DNA from: Acrocarpospora corrugata | Lineage (GTDB): Bacteria > Actinomycetota > Actinomycetes > Streptosporangiales > Streptosporangiaceae | DNA length: 64,000 nucleotides | Assembly (NCBI RefSeq): GCF_009687845.1 | Contig: NZ_BLAD01000041.1 | Location: 124,001-188,000, forward strand | Reading direction: 5' to 3' | Shown: piece by piece, positions 1 through 64,000 of the stretch | Layout: every line of letters starts with the position of its first letter | Numbering within the stretch: the first letter of the stretch is position 1 | The notes under the pieces: generated by a model | The model's input: the letters and a program-made list of their open reading frames with translations, nothing else | The model's database searches: none | What the model was told of the DNA's origin: nothing | Made by a program: the position numbers and the translations under genes

Positions 1-128
1 AGCGACACGTTCCCGCCGACCGTGGTGACGCCCACGATCTCCAGGGCGGGGCTGCCGTGCGCCAGCGCGAGGGCCAGCGCGTCGTCGATGCCCGGATCGC
101 AGTCAATGACGATCTTTTTCGGTGCCAC
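1..128 (-). CDS. Nucleoside hydrolase (IunH family), N-terminal fragment
   Basis: Only the first 42 codons are present; the gene continues past the left edge. From a GTG at 128 the protein reads into [20 protein letters not shown] and then [11 protein letters not shown]. The DxDxxxDD cluster is the calcium- and ribose-binding N-terminus of the inosine-uridine nucleoside hydrolase family, which cleaves the N-glycosidic bond of ribonucleosides in salvage; the TTVGGN segment is the next conserved strand of that family. The gene lies 17 bases downstream of the CysRS-like gene on the same strand, so the two may be cotranscribed. Substrate specificity cannot be judged from this fragment. Confidence 0.85.
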
Positions 129-145
129 GGCTTGGAGCTTAGTCG

Positions 146-1495
146 TCAGACGGTCAGCCGGTGATTAACCCGGCGGCCGATCAAGGCGCTGTCGATCTGC
201 CGGTGCATCGCGTGCGCCCGCTCCAACTCGCCCGCCGCCGCGCTGGCTTCGGCGAGATTTCTGACCACGTGCAGCACGGCCCCGGCGACCTCCTGCAGCC
301 GGGTTTCTCTGGCCCAGTTTTCGGCGAGTGGATCAAGCCCCAGGATTTCCAGCATCGCGCGCACCTCGCCGCATTTCGCGGCGGCCAGTTTCGGGTCGCC
401 GGAATCCAGCGCGGCGTTTCCCTCGTTCACCGCGGCGTGCACCCGGGACATCGCCTGCGGCACGTTCAGGTCATGCTCCATCGCCTCGCTGAACAGGACC
501 GGAAGTCGGTCGGCGGGCCGCTCGGCGACCCGGTGCACGAACCGCTCGATCCGCCGGTAGGCGGTCGCCGCCTCCTCCACCGCGGCCACCGAGAACTCCA
601 TCGGCGAGCGGTAGTGCGCGGCCGCCAGGTAATAGCGGAGTTCGACCGGCCTGATCCGCCGCAGCAGGGTGTGCACGGCCATCGGGTTCTTCACCACTTT
701 GCGAATCTTCTCGCCCCGGTGGGTGACCGGCCCGTTGTGAATCCAGTAACGCGCGAATTCGTCGCCCGCGGCCCGGGACTGGGCGATCTCGTTTTCGTGG
801 TGCGGGAAAACCAGATTGGCGCCGCCGCCGTGGATGTCGAATTCGCGGCCGAGGTACTTGCGGGCCATCGCGGAACATTCGAGATGCCATCCTGGACGGC
901 CTTCGCCCCACGGCGCGGTCCAGATCGGCTCACCTGGCCGGGCTCTTTTCCATAAGGCGAAATCGCGCGGGTCGCGTTTTCCGTGGCCGTGCTCCTCGGT
1001 GCCGCGCATTTGGTCGGGGCGCTGCCCGGAGAGGGCGCCGTAGGCCGGGAAGGAATCTACCGAGAAATAGACGTCGCCCTCGACCTCGTACGCGTGCCCG
1101 GACCCGAGCAACTGCTCGATGAGCTCGATCATCTCCGGGATGTGCCCGGTCGCCCGGGGCTCCACGCTGGGCGGAAGGCAGCCGAGGGCCTCGTAGGTGC
1201 TCTTGAACGACCGGTACATCGGGTCGGTGATCCGCCACCAGTGCACGCCCTCGCTGAGCGACCGGCTGATGATCTTGTCCTCGATGTCGGTGACATTCCT
1301 GCAGAATATTACCTGATATTCCAGATGCCGCAGCCAGCGGTGCAGAATATCGAAATTCACCTGGGATCTGATCTGACCGACATGCGGTGGAACGACCACG
1401 GTGGGACCGCACAGATAAAGCGAGACCTTTCCCGGAATTCGGGGGGAGAAATCGCGGACCGAGCGACTGAAAGTATCGTAAAGGCGGAGACCCAC
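146..1495 (-). CDS. Divergent cysteinyl-tRNA synthetase paralogue (degenerate HIGH and KMSKS)
   Basis: A 449-residue protein of class I CysRS architecture, close to the usual 460. It keeps the zinc-ligand pattern (Cys29 in LYLCGPT, Cys207 in GWHLECSAM, His232 and Glu236 in [10 protein letters not shown]), the [10 protein letters not shown] and FDIHGGG segments and the C-terminal helical tRNA-binding part. Two catalytic signatures differ from canonical CysRS: HIGH is HVGQ (residues 38-41) and KMSKS is KIRKV (263-267), followed by VKN instead of LGN. These motifs hold ATP during cysteinyl-adenylate formation, so activity may be weak or redirected. The GTG start at 1495 has a purine-rich stretch upstream. 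Codons over 1270-1490 are noticeably richer in A+T than neighbouring genes, which hints at transfer. It may be a spare or resistant CysRS, or a CysRS-derived ligase; MshC is less likely because the zinc/HHENE and C-terminal layout are those of CysRS. Confidence 0.85.
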
Positions 1496-1708
1496 CTACC
1501 TGAGGGTAAGCGACCATTCCCGTCGCTGTCGATAGGATTCGACGAGCCGAGGGCCGCACATCACGAATGCCCGATTGTGAGATACGTCAAACGGCAATTA
1601 ATAGGCCGGAACCACCCTGGGATCCCGCTTCCATGGTAGACATCCTGTCGTTCTTCCGCTAACACCGCAGCTAACAGCGGCAAACACCCCGTGCACTCCT
1701 GGGTACGG

Positions 1709-1744
1709 CCCGCGTCCCTGTGTGGGCGGAAGGGGACACGCGGG
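1709..1744. terminator. Hairpin downstream of the 96-residue gene
   Basis: Inverted repeat with arms CCCGCGT (1709-1715) and ACGCGGG (1738-1744), extended inward by CCCT against AGGGG with a bulge. It lies about 45 bases past the stop of the minus-strand gene ending at 1788. No T-run follows, as is common for actinobacterial terminators. The rest of 1496-1787 holds the CysRS-like gene's upstream region and no further gene that I can support. Confidence 0.45.
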
Positions 1745-1787
1745 TCGCGAAGATCGCGTGGCGCGAGCCGTACCGGCTGGGGTGGAA

Positions 1788-2078
1788 CTAGCGTCGGATG
1801 ACGTGCAGGACGCTCGCGATGCGCTCGGCGGCGGTGACGACGTCAGAGGCGTGCCCGATGCGGCCCGCCCAGGACAGCCAGTACCACCACTCGCCGTCGT
1901 TGGCGTTGGACGCGAGCACGTCCTCGGCCATGGCGGGAGCCATCGGGTTGACCACCCGCAGCCGCGGGTAGAGGCCGGCGGGCGCCGTCAGGCGCACCTG
2001 GAACGAGTGCGCCTCCAGCTGGGCGGCCAGCCGCTCAAGGTGGTCCATCGCCTCGCTGCGATCTGCCTTCATGGCCAT
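1788..2078 (-). CDS. Small conserved hypothetical protein (96 aa)
   Basis: A 96-residue protein starting MAMKADRSEAMDHLERLA. The ATG at 2078 is chosen because GGGAG lies eight bases upstream; longer readings add a stretch with no protein-like character. It has no signal peptide and no membrane segment. The sequence alternates an amphipathic helix (first 25 residues) with short strands and ends EWWYWLSWAGRIGHASDVVT, a Trp-rich segment. I do not recognise a named domain. It lies divergently 293 bases from the XRE/TPR regulator; small genes of this type are frequent beside such regulators in actinomycetes, so a functional link is plausible but is inference. Confidence 0.7.
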   Translation of the reverse strand: MAMKADRSEAMDHLERLAAQLEAHSFQVRLTAPAGLYPRLRVVNPMAPAMAEDVLASNANDGEWWYWLSWAGRIGHASDVVTAAERIASVLHVIRR

Positions 2079-2371
2079 CGTGGTCTCCCGGGGATGTTGG
2101 GACCTTTCACCGGAAAGGGTGAACCCGGGATGACCTACCGGCAATCCGACCCATTCGACGTATACGCGCAATAACCAGGGAAGTCGGCAGTATTCCGTGG
2201 AACAGACACGGTTCTGGGGGCACGAACGCATAACGGTGGTGGCGGTTGGGTGCGTGCCGGTTAACCTGTGGGAAATATCCGTAATAGCCGAACAGGGTGG
2301 TTCCCGGGCAGACTGGGGTACGGCCCGACCCCCACCAACGCCCCATATCCAGTAGTGGAAGGGCAGGCACC

Positions 2372-3808
2372 ATGGCCCGAGGAGAGCACTCGCCCGCCTG
2401 TGCGCGCCGCTGGCGCGAGCAGGCGGAAGCCCGGCAGTGGACCCTGTGGCAGACGGTCCAGGCGATCCACGGCTGCTGCGGAGTCAGCATGCTCAAGGCG
2501 CATCGGCTCGGCCGCGGCTGGTCCGCCCGCCAGGCGATCGAGGAACTGGAGTTCCTCTGCGAACAGCAGGCGCTCGGCCTGCCCCGGGCCAGCATCGACC
2601 TGCTGAACGCCTGGGAGAACAACCGCGCCAGGCCCCGGCCGCAGACCATCGACCTGCTGGCCCGGCTGTACAAGGCCAACGCGGTCCGGCTCGGCCTGGC
2701 CGCCGACTACTGCGAGGATCCCGGCGGCGGCCAGAAGGTGGTCGTGGTCGCCAACGGCTCCAGCGACGACGGCGTGCACGTCGAGGACCTCGCCGACGAC
2801 GACACCGACCGCCGCGCCCTGTTCCACCAGGCGATGCTGGCCGGCACCCCGAACGGACGTTTCTTCGCCGAAGTGGAAGGCACCCGGCACGATGTGGATC
2901 GGTCCCTGGCCACCGGCAGCGTCACCGAGGACCAGCTCGACCGGCTGGACGAGCAGGTGCTGCGCTATCGCCGGGAATACATGACCACCCCGCCGATGCC
3001 GATGCTCTGCCGGGTGATGCTCGAACTCGCCGACGTGCGCAAGCTGGCCGGGGCCAGGCAGCTGGCCAGCGTCCAGCGCCGCCTGCTCACCGCCACCACC
3101 ATGCTCGCCCTGCTCACCGCCGACGCGCTGATGAAACTCGGCGACACCCGCCAGGCCCACGCCTGGTACGGCACCGCCCGCACCGCCTCCGACGACATCG
3201 GCGACCTGCGGCTGCGCGCCCTCGTCCGGGCCAACCAGACGATGCTGCCCTACTACTACGGCGACCTCACCGAGACCGTCAGGCTGGCCCGCGAGGCCAG
3301 GATGCTGGCCGGATCCGCGCCCAGCTCCCCGGCCGCGCTGGCCGCCGCCGCCGAGGCGCGCGCGCTGGCCCGGATGGGCGACCGCAAGGCCGCCAGGATC
3401 GCGCTGGCCGAGGCCGAGCAGATCTTCGCCCGGATGCGCGGCATGAGCCAGGACGACCTCGCCTTCGTCTTCACCGAGAAGCGGATGACCTTCTACCGCA
3501 CCGGCACCCTGCTGGAGCTCGGCGACGAGTCCCAGGTGCAGGGCCTGGAATCGCTCGGCAGCGGCTTCCAGACCATCGACCCCGCCCTGATCCTGCTCGA
3601 CCAGGCCACCCACCTGGCCCGGCACGGCGACCACGACGAGGCCTGCCGGCTGGCCGCCCAGGCGCTCGGCCAGGTCCCCGCCGAGCACCGCACCTCGATC
3701 GTCGTCACCCGGGCCAGAGCGCTGCTCAACGACGCCGACCCCCGGCTGCCGTCGGTCCGGCACCTCAACCAGGTCCTGTCGGAGTCCTCCCTCCGGCTAG
3801 CCATATGA
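2372..3808 (+). CDS. XRE-type regulator with TPR-like helical repeats
   Basis: A 478-residue cytoplasmic protein. Residues about 10-100 resemble the XRE helix-turn-helix seen in large actinomycete regulators (SIDLLNAWENNRARPRPQTI is the recognition-helix region), followed by roughly 350 residues of helical hairpins typical of TPR-like sensor parts (for example LMKLGDTRQAHAWYGTAR and RALARMGDRKAARIALAEAE). The ATG at 2372 is preceded by GAAGGGCAGG. Its last base pairs overlap the ATG of the downstream phosphotransferase gene (ATGA at 3805-3808), so the two are translationally coupled. Such regulators usually sense a peptide or small molecule, but the ligand here is unknown. The 293-base gap upstream holds the divergent promoters. 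Confidence 0.8.
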   Translation: MARGEHSPACARRWREQAEARQWTLWQTVQAIHGCCGVSMLKAHRLGRGWSARQAIEELEFLCEQQALGLPRASIDLLNAWENNRARPRPQTIDLLARLYKANAVRLGLAADYCEDPGGGQKVVVVANGSSDDGVHVEDLADDDTDRRALFHQAMLAGTPNGRFFAEVEGTRHDVDRSLATGSVTEDQLDRLDEQVLRYRREYMTTPPMPMLCRVMLELADVRKLAGARQLASVQRRLLTATTMLALLTADALMKLGDTRQAHAWYGTARTASDDIGDLRLRALVRANQTMLPYYYGDLTETVRLAREARMLAGSAPSSPAALAAAAEARALARMGDRKAARIALAEAEQIFARMRGMSQDDLAFVFTEKRMTFYRTGTLLELGDESQVQGLESLGSGFQTIDPALILLDQATHLARHGDHDEACRLAAQALGQVPAEHRTSIVVTRARALLNDADPRLPSVRHLNQVLSESSLRLAI

Positions 3809-4734
3809 ACCACACCATCGCGCATTCCTTCACCGGGAAACCCCTGGCAGAAGAGGCGTTCACGGTGCTGCGCGCGGTCTGCGGCCAGATCGGGATCGAA
3901 GCCGAGGGCGCCCGCCTGATGCGGCTGCGCAGCAACGCGGTGTTCAAGCTGCGCAGCGAGATGGTGGTCAGGATCGCGACCGCCCCCGACGCGCTCACCC
4001 GCCTGCCGGTGGTGCTCGCGGTCGCCCGCTGGCTCGCCGAGCGCGGCTTCCCGACCGTCCGGCCGGTGGACGAGATCCCCGGCCAGCCCATCGTGTACGG
4101 CGGGCGCGCGGTCACCTTCTGGCGCTACGTGCGCTCCAACGGCCGCCCGACCACCAGCGAGCTCGGCCGGGTCCTGCGCAACCTGCACCGCGAACCGGTC
4201 CCGCCGATCGAGCTGCGCCGCCTCACCGATCCGCTGGCGGAGGTGCGGCACGCGGTGGAGCATCGGTCCGAGGTGCTCACGCCGTACCAGCGGGCCTGGC
4301 TGGGGGAGCGGATCTGCACCCTCACCGACCGCTGGCAGAGCCTGGACTCCGGCCCTCCGGTGCTGCTGCACGGCGACGCCTGGATCGACAACCTGCTCCG
4401 CTGCCGGGACGGCCACGCCGTGCTCTGCGACTGGGACGGCGTCGCCGTGGGCCCGCGTGAGTGGGACCTGGTGCACACCTACCACGGCCAGCGCCGGTTC
4501 GGCCTGACCACGGGGGAGGTGGACGCGTTCGCCCAGGCGTACGGATCGGACCTGCGGGAGTGGCCGGACTACAGCACGTTGATGGAGATCAGGGACATGT
4601 ACGCGGTGGGGATCCACATCAGGAACGCCACCGGTGACCCCTTCTCCAGGCAGGAACTGCCCCGCCGTCTTGACTCCTTGACTCGGGGCGACGGGCAGGC
4701 CCGGTGGTACATGGCGGCCCCAGCCCTTAGCTGA
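3805..4734 (+). CDS. Aminoglycoside-phosphotransferase-fold kinase
   Basis: A 309-residue cytoplasmic protein of the APH/choline-kinase fold. The catalytic loop is HGDAWIDN (189-196), with Asp191 as likely base and Asn196 as metal ligand; the magnesium-binding DxD is CDWDG (Asp209, Asp211). The N-lobe contains the nucleotide-binding strands with VFKLRSEMVVRIAT. Family members phosphorylate aminoglycosides, macrolides, choline, homoserine or other hydroxylated small molecules; the sequence does not say which. It is coupled by an ATGA overlap to the upstream XRE/TPR regulator and should be expressed with it. It is probably a small-molecule kinase controlled by that regulator rather than a proven resistance gene. 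Confidence 0.85.
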   Translation: MNHTIAHSFTGKPLAEEAFTVLRAVCGQIGIEAEGARLMRLRSNAVFKLRSEMVVRIATAPDALTRLPVVLAVARWLAERGFPTVRPVDEIPGQPIVYGGRAVTFWRYVRSNGRPTTSELGRVLRNLHREPVPPIELRRLTDPLAEVRHAVEHRSEVLTPYQRAWLGERICTLTDRWQSLDSGPPVLLHGDAWIDNLLRCRDGHAVLCDWDGVAVGPREWDLVHTYHGQRRFGLTTGEVDAFAQAYGSDLREWPDYSTLMEIRDMYAVGIHIRNATGDPFSRQELPRRLDSLTRGDGQARWYMAAPALS

Positions 4735-4970
4735 CAGGGGGTCTGAGCTGCGGAGAGGGGCCCTGTTTGGACATCCGGCTCAGGGCAGGTAGGCTGCTCG
4801 TGTTGCAGTGGTGTTTGTAAAAAAGCGCCTCGGGACCTTCCCGATGGAATGTCTCGACAGCGGGCGTGCTTGCTTCTCCAGCGTATTGCGCGGATGCAGG
4901 GTAGGGTCCGCTAAGCAGCCCCGTGTCATCGACCTGATGGCATGGTGAGGCTCCCGAAAAGGAGAAGCAG
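4735..4970 (+). promoter_or_regulatory. Long leader/upstream region of the cold-shock gene
   Basis: A 236-base gene-free stretch before the cold-shock gene. It is less GC-rich than neighbouring sequence and contains an A6 run near 4820. Cold-shock genes often have long untranslated leaders that fold differently at low temperature, so an mRNA thermosensor is possible but is inference. The ribosome-binding site AAAAGGAGAAG lies six bases before the TTG start. I could not assign -35/-10 boxes with confidence. Confidence 0.35.
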
Positions 4971-5174
4971 TTGTCTGAAGGCACGGTCAAGTGGTTCAAC
5001 GCCGAAAAGGGCTTTGGGTTTATCGCTCCGGACGACGGTACCCCTGACGTGTTCGTGCACTACTCGGCGATCACGTCGAGTGGTTACCGCAGCCTCGACG
5101 AGAACCAGCGCGTCAGCTTCCAGACCGTTCAGGGCCAGAAGGGCCCCCAGGCCGAGAACGTAACGCCGCTCTAA
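4971..5174 (+). CDS. Cold-shock protein, CspA family
   Basis: A 67-residue single cold-shock domain, the standard family length. It shows RNP1-type [10 protein letters not shown] and RNP2-type DVFVHYSAI, with the N-terminal [11 protein letters not shown] signature, so it should bind single-stranded RNA and DNA and act as an RNA chaperone in the cytoplasm. Translation starts at a TTG preceded by a strong AAGGAG. A very strong intrinsic terminator follows 13 bases after the stop, so the gene is probably monocistronic. Confidence 0.95.
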
Positions 5175-5187
5175 GCCTGATCTAGAG

Positions 5188-5228
5188 AACAACCCGCGTC
5201 ACTTCGGTGGCGCGGGTTGTTGTTTTTC
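5188..5228 (+). terminator. Strong intrinsic terminator after the cold-shock gene
   Basis: A 15-bp stem (5188-5202 with 5207-5221, one G-T pair) closed by a C(TTCG)G tetraloop, followed by GTTTTT. This is a textbook rho-independent terminator, unusually good for a high-GC actinomycete where T-runs are rare. It argues against the alternative TTG start of the next gene at 5217, which would lie inside it. Confidence 0.92.
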
Positions 5229-5255
5229 CGGCGTTTCTGGGTAGTCGTGCCGGTC

Positions 5256-6923
5256 ATGCGCCTGAGCCAGACCTCTGAACTGTGGTGGAAGAACGCCGTC
5301 ATCTACTGCCTGGACATCGAGACGTACGCGGACGGCAACGGCGACGGCGTGGGCGACTTCCAGGGGGCGATCCAGCGGATCGACCATCTGGACCGCCTCG
5401 GCGTCACCTGCGTCTGGCTGATGCCGTTCTTCCCGACCCCGGACCGGGACGACGGCTACGACATCGTCGACTTCTACAGCGTCGACCCCCGGCTGGGCAC
5501 CCTCGGCGACTTCGTGGAGTTCATGCGGGTGGCCAGGGACCGCGGCATCCGGGTGATCGCCGACCTGGTCGTGAACCACACCTCCGACCAGCACCCGTGG
5601 TTCAAGGACGCCAGGTCCAGCCGGGACTCCCGGCACCGGGACTGGTACATCTGGTCCGACGAGCCGGAGCCCGACGACCCGAAGGGCGTGGTCTTCCCCG
5701 ACCAGGAGAACAGCCTCTGGGAGCTGGACGAGGACAGCGGCCAGTACTACTTCCACCGCTTCTACAAGTTCCAGCCCGACCTGAACACCGCCAATCCCGC
5801 GGTCCGCGACGAGATCGCCAAGATCCTCGGCTTCTGGATGGAGCTCGGGCTGTCCGGGTTCCGGGTGGACGCGGTGCCGTTCCTGGTCGAGCAGGTGGTG
5901 GAGAGCGACACGCTCCCCGACCCGCACGACTACTTCGCCGAACTGCGGGCGTTCATGAACCGCCGGGACGGCGGCGCGATGCTGCTCGGCGAGGTCAACC
6001 TGCCCTACGACGATTTAATGAAGTATTTCGGGAGCACGCCGCTCGGCAACGAGATCACGATGTGCTTCGACTTCATCGGCATGCAGCGGATGTACCTGGC
6101 GCTGGCCCGGGGCGACGCCCGTCCCCTGGCCGACTCGCTGCGGGACCGGCCGAAGCCGCCCAAGGACAGCCAGTGGGCCGGCTTCGTCCGCAATCACGAC
6201 GAGCTCACCCTGGACAAGCTCACCAAGAAGGAACGCGACGAGGTCTTCAAGGCGTTCGCCCCCGAGAAGGGCATGCGGATCTTCGACCGGGGGATCCGGC
6301 GGCGGCTGCCCACCATGCTGGACGGCGACGCGCGCCGGATCCGGCTCGTCTACAGCCTGCTGTTCTCGCTCCCGGGCACGCCCGTGCTCTTCTACGGCGA
6401 GGAGATCGGCATGGGCGAGAACCTCGACATCGAGGGCCGCGCGGCCGTCCGCACCCCGATGCAGTGGACGCCGAACCTGCACGGCGGCTTCTCCACCGCC
6501 GAACCCGCCATCCCGATGACCGCCGGCCGGTACGGCCCTGAGGAGGTCAACGTCTCCGCCCAGCGGCGCGACCCCGACTCGCTGCTGATCTGGATCACCC
6601 GGCTGATCGAGCAGTACCGGGAGTGCCCCGAACTCGCCTGGGGCGACTACGACGTGCTCGACGCGGGCGACACCGCCGTGCTGGCACACAGGGCCGACAT
6701 CGACGGCGGGACCGTGCTGGCGGCGCACAACTTCGCCGACCGGGACGTCGAGGTCGAACTCTCCCTGGACGGGCTGGACTCCGACCAGGTCCTCACCGAC
6801 CTGCTCCAGGACGGCACGATCGAGATCTCCGACAAGGGCCTGGCGCGCTTCGACGTGGAAGCGTACGGCTGCCGGTGGTTCCGCGCGTCGACTCCGGAAA
6901 CCGCGCCGGCCGACTCGACCTGA
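5256..6923 (+). CDS. GH13 alpha-glucan enzyme (TreS/alpha-glucosidase-like)
   Basis: A 555-residue cytoplasmic (beta/alpha)8-barrel. The four GH13 regions are visible: DLVVNHTSD (I), GFRVDAVPF with nucleophile Asp205 (II), LLGEVNLP with acid/base Glu246 (III) and FVRNHDELT with His314-Asp315 (IV). The N-terminus WWKNAVIYCLDIETYADGNG and the MPFFPTPDRDDGYDI segment resemble the trehalose synthase/maltose glucosyltransferase and oligosaccharide hydrolase subfamilies. It lacks the maltokinase domain fused to some TreS proteins. The reaction is therefore hydrolysis or isomerisation of an alpha-1,4- or 1,1-linked disaccharide; the exact substrate is not decidable here. The start at 5256 is chosen because the upstream alternative lies in the terminator. 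It appears monocistronic. Confidence 0.85.
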   Translation: MRLSQTSELWWKNAVIYCLDIETYADGNGDGVGDFQGAIQRIDHLDRLGVTCVWLMPFFPTPDRDDGYDIVDFYSVDPRLGTLGDFVEFMRVARDRGIRVIADLVVNHTSDQHPWFKDARSSRDSRHRDWYIWSDEPEPDDPKGVVFPDQENSLWELDEDSGQYYFHRFYKFQPDLNTANPAVRDEIAKILGFWMELGLSGFRVDAVPFLVEQVVESDTLPDPHDYFAELRAFMNRRDGGAMLLGEVNLPYDDLMKYFGSTPLGNEITMCFDFIGMQRMYLALARGDARPLADSLRDRPKPPKDSQWAGFVRNHDELTLDKLTKKERDEVFKAFAPEKGMRIFDRGIRRRLPTMLDGDARRIRLVYSLLFSLPGTPVLFYGEEIGMGENLDIEGRAAVRTPMQWTPNLHGGFSTAEPAIPMTAGRYGPEEVNVSAQRRDPDSLLIWITRLIEQYRECPELAWGDYDVLDAGDTAVLAHRADIDGGTVLAAHNFADRDVEVELSLDGLDSDQVLTDLLQDGTIEISDKGLARFDVEAYGCRWFRASTPETAPADST

Positions 6924-7096
6924 TGGCCTCCCCTGAGGCTTCCCTTAGGCCCTGACCAGGCACGACAGCCACCGACCCCACGCCAACCCCGACGCTTGCC
7001 GAAATTTCGGCCTAGGGGTGGCTAAGGGAGGGGTCAGGGCTGGGTGGGGCCGATCTCCGATGGGGGCGGAGAGCGCTTCCCAGGACAGTCGATGTC

Positions 7097-9533
<2,437 letters not shown>

Positions 9534-9611
9534 ATGGCGACTCTGCGGGAGCAGGATGTTGTACGTCCAGTTAGATTTGATTCGCTGAGAGTTAAGTGAA
9601 TCTGAATCCTG

Positions 9612-10571
9612 CTACTTCGCGGGCTTGTGGGACGGCCCATGCGGGGCACGGCAGTGCGCGTCCTGATCGCCGATGCTGAGCAGCTCGGGCGTGGCGTGAT
9701 CGACCTGGAGCGTGGTGTGCTCGATGCCGTAAGTGGCGTGCAGGAGTTTCTCCGTGGCCAGGCGGACGGCGTGGCAGTCGGCGGCCGGGTCCACCAGGAC
9801 GTGCGCCGACAGGGCGGCGTAGCCGGAGGTGACCTCCCAGACGTGCAGGTCGTGCACCTCGACCACCGAGCCGAGCGCCGCCATCCGGCCGCCGATCTCG
9901 TTCGGGTTCATCCCCGCCGGAGCCGCCTCCATGAAGACGCGGCCCGAGTCGCGCACCAGCCCCCAGCCGGCCTTCAGCATCAGCGCGGCCACCACCAGGG
10001 CGGCCAGCGCGTCCGCCTGGGACCAGCCGGTGAGCAGGATGACCAGGCCGGCGATCGTGGTGGCGATGAACGCGTACAGGTCGTTGAGCACGTGCTGGAA
10101 GGCGCCCTCGACGTTCAGGCTGGACCGGTTGGCCCGGCTGATCAGCCAGGTCGCGGCCAGGTTGACCACGATCCCGGCCAGGCCGACGATCACCACCAGG
10201 CCGCCCCGCACCTCGGGCGGGGCGATCAGGCGGCGAACGCCCTCGTAGGCGAAGTAGACGGTGAGCAGCAGCAGCGTGATGCCGTTGAGCTGGGCGCTGA
10301 TGATCTCCGCGCGCCGCAGCCCGTAGGTGAAACCGCCCTGCGGCGGCCGGGCGGCGATCCGCATCGCGATCAGAGCGACCACGATGGCCGCCGCGTCCGT
10401 CAGCATGTGACCGGCGTCGGTGATCAACGCCAGCGAGTGAGCGATGAGGCCGACGACGACCTCACCGGCCATGAACGCGACGATCAGCACCAGGGCGCCG
10501 CTCAGGTAGCGCCGATCGGCTTCCTTGGTGAGAGCGTGCCCATGACCGTGCCCGTGTGCGTCACCGCTCAT
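9612..10571 (-). CDS. Cation diffusion facilitator (Zn/Co/Cd exporter)
   Basis: A 319-residue CDF transporter with six membrane segments. The N-terminus is histidine-rich (DAHGHGHGHALTKEADRRYL). Intramembrane zinc-site residues appear in ALITDAGHMLTDAAA (HxxxD pattern, TM2) and FQHVLNDLYAF (HxxxD, TM5). The C-terminal cytoplasmic ferredoxin-like domain contains VHDLHVWEVTSGY and the terminal His/Cys residues DQDAHCRAPHGPSH. It should export divalent zinc, cobalt or cadmium by proton antiport. No metal-responsive regulator is adjacent; the MerR gene nearby is of the multidrug type. Confidence 0.93.
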   Translation of the reverse strand: MSGDAHGHGHGHALTKEADRRYLSGALVLIVAFMAGEVVVGLIAHSLALITDAGHMLTDAAAIVVALIAMRIAARPPQGGFTYGLRRAEIISAQLNGITLLLLTVYFAYEGVRRLIAPPEVRGGLVVIVGLAGIVVNLAATWLISRANRSSLNVEGAFQHVLNDLYAFIATTIAGLVILLTGWSQADALAALVVAALMLKAGWGLVRDSGRVFMEAAPAGMNPNEIGGRMAALGSVVEVHDLHVWEVTSGYAALSAHVLVDPAADCHAVRLATEKLLHATYGIEHTTLQVDHATPELLSIGDQDAHCRAPHGPSHKPAK

Positions 10572-10589
10572 GTGACGAATATACGAAAC

Positions 10590-10778
10590 CTAGGAGTAGT
10601 CGGAATCCTTGTTCCGAGAGGCTCCTGACCTGGTGAGGCGCATGACGCCCATCACGGCGACCGCGAGCACACCGATGATCAGAACCCACTTGAGCATGCT
10701 GAACACGAAGCCGATCAGCCACCCGATGACGAAGAAGCCCACCACGGCCAGCGCGGCGATCATAAGAATGCGTCCCAT
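10590..10778 (-). CDS. Small membrane protein (62 aa)
   Basis: A 62-residue protein with two hydrophobic stretches (LMIAALAVVGFFVIGWLIGF and LKWVLIIGVLAVAVMGVM) and a basic, Arg/Lys-containing tail. The ATG at 10778 has GAAG seven bases upstream. It lies 18 bases upstream of the CDF gene on the same strand and could be cotranscribed. I recognise no named family; two-helix proteins of this size are common accessory membrane proteins in actinomycetes. Confidence 0.6.
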   Translation of the reverse strand: MGRILMIAALAVVGFFVIGWLIGFVFSMLKWVLIIGVLAVAVMGVMRLTRSGASRNKDSDYS

Positions 10779-10860
10779 GTCTTCACGGTACGACGCGATC
10801 GCCCAAGAAGCGCGGGCCGGAGTTCAACCTCAGGGATAAGTCAGGGTCCTCCAGTACGTA

Positions 10861-10889
10861 TTGACTCTGACATCGTGTGAGGGTCTACA
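10861..10889 (+). promoter_or_regulatory. Likely promoter of the MerR-family gene
   Basis: TTGACT at 10861-10866 and TCTACA at 10884-10889 are separated by 17 bases, followed by GGGAGGCG and the ATG at 10902. The leader would be very short. MerR proteins often bind between such boxes and regulate themselves, but I see no clear dyad in the spacer. Confidence 0.45.
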
Positions 10890-10901
10890 CCGGGAGGCGT
10901 C

Positions 10902-11717
10902 ATGTTCAGCATCGGAGACTTCGCCAGAATCGGCCGTGTGTCGATACGCATGCTGCGCCACTACGACACGGTGGGGCTGCTGCGTCCCGCCCGGGTCGAC
11001 CCCGTCACCGGCTACCGCTACTACCAGGCGGCTCAGCTGGCCCGGCTCAACCGCCTGATCGCGCTGAAAGACCTCGGGTTCACGTTGCAGCAGGTCGCGG
11101 GCGTGCTCGACGACAAGGTCAGCGTGGACGAACTGCACGGCATGCTGCGGCTGCGGCAGGCCGAGCTGGAGGACCAGGTTGTCCGGGATCGGGCCAGGCT
11201 GGCCGGGGTCGAGGCGAGGATCCGAATCATCGAAAGGGAGGGCGTCATGCCCGCAGACGTCATCGTCAAGAGCGTCCCCGCCGTCCGCCTCGCCGAACTC
11301 TCCGGAGTCGCGGAAAGCTACGAGACCGAACACATCAGCCCGGTCATCCAGCCGCTTTACCCGGAACTGATGGACCGCCTGGAGAAGGCCGGGGTCACGA
11401 TGGTCGGCCCCGGCATCGCGTACTACGAGGTGGTCCCCGACGGGATCCTGGTCCACGCCGGCGCCCCCGTCAGCGTGGAACCGAACGCCGGCTACGACTT
11501 CGACGTGGTCGACCTGCCGGCCCTCGAGCTGGTGGCCACCTTCCTCCATCACGGCTCGATGGACGACGTGGACTCCTCGGTCCAGCAACTGGCCCGCTGG
11601 GTCGAAGACAACGGCTACCGCAGCGTCGGCTTCATGCGCGAGGTCTACCTGGAGTACGGGAAGGGCGACCCCTCCACTTGGGTGACAGAACTTCAGGAAG
11701 TCATCGTCCCCGCCTGA
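10902..11717 (+). CDS. MerR-family regulator with GyrI-like effector domain
   Basis: A 271-residue regulator of the BmrR/TipAL type. Residues 1-75 form the winged helix (FSIGDFARIGRVSIRMLRHY, DPVTGYRYY), residues about 78-115 a coiled coil, and residues about 120-270 a GyrI-like/SOUL-type ligand-binding domain. Such proteins twist suboptimal promoters when bound to cationic or hydrophobic drugs. The start has GGGAGG six bases upstream. No efflux gene follows on the same strand, so its target may be itself or a distant locus. A GC hairpin at 11759-11793 separates it from the converging FG-GAP gene. Confidence 0.9.
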   Translation: MFSIGDFARIGRVSIRMLRHYDTVGLLRPARVDPVTGYRYYQAAQLARLNRLIALKDLGFTLQQVAGVLDDKVSVDELHGMLRLRQAELEDQVVRDRARLAGVEARIRIIEREGVMPADVIVKSVPAVRLAELSGVAESYETEHISPVIQPLYPELMDRLEKAGVTMVGPGIAYYEVVPDGILVHAGAPVSVEPNAGYDFDVVDLPALELVATFLHHGSMDDVDSSVQQLARWVEDNGYRSVGFMREVYLEYGKGDPSTWVTELQEVIVPA

Positions 11718-11758
11718 TTCCCCGGGTGAACCGCTGCGATCGACGTGCCGGTCCCAGG

Positions 11759-11793
11759 GCTCCCGCCTCTCGCCGGATGGCAGGGGCGGGAGC
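11759..11793. terminator. Bidirectional GC hairpin
   Basis: Perfect 9-bp arms GCTCCCGCC (11759-11767) and GGCGGGAGC (11785-11793) between the converging MerR gene and FG-GAP gene. There is no T-run on either side. Position between two converging stops supports a shared terminator. Confidence 0.55.
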
Positions 11794-11807
11794 CGAGGTG
11801 AGGAGTG

Positions 11808-12940
11808 TCAGGGGATCGGGTGGTTGGTCACCGTGAAGGTGTTGTCGCTGAGATGGAGGAAGGCCACCGGCACGCTGAACCAGCCTGCCCCGCCGGTCAC
11901 CGCGACATCGGATGCTCCGTCGCCGTTGAAGTCACCACCGACGGCTTTGACCCCGGGGAGCGCGGCCCAGCCGGCGAAGCCACTTGCTGGGTAGGAGAAG
12001 AAGTTGCGGATGAAGTAGCCCTTGGTATCTAGATCATTTTGCCCCATTGCCGAGATGGCGTCCGATCTGAGCAAGAGGAAGTCGTCCCGCTCGCTCAGGT
12101 TCTGGTTGCGGTGGTAGTTCCCGATCAGTGCGGGCTTTGAAGATTGGTTCACATACCCCCCCAAATTCTGAGTCGTGAACGTGCCGTCTCCGCGGGAAAG
12201 GAGGTGGTGGACGCCGTGGCCGAGGGCGTCAGAGCCCATCTGGGTCAGGTCGGCTTTGCCGTCCCCGTTGAAGTCACCGCTCCCGACTTCGGCCGATGGG
12301 TCGGCGACCCAGTTCCGCCAAGTGGATGAAACCGGCTGGTTGGTGACGGTGAAGCTGTAGTTGGTGGTGGCGAAGGCGACCGGCAGGGTTGTCCAGTGGG
12401 TTGGGCCGGTGAGCATCAGGTCGGTCAGGCCGTCGGCGTTGACGTCCCCGGCCGCTATCCTGGCGGCGGGGTCGCCGGCCCAGAGGTACCAGTCGCCGGG
12501 AACGCTGTAGTCGACGACGTTGAAGGTGCCGTCACCCTTGGACAGGGCCACTTTGACGACGCCGAACCAGTTGTCCGGCCCGGTCATGATCAGGTCGGCG
12601 CGCTTGTCGTTGTTGACGTCGCCGACTGCGATTTTGGCCTTCGGGTCGGCGGCCCAGATCGCCCAGCCGCCGCCGATGGGGGCGTTGCTGATGCCGAAGG
12701 TGCCGTCGCCCCGCGAGAAGGCCACGGGCAGGGTGGACCACTCGCTCGGACCGGTCATGGCGAGGTCGTCGTAGCCGTCGTTGTCGAAGTCGCGGGGTAG
12801 AGCTTGGCGGTCGAGGCGGTGGCCCAGCTGGCCCAATGACTGACCAACGCGTTCGCGGACGGGGCCCCGACGGCCGCCACGGTCGTTGAAGCGAGGGTGA
12901 CCGCTAACGCGATCAACCCGCGCCGGATGTTTTTCGACAC
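11808..12940 (-). pseudogene. Secreted FG-GAP/VCBS repeat protein, frameshifted
   Basis: A secreted beta-propeller protein of about 377 residues split over two frames. From GTG at 12940 the frame gives a signal peptide (MSKNIRRGLIALAVTLASTT... ending APSANA) and then KLYP; the propeller follows in another frame with RDFDNDGYDDLAMTGPSEW and at least five further D-x-D/N-x-D-G-x-x-D calcium-type loops (for example GDVNNDKRADLIMTG, GDFNGDGKADLTQMG, GDFNGDGASDVAVTG). The two join if one C is added to the run at 12794-12797. Without it the secreted protein ends early. FG-GAP repeats resemble integrin-alpha blades and often mediate extracellular binding. It may be truly inactive or the missing base may be an assembly error. 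Confidence 0.8.
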
Positions 12941-13065
12941 TGGTTCGATTCCGTTTCACTGAGGTGGTATCGGCTCAGTGTTGAACGGCTCCATGTGATC
13001 GAGAGGGTGATGGGGCGTTTGGGCCTTTTTGGGATAAGGGGGCATCGCGAGTTTCGGCGCGCGAT

Positions 13066-13080
13066 CGGGGGGAGCCCCCG
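13066..13080. terminator. Short GC hairpin after dapD
   Basis: CGGGGG (13066-13071) pairs with CCCCCG (13075-13080) around a GAG loop, 18 bases beyond the dapD stop on its strand. There is no T-run, so this is a tentative terminator. Confidence 0.4.
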
Positions 13081-13097
13081 TACCCGAATGGCCAGGG

Positions 13098-14063
13098 TCA
13101 GTCGTTGGCGTGCAGGGCCGCGTTCAGTTCGATGCCGGTGCCCTTGCGGGGGACGGCTTCGACGGTGCCGGTGGTTGAGTTGCGGCGGAACAGGATGGCG
13201 TTCTGGCCGGAGAGGTTGAGGGCCTTGGTGATCGTGCCGTCGGGGAGGGCGACCTTGGTGCCGGCGGTGAGGTAGAGGCCGGCTTCGATGACGCAGTCGT
13301 CGCCCAGGGAGATGCCGCAGCCGGCGTTGGCGCCGAGCAGGCAGCGTTCGCCGATGGAGATGGTCTCCTTGCCGCCGCCGGAGAGGGTGCCCATGATCGA
13401 GGCGCCGCCGCCGACGTCGGAGCCGTTGCCGACCACGACGCCGGCCGAGATGCGGCCTTCGACCATGGAGGCGCCGAGGGTGCCGGCGTTGAAGTTGACG
13501 AAGCCCTCGTGCATGACCGTGGTGCCGGAAGCCAGGTGGGCGCCGAGGCGGACGCGGTCGGCGTCGCCGATCCGGACGCCGGTGGGGAGGACGTAGTCGA
13601 CCAGGCGGGGGAATTTGTCGACGCTGTAGACGGTGACGGGGCCGCGGGAGCGCAGGCGGAGCCGTACCGACTCGAAGTTCTCGACGGGGCAGGGGCCGTG
13701 GTTGGTCCAGACGACGTTGGCCAGCAGGCCGAAGAGTCCGTCCAGGTTGAGGCCGTGCGGGCGGATCAGGCGGGTGGACAGCAGGTGCAGGCGGAGGTAC
13801 GCGTCGTGGGCGTCGGCGGGGGCTTCGGTGAGCTTGCCGATGCCGGTGCGCACGGCCACGACCTCGACGCCGCGGTCCGGGTCGGGGCCGAGGTGGGCGG
13901 CCAGGTCGCCGGCCTCTTCGGCGGAGAGGCGCTGGGTGCCGCGGGCGGAGGGCTCGCCGAGGGTGGGCGCGGGGAACCAGGTGTCCAGAACCGTGCCGTT
14001 GGCGGCGATCGTCGCCAGGCCAATGCCGTACGCACCGGTGGTGCCCGAATCAATAACTGTCAC
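13098..14063 (-). CDS. dapD: Tetrahydrodipicolinate N-succinyltransferase
   Basis: A 321-residue left-handed beta-helix acyltransferase of the actinobacterial DapD type, transferring succinyl from succinyl-CoA to tetrahydrodipicolinate in lysine/meso-DAP synthesis. The N-terminal domain begins [20 protein letters not shown]; the hexapeptide-repeat core includes [33 protein letters not shown] and [11 protein letters not shown], and the CoA-side motif [14 protein letters not shown]. The GTG at 14063 is preferred because TGAGG lies just upstream and the sequence before it is not protein-like. It stands alone, about 4 kb from dapA. Confidence 0.95.
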
Positions 14064-14163
14064 GTGCCTCAAAATACCGGGCGGGCGACCACCGCAATGG
14101 ACGGGTGCGGGCGTCGGGGGCTTCCGTCGCCGCGAAATGGCCGTCCTCGCCGGAGTCCGACCA

Positions 14164-14242
14164 GCGCACGATGTTGTCGCGGTCATCGGGCGCCTGACCC
14201 CTGGCAGGCGCACGATGTTGTCGCGTCATCGGGCGCCAGACC
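14164..14242. repeat. Two 35-bp direct repeats, 44-bp period
   Basis: GCGCACGATGTTGTCGCGGT at 14164 and the near-identical copy from 14208 share about 31 of 35 bases, including TCATCGGGCGCC. They lie in the 191-base gap upstream of dapD and downstream of the sialidase-like gene. Role unknown; they could be a duplicated operator or a remnant repeat. Confidence 0.7.
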
Positions 14243-14254
14243 TCTGTTAGGCGG

Positions 14255-15904
14255 TCACGCGTCGTCGCTCGGGTCGCGGGTGGGTGTGACCTTGGTCCAG
14301 GAGATGTGGGCCTCGGCGGCGTTGCCGCCTGACGTTCCGGCCACCCAGTGGGTTACGGAGGGTTTCTCGCCGCTGTCCTGGATGATCCAGGTGACGCCGG
14401 TGTCCGCGTTGTCGCGGAACAGGCGGGCGAGTCCGGCGCTGTCGGTGGTCACCTTCCAGGTCGCCTCGGCCAGGGGGGTCGAGTGGACGCGCTCCCAGGT
14501 CGTCGAGCCTTTGCGTATCGTCCAGATGCCGCCGCGCTGGATGGTCAGCATGAGGCGTCTCGCGCCGTTGCAGATCTTGGTGCCGAGGCTGACGCCCTGG
14601 CCGGTGCGTGGGTCCAAGGCGCTGTCGTCGAGGACGCGGCCGTGGAACTCGACGGTGAAATCGCAGAGCGCGATCAGCGGGGCGGTGGCCCTGACCGGGG
14701 TCGCGGTGGTGCTGCGGAGGTGGAGGCCGGTTTCGTCGTGGCGGGCGCCGGGGTCGAGGGTCCAGGGGCCGGGGGCGAGGTCGGCGGGGAGGTCGTCGTT
14801 GAGGTCGAGGGTCGCGACCTTGATGTTGATCTGGTTGTGCTCCCAGACGATGGCGAACTTGCCGGGGGCGAATTCGTCGCCGCTGGGGTAGACGTCCCAG
14901 CCTCTGGCCGCGCCCTGGGTCAGCCGGGGGCCGTCGGCGAAGAGCCTGCCGGGGCGCCAGGGCTCGCCGGGGGTACGGACCTTGTAGTGGAGGACTTCGC
15001 GGTAGCGGTCGGGTCTGCTCGGGGCGGAACCGGCGAAAGGTCCGGCGAGAGTGTTGTAGATCGCGAGGTGCCGGCCGTCGGTGGCTCGCGCGTAGAAGGT
15101 TTTCACGTAGTAGTTGGGGAGTTCGGGGTCGAGCGTCATGGGCGCCCAGGTCAGGCCGCCGTCGGTGCTGGTAGTCGTGGCGGAGTAGGTGGCGTGGGTG
15201 CGGTAGTGGGCGTCCCGGTTCTCGGGGGACGCAGTCCGTACCAGCGCGCGGGTGACCATGAGCAGTGTGTCACCGTCCGTGACGATCTGGGGCTCCTCGA
15301 CGCCGATGCCGGGAGGGTTCGTGGCGAGGGCGCCGGAGGTCCAGATGCGCAGGTCGGAGGAGCGCAGCACGCCCGCCTGGGACGCGCCCGCGCCCTGCCG
15401 CCAGTACGGGATCAGCCACCCGCCCCGATGCTTCACCGGCTTGCCCGCCACGACGACCCCCCGGTTGTTGCCCGGAACGTCCACGGTTATCGGGAAATCT
15501 GACCATGTCTCGCCACGGTCGGTGCTTCGTTTCATGGTCAGGCGGGTGGGGAAGCCGTCCACGTCGTCGCCCTGGCGGTCCTCGGCGATCGTGATGCGGC
15601 CGAGCAGCGCGTACAGGACGCCGTCGTCGTTGAGTAAGACGCAGTAGTGGAACCGGTGGGTGGCCGTGGCCGGAGCGAGGGTGCCCTTCGTCCAGGTACG
15701 GCCGCTGTCGCTGGATCGCGCGTACCGGATCGAGCCCTGGTCGGTCGCCGTGGGGTCGCGGGCGTCCCGCAAGCCCGCGCGCCAGGCCACGATCCAGCGC
15801 CTCGCGTCCAGCGTGACGATGTCCGGCACGCGGTTTCCCTCGTGCCGGAGTTCGCCGGATCCATCCCGTTCGGCCGTCGAATCTACGACAATCGGCTCGC
15901 TCAT
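14255..15904 (-). CDS. Sialidase-fold (BNR/Asp-box) protein without signal peptide
   Basis: A 549-residue protein. Residues about 1-370 form a six-bladed sialidase-type propeller with at least three Asp-boxes (SSDSGRTWTKG, STDRGETWSD, STDGGLTWAP) and an early RIP-like strand (NRVPDIVTLDARRWIVAWRA). Residues about 370-549 look like a beta-sandwich of the LamG/concanavalin type, ending DSGEKPSVTHWVAGTSGG. Exo-sialidases and related glycosidases of this family are usually secreted, but no signal peptide or membrane anchor is present here, so it acts in the cytoplasm or is exported by another route. The start ATG at 15904 sits 54 bases after the stop of the upstream flavoenzyme on the same strand. 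The sugar it recognises is unknown; the classic Arg triad cannot be assigned with certainty. Confidence 0.75.
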   Translation of the reverse strand: MSEPIVVDSTAERDGSGELRHEGNRVPDIVTLDARRWIVAWRAGLRDARDPTATDQGSIRYARSSDSGRTWTKGTLAPATATHRFHYCVLLNDDGVLYALLGRITIAEDRQGDDVDGFPTRLTMKRSTDRGETWSDFPITVDVPGNNRGVVVAGKPVKHRGGWLIPYWRQGAGASQAGVLRSSDLRIWTSGALATNPPGIGVEEPQIVTDGDTLLMVTRALVRTASPENRDAHYRTHATYSATTTSTDGGLTWAPMTLDPELPNYYVKTFYARATDGRHLAIYNTLAGPFAGSAPSRPDRYREVLHYKVRTPGEPWRPGRLFADGPRLTQGAARGWDVYPSGDEFAPGKFAIVWEHNQINIKVATLDLNDDLPADLAPGPWTLDPGARHDETGLHLRSTTATPVRATAPLIALCDFTVEFHGRVLDDSALDPRTGQGVSLGTKICNGARRLMLTIQRGGIWTIRKGSTTWERVHSTPLAEATWKVTTDSAGLARLFRDNADTGVTWIIQDSGEKPSVTHWVAGTSGGNAAEAHISWTKVTPTRDPSDDA

Positions 15905-15958
15905 GGGACCTCACCGAACCGTCATCACGGGGTCGACCGCAAGAAACTCCAGGTGAAC

Positions 15959-17371
15959 TTACAAGCCATAAGCCTCAAGCAGGCGCAACCAGATCTCGCT
16001 GACCGCCGGGAACACGGGAATGGCGTGCCAGAGATCGTCCAGCGGCACTTCGGCGGTGACGGCGATCGTCGCGCCGTGCAGCAGATCGGCGATCCCGGGA
16101 CCGACGAAGGTGACCCCCAGCAGCACCCTCCGGTCCTCGTCCACGACCATTTTGGCCCGGCCCTTGTACCCATCCGCCTGCAGGTACGCCCCCGTCACCA
16201 GGCCGATGTCATACTCCACCGCCCGGACGTTGAAACCGTCCCTGCGGGCCCGCTCCTCGGTGCGCCCGACCGCGCACACATGCGGGTCAGTGAAGATCAC
16301 CTGCGGCGAGCCCATCGCGTCGGCCCGGTCCCGCATGGACGGCAGATCGTCCGGCGCGCCGGCGACGCGGGCCACGATCACATCCCCGGCGATCCTCGCC
16401 TGATATTTCCCCATGTGGGTGAGCATGCTGCGGTTGTTGACATCCCCGACCGCGTACAGCCAGCCGGCCTCGACCTCGGTGGCCCGCATGCTGTCATCCA
16501 CCGCCACCGGGGCCCCGTCGGGCAGCCCGATCAACGGCAGGCCCATGTCGGCGCTGCCCGGATCCCGGCCGGTCGCCACCATGATCTCGTCCGCGGTCAG
16601 CCGGGTGCCGTCCGACAGATCGACGGTCACCTCGCTCCCCGGAACCGGCCGCTCCACCTTCTCGATGGTCGTGTTGAACCGGACGTCGATCCCGGCCTCG
16701 CGCAGCGACGCGGTGACCATCTCACCGGCGAACGGCTCGGTCCGCTCCAGCACCCGATCCTTCCGCACCACCAGCGTGGTCTCCTTCGCGCCCAGCGCGT
16801 GCAGAGCCTGCGCCAGCTCGCAGGCCGCCACCCCGCCGCCCATCACGATCAGCCGCGCCGGCACCTCCTTGACGGCGGTCGCGTCCTTGGTCAGCCACGG
16901 ATCGGCCGCCGCCAGCCCCGGCACCCGCGGAATCACCGGCGTGCTCCCCGTCGCCAGCACCACCGCATGCCGCGCCGTGAGCAGGCGCTTCCCGCCATCG
17001 GCCGCGGTCACCTCGACCTGCCGCGGACCCGCGATCCGCCCCCGCCCCCGGATCACCGTTCCATGCACCGACTCCAGCCAGCGGACCTGGCCAGAATCGT
17101 CATAGCCCGACACCGCCTCATCCCGCCGCGCGAGCACCGCCGGCACATCGATCGGCCCGACCGACAACCCCGGCTGCCGGCCCACCTCCGCGACCAGCTC
17201 CATCGGGCGCAGCAGTGCCTTACTCGGAATACACGCCCAATAGGAACAATCACCCCCCGCGAGGTCCTGCTCCACCACGGCCGCGGTGAGGCCGCCGCGC
17301 GTCACCCGGCCAACCACATTCTCGCCCGCCGGCCCGGCGCCGATCACGATCACGTCGAAGACGTCAGACAT
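15959..17371 (-). CDS. FAD-dependent pyridine nucleotide-disulfide oxidoreductase
   Basis: A 470-residue class I flavoprotein disulfide reductase of the Lpd/mercuric reductase superfamily. FAD binding is by VIVIGAGPAGENVV, the redox disulfide is Cys42-SYWA-Cys47 in GGDCSYWACIPSK, the NAD(P) site is VMGGGVAACELA, and the second FAD motif is LYAVGDVNNRSM. The dimerisation domain ends HAIPVFPAVSEIWLRLLE, where the usual catalytic HPxxxE of lipoamide dehydrogenase is absent. It is therefore an Lpd-like enzyme of unknown substrate rather than lipoamide dehydrogenase itself. It is divergent from an ABC exporter across a 108-base region with a perfect palindrome at 17421-17441. Confidence 0.88.
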   Translation of the reverse strand: MSDVFDVIVIGAGPAGENVVGRVTRGGLTAAVVEQDLAGGDCSYWACIPSKALLRPMELVAEVGRQPGLSVGPIDVPAVLARRDEAVSGYDDSGQVRWLESVHGTVIRGRGRIAGPRQVEVTAADGGKRLLTARHAVVLATGSTPVIPRVPGLAAADPWLTKDATAVKEVPARLIVMGGGVAACELAQALHALGAKETTLVVRKDRVLERTEPFAGEMVTASLREAGIDVRFNTTIEKVERPVPGSEVTVDLSDGTRLTADEIMVATGRDPGSADMGLPLIGLPDGAPVAVDDSMRATEVEAGWLYAVGDVNNRSMLTHMGKYQARIAGDVIVARVAGAPDDLPSMRDRADAMGSPQVIFTDPHVCAVGRTEERARRDGFNVRAVEYDIGLVTGAYLQADGYKGRAKMVVDEDRRVLLGVTFVGPGIADLLHGATIAVTAEVPLDDLWHAIPVFPAVSEIWLRLLEAYGL

Positions 17372-17420
17372 AGCTCCCCCGATCCTCGCTCCGGACCGTA
17401 CCCGCCCATTGATCGACTAC

Positions 17421-17441
17421 CCGCTAGATCCGATCTAGCGG
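17421..17441. promoter_or_regulatory. Perfect 21-bp palindrome in a divergent promoter region
   Basis: CCGCTAGATC-C-GATCTAGCGG: 10-bp perfect arms around one central base, midway between the divergent flavoenzyme and ABC-exporter genes. The form is that of a TetR-, MarR- or similar dimer operator; the cognate regulator is not adjacent. The rare CTAG tetranucleotide occurs twice in it. Confidence 0.6.
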
Positions 17442-17479
17442 CCTCTCTCGCGCCTGGAGGGTGACAGAGAGGGTCACCC

Positions 17480-18481
<1,002 letters not shown>

Positions 18482-18483
18482 GG

Positions 18484-18660
18484 GTGATCCAAGGGTGCCA
18501 GGTGTTGCGGGGGGCGGCCAGGCGTGAGCGATCCAAGGGGGTACCGAGCGTTGGCGGGGCGTGCGGGGGGTGGCCGAGCGAGGGGCCCAAGCGGGTGCCG
18601 CGTGTTGGCGGAGCGCGTCGGTGCGGGGGGATGGCCGAGCGCGAGCGACCCAAAGGGCGG
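18484..18660. repeat. Degenerate GC-rich tandem repeat between exporter genes
   Basis: Units of about 40-60 bp begin GATCCAAGGG (18485), GATCCAAGGGGGTACC (18529) and CCCAAGCGGGTGCC (18586), each followed by a GTTGGCGG or GTTGCGG core and ending TGGCCGAGCG or CGGCCAGGCG; a partial fourth starts at 18645. They fill most of the 235-base gap separating the ATPase from its permease. No protein-like reading is visible. They may form strong mRNA structure that sets the ratio of ATPase to permease. Confidence 0.65.
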
Positions 18661-18716
18661 GTGGGTGGGATGACCCACCGTAAGCAATACGGACGTTTTG
18701 TGGAGGAGAGAGCGGT

Positions 18717-19568
18717 ATGAGTGCTACCACGGAGAACCTCGCGCCGGCTGTGCCGTACACGCCGGCGCTGGAGAGTATCGGGGCGGTTATGGCGCCGGGG
18801 GATCGGCCGCCGCGGCCGAGTGCGCTGTCGGCGTCGATCACGTTCGGCTGGCGGGCCATGCTGAAGATCAAGCACGTGCCCGAGCAGCTCTTTGACGTCA
18901 CCGCGTTCCCGATCATGATGACGTTGATGTTCACCTACCTGTTCGGAGGCGCGCTGGCCGGATCCACCGGCGATTATCTGCAGTATCTGCTGCCGGGCAT
19001 CATGGTGATGAGCGTCGTGATGACCACTATGTACACCGGCGTCTCGGTCAACACCGACATCGCGAAGGGCGTTTTCGACAGGTTCCGCACGCTGCCGATC
19101 TGGCGGCCCGCGGCCCTGGTCGGAAACCTCCTCGGCGACCTGCTCCGCTACGTGCTGGCCTCCACGACGATCATCATCGTCGGCCTGATCATGGGCTTCC
19201 GCCCGGCGGGCGGCGTCGTCGGCGTACTGGCCGGAATCGCCCTCCTGGTCGTCTTCTCGTTCGCGTTCTCCTGGATCTGGACGATGTTCGGCCTGTTCCT
19301 GCGCAGCGAGAAATCGGTCATGGGCGTCAGCATGCTGTTCCAGTTCCCGCTGACCTTCCTCAGCAACGTCTTCGTCGAACCCACCACCATGCCCGGCTGG
19401 CTCCAGGCCTTCGTCAACGTCAACCCGATCACCCACGTGGTCTCCGGCGTACGCGACCTGATGGCCGGCAACTGGGACACCGGCGAGATCACCTGGGTCC
19501 TGATCTCCTGCGTGATCATGACAGCCGTCTTCGGCACCATTACCATGCGCCTCTACAACCGCAAGTAG
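18717..19568 (+). CDS. ABC-2 type exporter permease, DrrB type
   Basis: A 283-residue integral membrane protein with six hydrophobic segments. After a proline-rich cytoplasmic N-terminus of about 45 residues come ASITFGWRAMLKIKHVPEQL and the DrrB-type segments LPGIMVMSVVMTTMYTGVSV and the NVFVEPTTMPGWLQAFVNVN motif before the last helix, which is characteristic of the ABC-2 family. It partners with the ATPase encoded at 17480-18481. The ATG has GGAGAGAG upstream. A 10-bp-stem hairpin at 19578-19605 ends the operon. Confidence 0.93.
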   Translation: MSATTENLAPAVPYTPALESIGAVMAPGDRPPRPSALSASITFGWRAMLKIKHVPEQLFDVTAFPIMMTLMFTYLFGGALAGSTGDYLQYLLPGIMVMSVVMTTMYTGVSVNTDIAKGVFDRFRTLPIWRPAALVGNLLGDLLRYVLASTTIIIVGLIMGFRPAGGVVGVLAGIALLVVFSFAFSWIWTMFGLFLRSEKSVMGVSMLFQFPLTFLSNVFVEPTTMPGWLQAFVNVNPITHVVSGVRDLMAGNWDTGEITWVLISCVIMTAVFGTITMRLYNRK

Positions 19569-19577
19569 CCTGCCCAG

Positions 19578-19605
19578 TGTCCGCGATCACAAGGTCGCGG
19601 ACACC
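19578..19605. terminator. Hairpin between converging genes
   Basis: Perfect arms GTGTCCGCGA (19578-19587) and TCGCGGACAC (19596-19605) with an 8-base loop, between the stops of the converging permease gene and the large AAA regulator. No T-run; probably a shared terminator. Confidence 0.6.
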
Positions 19606-19612
19606 CGGAGTT

Positions 19613-22600
19613 TCACAGCCGCCAGTCGATCTCGCGTTCGGGCTGGTAGCGGCAGGTGGCGCCGGTGGAGACCGCCGAACGGAGGTGCACGGCCAGTTCG
19701 GGATGTCGTTCGTCCAGTTTGCGTAAGGTGTCACGGATGCGGGCGGTGACGGTCTTGCGGGCGCGTTCGGCTTCGTCGCCGAGGCGGCGGTCCCGGCCCG
19801 CCAGCCCGGCGGCGGCGCGTAGTTCGGACAGCAGGGCCTGGCGTTCCCGGTCGAAGGCGATGGCCCGCCGGTCGTCGCCCAGTTCGGTCGCCCGGTCGAT
19901 CTCGTCGTCGAGCTGGGTGAGCCGACGCCGGAACCGCGTCTTGGCCTCCTCGTCGAGGACGGCGTCGCCACCCAGGCGACGGGCGGCCACCACGACCTCC
20001 CCGCCTTCGGGATCGAGCAGCCGGACCGCGGGAATGTCCCCACCCGGACTGCCGAGCAGGTAGTACAGATCGCGCAACCCCTTGGCGTCCGGCATGTGCA
20101 CGGTCAGCCCGCCGAAACCGAGCGACCAGACTCCGCTCTCCATCCGGAACACCCCGCTCGGCTTCGGCGCCGAAACGGCGCCGGTGTCCGCGTCGGCCTC
20201 CCGGCGCATCCGCCGCGCCTGCGCGACCACCTGACGCATGCCGACGTCCACGGCATCCCGCTCCACCCCGTCGAGGAGTTCCTTCGCCATGGAAACGTCG
20301 TCGCCGTCGCCCCGGCGGAGCAGCGTCGCCGCCAACTGCGCCCGCGCCTCGATCGACCACGGCCGCGCCTTCAGCCGGTCGGCGGACTGGTAGGCGGCGG
20401 TGAATTCGGTGACCGCCTCGGTGAACCGCCCCTGGGCGGCGTCGATCCTGGCCAGCCACAGATCGACCGGCCCGCTGATGTCGCAGCCGTACAGCGACAA
20501 CAGCCACTGCCCGCGGAACGGCGCCAGCGCCGACCGCGTCCACGCGCACAGGTCGGCGTCGCCGGAGACCGCGGCGGCGTGCGCCAGGAAGCGCAGACCC
20601 AGCGGCATGAAACTCCGCGGATAGGGGTCTTCGCCCGGCACCAGCTCCGGCAGCATCCGCAGCCCCGCCGGAATGTCCCCGCGGTGCAGGGAGGTGATGC
20701 CCTGCAGCAGCCCCGGATACGGATGCCCGTCGTCGCCGAGCCGGATGTGCAACTCGGCCAGCTCGTCGAACCGGCCCTGCAACAGCAGGAACGCCCAGCG
20801 CAGATGGTTGTTCATGAACGTGAAGTAGAACTCGCCCTTCTCCCCGGCCGCGTCGATGGCCTGCTGAAGGAAGGTCTCGGCCTCCTCGAACCGGCCCATC
20901 AGCGTGGTGATGATGCTCTGATCGATGAACGCCGCGAAGGCCATCCGTGGCATGCTCTGGCGTTCGGCGAACGTGGTCGACGCGTCGTACTGGTCCAGAT
21001 AGGCGGGATCGCCCTGTTCCAGCAGCGACACCCACCGCAGCGACGCGGCGAAATGCTCCCCGTCCCGGTCGCCGCGGCGGCGGGCGGCTTCACCCATCTC
21101 CTCGGTGATCGCCGTACGCTCGGCCGCGCTGCCCAGCCGCCAGACGACGTCGTGCCGCGAGTTCAGGCCGAACGTCAGCGCGTCGTCGTCGTTGTCCCGG
21201 CGCGCCAGCGTCACCACGTGGGTGGTGAGCTCGTCCGCCAGCGCGGCCAGCGGCGTCGCGTCCTGGATCGGCACCTTCAGCATCCGGGCGTGCGCCTCCC
21301 GGATCAGGTCGTCGGCCAGCTGCGGGCTCCGGCCGATATGCCAGCCCGGCCCCACGGTCCGATACAGGCTGAGCGCCACCCGCGCCAGCAGACCCGGCTC
21401 GTCGACCTGTCTGGCCAGTTCGACGGCCGTGCCGAACACCCGCCTGGACTCCTCGGCCGACTCGAAGTGGTCGAGCGCCTCGCCCAGATCGAGCGCGATC
21501 ATCGCCCGGCTGCGCGGATCCAGCATCGCCGACACCTCGAACGCCCGCCGTAGATGCCCCAGGCCCTCCTCGGCGGACAGCCGCCGCGCGGCATCGTGCT
21601 CGGCCTCCCGCAACGACCGCACCACCCGCGCCGGATCGAGCGCGTCCCCGGCCAGGTAGGCGTGGTGTGCCTGATCCGCCGGAAAGATCCACTCGGTCAG
21701 CGCGGCAGACTCGTCGAGCGCGCGGATCACCGCGGCGTGCCGCCTCCGCGCCTCGGTGCCCTCGATCGTCGCGTACAACGTCTCCCTGACCAGGTCGTGC
21801 GCGAACGAGAACCGCCCGTCCTCACCGGCCACGACCAGCCGCGCGTTCACCGCCTGGTTCAGCAGCGAGCTCACCCGCCCGGGCGGAGTGCCCGACGTGG
21901 CCGCCAGCACCTCGCGATGGAATTCCCGCCCCAGCACCGAAGCCGAGGTCAGCAACTCCACCAAGACCGGCGGCAGCAGCGAGAACCGCCGCTGCAACGC
22001 ATCCCGCACTCCCGGCGCGATCGCGCTCACCGAGCCGCCGCTCCGCCACAGCCGGGCCGTCTGCTCGACGAAGAACGGATTGCCGCCGGTCCTGCGATGC
22101 ACCTCGGCCGCCAGCTCCGGCTCCGGCTCCCGCCCGGCCGTGCGGGCCATCAGCGCGCCCACCTCGTCACGGGACAGACCGGTCAGCGTCACCGTCGTCG
22201 CCTTGGCCAGCAACGGCATGATCAAGCTCTCCAGCGGATGCCCGCCCGACTCGACCTCCACATCCCGGTACGTCCCGACCAGCAGCAGCCGCTCGAACCA
22301 GGTGTGCCGGGCCGCGAACTCCAGCATCCGCAGCGACGCCGTATCCGCCCAGTGCAGATCGTCCAGCACGACCACCACCGGCCGCCGCTGCGACACCGAG
22401 ACCAGGGCCACCGTCACCGCGTCATACAGCTGGAACGCCTCGGCCGACCCCGGCGCGGGCTGCTCACCCAGCAGCGCGGTCAGATTGCCACCCGCCGCCG
22501 CAGCGGCAGCCTCCCACTCCTCCGCCGTCGCGCTCCGCCGCAACCCCCGCACCACCTGCACCCACGGCCAGAACCCGGGCGCCCCTTCGGAATGCCAGCA

Positions 22601-22786
22601 GGACCCGCTGAGCACCAGCGCCCCCAGCCGCCTGGCCTCCTCCACAGCCCCCGTGACCAGCGTCGTCTTCCCGATCCCCGCCTCCCCGGTGACCAGCACC
22701 AGGCCGCCGTGACTGTCCGCGGCCCGGCCGATCTCGGCGCGCAGCAGACCCGCCGGGTGGTCTCGCCCGATGAGCCCAACAGCCAT
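19613..22786 (-). CDS. Large AAA/TPR regulator (MalT/LuxR-like, no canonical C-terminal HTH)
   Basis: A 1057-residue STAND-type ATPase. Walker A is VTGEAGIGKTTLV and Walker B is VVVVLDDLHWAD near the N-terminus, with a GNPFFVEQTARL sensor segment typical of actinobacterial LuxR/AAA regulators. The middle 500 residues are helical TPR-like repeats. The last 150 residues differ from the LuxR HTH: GFGGLTVHMPDAKGLRDLYY followed by a long charged region and RARKTVTARIRDTLRKLDER, then GATCRYQPEREIDWRL. This tail is seen in a separate group of large actinobacterial ATPases and may be the DNA- or partner-binding part; that is inference. The start at 22786 (MAVGLIGRDHPAGLLRAEI) is preferred over one 21 codons upstream because the fold begins there. 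Target and signal are unknown. Confidence 0.8.
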   Translation of the reverse strand: MAVGLIGRDHPAGLLRAEIGRAADSHGGLVLVTGEAGIGKTTLVTGAVEEARRLGALVLSGSCWHSEGAPGFWPWVQVVRGLRRSATAEEWEAAAAAAGGNLTALLGEQPAPGSAEAFQLYDAVTVALVSVSQRRPVVVVLDDLHWADTASLRMLEFAARHTWFERLLLVGTYRDVEVESGGHPLESLIMPLLAKATTVTLTGLSRDEVGALMARTAGREPEPELAAEVHRRTGGNPFFVEQTARLWRSGGSVSAIAPGVRDALQRRFSLLPPVLVELLTSASVLGREFHREVLAATSGTPPGRVSSLLNQAVNARLVVAGEDGRFSFAHDLVRETLYATIEGTEARRRHAAVIRALDESAALTEWIFPADQAHHAYLAGDALDPARVVRSLREAEHDAARRLSAEEGLGHLRRAFEVSAMLDPRSRAMIALDLGEALDHFESAEESRRVFGTAVELARQVDEPGLLARVALSLYRTVGPGWHIGRSPQLADDLIREAHARMLKVPIQDATPLAALADELTTHVVTLARRDNDDDALTFGLNSRHDVVWRLGSAAERTAITEEMGEAARRRGDRDGEHFAASLRWVSLLEQGDPAYLDQYDASTTFAERQSMPRMAFAAFIDQSIITTLMGRFEEAETFLQQAIDAAGEKGEFYFTFMNNHLRWAFLLLQGRFDELAELHIRLGDDGHPYPGLLQGITSLHRGDIPAGLRMLPELVPGEDPYPRSFMPLGLRFLAHAAAVSGDADLCAWTRSALAPFRGQWLLSLYGCDISGPVDLWLARIDAAQGRFTEAVTEFTAAYQSADRLKARPWSIEARAQLAATLLRRGDGDDVSMAKELLDGVERDAVDVGMRQVVAQARRMRREADADTGAVSAPKPSGVFRMESGVWSLGFGGLTVHMPDAKGLRDLYYLLGSPGGDIPAVRLLDPEGGEVVVAARRLGGDAVLDEEAKTRFRRRLTQLDDEIDRATELGDDRRAIAFDRERQALLSELRAAAGLAGRDRRLGDEAERARKTVTARIRDTLRKLDERHPELAVHLRSAVSTGATCRYQPEREIDWRL

Positions 22787-22906
22787 GCCGTTCCGCCGCC
22801 TCAGGTCAGGAAACGCGTACCCAAGAACGGTACCGACCGGGGGTGACAAAATCGCGGCACGGATTCCGCGGAGAGCCCAGCGCGGGCCGGCCGGGCTATC
22901 ACCCCC

Positions 22907-23049
22907 TCAGACGCGGATGATCTCGTGGGTCACGCCCGCCTTCGTCGAGACCTTGATCAGATCCGTGCCGTTGACGTTGTTGACCTGCTATGGATCATGC
23001 GGACCTTCTGGCCCGGTCCAAGGTTCACCAGATTGATCACGACGAGGCA
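22907..23049 (-). pseudogene. Remnant of a gene C-terminus
   Basis: Two short protein-like stretches in different frames: NLVNLGPGQKVRM (about 23005-23045) and then QVNNVNGTDLIKVSTKAGVT..EIIRV with a stop at 22907. One indel near 22990-23000 separates them, and a TAG interrupts the second frame just before it. There is no room for an N-terminus because the DinB-like gene ends at 23037. It looks like the tail of a decayed gene; the family is not recognised. Confidence 0.4.
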
Positions 23050-23531
23050 CCTGCCGCCGCAGGCGGGAGGGCGCCGATGGCATTTGCGTAATAGGCCGAG
23101 CCGGCCACATGGAAAGCGAGCTGCCGAAAACTCCAGCCGTCGCCCGGCGATTGGTCGAGTTGGTCGGCGGTCAGCGCGTTCAACCGGACAGCCCAGATCT
23201 GCGCGAGCCTGGTAAGCCGACTCCGAGCCTCATCCAGATCCGCAGCCGTGAATGGCGCGAGATCGGCGGGAGTAGTGCTCGCCGATGCATGCCAGTGATC
23301 ACGCATCGACTCCACCCCCACCAGCCGAGCCTCCAGCTCAGCGAGGTGATCCACAAGGTGATCGGCCACTCGCCTGATCGCTTTGTTGGGCGTGTATATC
23401 CGCCCATCGATCGGATACGGCCTCCCGTCCCAACCAGTCCACGTAGCCGCCAACCGAAGCACATGCTCCGTCATCTCGACCACCACCCGAGCCGGTTCAC
23501 GGTCATCAGTGATCGGAAAATCATCAGCCAT
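23037..23531 (-). CDS. DinB-like helical-bundle protein
   Basis: A 164-residue protein resembling the DinB/maleylpyruvate isomerase-like four-helix bundle: MADDFPITDDREPARVVVEM, a helix VLRLAATWTGWDGRPYPIDG, and the C-terminal WSFRQLAFHVAGSAYYANAI, which carries the typical helix with a metal-type histidine. Family members bind zinc or nickel or transfer low-molecular-weight thiols such as mycothiol. The start at 23531 is one of two in-frame ATGs; the other is six codons upstream. It sits alone at the edge of the accessory region. Confidence 0.65.
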   Translation of the reverse strand: MADDFPITDDREPARVVVEMTEHVLRLAATWTGWDGRPYPIDGRIYTPNKAIRRVADHLVDHLAELEARLVGVESMRDHWHASASTTPADLAPFTAADLDEARSRLTRLAQIWAVRLNALTADQLDQSPGDGWSFRQLAFHVAGSAYYANAIGALPPAAAGASS

Positions 23532-23785
23532 CGTCGAAATCCATTCCACCGCACAGGCCTTGCCTACCGGGACAAAGGTTCACGGTAAACCCCGGATACT
23601 TTGGCCAGCGCCGAACCATGGGCATGGCAAACCCGATCGTGCTGCGGTCTTTTGCCGCTGGTGGCCGCCTTAGGTCTCAAGCTCGCGATGCGTGCAGAAG
23701 GTGGCGGTGGTCCCAGATCAAGGTTTGATCCAAGGAATCGAACGGAACCAAGCACGGCTCGCATGTATGCAGGGCCGGCGAGGGG

Positions 23786-24121
23786 TTACGCGGCGTGGGT
23801 GTCGGTGCCGCGCAGGATGTACAGGTCGTCGCCGAAGACGGCGGAGATCTGGAGGTGGCCGCCGAGGGCCTGGACGTATCGGGCGATGGCCTCGACGGCG
23901 GACACCTCGCCTCGCTCGATCTGTGAGACTCGGCTCTTGGTGACGCACATCCGATCAGCCACCTCGGCCTGGGTCAGGTCCTGGGCGGTACGGCGTTCGG
24001 CGAGGCGGTGTCCGTCGATGTAGGCCTGATTGCGCTTGCGGGCCTCGGCGACCGCCTGCTCGCCACCGGCGTCGGCGACAATGCCGGGGCGTACATCGCT
24101 CCACTTGGGAAAGTTCGTCAT
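23786..24121 (-). CDS. HigA-type XRE antitoxin
   Basis: A 111-residue protein with a helix-turn-helix at about residues 45-75 (LTQAEVADRMCVTKSRVSQI) and a C-terminal LQISAVFGDDLYIL strand, as in HigA/XRE antitoxins encoded downstream of their toxin. Its ATG at 24121 overlaps the stop of a toxin fragment (ATGA, 24118-24121), the reversed order (toxin first) typical of higBA. Because the toxin is truncated it is now probably an orphan antitoxin, possibly retained as a regulator or anti-addiction element. Confidence 0.82.
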   Translation of the reverse strand: MTNFPKWSDVRPGIVADAGGEQAVAEARKRNQAYIDGHRLAERRTAQDLTQAEVADRMCVTKSRVSQIERGEVSAVEAIARYVQALGGHLQISAVFGDDLYILRGTDTHAA

Positions 24122-24336
24122 AGCCGCCCTTCCTCCTCTTCCCGCTCTTTCACATAGTGCGCGTACAGTTCCTCGGCTTGCGGGATGGCCCGCCGGTACC
24201 AGCCGGACCAGTCCCCTGATTTGTCCCCGCCGACCAGCAGGATCGCCGACCGCCAGGGGTCGAACACGAAGATGACCCTGCGCAGTGGTCCGCTGGTTGT
24301 GCCCTGTGTGGACGCCGTACGTCGTCGAGCAAGGCG
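24118..24336 (-). pseudogene. 5'-truncated RelE/HigB-like toxin
   Basis: The frame ends VFDPWRSAILLVGGDKSGDW and then a basic/acidic tail KEREEEEGRL at a TGA overlapping the antitoxin start. The FDPxRxAILLVxGDKSGxWxxWY block is the C-terminal half of a RelE/ParE-superfamily toxin that is normally about 110-120 residues. An in-frame TGA at 24337-24339 leaves only about 72 codons, and no N-terminal half is found in any frame upstream, where the next gene starts. The toxin should be inactive. Confidence 0.75.
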
Positions 24337-24438
24337 TCAGTCGGCGTGGGCCGGAGCCATAATCGATGTTTTGGGGTTAGCGATGAACCGTTTCGGCTCT
24401 CGTCGCCCGTGGTCTGGATTGCTGTTAGCGAGGGAACT

Positions 24439-25173
24439 ATGAACCACTTCGGCATTTTGGCGCACAGTACCGAGGGGGCGGCGCTCAGTTTTTTGGCGTA
24501 CTGCCAGGAGGCGTATCGCCGTACCGGGCGTCATGAGCATCCGGGTGTGACGCTTGACTACATTGCGTTTGGTTACAGCATGGCCGCCTGGGATTCGGGT
24601 GATCATGACTCGGTCAGGGCGACGCTGGCCGTGAGCGTGGATCGGCTGGCGCGGGCCGGGGCTGCCTTTTTCGCCTGTCCGGACAACACCGCGCACCTGG
24701 CTCTCGAACGGCCCGGTCCTGACCTCGCGCTGCCGGGGCTGCACATCGCTGAGGTGGTCGCCGATCAGGCCGTGCGTGATGGGCGTACCCGAGTTGCCGT
24801 GCTTGGGACCAGGTACACGATGGATGGGCCGATTTACCCTCGCGCGTTCGCGGCGCGCGGGATCGCGACCGAGTTGCCGGATCCGGACGATCGAGAGGTG
24901 ATCAACAGGATCATCTTCGATGAGCTGGTCAGCGGCGTGTTCACTGATGCGTCGCGTCAGGAGTATGTGCGGGTCATCTCTCAGTTGGCCGATCGTGGAT
25001 GCGATGCGGTCGCGCTCGTATGCACGGAGATTCCGCTTCTGGTGACGCCCGAAGTTTCGCCTTTGCCCACGCTGGACTCCACCCGACTTATTGCCAGTGC
25101 CGCCTACGAGGTGGCCGTCGGCGAGAGGCCGATGCCCTCCTGGCGTGGTGGGCCGTACCAGGACTCGGACTGA
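24439..25173 (+). CDS. Aspartate/glutamate racemase family protein
   Basis: A 244-residue cofactor-independent amino-acid racemase fold. The two active-site cysteines expected for the family are Cys80 in FFACPDNTAH and Cys195 in ALVCTEIPL, both in the correct contexts, with a threonine after the second and HIAEVVADQAV near the domain junction. It interconverts L- and D-Asp, Glu or a related amino acid. The ATG at 24439 is preferred because GAGGG lies upstream and the family begins with MNHFGILAHSTEGAAL-type sequence. It ends 12 bases before the stop of the converging hemerythrin-like gene. Confidence 0.88.
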   Translation: MNHFGILAHSTEGAALSFLAYCQEAYRRTGRHEHPGVTLDYIAFGYSMAAWDSGDHDSVRATLAVSVDRLARAGAAFFACPDNTAHLALERPGPDLALPGLHIAEVVADQAVRDGRTRVAVLGTRYTMDGPIYPRAFAARGIATELPDPDDREVINRIIFDELVSGVFTDASRQEYVRVISQLADRGCDAVALVCTEIPLLVTPEVSPLPTLDSTRLIASAAYEVAVGERPMPSWRGGPYQDSD

Positions 25174-25185
25174 GCGGCCCGCAGC

Positions 25186-25707
25186 TCAGCGGTACCCGTC
25201 CTCGTCGTCGATCTGCAGGAAGTCGGGTCGGTTTTCGTGCCATTCGGGCACGTCCATCGAGTTGAGTACGGAGATCAGCTGCTTCTCCTCGTAGATGAAG
25301 TGCGTTTGCATGATCGCCGACAGTGCTGTCACTTCCTCGCGGACCTTCGACGCCGTGGTCGGGTCGGGTTTCTCCGGGAGGGATTCGAGGAGGTTCTGTA
25401 GGTTCCCCAGCAGCCAGTCCAGCTGGTTGTGGTCGGCGCGCAGGTCGGAGAGGACTTTGCGCAGGTCGGGGAAGTCCTCGGCGATAGTCGGGAACGCGCC
25501 CCGGTCTTCGCCGGTGTGGTGGCGGGTCAACGCCGTACAGAAGGAAAGGCAGTGGGCGCGGAGGTCTCGGGGCGGGAGGCCGTTGCCGTTGAAGTAGGCG
25601 TCGATGCTGTCCCGGAGGTCTTCCAGCATCTCGCGGAGCCAGATGTGTACTTCGAGTAGCTGTGTGCCGAAGGAGGTGAGGCGGTTCGCCGCGGAATTTT
25701 GATCCAT
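25186..25707 (-). CDS. Hemerythrin HHE-domain protein
   Basis: A 173-residue four-helix-bundle protein. Metal ligands of the HHE domain are visible in VHIWLREMLEDL, ALTRHHTGEDRGAFP, DLRADHNQLDWLLG and MQTHFIYEEKQLI. Such proteins bind a di-iron centre and sense or store oxygen, nitric oxide or iron; in actinobacteria many are small stand-alone regulators of redox stress. The ATG is at 25707. No partner gene is obvious; the FkbM pseudogene is divergent. Confidence 0.9.
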   Translation of the reverse strand: MDQNSAANRLTSFGTQLLEVHIWLREMLEDLRDSIDAYFNGNGLPPRDLRAHCLSFCTALTRHHTGEDRGAFPTIAEDFPDLRKVLSDLRADHNQLDWLLGNLQNLLESLPEKPDPTTASKVREEVTALSAIMQTHFIYEEKQLISVLNSMDVPEWHENRPDFLQIDDEDGYR

Positions 25708-25796
25708 GTTCCGTCTAGTATCCCGAAGTCCCGAGGGGCGTGGGATCGTGAGTGATTTTTGCCCGCATGAACCGCGGTTAGCGCAAAATTCACGCT

Positions 25797-26772
25797 ATGG
25801 CCACATCGATGAGGCGATTACGACGGGATCTTGCCATCGGGGTGATGCGGGCGGCCAAAGCGGCGAACAGGAGCCGGGTGGTTCGCGCGCTGCTGCGAGG
25901 CCGCAGTGTGCGGCGATTCGCCCTGGTCAATCGGCTTTATCATGTGGTGTTCCGGTTGGGGGTCACCGCCGGGAATCGGGATGTCGAGGCGCACTACCGG
26001 GGGGTTGTGCTGGCTGGCCCGGTATGGGACGCGACGATCATGCCTTCGGTCTGGGGGGCTACTACGAGGAGTTCGAGGTCTCCGTCTTCGAGCGGCTGGC
26101 CTCGGTCAGTCAGTCGATCATCGACGTCGGGGCGAACATCGGTGTGTACGCCTGCACCGGCGCGGCACCTCTCCCAAGGCGGCAGGTTGATCGCCTTCGA
26201 GCCGGTGCCGGAGAACGTCGCCTACCTGCGACGCAACGTGGAGCGCAACGAGCTGACCGGCCGCGTGACCGTGGAGCCGGTGGCCGTGGGGGAGTCGTGC
26301 GGTGAGCTGACCCGTGCACCTGTCGGGCGAGCAGTCCGGTAAGAATTCGGCCGCGGCGGCGAACGTCGGCACGCCCGCCGGCGCGGTCACCAGGCCCATG
26401 ACGTCGATCGACGCCTACCTGGCCGGTGGTGGTCTTGGCCCGCCCGACATCATCAAGATCGATGTCGAGGGTTACGAGGGCTTCGTGCTGCGAGGCGCGG
26501 CCGAGGCTCTGGCCGCCTCGCCGACGCTGCTGTTCGAACTGCATCCCGAGCTCCAGGCGAACTGCGGCTGCGATGCGGGCGAAGTGCTCGACGTCGTCTT
26601 CGCCCGCTATCGCTGGGTTTTCCTGGTGGACGAGCTGAACGACGTCCTGCGGCCGTGCTCGCGAGCCGACCTCGACAAACCCGGCGCGATCGGTCTTTAC
26701 CGCTCCGATCTCGTGGCGATCGGCCGGCCGGAGCACTTGGCCGCGGTCCGGCAATGGCACGACCCCAGCTAG
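25797..26772 (+). pseudogene. FkbM-family methyltransferase with three frameshifts
   Basis: A methyltransferase of about 325 residues spread over three frames. From ATG 25797 the first frame runs to DATIMP; the second carries GGYYEEFEVSVFERL and the SAM-binding SIIDVGANIGVYACT; the first resumes at RHLSQGGRLIAFEPVPENVA; the third carries MTSIDAYLAGG, IIKIDVEGYEGFVLRGA and LFELHPEL to 26772. Continuity is restored by adding one base at 26043-26044 and removing one at about 26159-26160 and one at 26311-26313, each in a short C/G run. FkbM enzymes O-methylate sugars or polyketides. No stop codons or other damage appear, so recent decay and assembly indels are both possible. Its end overlaps the end of the converging DUF4132 gene by four bases. 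Confidence 0.85.
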
Positions 26773-29222
26773 GTCAGTTGGCGAGTGATGGACGGGTCGG
26801 TGATGGCGGTGTCGGCGGCCAGCAGGAACGCCTTCGACAAGATGATCGACAGCATGCCGCCGTTCTCCTCGAAAGGCAGGAAGAGCTGGTCGCCACTGCC
26901 ACGGGAGACGATGCACAGGTAGGCGTCGTTGGGTTCCATGAGAATGTTGCCCGAGCCGAGGTGGATCTTGTAGGTGCGCAGGTCACCCCGTACATGCAGG
27001 AACCGGTCGGTGAGGGTGCAGCGGTCGGCGATGGCCAGGCGAGGCAGCAGCCGGGTGAGGGCGTCCCGACGGATCTGGGCGGTTTCCGGCAAGTCGCCGA
27101 ATCCGTAGGACTGCCAGTATTCGCCGGTGCCCTCGGGGTCCAGCCCGGTCGAAGCGACGCCCACGGCCAGGTCGGCGTCACGTAACGCCTCCGACAGGGC
27201 CAGCGGATCGAGCTGAGCCAGTGGGATCGTGGCCCCGCGGTCGTCGGTGAAGCGGAGATGCCCGCTGACGCAGATGGAGACGGTGCCGACGTTGTCCCGC
27301 TCGGCGGACCCCTCGTCCAGGTGAAAATCCCAGTGTGCGGTGCGTCCGCCGGGCAGGGCCTTGGTGGCGTCGGCCTGGTCGGAACCGTACTCCCAGCCCC
27401 AGTGGCCCAGTGACATGCCGGTCCAGCCGCGTTCCGTCAACAGGGCTTTGGCCTGGCCGTACCGGAGGAGATGCCCGGTGAAGCGGCGCGAGTGGTCGCG
27501 TGTCTCCTCCTCGGCGGGGGTGAGCAGGTAGACCTCGCGGAAAGCCTGCTTGAACGGCTGGCGCAGACCTGTCTCGATCAGGTGGTCGCGCCAGGTGCGG
27601 ACCTCGTCCATGGTGTGGGAGATGGGGTGCCAGATGTGGACCGGGGTTTCTGGGCGGGGCTGGATCCGGTGTCCCGCCGGGTCGGTCAGCTCCCAGACGC
27701 CGTCAACCTGGACTGGAAGCCCCGAGGGCCCCTGGAGGACCTCCCAGATCAAGGATCTGCCGTACTGCCCGGTGATGGGATGGTCGAGGTAGAACTCGCA
27801 CACCTCGTGCCAGCGCCACTGGCGTTCGGTGGCCAGCGCCCGCTCGATGCGGAAACGTTCGGCGGGCAGCGCCTTCTTCAGTTCCTTGGCGGTCGCTTTG
27901 ATCTCCGCCAGCAACTCCGCGTGCTCTTCGCGGACGGCCTTGGGAATCGTCTTGCGTATCTTGCCGGCAGGATCGACGAAGTCCACGACGCCGTCGATGC
28001 CCAACCGCAGGCCATGCTCGGTACGGGTGCCGTCGGGACCCAACCCGAACGTCGGGACAGTGCGCTCCAGCAACTGCTCCGGAGACAGCCCGGTCTGTAC
28101 GGCTACCGCATCCAGCGTCCTGGTGACTCCCGCCAGAATGGTCTTCTTGCGCACTTTCGCCTGCACTCTGGCCAACTGGCTGACCACCTCCAGCCCGCCG
28201 CGCCGGGCAAGCACCCCGATCGCGGCGTTGGCCAGCAGTTCGCTGCGCGCGTTGGCTCCCGCCCCGCCGATCCCGGTGCCGGTGGCCACGGCGACGTCGC
28301 CCAGCAGCGGGGTCACCCACGGCTCGTCGATCGGCTCACAGGTCCAGACCATGCCGCGCAGGATCATGGCAGTGCGTTCGTGGAGATAGGTGATGACCGT
28401 CCACTCGTAGTCGTCGTGGCGACGCCGTTCGACTTTCTCGCGGTGGGCCGGGATCCGGCCGAGCACCTCTCTGGCCACGGCGACGGCATCGGGCGTGCCC
28501 AAGGCGGCCGCCTGCTTCAGCCACTTCGCGGAGGGCCTGGCGGACGTGGCCGTGGTCCAGTGCCGCAGCAGGGGCAGCACGTCCGCGGCACCGAGGCGAA
28601 CGGCGTACTCCTCGGCCAGCAGCACGGCGAACTCGTCGTGCGTGGTGAGGAGAGCCTTCGCAGAGGCCGCGGCGTCGCCGCCCGAATGCTCGCTCAGCAC
28701 GTCGTCGAGGAAACGTCTGGCCGACCATTTCGCCGTCCACTCGTGCTCGTTCAGGTAGGTGTCAGCCCGGCGGAGGTGCTCCAGGTACGGCTCACGCTCG
28801 GCGGTGGACAGCCGCTTGAGCACGGCGACCGGCACCTTGAACAGCTCCTCGCGCTGCTGCGCGTTGCCCGGCGGGACGGCGGCCGTCCGCCACAGCAGGT
28901 CGATCTCCGCCGGAGTCCAGCCGAGCTTGCGCCGGGCGACCGCCGTTGGCACTGTCATCAGGATCCAGCAGTATCCGGGCCCGTTCTGCCGCTGCCAGAG
29001 GATGTGCATGCGCAGTTGCGCCCACACTCCCATGGCCCGCCACTCGGCATCGCCCCAATCCTGGGCCAGCTTCCCCATCGGGGTGTCGGCCAGCGTCGGC
29101 TGCGGCGAGACGTAGCGATATTCGTAGACCGCGTCCAACTGGGCGAAGACATCGAGACTGGCCTGGTCCAGGCCGTTCAGCCAGGCGCGGTGCTCGGCGG
29201 GGAGTTCGTCGACGACGCCCAT
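26769..29222 (-). CDS. DUF4132 protein (MolR/YehI-like)
   Basis: An 817-residue cytoplasmic protein. The C-terminal 250 residues carry the DUF4132 pattern (WGWEYGSDQADATKALPGG, WDFHLDEG, ISICVSGHLRF-like strand, LSEALRDADLAVGVAS), and the middle is helical and HEAT-like. Family members include MolR and YehI and have no settled biochemical function; some occur with WGR domains, which this one lacks. The start ATG at 29222 follows the upstream 130-residue gene by one base, so they form a two-gene operon and likely act together. Confidence 0.8.
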   Translation of the reverse strand: MGVVDELPAEHRAWLNGLDQASLDVFAQLDAVYEYRYVSPQPTLADTPMGKLAQDWGDAEWRAMGVWAQLRMHILWQRQNGPGYCWILMTVPTAVARRKLGWTPAEIDLLWRTAAVPPGNAQQREELFKVPVAVLKRLSTAEREPYLEHLRRADTYLNEHEWTAKWSARRFLDDVLSEHSGGDAAASAKALLTTHDEFAVLLAEEYAVRLGAADVLPLLRHWTTATSARPSAKWLKQAAALGTPDAVAVAREVLGRIPAHREKVERRRHDDYEWTVITYLHERTAMILRGMVWTCEPIDEPWVTPLLGDVAVATGTGIGGAGANARSELLANAAIGVLARRGGLEVVSQLARVQAKVRKKTILAGVTRTLDAVAVQTGLSPEQLLERTVPTFGLGPDGTRTEHGLRLGIDGVVDFVDPAGKIRKTIPKAVREEHAELLAEIKATAKELKKALPAERFRIERALATERQWRWHEVCEFYLDHPITGQYGRSLIWEVLQGPSGLPVQVDGVWELTDPAGHRIQPRPETPVHIWHPISHTMDEVRTWRDHLIETGLRQPFKQAFREVYLLTPAEEETRDHSRRFTGHLLRYGQAKALLTERGWTGMSLGHWGWEYGSDQADATKALPGGRTAHWDFHLDEGSAERDNVGTVSICVSGHLRFTDDRGATIPLAQLDPLALSEALRDADLAVGVASTGLDPEGTGEYWQSYGFGDLPETAQIRRDALTRLLPRLAIADRCTLTDRFLHVRGDLRTYKIHLGSGNILMEPNDAYLCIVSRGSGDQLFLPFEENGGMLSIILSKAFLLAADTAITDPSITRQLT

Positions 29223-29223
29223 G

Positions 29224-29616
29224 TCAGCCTCCGACCAGGGGGACGAGCTTGACGAAGGACACGACCGGGTCGACGGTGAGGTCGATCTCCAGGTCCAGGT
29301 TTTCGATCTGCCGGTCGCCGATCAGCAGCAGGAAGCCGTTGCGGGTGAAGGCGGCCTCGGCGGCGTCGGCCTGCTTCTCCCAGTCGAGCCTGCGGGTGGT
29401 ACGCATCCGGTAGCCGTTCAGCTCGGCTTCGGCGTCGTTCGGCCGGACCAGGCCGCGGAAGTGGTGGGAGGGGGCGGCGTTGTAGCGGGCGACCTCCTCG
29501 CGGACGCGAAGCCGTACCAGCTCCCGGGCGGAGATCCGCTCCGGCAGATCGGGCAGGGTGAACTCCTCCAACGCCTTGCCCGTCGCGGTCTCGTCGCGAA
29601 AGGTGACTACTGCCAT
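29224..29616 (-). CDS. DUF4132-associated small protein
   Basis: A 130-residue cytoplasmic protein beginning MAVVTFRDETATGKALEEFT. It has an amphipathic helical middle (ISARELVRLRVREEVARYNA) and ends with alternating hydrophobic strands (LLLIGDRQIENLDLEIDLTV and VSFVKLVPLVGG). The ATG at 29616 is preferred because longer readings enter sequence without coding character. The stop is one base before the DUF4132 ATG, so translation is coupled. I do not know a named function; conserved pairing with DUF4132 suggests an accessory or regulatory subunit. Confidence 0.72.
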   Translation of the reverse strand: MAVVTFRDETATGKALEEFTLPDLPERISARELVRLRVREEVARYNAAPSHHFRGLVRPNDAEAELNGYRMRTTRRLDWEKQADAAEAAFTRNGFLLLIGDRQIENLDLEIDLTVDPVVSFVKLVPLVGG

Positions 29617-29761
29617 CAGCGCATCCTCGATCGTCGGGGGGGTGACGGCACCATCTATAGCAATCGGAGCCGACAGAAACGCGACCGAGGGACATCGGTC
29701 CGGGATTTTCTTGGGGGAAAAATCCAGGGCGGCCCCGTTAGAGGTGACGGACAATGGGCTG

Positions 29762-30163
29762 ATGAGCTGGGTCGCCAACGTGATGGTGTCGATTGATCCG
29801 GATGACCGTCCGAACGTGGAGGCGTTGAGCGAGTGGCTGCGTACGGAAGCTCCACTGCGGGATAGGCCGGGGCGAGGCTGTGGCTTTCTCCGCGAGATCA
29901 CTGCCGAGGACACGGTCTGGGGTGGGTGGAAGTACCCCGAATGCGATGTGTGGGCCGGTGCGCTCAACCATGCCGACCTGAAGGCAGTCCTTGATCACAT
30001 TGGGCGGATGCCCTGGCGGTGCCCGAACGCGCTGCAGGTCTTCGTGATGGATCAGGAGGAGGCGTTCTTCAGAGTGTCGATGTTGAGGGACGGTGAGCTG
30101 CGGCAGTACGCGCCGGTCACGCCCAGCGAAGAGGACCCGGACTTCTGTCCCGATGACCTCTGA
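29762..30163 (+). CDS. Hypothetical protein (133 aa)
   Basis: A 133-residue cytoplasmic acidic protein, MSWVANVMVSIDPDDRPNVE to EEDPDFCPDDL. It contains VWGGWKYPECDVWAGALNHA and VFVMDQEEAFFRVSML, alternating Trp-rich loops and strands as in small alpha/beta immunity-like or antitoxin-like proteins; that resemblance is structural only. It is divergent from the DUF4132 operon across 145 bases and not clearly coupled to any gene downstream. Confidence 0.65.
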   Translation: MSWVANVMVSIDPDDRPNVEALSEWLRTEAPLRDRPGRGCGFLREITAEDTVWGGWKYPECDVWAGALNHADLKAVLDHIGRMPWRCPNALQVFVMDQEEAFFRVSMLRDGELRQYAPVTPSEEDPDFCPDDL

Positions 30164-30284
30164 AACATGGCCGCGAGGTCACTGTGGCGGCGGCGGAGCC
30201 CGCGGGCAGATGGCTCCACGCTATGACGATGCGGCTGGGTTTAGACCGATCCAGCGGTGTTAGTGGTATGTGCGTCGCGCCGGA

Positions 30285-30532
30285 TCAGCCTGCCCACAGA
30301 ATGTCGACGACGCGGACGATCTCGACCGAGTCGAGGATCAGGTACGTGACGAAGCCGTGGTCGCCGAAGTCGGCCCGCCGCACCTGCGGGTCGTCGGTGG
30401 CCATGCTGGTGAGCGGGTCGAAGGGTTCTCGCAGACATCGGCCATCGCCTGGGCCAAGGTGGTGAGCGCCGCAGAAGGGAAGCCTCCGAGTTGGCGTAGC
30501 GCCCGCTCGGACAAGTGGGGGCGGAAGGTCAC
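30285..30532 (-). pseudogene. RelE/ParE-like toxin, frameshifted
   Basis: ATG at 30532 gives MTFRPHLSERALRQLGGFPS and continues to ADVCENP; after one missing base at the GGG run 30423-30425 (CCC on the coding strand) the protein resumes FDPLTSMATDDPQVRRADFG and VTYLILDSVEIVRVVDILWAG, the terminal strand of a RelE/ParE fold. The restored protein would be about 82 residues, the normal size. The start overlaps the stop of the DUF6247 gene (ATGA), the usual antitoxin-toxin coupling. As sequenced, the toxin is truncated after about 36 codons. Confidence 0.75.
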
Positions 30533-30822
30533 CGGCGGCGGGCCAACTCGCTGGCGATGGCCTCATCAAGAGGCGTGGTCGCGCCAGCGCCGTCCTTGGC
30601 TTCCTGGATCGCCTCGTAGTAGCCGGGCTGGTTGACCGCGACCACGGTCAGGCTCCACCGATGCAGCAGCCTCTTCAGAGCTGTGTAGCTGGCCAGGTCG
30701 TCACGGGCGGATTCAACCGCTGCCCGGTACTGGCGAAGGAACTCCGGCCGCTCCCGAGTTGGCAGGCCGCGCAGGATCTCTTGGGGGTCCTCGGGATCCC
30801 CGTGGATCGGCTGAGCGCTCAT
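30529..30822 (-). CDS. DUF6247-type antitoxin
   Basis: A 97-residue acidic-to-neutral protein (MSAQPIHGDPEDPQEILRGL, RERPEFLRQYRAAVESARDD, LHRWSLTVVAVNQPGYYEAI). The DPxEILRxLPxRxRxEFLxQYRAAV pattern is that of DUF6247 proteins, small helical proteins that occur upstream of RelE/ParE-like toxins in actinomycetes. It should neutralise the toxin encoded immediately downstream, which is frameshifted here, and probably represses the pair. Intact antitoxin with broken toxin suggests the module is no longer active. Confidence 0.72.
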   Translation of the reverse strand: MSAQPIHGDPEDPQEILRGLPTRERPEFLRQYRAAVESARDDLASYTALKRLLHRWSLTVVAVNQPGYYEAIQEAKDGAGATTPLDEAIASELARRR

Positions 30823-30916
30823 AACTGCACTCTAGCCCGGGGCGCTAAGTATCCGCACACCAGTGGGCAGGTGAGCCTGCCGGGCGTGGATAAGGCCACG
30901 GCCGAAGGGCTGGACC

Positions 30917-30938
30917 GGATTCGGACCCCCGACCGTCG
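30917..30938. repeat. Near-perfect copy of the tRNA-Arg T-arm side (att-like)
   Basis: Twenty-one of 22 bases match 33064-33085, the T-arm and variable-loop part of tRNA-Arg(UCU), in the same orientation, GGATTCGGACCCCCGACC against GGATTCGAACCCCCGACC at the start. The flanks do not fold as a tRNA. A second, weaker T-arm-like stretch lies at 31058-31074 (GGATTCGAGCCTGCGAC). Confidence 0.6.
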
Positions 30939-31099
30939 CAGGCCATCGCGCCGCAGCGCCATGGCCTGCGCGAGTCAACAGGTCATGATCGCCGACACCG
31001 ACGACGCTGTAGTTCACTACCGCGTCCTGTGCCGCCGCCATCACTCAGGCGACCTCGGATTCGAGCCTGCGACGCTCTGACGGCTTCGGTACGCCTGGC

Positions 31100-31519
31100 T
31101 CACTGCTGTACCTTGAACGCCCAAGTGACCTCGGCTGGAGCCTCCACCCGCAGCGAGATCACTCGCGCGTTCTTGAGCACGACCTCGTTGAAGGTGGAGG
31201 TCACCTTGTCGGCCGCGCAGGGAATGGCCAGCTCCGTCACGGGAGGCAGTTTCAGCGTGAGCGTCGCCCCGCCGACGCAGTCCAGCGACACGAAGAGCGA
31301 GCCAGGCTTGACGTCGATTCCCCCGGCGGGCGCGCTTCCCTCGGTCGGGCCACTCGTAGCGAGCACCCGTAATCCCGGCTCACCCTCCGGCGGAGCCGAT
31401 ACCCGTACGACGACGACCTCCGGTTCTGTCGTCGTTGCCGTGGAACCCCCACTTTCTTCAGGAGAACACGCGGCTACCATCCCGAGAACGAGTCCACAGG
31501 TAAGCATGGTGCCTCGCAC
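31100..31519 (-). CDS. Putative lipoprotein
   Basis: A 139-residue exported protein. The N-terminus MRGTMLTCGLVLGMVAACSP is a signal peptide with lipobox VAAC, so Cys18 should be lipidated and the protein anchored outside the membrane. A Ser/Thr/Glu-rich linker (residues 20-60) precedes a beta-rich domain with Cys residues SLDCVGGATLTL and AIPCAADKV, likely a disulfide. No named family is recognised. It lies inside the 2.1-kb segment bracketed by tRNA-Arg-like repeats. The MITE-like element lies directly upstream and could carry or disrupt its promoter. Confidence 0.72.
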   Translation of the reverse strand: MRGTMLTCGLVLGMVAACSPEESGGSTATTTEPEVVVVRVSAPPEGEPGLRVLATSGPTEGSAPAGGIDVKPGSLFVSLDCVGGATLTLKLPPVTELAIPCAADKVTSTFNEVVLKNARVISLRVEAPAEVTWAFKVQQ

Positions 31520-31543
31520 AACCGACCACCCCTTGCTCTAGGA

Positions 31544-31630
31544 CGGTGTCCAATAAACGTTCACCGGCTTGAGAACTGCGATCGTCGAGGTCGGTGAGCC
31601 CTCCACCCGGCGAAGGTTTATAGGACACCG
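31544..31630. mobile_element. 87-bp MITE-like element with 24-bp terminal inverted repeats
   Basis: The left end 31544-31567 (CGGTGTCCAATAAACG...) and the right end 31607-31630 read as inverted repeats with 21 of 24 bases matching; the outer CGGTGTCC and ATAAAC are identical. The 39-base middle has no coding capacity. The form matches a miniature element mobilised in trans by an IS transposase; CGGTGTCC-type ends occur in actinobacterial IS families, but the family is not assigned. No convincing target-site duplication is visible. Confidence 0.6.
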
Positions 31631-31747
31631 CACTGGCGAACGCAAATCGACGAGACCAGCGCGCGCCAGCCTCCTGAAGGTACGACGGCCGAAGCGGAAA
31701 AGCTATCCGCGCTCGACCGCCGTACCAGATGAACGACTACTCGACGG

Positions 31748-32349
31748 CTAGCTCTCCCACGTTCTCCAGCCAATCTTCCATGGCGCCCAGGCCGTCACCG
31801 AACTGCGGACCTTCTCCGAACAGTTGCTGAAGATCTGGACGTAATTCCCCGAGGTCTTCTTGCGCCACACGCCGTATGACGCGTTGGCGGTCTTTTTGGG
31901 CGGCGTCGGAACCTCGATCGTATTACCGATTTCGACGCTCAGGCTGGCCGACAGGTTGACCCCCGCCGTAGCCTCCGCCCCGGCGAGGATCACGCCGGCC
32001 TGGACGGTAACCGAAGCCTGAGTGGTCAGGCCGACGGTCCCGACTGCTTGGACGAGAAGATCGACTTGATCGTCTTCGATGTCCCGTTGTAGCTCGCCTG
32101 GCCTACGCCGACCCCCTGGTGGGCGTTCGTCGGGTTCTTCGCCCGATACACATAGCGGGGATCGCAGTAGGGGGCATCCGGATGCTCGGGCTCCTCGGTC
32201 AGGCCGGGAGACGGCAGCGGTGATGCTGATAATCCGGGCACGACACCCGGGTCCGCGTGAGCCACGGAGGCTCCCGAGATCAGCACCCCCAAGATCGTGG
32301 CTGCTGACGCGCAGACCAATCGCCCCGTGGTTGAATTACGAATTGCCAC
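31748..32349 (-). pseudogene. Secreted beta-rich protein, frameshifted
   Basis: From GTG 32349 (with GAGAGGA upstream) the frame gives a signal peptide ending GASVAHA, then a Pro-rich linker and NGTSKTIKSIFSSKQ. After one missing base in the CCC run at 32039-32041 the protein resumes GTVGLTTQASVTVQAGVILA, LSASLSVEIGNTIEVPTPPK and ends with an aromatic, Cys-containing domain (YGVWRKKTSGNYVQIFSNCS) at 31748. This layout matches a group of secreted actinomycete proteins of unknown function with a Gly/Ser/Val beta segment and a short C-terminal aromatic domain. As sequenced the product ends at 32026. Confidence 0.75.
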
Positions 32350-33052
32350 ATCGTTCCTCTCGCGCTGTGTGAGCCAGCGGAAACGCACTCAAGGAGCAAC
32401 GAACCAAACTCAACGAGGCACCCATCGTCGAGTTATTGGCGCCTTGGGTTACTTGTGTGGCGGCAGAGCAATTTGAGCAGAGTTCCAACCCTGAATACAG
32501 TGAGAATAATTGTGATCTACGTCACGCATGACCCAAAAGGTCAAATAGGACTATCTAGGGAATAGTGGATTCCGCATTCACCTCGGACTTGGCCACGCCC
32601 GTGGCCCTTGGTGTCTTACCAGGTGGCGAGACCTTTTCCCGATCGCTCACTACGGTAAATGGAAACGCGGTCGAGTAATCAGATGACTACGGAATCCGCT
32701 TTAATGTGGAGAGTCCCAATCCCGCTTTTCGGCTAGGCAATCCGCGTTTGGGCTCGCGGTATCCAAGCACCGCCAGTACGTCTCGCTGGGAGGCGACAGC
32801 GGACCCAGCTGCGGTGTCTCGCCGGGCTACAGGCGCGGCCGGGCGAGACGGCCTGGTGACGCGGCGCGGGAGTCCGGGTCGATCGTGGGCGCGGCCAGTT
32901 GCACGGCGGAGCGGTATAGGTCGGCGAGGGTCCGGGCTTGGGCCGCGCAGGCAGAGGTGGTCCAAGTCCGGGTGCCTCCGATGGCACATCCCGGCAGGGG
33001 AAGAACGGGCGTTACCCCAGGTGAGAAGAGGGATTGGCCTGATCGTGGAAGC
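32350..33052. other. Low-GC intergenic region
   Basis: A 703-base gap. Its first 350 bases are distinctly AT-rich for this genome (many AAT, TTG and GAATA words), and include a Crp-like box at 32511-32526 that probably belongs to the promoter of the secreted-protein gene. Positions about 32740-32990 return to high GC; one minus-strand frame there reads ARTLADLYRSAVQLAAPTID, which could be a gene fragment, but it has no start and no recognised family. I annotate no gene here. Confidence 0.5.
32511..32526. promoter_or_regulatory. Crp-like binding site
   Basis: TGTGATCTACGTCACG matches the TGTGA-N6-TCAC(A/G) pattern; the central GTGATCTACGTCAC is close to sites described for actinobacterial Crp proteins. 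It lies about 160 bases upstream of the GTG at 32349 of the secreted-protein gene. Assignment is by pattern only. Confidence 0.55.
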
Positions 33053-33126
33053 GCGCCCAGAGGGATTCGAACCCCCGACCGTCGGATTAGAAGTCCGATG
33101 CTCTATCCGGCTGAGCTATGGGCGCT
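33053..33126 (-). tRNA. tRNA-Arg (anticodon UCU)
   Basis: A complete 74-base cloverleaf: 7-bp acceptor stem GCGCCCA/TGGGCGC, D-stem GCTC/GAGC, anticodon stem TCGGA/TCCGA around CTTCTAA (anticodon TCT), and T-arm GGGGGTTCGAATCCCTC. The discriminator base is G and CCA is not encoded. It reads AGA codons. Its 5' end lies 94 bases from the recombinase gene, and its 3' half is copied at 30917-30938. Confidence 0.96.
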
Positions 33127-33219
33127 TCCGCTGCTGCGTTGACCAGCTTATTTGCCGGTCTTGTGCGAAGCTAGCATAGCTGGGCTGTGCTGGAACAGCG
33201 TCGGATTTTTGGAGGAGCG

Positions 33220-34173
33220 ATGGTCCGCCCCCGAAGACAGATGCCCGTGTCTCCGACGCTTGCCGAGCTGCTTCCTTCGTGGGAGCTGTCGCTGCAGGCA
33301 GGGCACAAGTCGCCGGGGACGATCCGCAGCTACCTGGACAGCGTACGGGGGCTGTCGGCGTTTCTGATCGATGAGGGGATGCGGGCGGACGTGGACGGGG
33401 TCGGGGCGGATGACATACGCGCCTTTCTCGCCCATACGTTGGAAGTGTCCTCGCCGGGGAACGCGCACAAGCATTTTCGGAACCTGCGGGTCTTCTTCGG
33501 CTGGCTGGTCGCGGAGGGGGAGCGGGCGGGGGGCACGCCGCTGGCGGAGGTCGAGCCGCCGAAGGTGGATCGGAAGCCGGTTCGGCCGCTCAGCGAGGAG
33601 GAGTTGGCCAGGCTGCTGGCGGTTTGCGCGGGGGATTCGTGGATCGATCGGCGGGATACGGCGATCATGCGGATTCTGATGGACAACGGGATGCGGGTGT
33701 CCGCGCTGGCGGGGCTGCGGTACAGCGCGACCGATCCGGACGCGAACGATGTGTGGCTTGCCCGGCATGTGTTGCGGATCACGCTTCCGGGTGGGGAGGG
33801 GTATCTGGCGCCGCTTGGGCGTAAGTCGGCGGCGGCGGTGGATCGGTATCTGCGGGCCCGTACCCGGCTGAAGCATGCGTCTTCGCCGTGGTTGTGGCTG
33901 CCGGAGCGGGGAGTGACCGCGCATGGCGGGGATCGGCGGCTGACGGCTGCGGGGATTCAGCAGATGCTGCATCGGCGTGGCGAGGAAGCGGGGATTCCGG
34001 GCGTGTTCCCGCATCGGTTCCGGCACACGATGGCGAGTGGGTATCTCCGGGAGGGCGGGGATCCGCTGAACCTGATGCGGGTCGGCGGGTGGAAGACGCC
34101 GGCGACGGTCCGGCAGTATGTCGAACTCGCGCTGGCCGAGCATGCGCGGCTCTCTCCCGGCGATCGAATCTGA
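33220..34173 (+). CDS. Tyrosine recombinase (XerC/D-like integrase)
   Basis: A 317-residue tyrosine recombinase with SAM-like core-binding domain (residues about 8-100) and catalytic domain (120-310). The catalytic set is present: Arg159 in NGMRVSALAGL, Lys202 in LGRKSAA, His265 and Arg268 in HRFRHTMA, Trp291 replacing the second His in GGWKTPATV, and nucleophile Tyr300. The ATG at 33220 is chosen for its GGAGGAG. It lies on the 5' side of tRNA-Arg(UCU) and may target that tRNA. The sequence is closer to short XerC/D-like integrases of actinobacteria than to the chromosome-dimer XerCD pair, but this is not certain. Confidence 0.88.
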   Translation: MVRPRRQMPVSPTLAELLPSWELSLQAGHKSPGTIRSYLDSVRGLSAFLIDEGMRADVDGVGADDIRAFLAHTLEVSSPGNAHKHFRNLRVFFGWLVAEGERAGGTPLAEVEPPKVDRKPVRPLSEEELARLLAVCAGDSWIDRRDTAIMRILMDNGMRVSALAGLRYSATDPDANDVWLARHVLRITLPGGEGYLAPLGRKSAAAVDRYLRARTRLKHASSPWLWLPERGVTAHGGDRRLTAAGIQQMLHRRGEEAGIPGVFPHRFRHTMASGYLREGGDPLNLMRVGGWKTPATVRQYVELALAEHARLSPGDRI

Positions 34174-34187
34174 GTATCTGAACCCGG

Positions 34188-34877
34188 TCAGCCCGGGATG
34201 GACCATACGCCCTGGTCCTTGCCGTAGCCGCTGTTCAGGACGAACTGGAACCGCGTCAGTTTCGTACGCCGGGGGACCTCGAACACGAGCACGCCCTTGC
34301 GGCTGTCGCCGCTGGAAATTGTGACCAGGCCGTTGAGGGCGACACCGTCGTGAACTTCGGCATAGGTGGCGCTGTACTGCTGGCCATCCGCGTCGATCAG
34401 TTTGCCGCTGTTCGTCGGGGCGTCGTTGTAGAGATCCTCGCCCACGTTCTTCAACAGCAGTTCGACAGCGATGTACTGATACCCAGACTTGGGAGTTATG
34501 TACTGATTAGCAGGCCGAGCTCCCGCGATCACGCGAGTCGCCATCACCCGGACCACCGTCGTGTCCTGGATGCCGTGGAGTTCGATCGTCCGGCCCAGCC
34601 GCTGCGTGCCTCCGCGCGGAGCCTCCGTCTCCTCGGGCTCGGCTGTGGTGTCCACGGTCTTGGTCGGAGTGCCCGTTTTCGTTGCCGCAGCCACCGGTGT
34701 GTCGCCCGCCGTCCGGCCGATCGCCACCAGCACGCCGGCACTGACGCCCACCACCACGACGAAGATCGCGATGACCAGCAGGATCAGCGGCGCGCTGCTC
34801 TTCCTGGGCGGCGGCTGTGGCGGGTAGTAGTAGCCGGGCGGGCCGTACTGCTGCGGGCCCTGCGGGTACTGCGACAT
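34188..34877 (-). CDS. Membrane-anchored DUF4352-type protein
   Basis: A 229-residue protein with a Pro/Gln/Tyr-rich cytoplasmic head (QYPQGPQQYGPPGYYYPPQP), one membrane helix (LILLVIAIFVVVVGVSAGVL), a Thr/Glu-rich linker, and an extracellular immunoglobulin-like DUF4352 domain (YQYIAVELLLKNVGEDLYN, VTISSGDSRKGVLVFEVP). Domains of this type occur in many actinobacterial surface proteins; function unknown. It converges with the recombinase gene, their stops 14 bases apart. Confidence 0.78.
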   Translation of the reverse strand: MSQYPQGPQQYGPPGYYYPPQPPPRKSSAPLILLVIAIFVVVVGVSAGVLVAIGRTAGDTPVAAATKTGTPTKTVDTTAEPEETEAPRGGTQRLGRTIELHGIQDTTVVRVMATRVIAGARPANQYITPKSGYQYIAVELLLKNVGEDLYNDAPTNSGKLIDADGQQYSATYAEVHDGVALNGLVTISSGDSRKGVLVFEVPRRTKLTRFQFVLNSGYGKDQGVWSIPG

Positions 34878-35043
34878 GGTGGCTCCAGGCGATGGGGGAG
34901 TGCCCGTCGGATATGTCTGACAACTGACAATGATGCCGTGCCTTGGGAGCTAAGACCGGCATGCCGGACATGTTCCCATTCGGGGTTCGATGAAGGGGAC
35001 GATTCCGCCGAGGGCTCTTGACACTCGCGATGTATCTCGAAAA

Positions 35044-35059
35044 TACTCGATTCCGAGTA
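35044..35059. promoter_or_regulatory. Inverted repeat upstream of padR
   Basis: TACTCG-ATTC-CGAGTA, perfect 6-bp arms, 28 bases before the padR ATG, with a further half-site CGAGTCCGAGTA partly overlapping its right arm. PadR proteins usually repress themselves at such promoter-proximal dyads, so this is a probable autorepressor operator. Confidence 0.6.
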
Positions 35060-35087
35060 CGCGAGTCCGAGTAAGGAGGGATCGGCC

Positions 35088-35681
35088 ATGGCGACCCGGC
35101 AACGCAGCAATCCGCTCGCGCTCGCGGTGCTCGCCCTGCTCTACGAGCGGCCGATGCATCCGTACGAGATGGCGACAACCCTCAGGGAGCGTCGCAAAGA
35201 GGACAGCATCAAGCTCAACTACGGTTCGCTCTACTCGGTCGTGCAGTCGCTGGAGCGCCGGGGCCTGGTCACGGCCCAGGAGGTCCAGCGGGACGGACGC
35301 CGTCCGGAGCGCACTGTGTACGCGATCGCCGAGCCGGGCACGGTCGAGTTGCTCGACTGGCTGAGTGAGCTGGTCGCGGTGCCCACCCGGGAGTTCACCC
35401 AGTTCGAGGCCGCGCTGTCGCTGCTGGCCTGTCTGAAGCCAGATGAGGCGGTACGGCTGCTTGAGGAGCGCGTGTCCAGGCTTGAGCAGGAACTGGCCGC
35501 GGCCGAAGGGCTGCGGGGGCACTCGTCCATGAGCAAGTTGCCCCGGTTGTTGTACATCGAATGGGAGTACCGAATCGCGCTTCGCCGTACCGAACTGGAA
35601 TTCGTCTCGTCGCTGGTGCAGGAGATCCGTGAGGAGACGATCGAGGGACTGGCGATGTGGCGGGATTTCCACCAGCAGTGA
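35088..35681 (+). CDS. PadR-family transcriptional regulator
   Basis: A 197-residue PadR-s2-type regulator. The winged helix spans residues about 8-85 (LALAVLALLYERPMHPYEMA, LNYGSLYSVVQSLERRGLVT) and the C-terminal coiled coil follows (EERVSRLEQELAAAEGLRGH). It is preceded by AAGGAGGG and an inverted repeat, and followed 154 bases later by an ABC exporter pair, so it most likely represses that exporter until it binds a toxic ligand. Its stop codon lies inside the first copy of a 17-bp tandem repeat. Confidence 0.92.
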   Translation: MATRQRSNPLALAVLALLYERPMHPYEMATTLRERRKEDSIKLNYGSLYSVVQSLERRGLVTAQEVQRDGRRPERTVYAIAEPGTVELLDWLSELVAVPTREFTQFEAALSLLACLKPDEAVRLLEERVSRLEQELAAAEGLRGHSSMSKLPRLLYIEWEYRIALRRTELEFVSSLVQEIREETIEGLAMWRDFHQQ

Positions 35682-35717
35682 CGTTCCACCAGCAGTGACG
35701 TTCCACCAGCAGTGAAG
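35667..35717. repeat. Three tandem 17-bp repeats across the padR stop
   Basis: TTCCACCAGCAGTGACG occurs at 35667-35683 and 35684-35700, with a third copy differing in one base at 35701-35717. Copy one encodes the last residues FHQQ and the stop of padR. Because 17 is not a multiple of three, the extra copies place further TGA codons in other frames. Confidence 0.95.
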
Positions 35718-35720
35718 AAG

Positions 35721-35754
35721 GCCCCGGCGGCGTGTTGCAGCACGGCACCGGGGC
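35721..35754. terminator. Hairpin between padR and the ABC genes
   Basis: GCCCCGG (35721-35727) pairs with CCGGGGC (35748-35754), with an inner CGTG/CACG stem. No T-run. It could attenuate readthrough from padR into the exporter genes. Confidence 0.5.
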
Positions 35755-35835
35755 GAATAGCCAACAGGCCACCCGCGGGCGACCAGTCAACGCATCAGAA
35801 GACATGGTACGCGCGTGGCCGGAAAGGTCACGTAA

Positions 35836-36783
35836 ATGATCAACGCAGTAGCCCTGGTCAAGGAGTACGGCAAGGTCCGTGCCCTGGACGGGCTGAGTCT
35901 CGACGTCGAACCGGGCACGGTCTTCGGACTGCTCGGCCCCAACGGCGCGGGCAAGTCCACCACCGTCAAAGTCCTGACCACACTCTCGATCGCGACCAGC
36001 GGCACCGCCCACGTCGCCAACCTCGATGTCACGAAATTTCCGGAAAAGGTGCGGCAGGTTATTGGGTGTGTTCCGCAGAAGACCAGTGTCGATCCCGCCG
36101 CCACCGGTCGTGAGAACCTCCACCTTCAGGGCGCTCTGTACGGCCTCCGCCGCGCCGCCCTCAAATCCAGGACCGACCACCTGCTCACCCGATTCGGCCT
36201 CACCGACGCCGCCGACCGCCCCAGCCGCACCTACTCCGGCGGAATGCAGCGCAAACTCGACGTCGCCATGGGCCTGATCCACCACCCCCGCGTGCTCTTC
36301 CTGGACGAGCCCACCACCGGCCTCGACCCGGAATCCCGCGCCGAAATGCGGACCGAACTCACCCGCCTCGCCGCCGAGGACCAGATCACCGTCCTGCTCA
36401 CCACCCACTACCTGGAGGAAGCCGACAAACTCGCCTCCCGCCTGGCCATCGTCGACCGCGGCAAGGTCGTCGCCACCGGCACCCCCGACGACCTCAAGAA
36501 CGAGCTCCACGGCGACGCGATCACCATCGACCTCGCCGACACCGCCGCGATCGCCCAGGCCCATCCCCTCCTGGCCAGGATCGCCACCGAGGTCACCCAG
36601 TCCGGCCGCTCGCTCCGCGCCAGGGTCTCCGACGGCGCCACCGCCGTCCCCGCCGTCCTGGCCGCCCTGGATTCAGCCGGTATCGCCGTGTCGTCCGTCG
36701 CGGTCGCCCGCCCATCCCTGGACGACGTCTACCTCCGCTATGCCGGACGCTCGTTCGCCGACGCGGAAGGGGTGGCGGCATGA
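35836..36783 (+). CDS. ABC transporter ATP-binding protein, DrrA type
   Basis: A 315-residue ATPase with Walker A GPNGAGKSTTVKV, signature YSGGMQRKLDVAMG, Walker [14 protein letters not shown], and a DrrA-like C-terminal domain ending PSLDDVYLRYAGRSF. The stop overlaps the ATG of the permease gene (ATGA at 36780-36783), so the two are coupled. Placed behind a PadR gene, it is a likely ligand-inducible drug or lipid exporter. Confidence 0.94.
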   Translation: MINAVALVKEYGKVRALDGLSLDVEPGTVFGLLGPNGAGKSTTVKVLTTLSIATSGTAHVANLDVTKFPEKVRQVIGCVPQKTSVDPAATGRENLHLQGALYGLRRAALKSRTDHLLTRFGLTDAADRPSRTYSGGMQRKLDVAMGLIHHPRVLFLDEPTTGLDPESRAEMRTELTRLAAEDQITVLLTTHYLEEADKLASRLAIVDRGKVVATGTPDDLKNELHGDAITIDLADTAAIAQAHPLLARIATEVTQSGRSLRARVSDGATAVPAVLAALDSAGIAVSSVAVARPSLDDVYLRYAGRSFADAEGVAA

Positions 36784-37577
36784 CGACGATCAGTGTGACT
36801 CCGGTCCGTTGGTCGCTGGCGACGCACGCCCGCTACCTCACCCTGCAGTCCGTCCGGACGTTGCTACGGCAGCCGTTCTTCGTCGCGATCTCGCTGGTCC
36901 AGCCGATGATCTGGCTGCTGCTGTTCGGCGAACTGTTCAAGCGGGTCGCGGAACTGCCCGGGTTCGGCGCGACCAGTTACATCGACTTCCTGATTCCCGG
37001 GATCCTCGTGATGAACGTGCTCTTCGGCGCGAGCTGGAGCGGGATGACGTTCATCGAGATGATCGATCAGGGCACGATGGATCGCATGCTCACCACGCCG
37101 TTGAAGCGTGGGGCGCTGATCCTTTCGTCGCTGGCGTACAACTCGATCGTCACCGTGGTCCAGACGATGATCATCTTCCTGGTCGGGTGGCCGCTGGGCG
37201 CGAGCTACACGCTCCCCGGGATCCTGGTCTCGTTCGCCGCGACGATTCTGCTGACGGGGGCGTTCTGCTCGATCTCCAACGCGTACGCGCTGGTGCTGCG
37301 GAGCAGAGAGGCCCTCATCGGCCTGTCGATCATGATCGCGCTGCCGCTGTCGTTCCTGTCGTCGGCGCTGATGGCGCAGGGCGCGGCGCCGGACTGGATC
37401 CGGAACGTGTCCCGGTTCAACCCGGTCGACTGGGCGGTCGTGGCGTCCCGCGAGGCGCTGTCGGCGGCTCCCGACTGGGGCACGATCTGGGCGAATCTCG
37501 GCTACCTCACGGTTGTCGCCCTGTTCCTCGGATATATGGCGACTCGGGCCTTCGGGTCGTATCAGCGGTCGATCTGA
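36780..37577 (+). CDS. ABC-2 type exporter permease, DrrB type
   Basis: A 265-residue protein with six hydrophobic segments, including FFVAISLVQPMIWLLLFGEL, DFLIPGILVMNVLFGASWSG and VVALFLGYMATRAFGSY. The LSSALMAQGAAPDWIRNVSR segment before the last helices is the usual ABC-2 amphipathic motif. It forms an exporter with the preceding ATPase. It ends the PadR-linked operon. Confidence 0.93.
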   Translation: MTTISVTPVRWSLATHARYLTLQSVRTLLRQPFFVAISLVQPMIWLLLFGELFKRVAELPGFGATSYIDFLIPGILVMNVLFGASWSGMTFIEMIDQGTMDRMLTTPLKRGALILSSLAYNSIVTVVQTMIIFLVGWPLGASYTLPGILVSFAATILLTGAFCSISNAYALVLRSREALIGLSIMIALPLSFLSSALMAQGAAPDWIRNVSRFNPVDWAVVASREALSAAPDWGTIWANLGYLTVVALFLGYMATRAFGSYQRSI

Positions 37578-37638
37578 TCGCCCCGGATGTTTCCGAATCC
37601 CGTTCAGGAGAAGGGCGGGGCCACTACGCTGAGGCGGC

Positions 37639-38448
37639 ATGTTCGTCTCGACGAAGCGACGGGCCGAGGCTGAGATACCCCTGACCGGTGGCGAGGTCAC
37701 CGAAGGTGTGGTCCGGGTGGGCCTTACCGTGCGCCGTCCGCTCAAACCGTCCACTCCGGCTGTGCACGCCCTCCTCCGCCACCTGGAATCCGTCGGATTC
37801 GACGGCGCTCCGCGCGTGCTCGGCGTCGACGGCTCCGGCCGCGAGATCCTCACCTACATCGACGGCACCGCCGCCGTCCGCCCCCTCCCCGGATACGCGG
37901 TGACCGACGAGACCCTCGCCACGCTCGCCCGCCTGCTGCGCCGCTACCACGACGCGGTCGCCACGTTCGTCCCGCCCGCGGACGCCCGCTGGGAGCAGGG
38001 CTCGACCCCCGACGACGCCCCCGAGATCATCGGCCACTGCGACGTCACTCCGGAGAACGTCATCTTCCGCGCCGGTCGGCCGCACGCGCTGATCGACTTC
38101 GATCTGGCCCGCCCGACCACCCGCCTGTTCGAGGTCGTCACCACCCTCCGCCACTGGGCTCCGATCGCCGACCCGCTGGACCGCGACCCCCGCCAGCGCG
38201 GGCTCGACATCGGTCATCGCCTCCGCCTCTTCTCCGACGCGTACGGCTTGACGCCCCGCGACCGCAGGAACCTGCTGCCGACCGCCCGGCTCCGGTTCGA
38301 TCGCTCGTACCTGGCGATGCGCAGGAAAGCGGAGTCGCACGGCGGTTCCTGGGCGCAACTGTGGGCCAACGGCGCGGGCCAGCGCATCAGACGCGCCAGC
38401 GCCTGGCTCGACGCTCATGAGGATGTCCTGCGCGACCACTTGGTCTAG
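37639..38448 (+). CDS. Phosphotransferase-family (APH-like) kinase
   Basis: A 269-residue APH-fold protein with catalytic loop GHCDVTPENVIF and metal motif LIDFDLARP. The nucleotide-binding N-lobe is short, beginning MFVSTKRRAEAEIPLTGGEV, as in many actinomycete small-molecule kinases of unknown substrate. It follows the exporter genes by 61 bases on the same strand, which could couple chemical modification and export, but that link is inference. Confidence 0.85.
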   Translation: MFVSTKRRAEAEIPLTGGEVTEGVVRVGLTVRRPLKPSTPAVHALLRHLESVGFDGAPRVLGVDGSGREILTYIDGTAAVRPLPGYAVTDETLATLARLLRRYHDAVATFVPPADARWEQGSTPDDAPEIIGHCDVTPENVIFRAGRPHALIDFDLARPTTRLFEVVTTLRHWAPIADPLDRDPRQRGLDIGHRLRLFSDAYGLTPRDRRNLLPTARLRFDRSYLAMRRKAESHGGSWAQLWANGAGQRIRRASAWLDAHEDVLRDHLV

Positions 38449-38480
38449 TGCTCTACCCCGTCTGAGCTGATTGTGCGGGG

Positions 38481-39443
38481 ATGGGGGAGAATGCCGGAGT
38501 GATCAGGTCAGGGGCGGTCGCGGTGGGGATGGCGGTCGGGGTCGGGGTGGACGCCATGGTCGGAGATCCTCGGAAGGGGCATCCGGTCGCGGTGTTCGGG
38601 TCGAGAGCGGCAGCCCTGGAGAGACGGATATATCGGGATTCGCGGTTGCGGGGGGTGCTGTTCGCCGGGGTGTGTGCCGGGGTCGTGGCGGGGATCGGCG
38701 TGCTCGCGGAGCGCGCGAGCCGGGGCCGGCCGCTGGTTAGTGCGGCGGTGACGGCTGCCGCCACCTGGGCGGTCCTCGGGGGAACCACGCTGGCCCGTGA
38801 AGGTACGCACATGGCCAACGCGCTCGAACGAGACGACATCACCGCCGCAAGGAGACGATTACCCCATCTATGCGGACGTGACCCTTCCGAACTGCAATCG
38901 CCGGAACTCGCCCGCGCGACCGTCGAATCCATCGCGGAAAACACCTCCGACGCCGTCGTGGCGCCGCTTTTCTGGGGTGCGGTCGCCGGTGTTCCCGGGC
39001 TGCTCGCCTACCGGGCCGTCAACACGCTGGACGCCATGGTCGGCCACCGTTCCCCACGCTATGCGCGCTTCGGCTGGGCCTCGGCCCGCCTTGACGACCT
39101 CGCCAACTACCTGCCCGCCCGCGTGACCGCGCTGCTCACCGCCGCGCTCGCCCCCGTCGTCGGCGGCTCGCCGTACACGACGATCACCGTCCTGGCCCGG
39201 TACGGCGATCGCCACCCCAGCCCCAACTCCGGCCAGTGCGAGGCCGCCTTCGCCGGCGCGCTCGGGGTACGCCTCGGCGGCGTCAACAACTACGCGGGAC
39301 GCGTCGAACGCCGGCCCGAACTGGGCGACGGCCCGCCCCCCGCGCTTCCCGACATCCGCCGTTCTGTGCGCCTGGCCAGAGCCGTCTCGTGGACCGCCGC
39401 CGGGCTGGCGATCCTGGTCCGCCATTTCCGGGCGGGCCGATGA
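38481..39443 (+). CDS. cobD: Adenosylcobinamide-phosphate synthase (CobD/CbiB)
   Basis: A 320-residue integral membrane protein that joins cobyric acid to aminopropanol or its phosphate. Family motifs include [17 protein letters not shown] near the start, [40 protein letters not shown] and [18 protein letters not shown]. Several hydrophobic segments agree with a membrane location. An alternative GTG at 38499 has an equally plausible ribosome-binding site. The stop overlaps the cobQ start (ATGA at 39440-39443). Confidence 0.95.
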
Positions 39444-40933
39444 AGGGCGCGCTGCTGGTCGCGGGGACCACCTCGGATGCCGGGAAGAGTGTGGTGACGG
39501 CGGGTATCTGCCGCTGGCTGGCCCGGCAGGGCGTGCGGGTGGCGCCCTTCAAGGCGCAGAACATGTCCCTGAACTCCTTCGTCACCGCGGACGGCGCGGA
39601 GATCGGCCGCGCCCAGGCGACCCAGGCGGCCGCCTGCGGCATTGAGCCGACCGCTGATATGAACCCGATCCTCCTCAAACCGGGCAGTGATCGCCGGAGC
39701 CAGGTCGTCGTGCTCGGCCGGGCGATCGCCGACGTCGACGCGATGGAGTACGGCGCGTACAAAGCCCGCCTGCGTGAGGTGGCCGTGGAGTCGCTGACCC
39801 GGCTCCGCGCCGAGTACGACGTGGTGATCTGCGAAGGCGCCGGAAGCCCCGCCGAGATCAACCTGCGGGCCGGCGACATCGCCAACATGGGCCTCGCCCA
39901 GGCCGCCCGGCTCCCCGTGATCGTCGTCGGCGATATCGACCGTGGTGGTGTCTTTGCCTCGCTGTACGGGACGGTCGCCCTGCTGGACGCCGCCGACCAG
40001 TCCCTGATCGCCGGATTTGTGATCAACAAGTTCCGGGGCGCGCCCGAACTCCTCGCCCCCGGCCTCGACATGCTCTATGACCTGACCGGCCGGGAGACCT
40101 ACGGCGTGCTGCCGTGGCTTGACGGTCTCTGGCTCGACGCCGAGGACTCGCTGGCCCTCGACAACCGGCCCTCGCAGGTCTACCGGCCGCACTCCCTGCG
40201 GGTCGCCGTGGTCCGGCTGCCCCGGATCTCCAACTTCACCGACATCGACGCGCTCGCCAGTGAACCGGGCGTCGTCGTGCGGTTCGTCCGGTCGGCGGAT
40301 GAACTGGAGGACGCAGACCTGGTCATCCTGCCCGGCTCCCGGGCGACGGTTTCCGACCTGGCGTGGGTACGGGAGACGGGCATCGCGCAAGCCGTACAGG
40401 CCCGAGCCGCCGCAGGCCGCCCTGTTCTCGGCATCTGCGGCGGCTACCAAATGCTCGCCCACACGATCCACGACGACGTCGAATCCAAGAAAGGCCGGAC
40501 AACCGGCCTCGGACTCCTCCCCGCCACTGTCCGCTTCGCCGCGGGAAAAACCCTCGCCAGACCCGTCGGCACGGCGTACGGTCACCGCGTGGCCGCCTAT
40601 GAGATTCACCATGGCGCCGTGACCGTGGACCCCGCCGCCCCATCCCAGCCATTCCTCGACGGCTGCCGAGCCGGCTCAGTGTGGGGCACGACCTGGCACG
40701 GCGCCCTCGAAAACGACGCCTTCCGCCAGGCCTTCCTCACCGAAATCGCGACAACCGCAGGACGCCCTTTCACCCCCGCCCCCGGCATTTCCTTCGCCGG
40801 ACTCCGAACCGCCCGCCTCGACGCACTGGGCGACCTCATTGACCAGCATGTGAATACCGACGCACTCCGCACCCTGATCGAGAACGGCCCACCCCCGCAG
40901 CTCCCGCCGATCCCCCCAGGAGGCGCACGATGA
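39440..40933 (+). CDS. cobQ: Cobyric acid synthase
   Basis: A 497-residue glutamine amidotransferase-ligase that amidates adenosylcobyrinic diamide at four positions. The N-terminal dethiobiotin-synthetase-like ATP site is [20 protein letters not shown], followed by [15 protein letters not shown]; the C-terminal class I amidotransferase domain has nucleophile Cys in [10 protein letters not shown] and a matching EIHHG His. It overlaps cobD at its start and the SHOCT gene at its end (ATGA), giving a tight three-gene operon. Confidence 0.96.
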
Positions 40934-41139
40934 CATCAACCGCCCTTCTCCTGACGGCCTCCCTCCTGTTCCTCCTCGCCGTCGTCACCGGCGTCGTCAC
41001 AGTCGTCGTCCTCTCCCGCCGCCCCCGCCATTCCTTTCGCACCGACGACCCCAAAGAAATCCTCCGCCGCCGCTACGCCGCCGGCGAAATAGACGAGGCC
41101 GAATACCGCCACCGCCTCTCCATCCTCACCAACAGCTGA
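40930..41139 (+). CDS. SHOCT-domain membrane protein
   Basis: A 69-residue protein with one N-terminal membrane helix ([20 protein letters not shown]) and a C-terminal SHOCT motif ([20 protein letters not shown]). SHOCT motifs are short oligomerisation elements usually at protein termini. Its ATG overlaps the cobQ stop, so it is cotranslated with cobalamin genes, though no cobalamin role is known for it. Confidence 0.85.
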
Positions 41140-41210
41140 CCGACTCCGGTCGTCCGGCGGGGGCGGCCGCGTGAATTCGAGGGCGGCGGCTGGTCCGGCT
41201 TACGTGTCTG

Positions 41211-41939
41211 TCAGGCTGTTGGTGTCGGGGTGGCCGATTCCGGGATGGGGGAGTCGGGCGGTGACGGGATGGGCTTCAGCTCGTCGGGATTCATGGGGAT
41301 TCGGCGTGGGAATCGGTCTCCTCGCTGGAGCTCTTCGGGCCCGATTTTCCACTCGCGGTTGCCGCCGCGCTGGTCGAACCAGCCCGGCCGGGCCGGTCGG
41401 GTGGCGTTGATCAGCATGGTCGCGGTCGCCTTGCCGTCCGCCACGGTCGCGAGCACGGTCACGTCGTCATCGACCTTCACCGAGCCGATGCCCTCGCGCC
41501 CGCCGTCGACCCGAGTCGTGTCCGCGATCGAGTAAGTCCGCGAGAATCCGTCCTCGCTGCGGACGGTGACCGACGATTGATCGACCGCCGTCACTTTTCC
41601 GCTCTGCATGGAGACGGTTTCGTATCCGCCGCCCTCCTTCGGCACTACGAATTCCCCGTGCAGTGCCCCGAACATGCCGCCTCGTAGCGGCCCCCAGCCG
41701 CCCTTGTGCCCAGGCCCCGGCTTTCCGGGCGGCAGGCCAGGACTCGGTTCCCCCGACGGAACCGCCGTCGGTGACTCGCTTCCGCTCGGTGTGGGGGAAG
41801 AAGCGGCCGCAGCCACTCCCACTCCGCCGACGACCAATAACGCCGTCGCCACCCCCGCCACCAGAGCGCGCCTCTTCGGCCGCCGGACCGGCTCGTACGC
41901 CAGCTCCTCGGCCGGCTTGAACTCAGGATCAGTCATCAC
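41211..41939 (-). CDS. Membrane-anchored OB-fold-like (DUF5666-type) protein
   Basis: A 242-residue protein with a cytoplasmic head (EELAYEPVRRPKRR), one membrane helix ALVAGVATALLVVGGVGVAAAA, a Ser/Pro-rich extracellular linker and a beta-rich domain with VSMQSGKVTAVDQSSVTVRS and YSIADTTRV, the pattern of DUF5666 domains. The tail is Pro-rich (PIPSPPDSPIPESATPTPTA). Such proteins are cell-envelope associated; function unknown. Confidence 0.72.
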   Translation of the reverse strand: MMTDPEFKPAEELAYEPVRRPKRRALVAGVATALLVVGGVGVAAAASSPTPSGSESPTAVPSGEPSPGLPPGKPGPGHKGGWGPLRGGMFGALHGEFVVPKEGGGYETVSMQSGKVTAVDQSSVTVRSEDGFSRTYSIADTTRVDGGREGIGSVKVDDDVTVLATVADGKATATMLINATRPARPGWFDQRGGNREWKIGPEELQRGDRFPRRIPMNPDELKPIPSPPDSPIPESATPTPTA

Positions 41940-42012
41940 TCACCCTCCCATTCAGAGCCGATTCAATTCGGCGGGGGGTAAGACGTGCGTAAGCGTCCGA
42001 CTTCGAAGATCG

Positions 42013-43100
42013 TTAACCTGAAAGAAGATCGGCAAGGTTGGCCGGGGCAGTCCATGCGTAGCCGCGTCCCTGAGCGATACGGACCAGTAGCCCGCGGCCC
42101 TCCAGGTCGCGCAGGTCGTTCCTGGCTGTTTGGATGGCCACCTTGTGGCTGGTCGCGTGAGACTGCACCGTGAAATGGGTCGGTGGATGCGCGATCGCAC
42201 GCTGGAGAACGGCTACTTGACGATGGCTGAAGTCGCTCGCGCGTCCGGCAAGCGCTTCCTGGAAGCGCTTCGTCTCGGCGGACTTCCGGTCGAGATAAGC
42301 GATCAGGTCCTTGATCGCTCGCTGAAGGATCTCAAGCTGATAAATAATGAAATAGGTCAGGTCGCCTTCGTCGTGCTCGCTGTGCAGGAAACTGCGGGCG
42401 TATTTCGATGGCGCCTTCTTGAGCAGCCGGGAGATGGATACGAACTCGGTAAGCCAGTACTCCTGGTTGAGCATCGACCAATAGAAGAGAGCTCGGGCTG
42501 TTCTCCCATTCCCATCCGCGAACGGGTGGTCGTACGCCAGCATGAAGTGAATCACGATCGCGCGGACCACCGGCGGCACGTATGCGCCATCTGTTGTCGC
42601 ATTGGCGAATTCACAGAGGCGCTCCAGCCGCCTCGGAAGTTCCACGGCGGCCGGCGGCTCGTGTAGCACCTCGCCGAGGTGGTCGACGACGACCACCCTC
42701 TGTTCGCCGGGGAGTTGGATACGACCTGCCGTCTCCGCCGTATCAAGGGTGCCGTCGGTGACCAGTCGGTGGATGTCACAGATCAGCTCAGGAGTCATGC
42801 GTTCGTGCCGGATCTCGCCTATCCGCCGCATCGCGAGAAAGTTGTTGACGATCATTCGTTCGTCGTGGTCGCGCGGCGGCCTGCCGGTTCGCAACATGTC
42901 CTTCGCGACCCGATGCGTCGTGGATGCGCCTTCCAAGTGATGGCTTCCTCGATGAGTGATCGCACAATGTAGCGGTCTTTGGTGTTCTCGTCGGTGACCA
43001 GGTTCGGCGCGCCGATCTGGCCGCTGGTGTGCCGGCTCACCGCCTCGACGCCACGAAGCACCTCATCGGGAAGGGCGTAGGTGAGCATGGCCCCGGACAT
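42013..43100 (-). pseudogene. Fic-domain protein broken inside its inhibitory motif
   Basis: The N-terminal part from ATG 43100 runs RYIVRSLIEEAIT and then leaves frame; the rest, including the Fic core HPFADGNGRTAR and a C-terminal winged-helix region (VLQRAIAHPPTHFTVQSHAT, LRDLEGRGLLVRI), is in another frame entered at LEGASTTHRVAKDM. Related class II Fic proteins read EEAI-x-SSQ-(I/L)EGA here, carrying the inhibitory (S/T)xxxE(G/N) motif; by that comparison about ten bases are missing near 42930-42940. The catalytic HxFxDGNGRxxR is intact, so translation from the TTG at 42936 would give a 307-residue Fic domain without its inhibitory helix. Fic enzymes AMPylate target proteins. Confidence 0.82.
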
Positions 43101-43130
43101 GCTTCATGATCACCTGCTAATTGGTGTCCT

Positions 43131-43154
43131 GTTAGCAGCTAATTAGCTGCTAAC
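43131..43154. promoter_or_regulatory. Perfect 24-bp palindrome upstream of fic
   Basis: GTTAGCAGCTAATTAGCTGC plus TAAC is a perfect 24-bp inverted repeat without a spacer, 31 bases before the fic start, in AT-rich sequence. A half-site (GCTAATT) lies nearer the start at 43116. It is a strong candidate operator, possibly for the winged-helix region of the Fic protein itself. Confidence 0.6.
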
Positions 43155-43172
43155 AATGCCAAAATTAGTAGC

Positions 43173-43193
43173 TGGGCCGGGTGGGACTCGAAC
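43173..43193. repeat. tRNA 3'-end-like fragment
   Basis: On the minus strand the sequence reads GTTCGAGTCCCACCCGGCCCA, which looks like the T-loop, 3' T-stem and acceptor end of a tRNA. The opposite T-stem strand does not pair and no 5' half is found, so it is not a functional tRNA. Integrative elements often leave such copies as attachment sites. Confidence 0.5.
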
Positions 43194-43262
43194 GCGTGTT
43201 CCCTCACGGGATGCGCCGAGGCGGAACACGGTGCTGAGCGAGCGGTGTGGGCCACTCCAGAG

Positions 43263-44300
43263 TTATTCCGTGACCGTCAGCTGAGACGGGCGGTTCTCGG
43301 TGATCCAGTTGTCGATTTGGGTCCACTGGTCGAAGAGCCAGGTGATCTGGGATTCGCGGGTGCGGGGGACCTGGTCGGCGGGGAAACGCCACCACTTGGC
43401 GCGGATTCGGGCGCGGGCTGGAAGTTTGCGCCAGACGTCGCCGATGGTGATGAGGTCGTCCAAGCCGGTGTGGGCGACGAAGATGACGTCGGCGGCCGGG
43501 CAGGACTCGATCGCGGCGATGGCGCCGTTGGGGCGGGGCGGAAGGAGGTGGTCGAGGGATTCGGCGCGGGCGGCTTCTTCGCGGAGGCCCTTCTCACGGA
43601 GGCGGCCGATGGCGCGGCGGCGGCGGAGCGGGGTGAAATTGCCGCCCTCCGGGAAGATGACCAGGGCGTCGACGGCGTTCATTCCGGCGGCCAGGCGTTC
43701 GATTTCGGTGATGATTCCGCTTTCCGCGACCTTTCGCGGGACGAAGGCGTTGGGTAAGCGGTTGATGACCACGTCGAGTGACGGGTCGAATTGCAGGGCG
43801 GCTTTCATGACGATGCGGGGGCGTCTGTGGTACCGGGCCAGGAGGTGGTAAACGAGGAGGAACGAGTCGCCGGGGCCCGCGTGGCGGGACAGGACGATCA
43901 CGGGGCGGGTGAGGCGGCGGGAGGCTTCCTCGGGGGTGAATTCGGGTTCGTCGATGTCGACGGAGAGGCGGAAGATCCGGACGGCGGCGGCGTAGACGCG
44001 GGAGAGGAACCAGCGGATCAGCGAGTAGTGGCGTTCCTGGTTGGCCTCGACGTGGATCCGGCCGCCGAAGCCACTCGCGATCCACAGCCCGAGGCAGGCG
44101 ATCAGCGCCGCCGATTCCAGAGCCAGCCAGATGACCGCGAACGCGAGTAATCGCATCCCCCGCCGTTGCGGCGGCGGCAGCCGGAGCGAAGCCAGGAAGG
44201 CCACGAGCAGCCAGATCGGCAGCGTGACGATGACGGCCAGCGTCAGCGCGATCACGAGCGGCGCGAAGATCAGGCGCCGGATAATCCGGGGCGGCACCAT
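43263..44300 (-). CDS. PlsC-family acyltransferase
   Basis: A 345-residue membrane protein with two N-terminal helices (FAPLVIALTLAVIVTLPIWL and LLAFAVIWLALESAALIACL) and an acyltransferase domain with the HX4D motif His140-AGPG-Asp145 and the glycerol-phosphate motif FPEGGNFT. It likely acylates lysophosphatidate or a related lipid alcohol. A patatin-like phospholipase gene lies 121 bases upstream on the same strand, which suggests a lipid deacylation-reacylation pair. Confidence 0.85.
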   Translation of the reverse strand: MVPPRIIRRLIFAPLVIALTLAVIVTLPIWLLVAFLASLRLPPPQRRGMRLLAFAVIWLALESAALIACLGLWIASGFGGRIHVEANQERHYSLIRWFLSRVYAAAVRIFRLSVDIDEPEFTPEEASRRLTRPVIVLSRHAGPGDSFLLVYHLLARYHRRPRIVMKAALQFDPSLDVVINRLPNAFVPRKVAESGIITEIERLAAGMNAVDALVIFPEGGNFTPLRRRRAIGRLREKGLREEAARAESLDHLLPPRPNGAIAAIESCPAADVIFVAHTGLDDLITIGDVWRKLPARARIRAKWWRFPADQVPRTRESQITWLFDQWTQIDNWITENRPSQLTVTE

Positions 44301-44421
44301 GGCCGGCTCCTAACTCCCGCCCGCGCCGGTAACGACGCGACCGGAGAACGAACTTCAGGTATTGCCGGGAAACGCGCGGCCGAGGGACGAACAGATTCAC
44401 GCGAAGGCTCGCCTCGCGTGC

Positions 44422-45264
44422 TCATGGCGAAGTGGGAGCGGTCAGGGCGGACAGGTAGTCCGACGAGGCGTAGTACGCGCGGGCGATGTGGTCGCTGATT
44501 TTGGAGGAGTCGCGGTAGCGGAGGTCGGACAGGCCGGGTCTGCCGTTGAAGCCCGCCGGCATGACGTGCACTTCGACGTCGGCGGGGAGCGAGGCCATTT
44601 CCTCGGTGAAACGGTGGCGGCGGGCGATTTCGAAGGCCACCAGGCCGACTTCCCAGGGTTTGCTGGGCGGGGTCAGCGGGCGTTCGATGCGGCCGACGTG
44701 CAGGACGAAGATGCGGCGGGCCCCGAGCTGGACGGCCCGGCCGACGGGGATGCTGTGCACGAGACCGCCGTCCAGGTAATGCTCGTCGCCGATTCGGACC
44801 GGCGGAAGGAGGCCGGGGACGGCGCAGGAGGCGAGGACGGCGTCGGCGAGGGGGCCGGCCGAGAACCAGCGGGCGGAGGCGCCTTCGATGGAGGCGGCGA
44901 CGCACTGGAACGGGATCTGGAGTTCCTCGAACGTCTCAGGGATGGCCGCGCCGATCAGGTCGCGCAGGGGTTCGATCGGGTGCAGGTGGGTGCCGGTTCT
45001 GGCGAGAGTGGACAGCCGGGTGACCCACGAGCCGGCGAAAGCCGTACGGACAATGGAGGATCCCCACAGTTCGGACAGGCGGTCGACGGCGGTGTCGGGG
45101 GAGGCGGCGAGCAGGACGCCGTTGAGGGCGCCGACCGAGGTGCCGACGACCAGGTCGGGGGTGATGCCGGCTTCCGCGAGGGCGCGGAGCATGCCCACCT
45201 CGTGGGCGCCGAGCACCCCGCCCCCACCCAGCACAAACGCAGTGATGTCCAAATGATCCTCCAT
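44422..45264 (-). CDS. Patatin-like phospholipase
   Basis: A 280-residue cytoplasmic patatin. The oxyanion loop is GGGGVLG (13-19), the nucleophile Ser43 lies in GTSVG, and the catalytic Asp165 in LDGG; together they form the Ser-Asp dyad of the family. It should hydrolyse acyl esters of phospholipids or lysolipids. It is divergent from an ABC exporter and upstream of a PlsC-like acyltransferase on its own strand. Confidence 0.92.
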   Translation of the reverse strand: MEDHLDITAFVLGGGGVLGAHEVGMLRALAEAGITPDLVVGTSVGALNGVLLAASPDTAVDRLSELWGSSIVRTAFAGSWVTRLSTLARTGTHLHPIEPLRDLIGAAIPETFEELQIPFQCVAASIEGASARWFSAGPLADAVLASCAVPGLLPPVRIGDEHYLDGGLVHSIPVGRAVQLGARRIFVLHVGRIERPLTPPSKPWEVGLVAFEIARRHRFTEEMASLPADVEVHVMPAGFNGRPGLSDLRYRDSSKISDHIARAYYASSDYLSALTAPTSP

Positions 45265-45357
45265 ATCAAAACATAGACATGTTGCCGGAACTGCGAAAGC
45301 AAGCGGCGGGCAACTGTCGGACTCGCGCCCTACCGGCGGCTTGTCCGGCAGCCCACC

Positions 45358-46287
45358 ATGAACGTCATGACAGCAGTAGTGGAAGCCGAAGGGCTGACCA
45401 AGTTCTACGGCAGGCGAAGGGGCCTGGAAGACCTGGACCTCGCCATCCAGCCGGGCGAGGTGTTCGGCTACCTCGGCCCGAACGGATCAGGAAAGACCAC
45501 GACGATCAGACTGATTCTCGACGTCATCCGCCCGACCCGAGGCCGGGTCACGGTGCTCGGGGCGGACCCGAAGGACGCGCAGGTGCGGGCGAGAGTCGGC
45601 TACCTTCCCGGTGAACTCTCCCTGGAGGGACGGGATCGCGCCAGCCAGTACCTGCGATTTCTCGGCGACGCGCGCGGCGGCGTCCCCCAGGCCAGGATCG
45701 ACGAGCTGGCCGAACGCCTGGAGGCCGACCTGTCGGTGCCGATGGGCAAACTCTCCAAGGGCAACAAGCAGAAGGTCGGGCTGATCCAGGCGTTCATGCA
45801 CCAGCCCGAGTTCCTGATCCTGGACGAGCCGACCAGCGGCCTGGACCCGCTCGTCCAGCAGGAGTTCCTGGCCATGGTCCGGGAGGTGCGCGCCGACGGC
45901 CGTACCGTGCTGATGTCCTCGCACGTGCTGGCCGAGGTGGAGCACGTCTCGGACCGGGTGGGCATCGTCAGGTCCGGGCGGCTGGTGGCGGTCGAGGAGG
46001 TGGCCGCGCTGCGGGAGAAGGCGGTCCGCCGGATCGAGCTGCACTTCGACGCGCCGGTGCCGCCGGAGGCGTTCGAGGGACTCCCTGGCGTACGCGATCT
46101 GCGGGTCGCCGGGGCCAGCGTGACCTGCACGATCGACGGCCGCCCCGACGCGCTGATCAAAGCCGCCGCGAAGTTCACCGTGGTGCACCTGGTCAGCGCG
46201 GAACCCGACCTGGAAGAGATCTTCCTGACCTACTACAGCAACGAGGAGGAGCCGAATGTCCCCGCTGATCGCGCAGAGTCTGCGTGA
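45358..46287 (+). CDS. ABC transporter ATP-binding protein
   Basis: A 309-residue ATPase with Walker A GPNGSGKTTTIRL, signature LSKGNKQKVGLI, Walker B LILDEPTSGLDPL and SSHVLAEVEHVSD switch region. The LSKGNKQK signature is typical of the ABC-2 antibiotic/lipid exporter group. Its 3' end overlaps the permease gene by 32 bases. A second ATG (residue 4) could also start translation. No dedicated regulator sits beside it, although a PucR gene follows the pair. Confidence 0.93.
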   Translation: MNVMTAVVEAEGLTKFYGRRRGLEDLDLAIQPGEVFGYLGPNGSGKTTTIRLILDVIRPTRGRVTVLGADPKDAQVRARVGYLPGELSLEGRDRASQYLRFLGDARGGVPQARIDELAERLEADLSVPMGKLSKGNKQKVGLIQAFMHQPEFLILDEPTSGLDPLVQQEFLAMVREVRADGRTVLMSSHVLAEVEHVSDRVGIVRSGRLVAVEEVAALREKAVRRIELHFDAPVPPEAFEGLPGVRDLRVAGASVTCTIDGRPDALIKAAAKFTVVHLVSAEPDLEEIFLTYYSNEEEPNVPADRAESA

Positions 46288-47056
46288 CTACCGCCGGACC
46301 CTGATCGGCTGGACCATCGGCATCAGCGCCTTCCTGTCGCTGTACGTCTCGATCTACACCAGCATCAGCGCCAACCCCGAGGTGTACGGCCCGGCCGCCC
46401 TCGCCAAGTTCCCCGGCGCGCTCAAGGACCTGATGGGCGGCATGGCCGACATCACCTCCGGCCCCGGCTACCTGCAGTCGGTCGTCTACCAGCTGTTCAT
46501 CCCGATGCTGTTCATCGCCTGCGCCTGCACGCTCGGCAACCGGGCCATCGCGGCGCCGGAGGAGTCCGGCGTGCTGGAGCTGACCGTCACCCTCCCGATC
46601 CCCCGGACCAGCCTGGTGCTCCAGCGATTCGCGGCGGCCGTGCTCGGCCTGCTGGCGGTGGCCGCAGTGAGCTTCCTGGTCACCTGGGCGGCGGCCGCGA
46701 ACGCCGGAATCGGGGTGCCCGCGGACCGGCTCCTGGCCGGGCACACCGGCGTGTTCCTGCTCGGCCTGTTCTTCTGCGCCCTGACCCTCACCGTCGGGGC
46801 GGCCACCGGGCGGCGGGCCCTGGCCTCGGGCGTGGCCGGGGTGTGGGCGGTCGGCGGCTACGCGGTCGTCACGCTCGGCCAGAGCGTGCCCGCGATCGCC
46901 TGGCTCAAGTGGATCGTGCCGTACTACTACTACCTCGATGGCAGGCCGCTTTACCGGGGCTTCCCCGTTGGGGACTACCTTGTGCTGGCGGGAGCGACGG
47001 CGGTGCTGCTGCTGACGGCGGCGCTCGCCTTCGACCGGCGTGATGTCGGGGTCTGA
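46256..47056 (+). CDS. ABC-2 type exporter permease
   Basis: A 266-residue membrane protein with six hydrophobic segments (for example WTIGISAFLSLYVSIYTSIS, VVYQLFIPMLFIACACTLG, VAAVSFLVTWAAAANAGIG). The IAAPEESGVLELTVTLPIPR loop is typical of ABC-2 permeases paired with LSKGNKQK-type ATPases. It overlaps the ATPase gene by 32 bases, so the two are cotranslated into one exporter. Confidence 0.9.
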   Translation: MSPLIAQSLRDYRRTLIGWTIGISAFLSLYVSIYTSISANPEVYGPAALAKFPGALKDLMGGMADITSGPGYLQSVVYQLFIPMLFIACACTLGNRAIAAPEESGVLELTVTLPIPRTSLVLQRFAAAVLGLLAVAAVSFLVTWAAAANAGIGVPADRLLAGHTGVFLLGLFFCALTLTVGAATGRRALASGVAGVWAVGGYAVVTLGQSVPAIAWLKWIVPYYYYLDGRPLYRGFPVGDYLVLAGATAVLLLTAALAFDRRDVGV

Positions 47057-47069
47057 TCAGGGGTGTCCG

Positions 47070-48056
47070 ATGGGCGGGTTGCTCGGCGAGACGGCCGGCC
47101 GGATGCCGGACCGGGCGATGCTGGCGGAGTACCGCGCGGCCGGGACGAAGGCCGCCGAGCAGGGCGTGCCGCTGCGGACGCTGGTGGATTCGGCGCTGCG
47201 CGAGGCCGAGCAGCTGGGCTCCGCCGCGGTGCTGCCCGCGCTCCGCCGGGTCGTGTCGGCCCTGATCGAAGGGTACGAGGACGCCCAGCGGCAGGCCCTG
47301 CGCTCGGAGGACACGGCCCGCAGGGAGTTCGTCGACGACCTGCTCCAGGGCCGGGCCGAACGGCTGGCGGAACGGGCCGAACATTTCGGGCTGCGGCTGG
47401 CGGAGTCGTACGTGGTGGCCGTCGCGCGTCCGGTGGCCGGCGCCCTCGACTCGGTGGCCGGGACGATCGAGCGGGATCTGATCGCGCGGTTCGGGTCGCA
47501 CAACATCCTGATCGCGGTCCGGGACGGCCTGCTGGTCTGCGTCGTGCCGGGCACGCTGGCCGCCGCGACCGGCGAGTTCTCCCATCACGTGCGATCCCGG
47601 TTCGAACCGGGCTGGCGGATCGGGGTCGGCCGCGCGCATCGGGGGCCCGGCGGGGTGGTCACCTCCTACCGGGAGGCCGGGAACGCGATCGACCTGGGCG
47701 ACCGGCTGGGGCTGCGGGCGCCCGTGCTGAAGGCCGCCGACCTGCTGGTCTTCCCGGTCCTGCTGCGGGACAGGGCGGCCATGGAAGATCTGGTCACCAG
47801 CGTGCTCAGCCCGCTGCTGGAGGCGCGCGGCGGCCCCGAGCCGCTGCTGGACACGCTGGAGCAGGTCTTCGCCGCCCAGGGCAACCAGACGGCGGCCGCG
47901 CGCAGGCTCGGGATCAGCACGCGGGCGGTCACCTATCGGCTGGAGCGAGTGCGCCGGCTGACCGGTTTCTCGCCGGAGGATCCGACCCAGCGGTTCACCC
48001 TGGAGACGGCCGTGCTCGGGGCCCGCCTGCTGGACTGGCCGAACCAGCTCTTCTAG
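47070..48056 (+). CDS. PucR/CdaR-family regulator
   Basis: A 328-residue regulator. The N-terminal 130 residues are helical, the middle (about 130-245) is a GGDEF-like fold without catalytic residues, and the C-terminus carries the PucR helix-turn-helix (FAAQGNQTAAARRLGISTRA) and its wing (VTYRLERVRRLTGF). Such proteins respond to metabolites and regulate purine, sugar-acid or secondary-metabolism genes. The ATG at 47070 is preferred for its AGGGGTG; another start at 47040 would overlap the permease gene. Its TAG stop shares a CTAG with the stop of the converging oxidoreductase gene. Confidence 0.85.
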   Translation: MGGLLGETAGRMPDRAMLAEYRAAGTKAAEQGVPLRTLVDSALREAEQLGSAAVLPALRRVVSALIEGYEDAQRQALRSEDTARREFVDDLLQGRAERLAERAEHFGLRLAESYVVAVARPVAGALDSVAGTIERDLIARFGSHNILIAVRDGLLVCVVPGTLAAATGEFSHHVRSRFEPGWRIGVGRAHRGPGGVVTSYREAGNAIDLGDRLGLRAPVLKAADLLVFPVLLRDRAAMEDLVTSVLSPLLEARGGPEPLLDTLEQVFAAQGNQTAAARRLGISTRAVTYRLERVRRLTGFSPEDPTQRFTLETAVLGARLLDWPNQLF

Positions 48057-49012
48057 GGGATCAGCAGCAGCTTGCCCACGGTTTTACGGCCTTCCAGGTC
48101 GTCGTGGGCGCGCTGGGCCTCGGCCAGCGGCAGCCGGGCGAACACGTGCACGTCGAGCTGCCCGGACGCGGTCCAGCCGAGCACGTCGGCGGAGCGGCGC
48201 AGGAGTTCCTCCCGGGTCGCGATGTAGGGCCCGAGCGACGGACGGGTGAGGAAGACGGACCCGGCCTGGTTGAGCCGTTGCAGGTCGAACGGGGGGACCG
48301 GGCCGCTGGCCGCGCCGTACACCACGAGCATGCCGAGCGGGCGGACCGAGGCCAGCGAGCCGTCGAAGGTGGTCGCGCCGACCCCGTCGTAGACCACGGG
48401 CAGGCCCTCGGGGGCGAGTTCGCGGACCCGTTTGGCGAAGTCGTCGTAGCCGAAGACCTCCTCCGCGCCCGCCTCCCTGGCCATCCGCTCCTTCGCCTCG
48501 CTGGACACCGTGCCGAACACCCGGGCGCCGTGCAGCCGGGCCAGCTGGGTGAGGAGCAGCCCCATCCCGCCCGCGGCCGCGTGCACGAGCACCGTGTCGC
48601 CGGGCCTGATCGGGTAGGTCGAGGTGGTCAGATAGTGCGCGGTCAGGCCCTGGAGCAGGACGGCGGCAGCCTGTTCCGGGCTGACCCCGGCCGGCAGCGG
48701 AATCGCACTCGCGGCCGGGATGACGGCCTTCTCCGCATACGCCCCCGGCACGCTCACCCAGCCCACCCGGTCGCCCACCACGACGTCGGTGACGCCGGGG
48801 CCGACCTGGCTGACCGTGCCCGCGCCCTCGGAGCCGGGCACCATCGGGAGCGGCAGCGGATAGCGGCCCTCGCGGTGGTAGACGTCGATGTAGTTGACCC
48901 CGGCCGCCGCCACGTCGACCAGCACCTCGCCGGGGCCGGGCACCGGATCGGGAACCTCGGCGTAGTCGAGCACGGACGATCCGCCGAAAGCGGGAACGAC
49001 GATGGCGCGCAT
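48053..49012 (-). CDS. Zinc-independent quinone oxidoreductase (MDR family)
   Basis: A 319-residue medium-chain reductase with GroES-like N-lobe (AGVNYIDVYHREGRYPLPLP) and NADPH-binding VLVHAAAGGMGLLLTQLARL. The LQGLTAHYLTTSTYPI segment is characteristic of quinone oxidoreductases (QOR); zinc-ligand cysteines are absent. It should reduce quinones or enals with NADPH. The ATG at 49012 is preferred for its GGAGGGGG. It is divergent from the DUF6504-dnaE2 operon, and the LexA boxes lie in the shared promoter region. Confidence 0.9.
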   Translation of the reverse strand: MRAIVVPAFGGSSVLDYAEVPDPVPGPGEVLVDVAAAGVNYIDVYHREGRYPLPLPMVPGSEGAGTVSQVGPGVTDVVVGDRVGWVSVPGAYAEKAVIPAASAIPLPAGVSPEQAAAVLLQGLTAHYLTTSTYPIRPGDTVLVHAAAGGMGLLLTQLARLHGARVFGTVSSEAKERMAREAGAEEVFGYDDFAKRVRELAPEGLPVVYDGVGATTFDGSLASVRPLGMLVVYGAASGPVPPFDLQRLNQAGSVFLTRPSLGPYIATREELLRRSADVLGWTASGQLDVHVFARLPLAEAQRAHDDLEGRKTVGKLLLIP

Positions 49013-49054
49013 GGCGACCCCCTCCGACACGTTGACGGGTCCACCCTAGCAACC

Positions 49055-49068
49055 CGAACTTGCGTTCG
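49055..49068. promoter_or_regulatory. LexA (SOS) box 1
   Basis: CGAAC-TTGC-GTTCG matches the actinobacterial/Gram-positive LexA consensus CGAAC-N4-GTTCG exactly. It lies 74 bases upstream of the DUF6504 ATG and 43 bases upstream of the oxidoreductase start, so LexA could repress both directions. Confidence 0.88.
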
Positions 49069-49076
49069 ATCTCCGG

Positions 49077-49090
49077 AGAACATATGTTCG
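49077..49090. promoter_or_regulatory. LexA (SOS) box 2
   Basis: AGAAC-ATAT-GTTCG matches the same consensus except for the first base, 8 bases after box 1. The pair sits nearer the DUF6504-dnaE2 start, supporting DNA-damage control of that operon. Confidence 0.85.
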
Positions 49091-49141
49091 ATACAGCACC
49101 GCCCGTCTTCCCCCGGGTGGCAGTTGCCAGCCACAGGGAGA

Positions 49142-49414
49142 ATGACCGTGAGCCGACTCTATGGCGATCCGATTGAGGTATGGGTCAGAGACGGGCAGCC
49201 CGCTCGATTCGTCTGGCGTGACCGGCTTTATGTCGTCCGCCAGATTCTCGACCACTGGGTGGTCGCCCGCGAATGGTGGAAGACCTCCGAGACCGACCCG
49301 GGCGAGCGCCGGTTCTGGCGGGTCGAGGCCGCCGCCGGCCGCGACGTCGGCACCTACGAGCTGCGGTTCGACACCGCGAGCGAGGCGTGGCTGCTGCTCC
49401 GGGCGTGGGATTGA
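49142..49414 (+). CDS. DUF6504 protein (dnaE2-linked)
   Basis: A 90-residue protein (MTVSRLYGDPIEVWVRDGQP, VARTWW-like REWWKTSETDPGERRFWRVE). Small proteins of this family commonly lie just upstream of dnaE2 or between imuB and dnaE2 in actinobacteria and are often called DUF6504. The ATG at 49142 has GGGAG seven bases upstream. The stop overlaps the dnaE2 ATG (TGATG at 49412-49416). Two LexA boxes lie upstream, so it is SOS-controlled and probably works with the translesion polymerase. Confidence 0.8.
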   Translation: MTVSRLYGDPIEVWVRDGQPARFVWRDRLYVVRQILDHWVVAREWWKTSETDPGERRFWRVEAAAGRDVGTYELRFDTASEAWLLLRAWD

Positions 49415-52400
49415 TGGGAACGTTCCACCCCAGCTTCCCCCACCTGCACGTCGCCTCCGCCTATTCGCTGCGGTATGGCTCGGCGTTCCCGGACGCACTG
49501 GTCAAACGCGCCGCCGACCACGGCATGGACATGCTGGCGGTGACCGACCGGGACGGCCTCTACGGCGCGATCAAGCACGTCCAGGCCTGCCACGCGGCCG
49601 GTATCACCCCGATCGTCGGCGTCGACCTGGCCATGGAGGACGAGGACACCAGGATCGTGGTGCTGGCCCGCTCCGACGGCTGGGGCCAGCTGTGCCGTCT
49701 GGTCACGGCCGCCCACCACGTCGGCGAACGCGGCGCGCCGTCCGTCACCGCCGAGATGCTCGCCGACTCCGGCGGCCTGACGGTCCTGCTCGGCCCCGAC
49801 TCCGACGTGGGCCGCGCGATGGCGGCCCGCCGCGACGGCCAGGCCAGAACCCTGCTCACCGCCTGGCGCTCGCGGGTCCCGAACGTCGCCGTCGAACTCG
49901 TCGACCGGTACGGCTACCGTGACGCCACCACCGCCACCCGCCTGCTCGCCCTGGCCGACAGCCTGGGCGTGCCCGCCGTGCTCACCAACGCGGTCCGCCA
50001 CCTGGACCCCGCCGACTACCAGATCGGCAACGTCCTGGACGCGGCGCGCAAACTCGTCCCCCTGCACGGGCGGCACCTGGAGCCGTCCTCGCACGCGTAC
50101 CTCAAAAGCGGCGCCGAGATGGCCCGGGTCGCGGCCCGGATCTGCGGCGGCGACCAGGGCCGGGCGCTGCGGCTGCTGGCCGAGACCCGGCGCACGGCCG
50201 AGTCCTGCGCGCTGAACCCGGTCGAGATCGTCCCGCTGCTGAACCAGCGCCACCCGATCCTGCACCTGCCGGAGGTCGGCCTGGACCCGGTGCCCTTCCT
50301 CCGCCACCGCTGCCAGGACGGGCTGCACGAGCGCGGCCTGAACCGCTCCCCGCAGGCCCGGGCGCGGCTGGCCGAGGAGCTGAAGATCATTGAAGCGAAG
50401 CAGCTGTCCGGCTACTTCGTCGCGGTGGCCGGGATCACCGACATGATCCGCGGCAACGGCATCCGCTGCGCGATCCGCGGCTCCGGCGCGGGCAGCCTGG
50501 TCAACTACCTGATCAGGATCGGCGAGGTGAACCCGCTGGAACACGGCCTGCTGATGGAGCGTTTCCTGGCCGAGGGCCGGATCGGCCTGCCCGACATCGA
50601 CGTGGACGTGGAGTCGGCCCGCCGCCTGGACTGCTACCGCCTCATCCTGGAGCGGTACGGCACGGCCCGGGTGGCCTGCGTCTCGATGATGGAGACCTAT
50701 CGGGCCCGCAGCGCGATCCGGGACGTGGGCGCGGCGATGGGCCTGCCGCCGCACGAGATCGACGCCATCGCGAAGGCGTTCCCGCACGTCCGGGCCCGGC
50801 AGATCCGGGCCGCGCTGGACGATCTGCCGGAGCTGCGCGGGAGCGGTCTTGGCGACCGGGCGCTGGAGACGGTGTTCCGGCTGGCCGAGCGGCTGGACGG
50901 GCTGCCCAGGCACATCGCGCTGCACCCGTGCGGGGTGCTGATCGGCAACTCCGGCCTCGGCGACCGCACCCCGATCGAGCGGAGCTTCCTGGACTTCCCG
51001 ATGTCGCAGTTCGACAAGGACGACGTGGAGGAGGCCGGGCTGCTCAAACTGGACGTGCTCGGGGTGCGCATGCAGTCCGCCATGGCGTATGCGGTGAGCG
51101 AGGTGCGCCGGGTGGACGGGGAGGAGCTCGCGCTGGAGGAGGTGCCCCGGGATGACGCGGCCACCTATGACATGATCTGCGCCAGCCGTACCCTCGGGTG
51201 CTTCCAGATCGAGTCGCCGGGGCAGCGGGAGCTGGTCGCCAAGCTGGAACCGCGGACCATGCACGACCTGATCGTGGACATCTCGCTGTTCCGTCCCGGG
51301 CCGGTCAATTCGGACATGGTCACGCCGTTCCTGGAGTCCCGGCACGGGTTCCGGGCGTCCTACTACCCCCATCCGGATCTGCGGGAGGCGCTGCGGGAGA
51401 CGCACGGGGTGGTCGTCTTCCACGAGCAGGTGCTGCGGATCGTGGACGCGATGACCGGGTGCGGCCTGTCCGAGGCGGAGAAGATCCGCAGGACCCTGTC
51501 CAGCCCCGACGGGCGGCGGCGAGTGCGGGCCTGGTGGGAGCTGCGGGTGCGGCCAGAGTTCGACGCGGCGACGGTGGAGAAGGTCTGGCAGGTGCTGGAC
51601 GCGTTCGGCGCGTTCGGCTTCTGCAAGGCGCACGCGGCGGCGTTCGCGGTGCCCACCTACCAGTCGGCCTGGCTCAAACGCCACCATACGGCGGCGTTCT
51701 TCGCGGGCGTGCTCACCCACGAACCCGGCATGTATCCCAATCGGGTGATCCTCGACGAGGCCCGCCAGTGCGGGGTCGAGATCCTGCCGCTGGACGTCAA
51801 CCACTCCGACCGGGAGTGGCGGGTGGAGAAGCTCACCCTGAACGTGCGCCGGGAGGACGCGGGCGAGCCGCGCCCCGGCGACGCGTCGGCCAGCGCGGTC
51901 CGGGCCGAGGAGTTCGGGAGGGGGTACGGCTTGCGCGTCCCGTTCTCCGCCATCAAAGGGGTGAGCGAGGCCGAAGTGGATCGGATGCTGGCGGGCAGGC
52001 CGTACACGTCGATGGCCGACTTCTGGGCGCGGGCCCGGCCGTCCCGGCCGGTGGCCGAGCGGATCGTCGAGGTGGGCGGGTTCGACGCGGTGCACCGGCT
52101 CCGGCCGGGGGAGCCCCGCTGGCGGCCGGGCCGGCTGACCAGGCGGGATCTGATCGCCCAGGTCGGGGCGATGGAACGGGCGTCCAGGTCGGGGGTGAGC
52201 GCGCTGGCCGTGCAGCTGCCGATGGGGTTCGCCGAGCAGGTCGCGCCGGGGGAGCTGCCGGAGATGACCGAGGCGGAGGCGGTCGAGGCGGAGCTGGCCG
52301 TGCTCGGCATGGACGTGAGCCGGCACGTGATCGGCTTCCACGACGAACTGCTCGACGCGATCGGCGTGGTCAGGTCCCGCGATCTGCTCCGCCAGCGCAA

Positions 52401-52869
52401 CGGCGCGGAGATCCTGGTCGCGGGGGTGAAGGTGGCCACCCAGACGCCCGCAGTCCGGTCCGGGCAGCGGGTCATCTTCACCACCCTGGACGACTCCACC
52501 GGGCCGGTCGACCTGACCTTCTTCGAGTCGGTGCAGGGCCACACCGCGTCGACGGTGTTCGGGTCGTGGTTGCTGGTGGCCCGGGGGGTGGTTCGGCGGA
52601 CCGGGGCGCGGGCGGTGTCGATGAGAGCGGTGCACTGCTGGAATCTGACCGATCTCGACCGGCTCTGGCGTTCGCGGGGCATCGAGGCGGTCCGCGACGT
52701 GCTGGCCGACCGGCCGGGCTCTGACGGCGGGGTCGGCGGGAAGGAGATCAGGTACGAGAACGGGTACCGGCTCTCGCCGTACGCCGACATCGGGCCGGCG
52801 CCGGGCGTCAAGGAGCCGCCGCGGGTGCTGTGGCACGCCAGCATGGGCAGTTCGGGGCCTACGCCCTGA
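49414..52869 (+). CDS. dnaE2: Error-prone DNA polymerase DnaE2
   Basis: An 1151-residue class C polymerase III alpha paralogue. The N-terminal PHP domain (HLHVASAYSLRYGSAF, LAVTDRDGLYGAIKH), the palm aspartates in LPDIDVDVES, CAIRGSGAGSLVNYL, FCKAHAAAFAVPTYQSAW and an OB-fold near the C-terminus are all present. It lacks the C-terminal tau-binding tail of replicative DnaE1. It makes damage-induced mutations, together with ImuA and ImuB where present; neither is in this window. The ATG overlaps the DUF6504 stop. The 3' end overlaps the converging membrane gene by 11 bases. Confidence 0.96.
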   Translation: MGTFHPSFPHLHVASAYSLRYGSAFPDALVKRAADHGMDMLAVTDRDGLYGAIKHVQACHAAGITPIVGVDLAMEDEDTRIVVLARSDGWGQLCRLVTAAHHVGERGAPSVTAEMLADSGGLTVLLGPDSDVGRAMAARRDGQARTLLTAWRSRVPNVAVELVDRYGYRDATTATRLLALADSLGVPAVLTNAVRHLDPADYQIGNVLDAARKLVPLHGRHLEPSSHAYLKSGAEMARVAARICGGDQGRALRLLAETRRTAESCALNPVEIVPLLNQRHPILHLPEVGLDPVPFLRHRCQDGLHERGLNRSPQARARLAEELKIIEAKQLSGYFVAVAGITDMIRGNGIRCAIRGSGAGSLVNYLIRIGEVNPLEHGLLMERFLAEGRIGLPDIDVDVESARRLDCYRLILERYGTARVACVSMMETYRARSAIRDVGAAMGLPPHEIDAIAKAFPHVRARQIRAALDDLPELRGSGLGDRALETVFRLAERLDGLPRHIALHPCGVLIGNSGLGDRTPIERSFLDFPMSQFDKDDVEEAGLLKLDVLGVRMQSAMAYAVSEVRRVDGEELALEEVPRDDAATYDMICASRTLGCFQIESPGQRELVAKLEPRTMHDLIVDISLFRPGPVNSDMVTPFLESRHGFRASYYPHPDLREALRETHGVVVFHEQVLRIVDAMTGCGLSEAEKIRRTLSSPDGRRRVRAWWELRVRPEFDAATVEKVWQVLDAFGAFGFCKAHAAAFAVPTYQSAWLKRHHTAAFFAGVLTHEPGMYPNRVILDEARQCGVEILPLDVNHSDREWRVEKLTLNVRREDAGEPRPGDASASAVRAEEFGRGYGLRVPFSAIKGVSEAEVDRMLAGRPYTSMADFWARARPSRPVAERIVEVGGFDAVHRLRPGEPRWRPGRLTRRDLIAQVGAMERASRSGVSALAVQLPMGFAEQVAPGELPEMTEAEAVEAELAVLGMDVSRHVIGFHDELLDAIGVVRSRDLLRQRNGAEILVAGVKVATQTPAVRSGQRVIFTTLDDSTGPVDLTFFESVQGHTASTVFGSWLLVARGVVRRTGARAVSMRAVHCWNLTDLDRLWRSRGIEAVRDVLADRPGSDGGVGGKEIRYENGYRLSPYADIGPAPGVKEPPRVLWHASMGSSGPTP

Positions 52870-53470
52870 GGAATCCCACGGCGGGCATCCGGCGGAGTGC
52901 GTGGGATCTGACGTGGTTGGTGGTGATCTCGCGGACCGTTCCCGCGCACAGCAGCGCGGCGAAGGCGATCACCGCGAGCTCGGGCACGCCGAGGCCGGTC
53001 AGGCCGGTCGCGTCCGGCAGGTGGACCAGGAGCACCCAGAGCACGGTCAGCCAGCTCAGCCACCAGGTGGTGAGCAGGGTCAGCCAGCGGGTGCGGCCCT
53101 GCCGGTCGGTCTCCTGCCAGGCCCAGTCGGCCAGCAGCGGCGGCACGATCAGGTTGACGCCGGGCAGCAGCCAGGCGGCCAGCACCGAGGTCGAGGACGA
53201 GAACGGCCGGGCCCGGCGGAGCCAGACCAGGTAGGTCACGCCGGCGATCAGGGTGGTGGTGACGACGAGCATCATCAGGACGGCGAACACAGTCACCGCG
53301 CCGACCACCTCACGGGCGCCCGGCGCGTCCGGGTCGCCGCCGAAGGAGGCGATCTCCCGGGCCAGCCGGTGGCCGCGGAGCTCCTCGAAGAGGACCAGCG
53401 CCGACGTGGCGGTGACCTGCGCGCCGAGTGACGCGTAGACCCCCGCCGCGGCTCTTCGCAGCGAGCGCAT
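52859..53470 (-). CDS. DUF4328-like membrane protein
   Basis: A 203-residue protein with four or five hydrophobic segments (VVGAVTVFAVLMMLVVTTTL, LAAWLLPGVNLIVPPLLADW, LTTWWLSWLTVLWVLLVHLP, LGVPELAVIAFAALLCAG). The WLLPGVNLIVPPLLADWAWQ segment is like the conserved centre of DUF4328 proteins. A GGAGGAGGAA precedes the ATG. Function unknown. Confidence 0.72.
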   Translation of the reverse strand: MRSLRRAAAGVYASLGAQVTATSALVLFEELRGHRLAREIASFGGDPDAPGAREVVGAVTVFAVLMMLVVTTTLIAGVTYLVWLRRARPFSSSTSVLAAWLLPGVNLIVPPLLADWAWQETDRQGRTRWLTLLTTWWLSWLTVLWVLLVHLPDATGLTGLGVPELAVIAFAALLCAGTVREITTNHVRSHALRRMPAVGFLRA

Positions 53471-53534
53471 GATTCCTCCTCCCAGCCGGATCGAGCACCT
53501 GCCATGACTTCTATCCCGGCAGCGCTCCCGCTAA

Positions 53535-54173
53535 TCAGGCCATGACCCCGGACTCCCAGGCCCAGGCCGCGATCTCGACCCGATTCCGCGCGCCGAGTTT
53601 GGCGAAGATGCTGCTGAGGTGCGTTTTCACCGTGGAAAGCGACACGAAGAGATCGGCCGCGACCTCCTGGTTGGTACGCCCCCTGGCCACCAGCCGCACC
53701 ACGTCCAGCTCCCGCTCGGTCAGCGCCTCGTTGACGGTCCTGGGCGCGACCGGATGGGACAGGTGGGCCAGCAGCCGTACGGTCACCGACGGGGAGACCA
53801 GGGCGTCGCCGGCCGCGGCGGCGCGGACCGCCTCGACCAGCAGCGCCGGGCCGCTGTCCTTCAGCAGGAAGCCGCAGGCCCCGGCGCGGAGCGCGCCGTA
53901 GACGTATTCGTCGAGGTCGAACGTGGTCACGATGACCACGCGCATCGGGTCGGGCACGCCAGGCCCGGCCAGCAGGCGGGTGACTTCGAGGCCGTCGAGT
54001 TTGGGCATCCGGATGTCCAGCAGGCAGACGTCCGGGCGCAGCCGCCGGGCCTCCTGGACGGCTGCCGCGCCGTCGGCCACCGCCGCGACGACCTCGATGT
54101 CCGGCTGCGCGTCCAGGATCATGGTGAATCCGGCGCGCACGAGTTCCTGATCGTCAGCGATGAGCACTTTCAC
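53535..54173 (-). CDS. NarL/LuxR-type response regulator (orphan)
   Basis: A 212-residue two-domain regulator. The receiver carries the acidic pocket ADDQELV, phospho-acceptor Asp53 in LLDIRMPKLDG, the switch Thr in VIVTTFD and Lys105 in LLKDS. The C-terminal LuxR-type HTH is LTERELDVVRLVARGRTNQE followed by LFVSLSTVKTHLSSI. It starts at a GTG. No histidine kinase gene is adjacent, which is unusual for this class; its partner must be elsewhere or lost. Confidence 0.93.
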   Translation of the reverse strand: MKVLIADDQELVRAGFTMILDAQPDIEVVAAVADGAAAVQEARRLRPDVCLLDIRMPKLDGLEVTRLLAGPGVPDPMRVVIVTTFDLDEYVYGALRAGACGFLLKDSGPALLVEAVRAAAAGDALVSPSVTVRLLAHLSHPVAPRTVNEALTERELDVVRLVARGRTNQEVAADLFVSLSTVKTHLSSIFAKLGARNRVEIAAWAWESGVMA

Positions 54174-54190
54174 GCCAGGAATATATGCGT

Positions 54191-55210
54191 TCAGCCGAGA
54201 ACGAGATCACGGATGTGGGTAAGGGCGGTTTCGTCGCGTGGGCCCATGACGAGGAGGTTGGTGACCGGGCTCTTGCGCCAGAGTTCCAGGCGCTCCCGGA
54301 TTCTGGGGAGCGGGCCGACCAGGGAGATGCCGTCGGCCAGCTCGTCGGGGATGGCGTGGAACGCCTCGTCGCGGCGGCCGGCCAGGTAGAGGGCCTGGAC
54401 GCGTTCCGCGGCTTCGGCGTAGCCCATGCGGCCGATGATGTCGGCGTGGAAATTGCGGGATTTGGCGCCCATGCCGCCGATGTAGAGGGTCAGCATGAGT
54501 TTGACCCCGTCCAGGGCGGCGCGGAGGTCGTCGGTGATCACGACGAGGACCATCGCGGCGATGTCGAAACCGGGTGCGGCGGGCCGGAGGGAGTCGCCGT
54601 ACATCGATTCGATCTTCTCGGGGAAGACGAAGAGGGGGAGCCAGCCCTGGGCGATCTCCGCGGCGAGGGCGACGTTCTTGGGGCCTTCCGCGCCGAGGTA
54701 CATGGGTATGTCCGGGCGGAGCGGGTGGGTGATGAGTTTGAGGGGTTTGCCGAGGTTGCTGCCGCCCGGGTAGGGGAGCGGGTAGTGCGGTCCTTCGCTG
54801 GTGACCGGTTCCTCCCGGCGCCAGATCTTGCGCATGATCTCGACGTATTCGCGGGTGCGGGCCAGCGGCTGCGGGAAGGGGCGGCCGTACCAGCCTTCGA
54901 CGACCTGCGGGCCGGACGCGCCGAGGCCGAGCAGCAGGCGCCCGCCGGTCAGGTGGTCCAGGGTCATCGCGGTCATCGCGGTGGCGGCCGGCGTGCGGGC
55001 CGACAGTTGGACGACGCTGGTGCCGAGCTTGATCCGGCTGGTGCGGGCGCCGTACCAGGCCAGGGGGGTGAACGCGTCGCTGCCGTACGCCTCGGCGGTC
55101 CACACCGACCCATAGCCCAGCCGTTCGGCCGTCTGGACCAGTTCGGTCGCGTCGGCCGCGTCCCGCTGCCAGTAGCCCAGGTTGAGCCCCAGCCTCAGAT
55201 CGTTCGCCAT
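54191..55210 (-). CDS. LLM-class F420-dependent oxidoreductase
   Basis: A 339-residue luciferase-like monooxygenase fold. The substrate-lid pattern and the F420-type segments LGYGSVWTAEAYGSDAFTPL, LGTSVVQLSARTPAATAMTA and LLGLGASGPQVVEGWYGRPF are those of the actinobacterial F420-dependent group (for example F420-dependent glucose-6-phosphate dehydrogenase relatives). The specific substrate is not decidable. It stands between the response regulator and GntR gene on the same strand with short gaps (17 and 19 bases), suggesting an operon. Confidence 0.88.
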   Translation of the reverse strand: MANDLRLGLNLGYWQRDAADATELVQTAERLGYGSVWTAEAYGSDAFTPLAWYGARTSRIKLGTSVVQLSARTPAATAMTAMTLDHLTGGRLLLGLGASGPQVVEGWYGRPFPQPLARTREYVEIMRKIWRREEPVTSEGPHYPLPYPGGSNLGKPLKLITHPLRPDIPMYLGAEGPKNVALAAEIAQGWLPLFVFPEKIESMYGDSLRPAAPGFDIAAMVLVVITDDLRAALDGVKLMLTLYIGGMGAKSRNFHADIIGRMGYAEAAERVQALYLAGRRDEAFHAIPDELADGISLVGPLPRIRERLELWRKSPVTNLLVMGPRDETALTHIRDLVLG

Positions 55211-55229
55211 GCCCGTAGTAGAACATGTT

Positions 55230-55922
55230 CTACATTGGCGTAGCCAGAGGGTAGGCGCGGCCGAGGTGCTCGGTGACGGCGGCGACCGCGTCGGCCGGGG
55301 TGCCCGTGGTGATCGCGGTGTGGATGAGCCGGTGGTCGGCCTGCAGGTCGGCGGTGTGGCCGAGGCGGTGCACGGCCTCGACCGCGTAGTGGCGCAGGGT
55401 GTTGCTGAGCGCGCGCATGATCGCCGAGTTGAGGGTGTTCCCGGCCGCGTCGGTGAGGGCGATGTGGAAGGCCATGTCGTGCGCGACGAACTCCTCCGGG
55501 GTGGCGGCGGAGTCCATCGCGGCGAGGGCGGCGGTCATCGCGCGGGTGTGCTCGGCGTGCGGGCCGTGCGCGGCCTGGCCCGCCGACCACTGCTCGATCA
55601 TCAGGCGGGTGTCGATGATCTCGCGCATGGTCAGGCTGGACAGGCTGAGGTTCAGCCGGAGCAGGTCGGTGAGGGTGCCGTCCGGATCGTAGGTGAGGAT
55701 CGCGCCCGCGTTGGGGCCCCGGCCCACCTGGCACTCCACCAGGCCGAGTGTCTCCAGGACGCGGAGCGCCTCGCGGACCGACGAGCGGCCGACCTGGAGT
55801 TCCTCGGCCAGTTGCCGCTCACCCGGGAGCCGGTCGCCGACGCGCAGACCCGACAGGATGATCCGCCGCTCGATCTCGGCGAGCACCTGCTCGAAGGTTC
55901 GGGTTCCGGTGAGTTTCGCCAC
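55230..55922 (-). CDS. GntR/FadR-type regulator of the lut operon
   Basis: A 230-residue FadR-subfamily GntR regulator: winged helix GLRVGDRLPGERQLAEELQV-GRSSVREALRVLETLGLV and an all-helical FCD effector domain with metal-type His residues (FVAHDMAFHIALTDAAGN, LQADHRLIHTAI). Such regulators (LldR/LutR type) respond to lactate. It starts at a GTG and is divergent from lutA, with two TGGTCTGAC-type sites between, so it probably controls lutABC and itself. The 3' neighbours on its strand are the LLM oxidoreductase and response regulator genes. Confidence 0.9.
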   Translation of the reverse strand: MAKLTGTRTFEQVLAEIERRIILSGLRVGDRLPGERQLAEELQVGRSSVREALRVLETLGLVECQVGRGPNAGAILTYDPDGTLTDLLRLNLSLSSLTMREIIDTRLMIEQWSAGQAAHGPHAEHTRAMTAALAAMDSAATPEEFVAHDMAFHIALTDAAGNTLNSAIMRALSNTLRHYAVEAVHRLGHTADLQADHRLIHTAITTGTPADAVAAVTEHLGRAYPLATPM

Positions 55923-55949
55923 CCTGGGCCTCTCGGGGGGATCGGTGTA

Positions 55950-55975
55950 TGGTCTGACAATATTTGGTCTGACCA
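55950..55975. promoter_or_regulatory. GntR operator pair upstream of lutABC
   Basis: TGGTCTGACA (55950-55959) and the perfect dyad TGGTCTGACCA (55965-55975) match the TGGT-N3-ACCA pattern of FadR-subfamily regulators. They lie between the GntR start (55922) and lutA start (55993), positioned to block both promoters. Confidence 0.78.
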
Positions 55976-55992
55976 TACCTGCGGGAGCTTCT

Positions 55993-56748
55993 GTGCGGGT
56001 CGCGCTGTTCATCACCTGTGTCAACGACACCCTCTTCCCGGACACCGGCCGGGCGGTCGTCACGCTGCTGCGACGCCTGGGGGTGGACGTGGAGTTCCCG
56101 CAGGCGCAGACGTGCTGCGGGCAGATGCACGTCAACACGGGGTATCCGGCCGAGGGGGTACGGCTCGCGCGGCACTTCACCGAGGTGTTCGCGGAGTACG
56201 ACGCGGTGGTGACGCCGTCGGGGTCGTGCACGGCGATGATCCGCGAGCAGTATCCGAAACTGGCGGCGACCGCGCGGGTGCCGGCGAAGCAGACGGCCGG
56301 GCTGGGTACGGCGGTCGAGGAGATCGTGCCGAAGGTCTATGACCTGTCGGAGTTCCTGCTGGATGTGCTGGGGGTTACTGACGTGGGGGCCTATTTCCCG
56401 CATCGAGTGACTTATCATCCTACGTGTCATTCGCTGCGGGGGCTGCATTTGGGGGATCGGCCGACGCGGCTGCTTTCTGCGGTGCGGGGGCTGGAGTTGG
56501 TGGCGTTGCCGGGGGCGGAGGAGTGCTGCGGGTTCGGGGGGACTTTCGCGGTGAAGAATCGGGACATTTCTGCGGCGATGTGCGCGGACAAGGTGGGAAA
56601 TATCATGACGACGGGGGCTGAGGTGCTCTGTGCTGCGGATAATTCCTGTCTGATGCATATCGGGGGGACGTTGAGCCGGCAGAAGTCGGGGGTTCGGGTC
56701 ATGCATCTGGCGGAGATCCTGGCGGCCACGGAGGGTGGGGCTCGATGA
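55993..56748 (+). CDS. lutA: L-lactate dehydrogenase complex subunit LutA
   Basis: A 251-residue Fe-S oxidoreductase subunit with two CCG domains: CCGQMHVNTGYPAEG (from residue 37) and CCGFGGTFAVKN (from about 178), which bind a [4Fe-4S] or related cluster. LutABC oxidises L-lactate to pyruvate. The GTG at 55993 has GGGAG upstream. Its stop overlaps the lutB ATG (ATGA at 56745-56748). Confidence 0.94.
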   Translation: MRVALFITCVNDTLFPDTGRAVVTLLRRLGVDVEFPQAQTCCGQMHVNTGYPAEGVRLARHFTEVFAEYDAVVTPSGSCTAMIREQYPKLAATARVPAKQTAGLGTAVEEIVPKVYDLSEFLLDVLGVTDVGAYFPHRVTYHPTCHSLRGLHLGDRPTRLLSAVRGLELVALPGAEECCGFGGTFAVKNRDISAAMCADKVGNIMTTGAEVLCAADNSCLMHIGGTLSRQKSGVRVMHLAEILAATEGGAR

Positions 56749-58139
56749 GTCAGACGTTTGTGGGGATGCCGTCGTTTCCCAAGAATGCGGCGATAGCCGT
56801 ACAGGACTCGCAGTTGAGGTTCAATCTGCGGAAGGCTACCCGGACTATTCGCGGTAAGCGGGCCTCGGTCGTGGAGGAGTTGCCGGATTGGGCGGAATTG
56901 CGGCAGGCCGGGAAGGCGATCAAGGATCATACGCTGCGGAATCTTGAGCGGTATCTGGTGCAGATGGAGGCGGCGGTTTCGGCCGCCGGGGGGACTGTGC
57001 ACTGGGCGAAGGACGCCGAGGAGGCCAACCGCATCGTCGCCGGGCTGGTCAAGGCGACCGGTGAGACCGAGGTCGTCAAGGTCAAGTCGATGGCGACGCA
57101 GGAGATCGGGCTCAATGAGGCGCTCGCGGTGGAAGGTGTCACCGCTTATGAGACGGATCTCGCCGAGCTGATCGTGCAGCTTGGGGATGATTGGCCGTCG
57201 CATATTCTGGTTCCGGCGATTCATCGTAATCGAGCGGAGATCCGGGAGATTTTCCTGGCGAAGATGGCGGATGTTCCCGCTGATCTGACCGATGAGCCGA
57301 AGGCGCTGGCCGATGCGGCACGGCTGCATCTGCGGGAACGGTTTCTGCGGGCGAAAGTCGCGATTTCTGGCGCGAATTTCATGATTGCGGAGACGGGCAC
57401 GCTGGTTGTGCTGGAATCGGAGGGGAATGGCCGGATGTGCCTGACCCTGCCGGAGACCCTGATCAGTGTGGTGGGGATCGAGAAGTTGCTGCCGGCCTGG
57501 CGGGATCTGGAGGTTTTCCTGCAGTTGCTGCCGCGCAGTTCTACTGGTGAGCGGATGAATCCGTACACGTCGATGTGGACGGGTGCGGTCGAAGGGCAGG
57601 ATTTCCATCTGGTTCTGCTCGACAATGGACGAACCGATGTGCTGGCCGATGAAGTCGGGCGGCAGGCGTTGCGCTGTATTCGTTGTTCCGCGTGCCTGAA
57701 TGTCTGCCCGGTGTATGAACGGGCGGGCGGGCATGCGTACGGGTCTGTTTATCCCGGGCCGATCGGGGCGATCCTCACGCCGCAGCTGCGGGGCATGGAC
57801 ACCGCGCTGGACCGGTCGCTCCCGTTCGCGTCCTCGCTGTGCGGCGCGTGTTACGACGTGTGCCCGGTCGCGATCGACATCCCGAGCGTGCTCGTCGATC
57901 TCCGCGCGAAGGCCAGACATCCCCGCACCGAACGGATCGGCATGGCCGCCGCGGGATGGGTCTTCAACCGGTCTGTACGGCTTGCGCGCGCCCAGCGCTT
58001 CGGCGGACGAATGCGAAAACTGATCCCGAAACGCCTTCCGGGCCCTATGTCCGGCTGGACCGACACTCGCGATCTTCCCGACATTCCTCAGGAATCCTTC
58101 CGGGCATGGTGGGACCGGACCGAAGGGGGAGCCCGATGA
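56745..58139 (+). CDS. lutB: L-lactate dehydrogenase complex iron-sulfur subunit LutB
   Basis: A 464-residue LutB. The LUD-type N-terminal domain contains VVKVKSMATQEIGLNEALA and GANFMIAETGTLVVLESEGN; two ferredoxin-like [4Fe-4S] motifs follow at CIRCSACLNVCPVYE (about 309) and CGACYDVCPVAID (about 365). It transfers electrons in L-lactate oxidation with LutA and LutC. Its 3' end carries the first copy of a 44-bp tandem repeat, and its stop overlaps the ATG of a 15-codon mini-ORF. Confidence 0.95.
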   Translation: MSQTFVGMPSFPKNAAIAVQDSQLRFNLRKATRTIRGKRASVVEELPDWAELRQAGKAIKDHTLRNLERYLVQMEAAVSAAGGTVHWAKDAEEANRIVAGLVKATGETEVVKVKSMATQEIGLNEALAVEGVTAYETDLAELIVQLGDDWPSHILVPAIHRNRAEIREIFLAKMADVPADLTDEPKALADAARLHLRERFLRAKVAISGANFMIAETGTLVVLESEGNGRMCLTLPETLISVVGIEKLLPAWRDLEVFLQLLPRSSTGERMNPYTSMWTGAVEGQDFHLVLLDNGRTDVLADEVGRQALRCIRCSACLNVCPVYERAGGHAYGSVYPGPIGAILTPQLRGMDTALDRSLPFASSLCGACYDVCPVAIDIPSVLVDLRAKARHPRTERIGMAAAGWVFNRSVRLARAQRFGGRMRKLIPKRLPGPMSGWTDTRDLPDIPQESFRAWWDRTEGGAR

Positions 58140-58183
58140 GCTTCCGTGCTTGGTCGGACCGGATCGAAAGGGGAGCCCGATGA
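58095..58183. repeat. 44-bp tandem duplication at the lutB-lutC junction
   Basis: 58095-58139 and 58139-58183 match over about 36 of 45 bases, including GGAGCCCGATGA at both ends. Each copy contains a ribosome-binding site and an ATGA. Because the period is not a multiple of three, the second copy forms a separate small reading frame. Confidence 0.9.
58136..58183 (+). CDS. 15-codon mini-cistron from duplicated lutB tail
   Basis: ATG at 58136, overlapping the lutB stop (ATGA), gives MSFRAWSDRIERGAR and a TGA that overlaps the lutC ATG (58180-58183, ATGA). The peptide mirrors the LutB C-terminus SFRAWWDRTEGGAR because the DNA is a tandem copy. It has its own AGGGGGAG, which in turn leaves AAGGGGAG for lutC. 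It probably serves translational coupling; whether the peptide has a role is unknown. Confidence 0.6.
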   Translation: MSFRAWSDRIERGAR

Positions 58184-58761
58184 CCTCCCGCGACTTGATC
58201 CTCGCCCGGATCCGTGCCGCCGTCGGGGACGCGCCGGACGTGGAGATCCCCCGGGGCTACCGAGGTCCCGGAGCGGAGAGCGACGGCCTGATCGAGCATT
58301 TCGCCGAACGGGTCCGCGATTATCGGGCAGTTGTCCACGTCGTGGACGCGGCCGAGGTCGCCGCCGCCATCGGTGACGCGCTGGCCCGGCGGGAGGCGGG
58401 ACGGGTCGTGGTCCCGGCCGGGTTCCCCGCCGAGTGGCTGGCCGAATCGGTGATCGAGGACCTGACGACCGTGGACGCCGTGGTCACCACCTGCGCGGTC
58501 GCGATCGCCGAAACCGGGACGATCGTGCTCGACGCGGGCGACGGGATGGGCCGCAGGGCGCTCACCCTCGTGCCCGACTACCACCTGTGCGTCGTCCGTG
58601 CGGACCAGGTCGTGCCCGGTGTCCCGGACGCGCTCACCCGGCTTGACCCGGTACGTCCCCTTACCTGGATCAGCGGCCCTTCCGCGACCAGTGACATCGA
58701 GCTCAACCGCGTCGAAGGAGTGCACGGTCCGCGAACCCTTGAGGTGATCATCTCGATCTGA
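58180..58761 (+). CDS. lutC: L-lactate dehydrogenase complex subunit LutC
   Basis: A 193-residue LUD-domain protein, somewhat shorter than typical LutC. It contains VVPAGFPAEWLAESVIEDLT and the LUD motif VAIAETGTIVLDAGDGMGRR, then HLCVVRADQVV and TSDIELNRVEGVHGP, the conserved C-terminal segment. It completes LutABC. The ATG at 58180 has AAGGGGAG six bases upstream and overlaps the mini-cistron stop. Confidence 0.93.
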   Translation: MTSRDLILARIRAAVGDAPDVEIPRGYRGPGAESDGLIEHFAERVRDYRAVVHVVDAAEVAAAIGDALARREAGRVVVPAGFPAEWLAESVIEDLTTVDAVVTTCAVAIAETGTIVLDAGDGMGRRALTLVPDYHLCVVRADQVVPGVPDALTRLDPVRPLTWISGPSATSDIELNRVEGVHGPRTLEVIISI

Positions 58762-58765
58762 CGGC

Positions 58766-59866
58766 ATGCCGTACGGTATGGGCGTGTTCGACGAACATCT
58801 CCCGATCCAAACCGAACGCCTACTCCTGCGGCATTTCAGCCCGGACGACGCGGCCCGCGTACGGGCGATCGTCCGGGAGGGCGCCCAGTCGACCGCCCTC
58901 CCGCCCGGCGCTCCCGGCTACGTGGGAGGAATCGCCCAATGGCTCTCCCATGGCGTACACGAACTGCGCAAATCCGGTCACGGCCTGCACCTCGCCATCG
59001 AAGCCGCAGGCGACATCATCGGCGCGATCAGCCTGTTCAAAACCCACTGGGGGACCGGCGTCACCGAAGTCGGCTACGGCATCCACCCCGACCACCGCGG
59101 ACGCGGCTACGCCCCCGAAGCCGTACGCGGACTGGCCGACTGGGCGCTCGGGCCCGCGCGGCTGCGCCGGATCGAACTGCGCGCCACGATCGAGAACTCG
59201 GCGTCCATCCGAGTCGCGGAGAAAGCCGGATTCAGCCGGGAAGGCGTGCTCCGCGGCGCCGGATTCGAGGACGACGGCCCGCACGACGTCGTCGTCTTCG
59301 GCCTGCTCCGCGGCGAGACCGGCCCCGCCTTCGGCGGACGCCTGGACACCCCCCGCCTCATCCTGCGGCCGTTCCGCAAACACGACGCCTTCGACCTGCT
59401 CGCGGCCGTCAAGGACGACGCCGAGATGATCCGCTGGATGCCCTGGGCGCCCGGCTACACACTGGAACGAGCCATCGACTGGTGCACCAGGCTGGCGCAC
59501 TCCGACCGCGTCAACGGCCTGACCTTCGCCCTCGAACCCCGCGACGGCGGCCGGCTCGGCGGCGCCATCGGCGTGCACCGCTCCGACCTGGAGCGCAGCG
59601 ACGTCGAGATCGGCTACTGGGTCTCGCCGTGGGCCCGCCGCCAGGGCTACGCCGTCGAAGCCGCCAGAACCGTGGCCAGCTGGCTGCTCGCCCAGGGCTA
59701 CACGCGGGTGCAACTGACGATCGCGGTCGGCAATGTGGGCAGCCGCGCGGTCGCGCGCCGGGCCGGATTCACCGAAGAAGGCATCCTCCGCCAAGGGCTC
59801 CCGATCCCCGGCGGGCGCGCCGATGCCGTTCTTTACAGCATCCTGCGGGACGAACTCAGACCTTAA
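58766..59866 (+). CDS. Tandem GNAT acetyltransferase
   Basis: A protein of about 366 residues with two GNAT domains of the RimJ/RimL type: domain 1 (about 12-175) has EVGYGIHPDHRGRGYAPEAV and ASIRVAEKAGFSREG, domain 2 (about 190-360) has EIGYWVSPWARRQGYAVEAA and GSRAVARRAGFTEEG. Both keep the acetyl-CoA pyrophosphate loop (R/Q-x-x-G-x-G/A pattern), so both may be active. The first in-frame ATG is at 58766; another at 58778 is also possible. It follows lutC by five bases and might be cotranscribed. Substrate unknown. Confidence 0.88.
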   Translation: MPYGMGVFDEHLPIQTERLLLRHFSPDDAARVRAIVREGAQSTALPPGAPGYVGGIAQWLSHGVHELRKSGHGLHLAIEAAGDIIGAISLFKTHWGTGVTEVGYGIHPDHRGRGYAPEAVRGLADWALGPARLRRIELRATIENSASIRVAEKAGFSREGVLRGAGFEDDGPHDVVVFGLLRGETGPAFGGRLDTPRLILRPFRKHDAFDLLAAVKDDAEMIRWMPWAPGYTLERAIDWCTRLAHSDRVNGLTFALEPRDGGRLGGAIGVHRSDLERSDVEIGYWVSPWARRQGYAVEAARTVASWLLAQGYTRVQLTIAVGNVGSRAVARRAGFTEEGILRQGLPIPGGRADAVLYSILRDELRP

Positions 59867-59945
59867 AACACAGGTCAAGGATCCCCCATGGGCCAGTACC
59901 GTCCGCTATTGTCACGATCCGGACAAGGCATGGGAGATCGGTGAG

Positions 59946-60863
59946 ATGAAACCGCCGTTGGTGCTCATCGGACACGGCACCCACGATGACACGGGCGTCG
60001 CTGAATTCGGCCGCTTCGTACACCGGCTTCGATGCCGGCTGGACGGCGTGGTCGCCGATGTGTCCGGCGGCTTCATCACGAAGGCCCGGCCGCCGCTCAG
60101 TGACTCGATCACGTCCCTGGTGGCGCGCGGCCACCACCACCTGATCGTGCTGCCCCTCAGCCTCACCAACGACCGCCGCGCCCTGGGCGACATTCCCGGC
60201 ACGCTCGCGTTGGAGCAGGAACGCCACCCCACGCTCGACTACGACCTGGCGCGCTCGCTCGGCCCCGACCCGCGAATCCTCGAACTCCTCGCCGAACGCC
60301 TCGCGGACGCGCAGGCCGACATGCCCCATCTGCTCCGGACCGAGCCCTTCCGGCTCACCGACGAGGAGCCCGAGCGCATCACTCCCGCTGAGACCGCGAT
60401 CGTCCTGGTCGGGCATGGATCGACCGACGTGTCCGCCAACGCGGAGGTGCATCGGGTCTCCCGGCTGTTCTGGGAAACCCACGCCGCCGACTACCTGACC
60501 GTGGAGACCGCCTACGTCTCGCTCGCCCGGCCCGGCGTGCCCGGCGGGCTGGAACGCTGCCGCCGCCTCGGCGCGAAGCGGGTGATCGTGCTGCCGTACC
60601 TGCTGTTCGCCGGGGGCGTGCTTGAGCGCATCTGGGCTCAGGCGCTGGCGTACGGGGCCAACCACGAGGGCATCGACATCCGCTGCGCCGAGGTCATCGG
60701 CGACTGCGAGGGCCTGGCCGACGTGGTCATCGACCGCTACGAGGAAGCCCTGGCCGACGCCGCCGAATGGAACGTCCGCCAACGCGTACAACAGGCCCTG
60801 GCAGCCCAGCGCTTCCCCCGCGCCCGGGGGACAACTTTCGCGGAGGAACCCACACCGGTCTGA
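59946..60863 (+). CDS. cbiX: Sirohydrochlorin cobaltochelatase-like protein (CbiX)
   Basis: A 305-residue chelatase with two similar halves, each with a metal-binding HG motif: LVLIGHGTHDD near the start and IVLVGHGSTDVSANAEVHRV in the second half, followed by VIVLPYLLFAGGVLERI. This is the long CbiX form, which inserts cobalt into sirohydrochlorin in early anaerobic-type cobalamin synthesis (or iron for sirohaem). The ATG at 59946 has GGGAG...GGTGAG upstream. cobC and cobT follow after a 431-base gap. Confidence 0.9.
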   Translation: MKPPLVLIGHGTHDDTGVAEFGRFVHRLRCRLDGVVADVSGGFITKARPPLSDSITSLVARGHHHLIVLPLSLTNDRRALGDIPGTLALEQERHPTLDYDLARSLGPDPRILELLAERLADAQADMPHLLRTEPFRLTDEEPERITPAETAIVLVGHGSTDVSANAEVHRVSRLFWETHAADYLTVETAYVSLARPGVPGGLERCRRLGAKRVIVLPYLLFAGGVLERIWAQALAYGANHEGIDIRCAEVIGDCEGLADVVIDRYEEALADAAEWNVRQRVQQALAAQRFPRARGTTFAEEPTPV

Positions 60864-61294
60864 TGCCCTCTTGGGGCCGCGTGTGACCTCGGGTTGAGAA
60901 CACCGATCTGTATGAGTGCGTCGCGAACTGGTTGCCGATATCTGGCCAGGGGCGGTTCCTTCAGCGATGTCCTCGACGACTGGCCCCTCATCCGCTCCGT
61001 GATGGCGCGGCCAGTTCCGGAATTCAGCCTGGTCGTCAAGCGTGTGGAGGCCGTCGGCTCTGATCGGTGTTTGGCGGCGGTGTTCCGATCGGCCCCCGAC
61101 GGGGGCGACCGATGGGTGTCTGATCACGGTGTCCTGATTGGCTCATGACCGCAGTGGACTTATCGGTGCTTGGCGGCGCGCTGATCGGCATCTGGCCGCG
61201 ATGAGCTTGCGGCGTTGATGTCGTGTCTTCCTGCGGGAGCGCTGGGCGCGTTTGAGCTCAGGGGGCGATTTATGGGCGATCGCCCGTTCGCGTA
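60864..61294. other. Gene-free gap between cbiX and cobC
   Basis: No gene with coding character is visible. A short hairpin GCCCCC-GAC-GGGGGC-like (61092-61106) may end the cbiX transcript. Two loosely similar stretches (ATCGGTGTTTGGCGGCG near 61064 and ATCGGTGCTTGGCGGCG near 61170) suggest a duplicated segment. I looked for, and did not find, the B12-box and multi-helix pattern of a cobalamin riboswitch. Confidence 0.5.
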
Positions 61295-62380
61295 ATGTCG
61301 CTGATCGTGTCTGAATGGGTGGATCTGCGGCATCACGGGGATCGGGATGTTGCGCCGGGGTTGGTGGATCTCGCGGTGAATGTGCGGCAGGGGGCGCCGC
61401 CCGGGTGGCTCGGTGATGTGGTTCGGGAGGCCGTGGGTGATCTTTCGGCTTATCCGGATGGGGATCGGGCCCGGGCGGCGGTGGCTGGGCGGCATGGGCG
61501 CGATGCAGACGAAGTGTTGCTGACCGCTGGGGCGGCGGAGGCGTTTGTACTGCTTGCGCGGGTGTTGCGGCCTCGGCGGGCGGTGGTGGTGCATCCGCAG
61601 TTCACTGAGCCGGAGGCTGCGCTGTTGGCGGCGGGGCATCGGGTGGAGCGGGTGGTTCTGTCCGGGGCGTTCACGCTGGATCCTGGCCTGGTGCCGGAGG
61701 ACGCGGATCTGGTCATGGTGGGCAATCCGACAAATCCCACTTCGGTGTTGCACTCGGGGGAGAGTCTGCGGAGTCTTGTCCGGCCTGGGCGGACGTTGGT
61801 GGTGGATGAGGCGTTCGCGGATTGCGTACCGGGGGAGCCTGAGTCGCTCGCGTCGCTGTCGCTGCCAGGGCTGGTCGTGATTCGTAGTCTGACCAAGACG
61901 TGGGGGCTGGCGGGGCTGCGGGTCGGGTACGTGCTCGCGGATGCGCCGACGATCGCGCGACTGGCGGAGGCGCAGCCGCTTTGGGCGGTTTCTACGCCGG
62001 CGTTGGCTGCGGCGGAGGCGTGCATGAGCTCGCGAGCTCATGCGGAGACCGAAACATGGGCACGGCAAATGGCCGTCGAACGTGAGTACCTCGTGGCGGG
62101 GCTGCGTGCACTGGGCGCTCACGTCGTTCCCGACCCACAGGCGTCGTTCGTGTGCGTGCGACTTCCGGCAGGCCGCGACAGCTCCGCCGGTTCGGTCGGG
62201 AGCGAGAGGCCCTTGCATGTGCGGTTGGCTTTGCGGGCGAAAGGGTTCGCTGTTCGTCGGGGGGACACGTTTCCGGGGCTTGGGGAGGACTGGATTCGCG
62301 TGGCTGTAAGGGATCCGGGGACCTCGGACGCGTTTCTTGAGGCGTTGGCGGCCACAATGAAGACATCCCCGACGCGTTGA
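61295..62380 (+). CDS. cobC: PLP-dependent CobC-like (threonine-phosphate decarboxylase-type) enzyme
   Basis: A 361-residue fold-type I aminotransferase relative. The PLP lysine lies in VIRSLTKTWGLAGLRVGY, the VVDEAFADC loop carries the Asp that contacts the pyridine, and MVGNPTNPTSVLH and the C-terminal RVAVRDP arginine match histidinol-phosphate aminotransferase/CobD-type proteins. Placed directly before cobT it most likely makes the aminopropanol-phosphate arm of cobalamin (threonine-phosphate decarboxylase), although histidinol-phosphate-type transamination cannot be excluded by sequence alone. The stop is 11 bases before cobT. Confidence 0.82.
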   Translation: MSLIVSEWVDLRHHGDRDVAPGLVDLAVNVRQGAPPGWLGDVVREAVGDLSAYPDGDRARAAVAGRHGRDADEVLLTAGAAEAFVLLARVLRPRRAVVVHPQFTEPEAALLAAGHRVERVVLSGAFTLDPGLVPEDADLVMVGNPTNPTSVLHSGESLRSLVRPGRTLVVDEAFADCVPGEPESLASLSLPGLVVIRSLTKTWGLAGLRVGYVLADAPTIARLAEAQPLWAVSTPALAAAEACMSSRAHAETETWARQMAVEREYLVAGLRALGAHVVPDPQASFVCVRLPAGRDSSAGSVGSERPLHVRLALRAKGFAVRRGDTFPGLGEDWIRVAVRDPGTSDAFLEALAATMKTSPTR

Positions 62381-62390
62381 GGAGTGTCCT

Positions 62391-63830
62391 GTGCCTAGCC
62401 GTACCCGACTGAACGAGACTATTGCGGCGATCAGTTCACTGGACTTGGCGGCGATGGCTGAGGCCAGGGCGCACCAGGACCGGCTCACCAAACCGCGCGG
62501 GTCGCTGGGCGCGCTGGAGGACGTAGCCGTCCGGCTTGCCGGAATCGCTGCGGTTTCGCCACCCCCGCTCCCGGAACCGGCAGCGCTGGCGATCTTCGCC
62601 GCCGACCATGGCGTACACGCCCAAGGTGTCAGCCCATGGCCCCAGGAGGTCACCACCCAGATGGTGGCCAACTTCCTCGCGGGTGGCGCCGTCGCGAACG
62701 CCTTCGCCGCCCAGGCGGGCATCACGGTCACCGTCGTCGACGTCGGCGTCGCCACCGACCTGCCCCCCGCCCCCAACCTCCGCGTCCACAAGGCTGGATA
62801 CGGCACCGCCGACCTCTCCCAGGGCCCCGCCATGACAGAGGCCCAAGCCCTCACCGCCCTCTGCGCAGGCATCGAAACCGCCACCACCTTGATCGCCGAC
62901 GGCGCCCGCTGCCTCATCACCGGCGACATGGGCATCGCCAACACCACCGCCTCAGCCGCCCTGATCTGCGCCTTCACCGGCAGCGACCCCACCGACGCAA
63001 CCGGCAGAGGAACCGGCATCGACGACACCACCCTCAACCACAAGATCGCCATAATCCGCCAGGCCCTGACCAAGAACGCAATCCCCGGCGCCGGACATGC
63101 ATCGCAGCCCCCGACCAAGAACGAGATTTCTGACGCTGGAGGTACGTCCCAGGCCCTAGCCACGAATGCAGGCCCCGGCATCGGTGATTCGTCGCAGGCC
63201 CTGACCGAGGGTGCGGTCACCGGCGCTGGAGGTACATCCCGGGCCCTGGCCACGAATGCAGGCCCCGGCGCTGGAGATCCGTCCCAGGCACTGGCGATGA
63301 ACGCAGTCTCCGGCATTGGAGATTCGTCGCAAGCACTGGCCGAGGCTGCGGTTTCTGGTGCTGGAGATTCGTTCCAGGCCCTAGCCGCGAATGAAGTCCC
63401 CAACGTTGGGGATTCGTCGCAGGCGCTGGCTGAGAATGCGATTCCCGGCGCTGGAGATCTGTCCCAGGCTCTGCGGATATTGGCGGCTGTTGGTGGGTTC
63501 GAGCATGCGGCGATTGCTGGGTTTGTGCTGGGGGCTGCTGCGCAGCGCGTTCCCGTTGTTCTGGATGGGGTGATCGCTGGTGCGGCGGCGCTGGTTGCGG
63601 CGGGGCTCGCGCCGGAGGCGATCGGGTATTGCGTCGCCGGGCATCGGTCGGCTGAGCCGGGGCATGCCATCGCGCTGGAGTTCCTGGGCCTGCGCCCGCT
63701 TGTTGACCTTGAGCTCAGGCTGGGTGAGGGTTCAGGTGGCCTGCTCGCCCAACCGCTGATCGTCGCCGCCGCCCGGGTCATGCATGATGTCGCCACCTTC
63801 GACTCCGCTGGGGTTTCCGACAAAACGTGA
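62391..63830 (+). CDS. cobT: Nicotinate-nucleotide--dimethylbenzimidazole phosphoribosyltransferase with repeat insertion
   Basis: A 479-residue CobT; the family is usually about 350. The core is intact: RLTKPRGSLGALEDVAVRLA, LAIFAADHGVHAQGV, CLITGDMGIANTTASAAL, GRGTGID and the C-terminal ILAAVGGFEHAAIAGFVLGA and YCVAGHRSAEPGHAIALEFL with the catalytic Glu. Between GIDDTTLNHKIAIIRQ and ALRILAAVGG lie nine 15-residue repeats (about residues 225-359), where normal CobT has one short loop. It activates dimethylbenzimidazole for the lower ligand of cobalamin. GTG start with GAGGAG upstream; cobC precedes it by 10 bases. Confidence 0.92.
   Translation: MPSRTRLNETIAAISSLDLAAMAEARAHQDRLTKPRGSLGALEDVAVRLAGIAAVSPPPLPEPAALAIFAADHGVHAQGVSPWPQEVTTQMVANFLAGGAVANAFAAQAGITVTVVDVGVATDLPPAPNLRVHKAGYGTADLSQGPAMTEAQALTALCAGIETATTLIADGARCLITGDMGIANTTASAALICAFTGSDPTDATGRGTGIDDTTLNHKIAIIRQALTKNAIPGAGHASQPPTKNEISDAGGTSQALATNAGPGIGDSSQALTEGAVTGAGGTSRALATNAGPGAGDPSQALAMNAVSGIGDSSQALAEAAVSGAGDSFQALAANEVPNVGDSSQALAENAIPGAGDLSQALRILAAVGGFEHAAIAGFVLGAAAQRVPVVLDGVIAGAAALVAAGLAPEAIGYCVAGHRSAEPGHAIALEFLGLRPLVDLELRLGEGSGGLLAQPLIVAAARVMHDVATFDSAGVSDKT
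63063..63467. repeat. Nine 45-bp in-frame repeats inside cobT
   Basis: Nine tandem 45-bp units encode the 15-residue pattern ALxxNAxxGxGDSSQ, with variants such as ALTKNAIPGAGHASQ, ALATNAGPGIGDSSQ, ALAEAAVSGAGDSFQ and ALAENAIPGAGDLSQ. Units 3 and 5 are most alike, suggesting a 90-bp higher-order duplication. Every unit is exactly 45 bp, so the frame is preserved. Confidence 0.95.
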
Positions 63831-63886
63831 TCGTCGTGGTTCCTGGGGCTGATCGGTAGGTCAGGGCTTGGGTGGATGATGGTGGT

Positions 63887-64000
63887 ATGGCTAGGTATGG
63901 GCCTATGTATGGGCCGGACATCACGTTTCTTGGCGTCGAGCGCTGTGATCTGAGCGAGCCGAGCAGTTTCGCCGAGGCCGATGTGGTCATCGTCGGAGCG
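63887..64000 (+). CDS. Agmatinase-type ureohydrolase, N-terminal fragment
   Basis: Thirty-eight codons before the right edge: MARYGPMYGPDITFLGVERC then a second half ending EADVVIVGA. The YGPxxGPDxTFLG...D.....ADVVIVGAP pattern is the start of agmatinase/arginase-family ureohydrolases, which release urea from guanidino substrates such as agmatine or guanidinobutyrate. The metal-binding residues lie beyond the window. It starts 56 bases after the cobT stop. Confidence 0.85.
   Translation, partial: MARYGPMYGPDITFLGVERCDLSEPSSFAEADVVIVGA

Follow-up and report, generated by a model that had tools for sequence, protein, structure and literature searches.

A nine-unit in-frame tandem array in a variable loop of CobT from Acrocarpospora corrugata

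The closest described counterparts of the locus reported here are the CobT proteins (nicotinate-nucleotide--dimethylbenzimidazole phosphoribosyltransferases) of S. enterica and T. thermophilus. Glu317 is the catalytic base of the S. enterica enzyme (PMC9561151). Known CobT structures contain about 1 to 8 residues between two helices (seven in S. enterica CobT, between aligned positions 224 and 232) where the Acrocarpospora corrugata protein, with the same helix-loop-helix arrangement at that point, has about 130. Intragenic tandem repeats of disordered regions (PMC7230257) resemble the array in their in-frame duplication and their disorder-promoting residues. Whereas the repeats in that census often lie at sequence flanks, the Acrocarpospora array lies inside a compact metabolic enzyme. 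In the open-access literature, we found no account of a repeat-bearing CobT.

The window, the whole 64,000-nucleotide stretch of A. corrugata DNA that was analyzed, contains as its last complete gene a cobT at 62391 to 63830 (plus strand) that encodes 479 amino acids, including the array; the genome has no other cobT match. The protein scores 396 bits against the TIGR03160 equivalog model (cut-off, 319; E value, 1.2e-118) and 400 bits against PF02277, and the best Foldseek matches of its predicted model are the CobT structures 1wx1, 1j33, and 4kqf, with TM scores by target of up to 0.94. The whole core aligns with the S. enterica and T. thermophilus enzymes. By alignment to 1wx1 and 4kqj, the N-terminal core spans residues 1 to 224 (62391 to 63062, plus strand) and ends in HKIAIIRQ, its last aligned helix being 212 to 228, and the C-terminal core (63468 to 63827, plus strand) begins with ALRILAAVGGFEHAA. 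In a gap-free phmmer alignment of residues 361 to 470 to residues 232 to 341 of 4kqj, the equivalent of Glu317 is Glu446 (codon at 63726 to 63728, plus strand), which lies downstream of the array and is invariant across 50 aligned CobTs. Glu174 is replaced by Asp179 in the A. corrugata protein, and T. thermophilus also has Asp. The array is located between helices 212 to 228 and 357 to 367 of the model and lies between residues 224 and 360. The profile matches, the fold match, and the retained Glu446 agree with the initial annotation, which had placed the array between the two halves of an otherwise normal CobT, and the array-bearing protein is probably a working enzyme. Upstream, at 61295 to 62380 (plus strand), is a class I/II aminotransferase gene (PF00155) of CobC/CobD-like type, whose position suggests a cobalamin role.

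Unit alignment, consensus, and TRF delimit an array of nine contiguous, head-to-tail 45-bp units (15 residues each) at 63063 to 63467 (plus strand), and the unit alignment, with zero indels and a single open frame, confirmed the coordinates, the count of nine, and the in-frame 45-bp period first reported. The unit length is divisible by three, and there are no stops within the array. The unit consensus is ALAKNAVPGAGDSSQ, with ALxxN at its start, and the best-kept residues are Leu2, Gly11, Ser14, and Gln15; Ala, Gly, Ser, Pro, and Thr together make up 62% of the array. Unit 1 (ALTKNAIPGAGHASQ; 63063 to 63107, plus strand) overlaps the end of the native helix, because its first five residues, ALTKN, are common to the congeners, with IIRQ/VIRQ-ALTKN at the matching site in A. 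macrocephala and G004. Unit 9 (ALAENAIPGAGDLSQ; 63423 to 63467, plus strand) is followed by the native ALRILAAVGG. TRF gave a period of 45 with a score of 280 and 66% matches and a period of 135 with a score of 351, and the self-match of the array at offset 135 was 0.722, versus a maximum of 0.384 across 500 shuffles. The closest pair is units 3 and 5, with 38 of 45 bases matching. When the unit order was permuted, no 90- or 135-bp higher-order structure was supported (lag 2, P = 0.105; lag 3, P = 0.12; lag 5, P = 0.14). The 90-bp step proposed earlier is not supported, nor is the present-day strain-to-strain copy variation predicted from it, the longest exact internal repeat of the array being 21 bp. 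The genome is a draft of 170 contigs, which is what might be said for an array created during assembly, but the frame and core are intact, and because the units differ at 16 to 47% of bases in pairwise comparisons (about 31% overall) and share no exact repeats above 21 bp, ordinary short reads place every unit; we regard an artefact as extremely improbable.

The array most plausibly originated from the loop itself. With eight units removed, the loop is 38 residues long between fixed anchors, and the median loop is 39 residues among those 73 of the 80 nearest named relatives whose loop could be measured and 41 among all 126 loops, a set enriched for long loops because its regions were chosen by us. 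Native short loops carry A, L, and N at unit positions 1, 2, and 5 in 77, 89, and 63 of 91 cases, respectively, and short-loop near relatives read QALRTNAIPEAGAV (L018) and RALRVNGIPEAGAV (L033) there. The earlier proposal that one unit is ancestral and eight were gained thus fits both the family norm in length and the AL--N match. Since a one-unit loop has normal length and the unit is similar to the native loop together with the end of the helix before it, the array would be the product of repeated duplication of the native loop. Nearly identical nine-base sequences, CAGGCCCTG and CAGGCTCTG, with the form CAGGC(C/T)CTG, lie at the two ends of the array. An ancestor with a helix ending in IIRQALTKN, a short loop, and a next helix beginning with ALRIL could have duplicated the 45-bp piece between these similar short sequences; unequal exchange or slippage would later have raised the number to nine, and the copies would then have diverged to their present distances. 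This duplication mechanism would give a working enzyme a flexible extension rich in Ala, Gly, Ser, and Pro. Selection would act mainly on the open frame, with Glu446 downstream, and on a soluble composition, while copy number and exact sequence would carry little weight. We assign a probability of about 0.72 to this reading, in which the array arose by tandem expansion of a surface loop native to CobT and is tolerated and probably disordered, at a site where in-frame duplications recur and where the frame is kept by the downstream Glu446.

The nine-unit array was not found in four congeners or among 299 Streptosporangiaceae genomes, and long loops at the same site recur in the family. CobT loops ranged from 29 to 158 residues (n = 126), that of A. 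corrugata being the longest, and 11 of the 73 nearest named relatives had loops of at least 50 residues. Within Acrocarpospora, four of five genomes have loops of 109 to 158 residues, and the fifth, G001, has one of 35 residues. The long loops of three of the four congeners each differ from that of A. corrugata, as does the loop length in all four; homology of the array to the congeners' loops was rejected, with aligned identity of 20 to 24% and no repeat match. Arrays of other periods occupy the CobT loop in at least six other species and are unrelated and independent: A. macrocephala has its own tandem array with a 10-amino-acid period (TRF, 30 bp × 3.2), and further periods are 5 amino acids in L036 (15 bp × 4.6) and in Nonomuraea maritima (L086), 11 in Streptosporangium minutum (L051), 19 in L134 (57 bp × 2.9), and 28 in L133. 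The long loops of Nonomuraea, Streptosporangium, and A. macrocephala share with that of A. corrugata the insertion point and an Ala/Gly/Ser/Pro-rich composition, and several contain in-frame arrays; in contrast, the long loops of other Streptosporangiaceae are shorter, have units of unrelated length and sequence, and nowhere contain nine regular units. In the CobT tree, long and short loops are interspersed. The initial annotation had held that known CobTs have a single short loop. In other families of Actinomycetes the loop is short, only one of 83 full-length CobTs exceeding the short-loop query (by 19 residues), but the statement fails for the Streptosporangiaceae, where long and independently repeated loops recur. 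In another genome of the family, close to the cobT of L134, an 18-bp unit is repeated in 11 copies with 92% matches (L134, 1372 to 1572).

Comparisons of sister species point to a loop that changes rapidly beside a fixed core. Seven pairs of sister species were compared in which one or both members have a long loop; their cores were free of indels, and each pair had 1 to 4 in the loop. Loop length differed in every long-loop pair tested, and identity was 53 to 83% in the loop versus 91 to 100% in the core. Both pS and pN were raised in the loop, with dN/dS of 0.29 to 1.03 there versus 0 to 0.29 in the core. In the pairs L010/L011, L067/L068, L022/L023, and L051/L131, the long loops had diverged at silent sites roughly three- to sixfold more than the flanking core, which suggests a higher rate of mutation or exchange in the loop or constrained codon choice in the core. 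For the nine units compared with one another, dN/dS was 0.50 (bootstrap, 0.30 to 0.83), so constraint on the units appears to be relaxed but not absent. The unit may be under some constraint, given a ratio below 1 and well-kept Gly11, Leu2, Ser14, and Gln15, and the same pattern could be produced by gene conversion or recent copying. The absence of stops was rejected as proof of selection, since 29% of neutral simulation runs also had none; the open frame is sufficiently explained by the position of Glu446, because loss of frame upstream of it would end the enzyme. We infer that the array is nearly neutral, and its role is most likely slight or nil. The expansion most likely has little effect on the enzyme.

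AlphaFold2 predicts a confident core and an array of low confidence. With 50 sequences aligned, pLDDT was mostly above 90 in the core and mostly 31 to 39 in the array, although low pLDDT in a repeat that lacks aligned homologues is a weak sign of disorder. The array is most likely disordered. Folding of the units, for example into a beta-solenoid whose coils have 15 residues each, would be compatible with the single-sequence AlphaFold2 model of the array alone, which contains nine strands spaced by about 15 residues (best pLDDT, 66; pTM, 0.59), but the five such models disagree, with pLDDT falling from 66 to 36, and the full-length model built with homologues has no strands in the array and pLDDT mostly below 40 there. 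The array model had no PDB fold match at an E value below 0.1, the array sequence had no Pfam or PDB match, and spurious beta-solenoids are a known outcome of AlphaFold2 predictions on repeats (PMC11795689). Such a fold is very improbable, and the beta-type extension put forward in the initial annotation is not supported, since strands appear only in the single-sequence prediction, which is prone to this artefact.

Selection might instead act on the length of the loop and not on its sequence, as in a spacer or tether that places CobT with other cobalamin-assembly enzymes. The 109- to 158-residue loops of four of the five Acrocarpospora genomes have a similar soluble, low-complexity composition, the moderate purifying signal among the units agrees with a use for the extension, and, with long loops in three of four congeners, length itself could be useful in the genus. 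Against this, the loop of G001 has only 35 residues, loop length was conserved in none of the tested sister pairs that include a long loop, there is no conserved motif, and no partner is known. We consider a selected spacer unlikely, and the tethering of cobalamin-assembly partners suggested earlier is not supported. More doubtful still is the broader idea that CobT of the Streptosporangiaceae carries a fast-changing, length-selected disordered arm that gathers the cobalamin-assembly enzymes and whose length is tuned by independent tandem expansions.

Selection on the DNA and not on the protein, as a dispersed repeat or as a regulatory or RNA element, would account for the perfectly kept period and for the shift in silent-site composition in the array part of the gene. 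A second array is nevertheless absent from the genome and from 298 other genomes of the family, Rfam has no match at the array, and the units change freely at silent sites, which makes this explanation highly improbable. A dispersed or mobile repeat was rejected as the array is single copy in the genome, the best other match being 76% over 55 bp with no array, and an RNA family was likewise rejected by the Rfam search. A long minus-strand ORF through the array is ordinary for DNA of high G+C content. Along cobT (62391 to 63827), C occupies 65% of third codon positions in the N-terminal part, 32% in the array, and 27% in the C-terminal part, where G accounts for 44% and T for 26%. The shift is smaller or hardly present in the cobT genes of the congeners and may reflect recombination or relaxed codon selection.

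The proposed expansion of CobT's own loop would involve an ordinary mechanism; the nine-unit loop is the longest case found, and the interest lies in the pattern across the family. Across the Streptosporangiaceae, in-frame tandem expansion has recurred in a single loop of a conserved metabolic enzyme, beside a core free of indels, and the natural series of loops from 29 to 158 residues could serve to measure the extent to which disorder inserted into an enzyme is tolerated or put to use.

Other short repeats occur in the window. A 33-bp unit is present twice at 60692 to 60759, near the 3' end of a CbiX-like ORF (59733 to 60863); this period is also divisible by three, and the gene is of cobalamin/siroheme type. 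At 35667 to 35715, nearly three identical 17-bp copies (TTCCACCAGCAGTGACG), each with a TGA, lie at the 3' end of the ORF at 35088 to 35681 and look like a recent duplication. A 44-bp tandem duplication of two copies at 58096 to 58183 spans the stop codon, ribosome-binding site, and start codon where the ORF at 56745 to 58139 meets the ORF that starts with ATG at 58180, and creates a 15-codon ORF between them.
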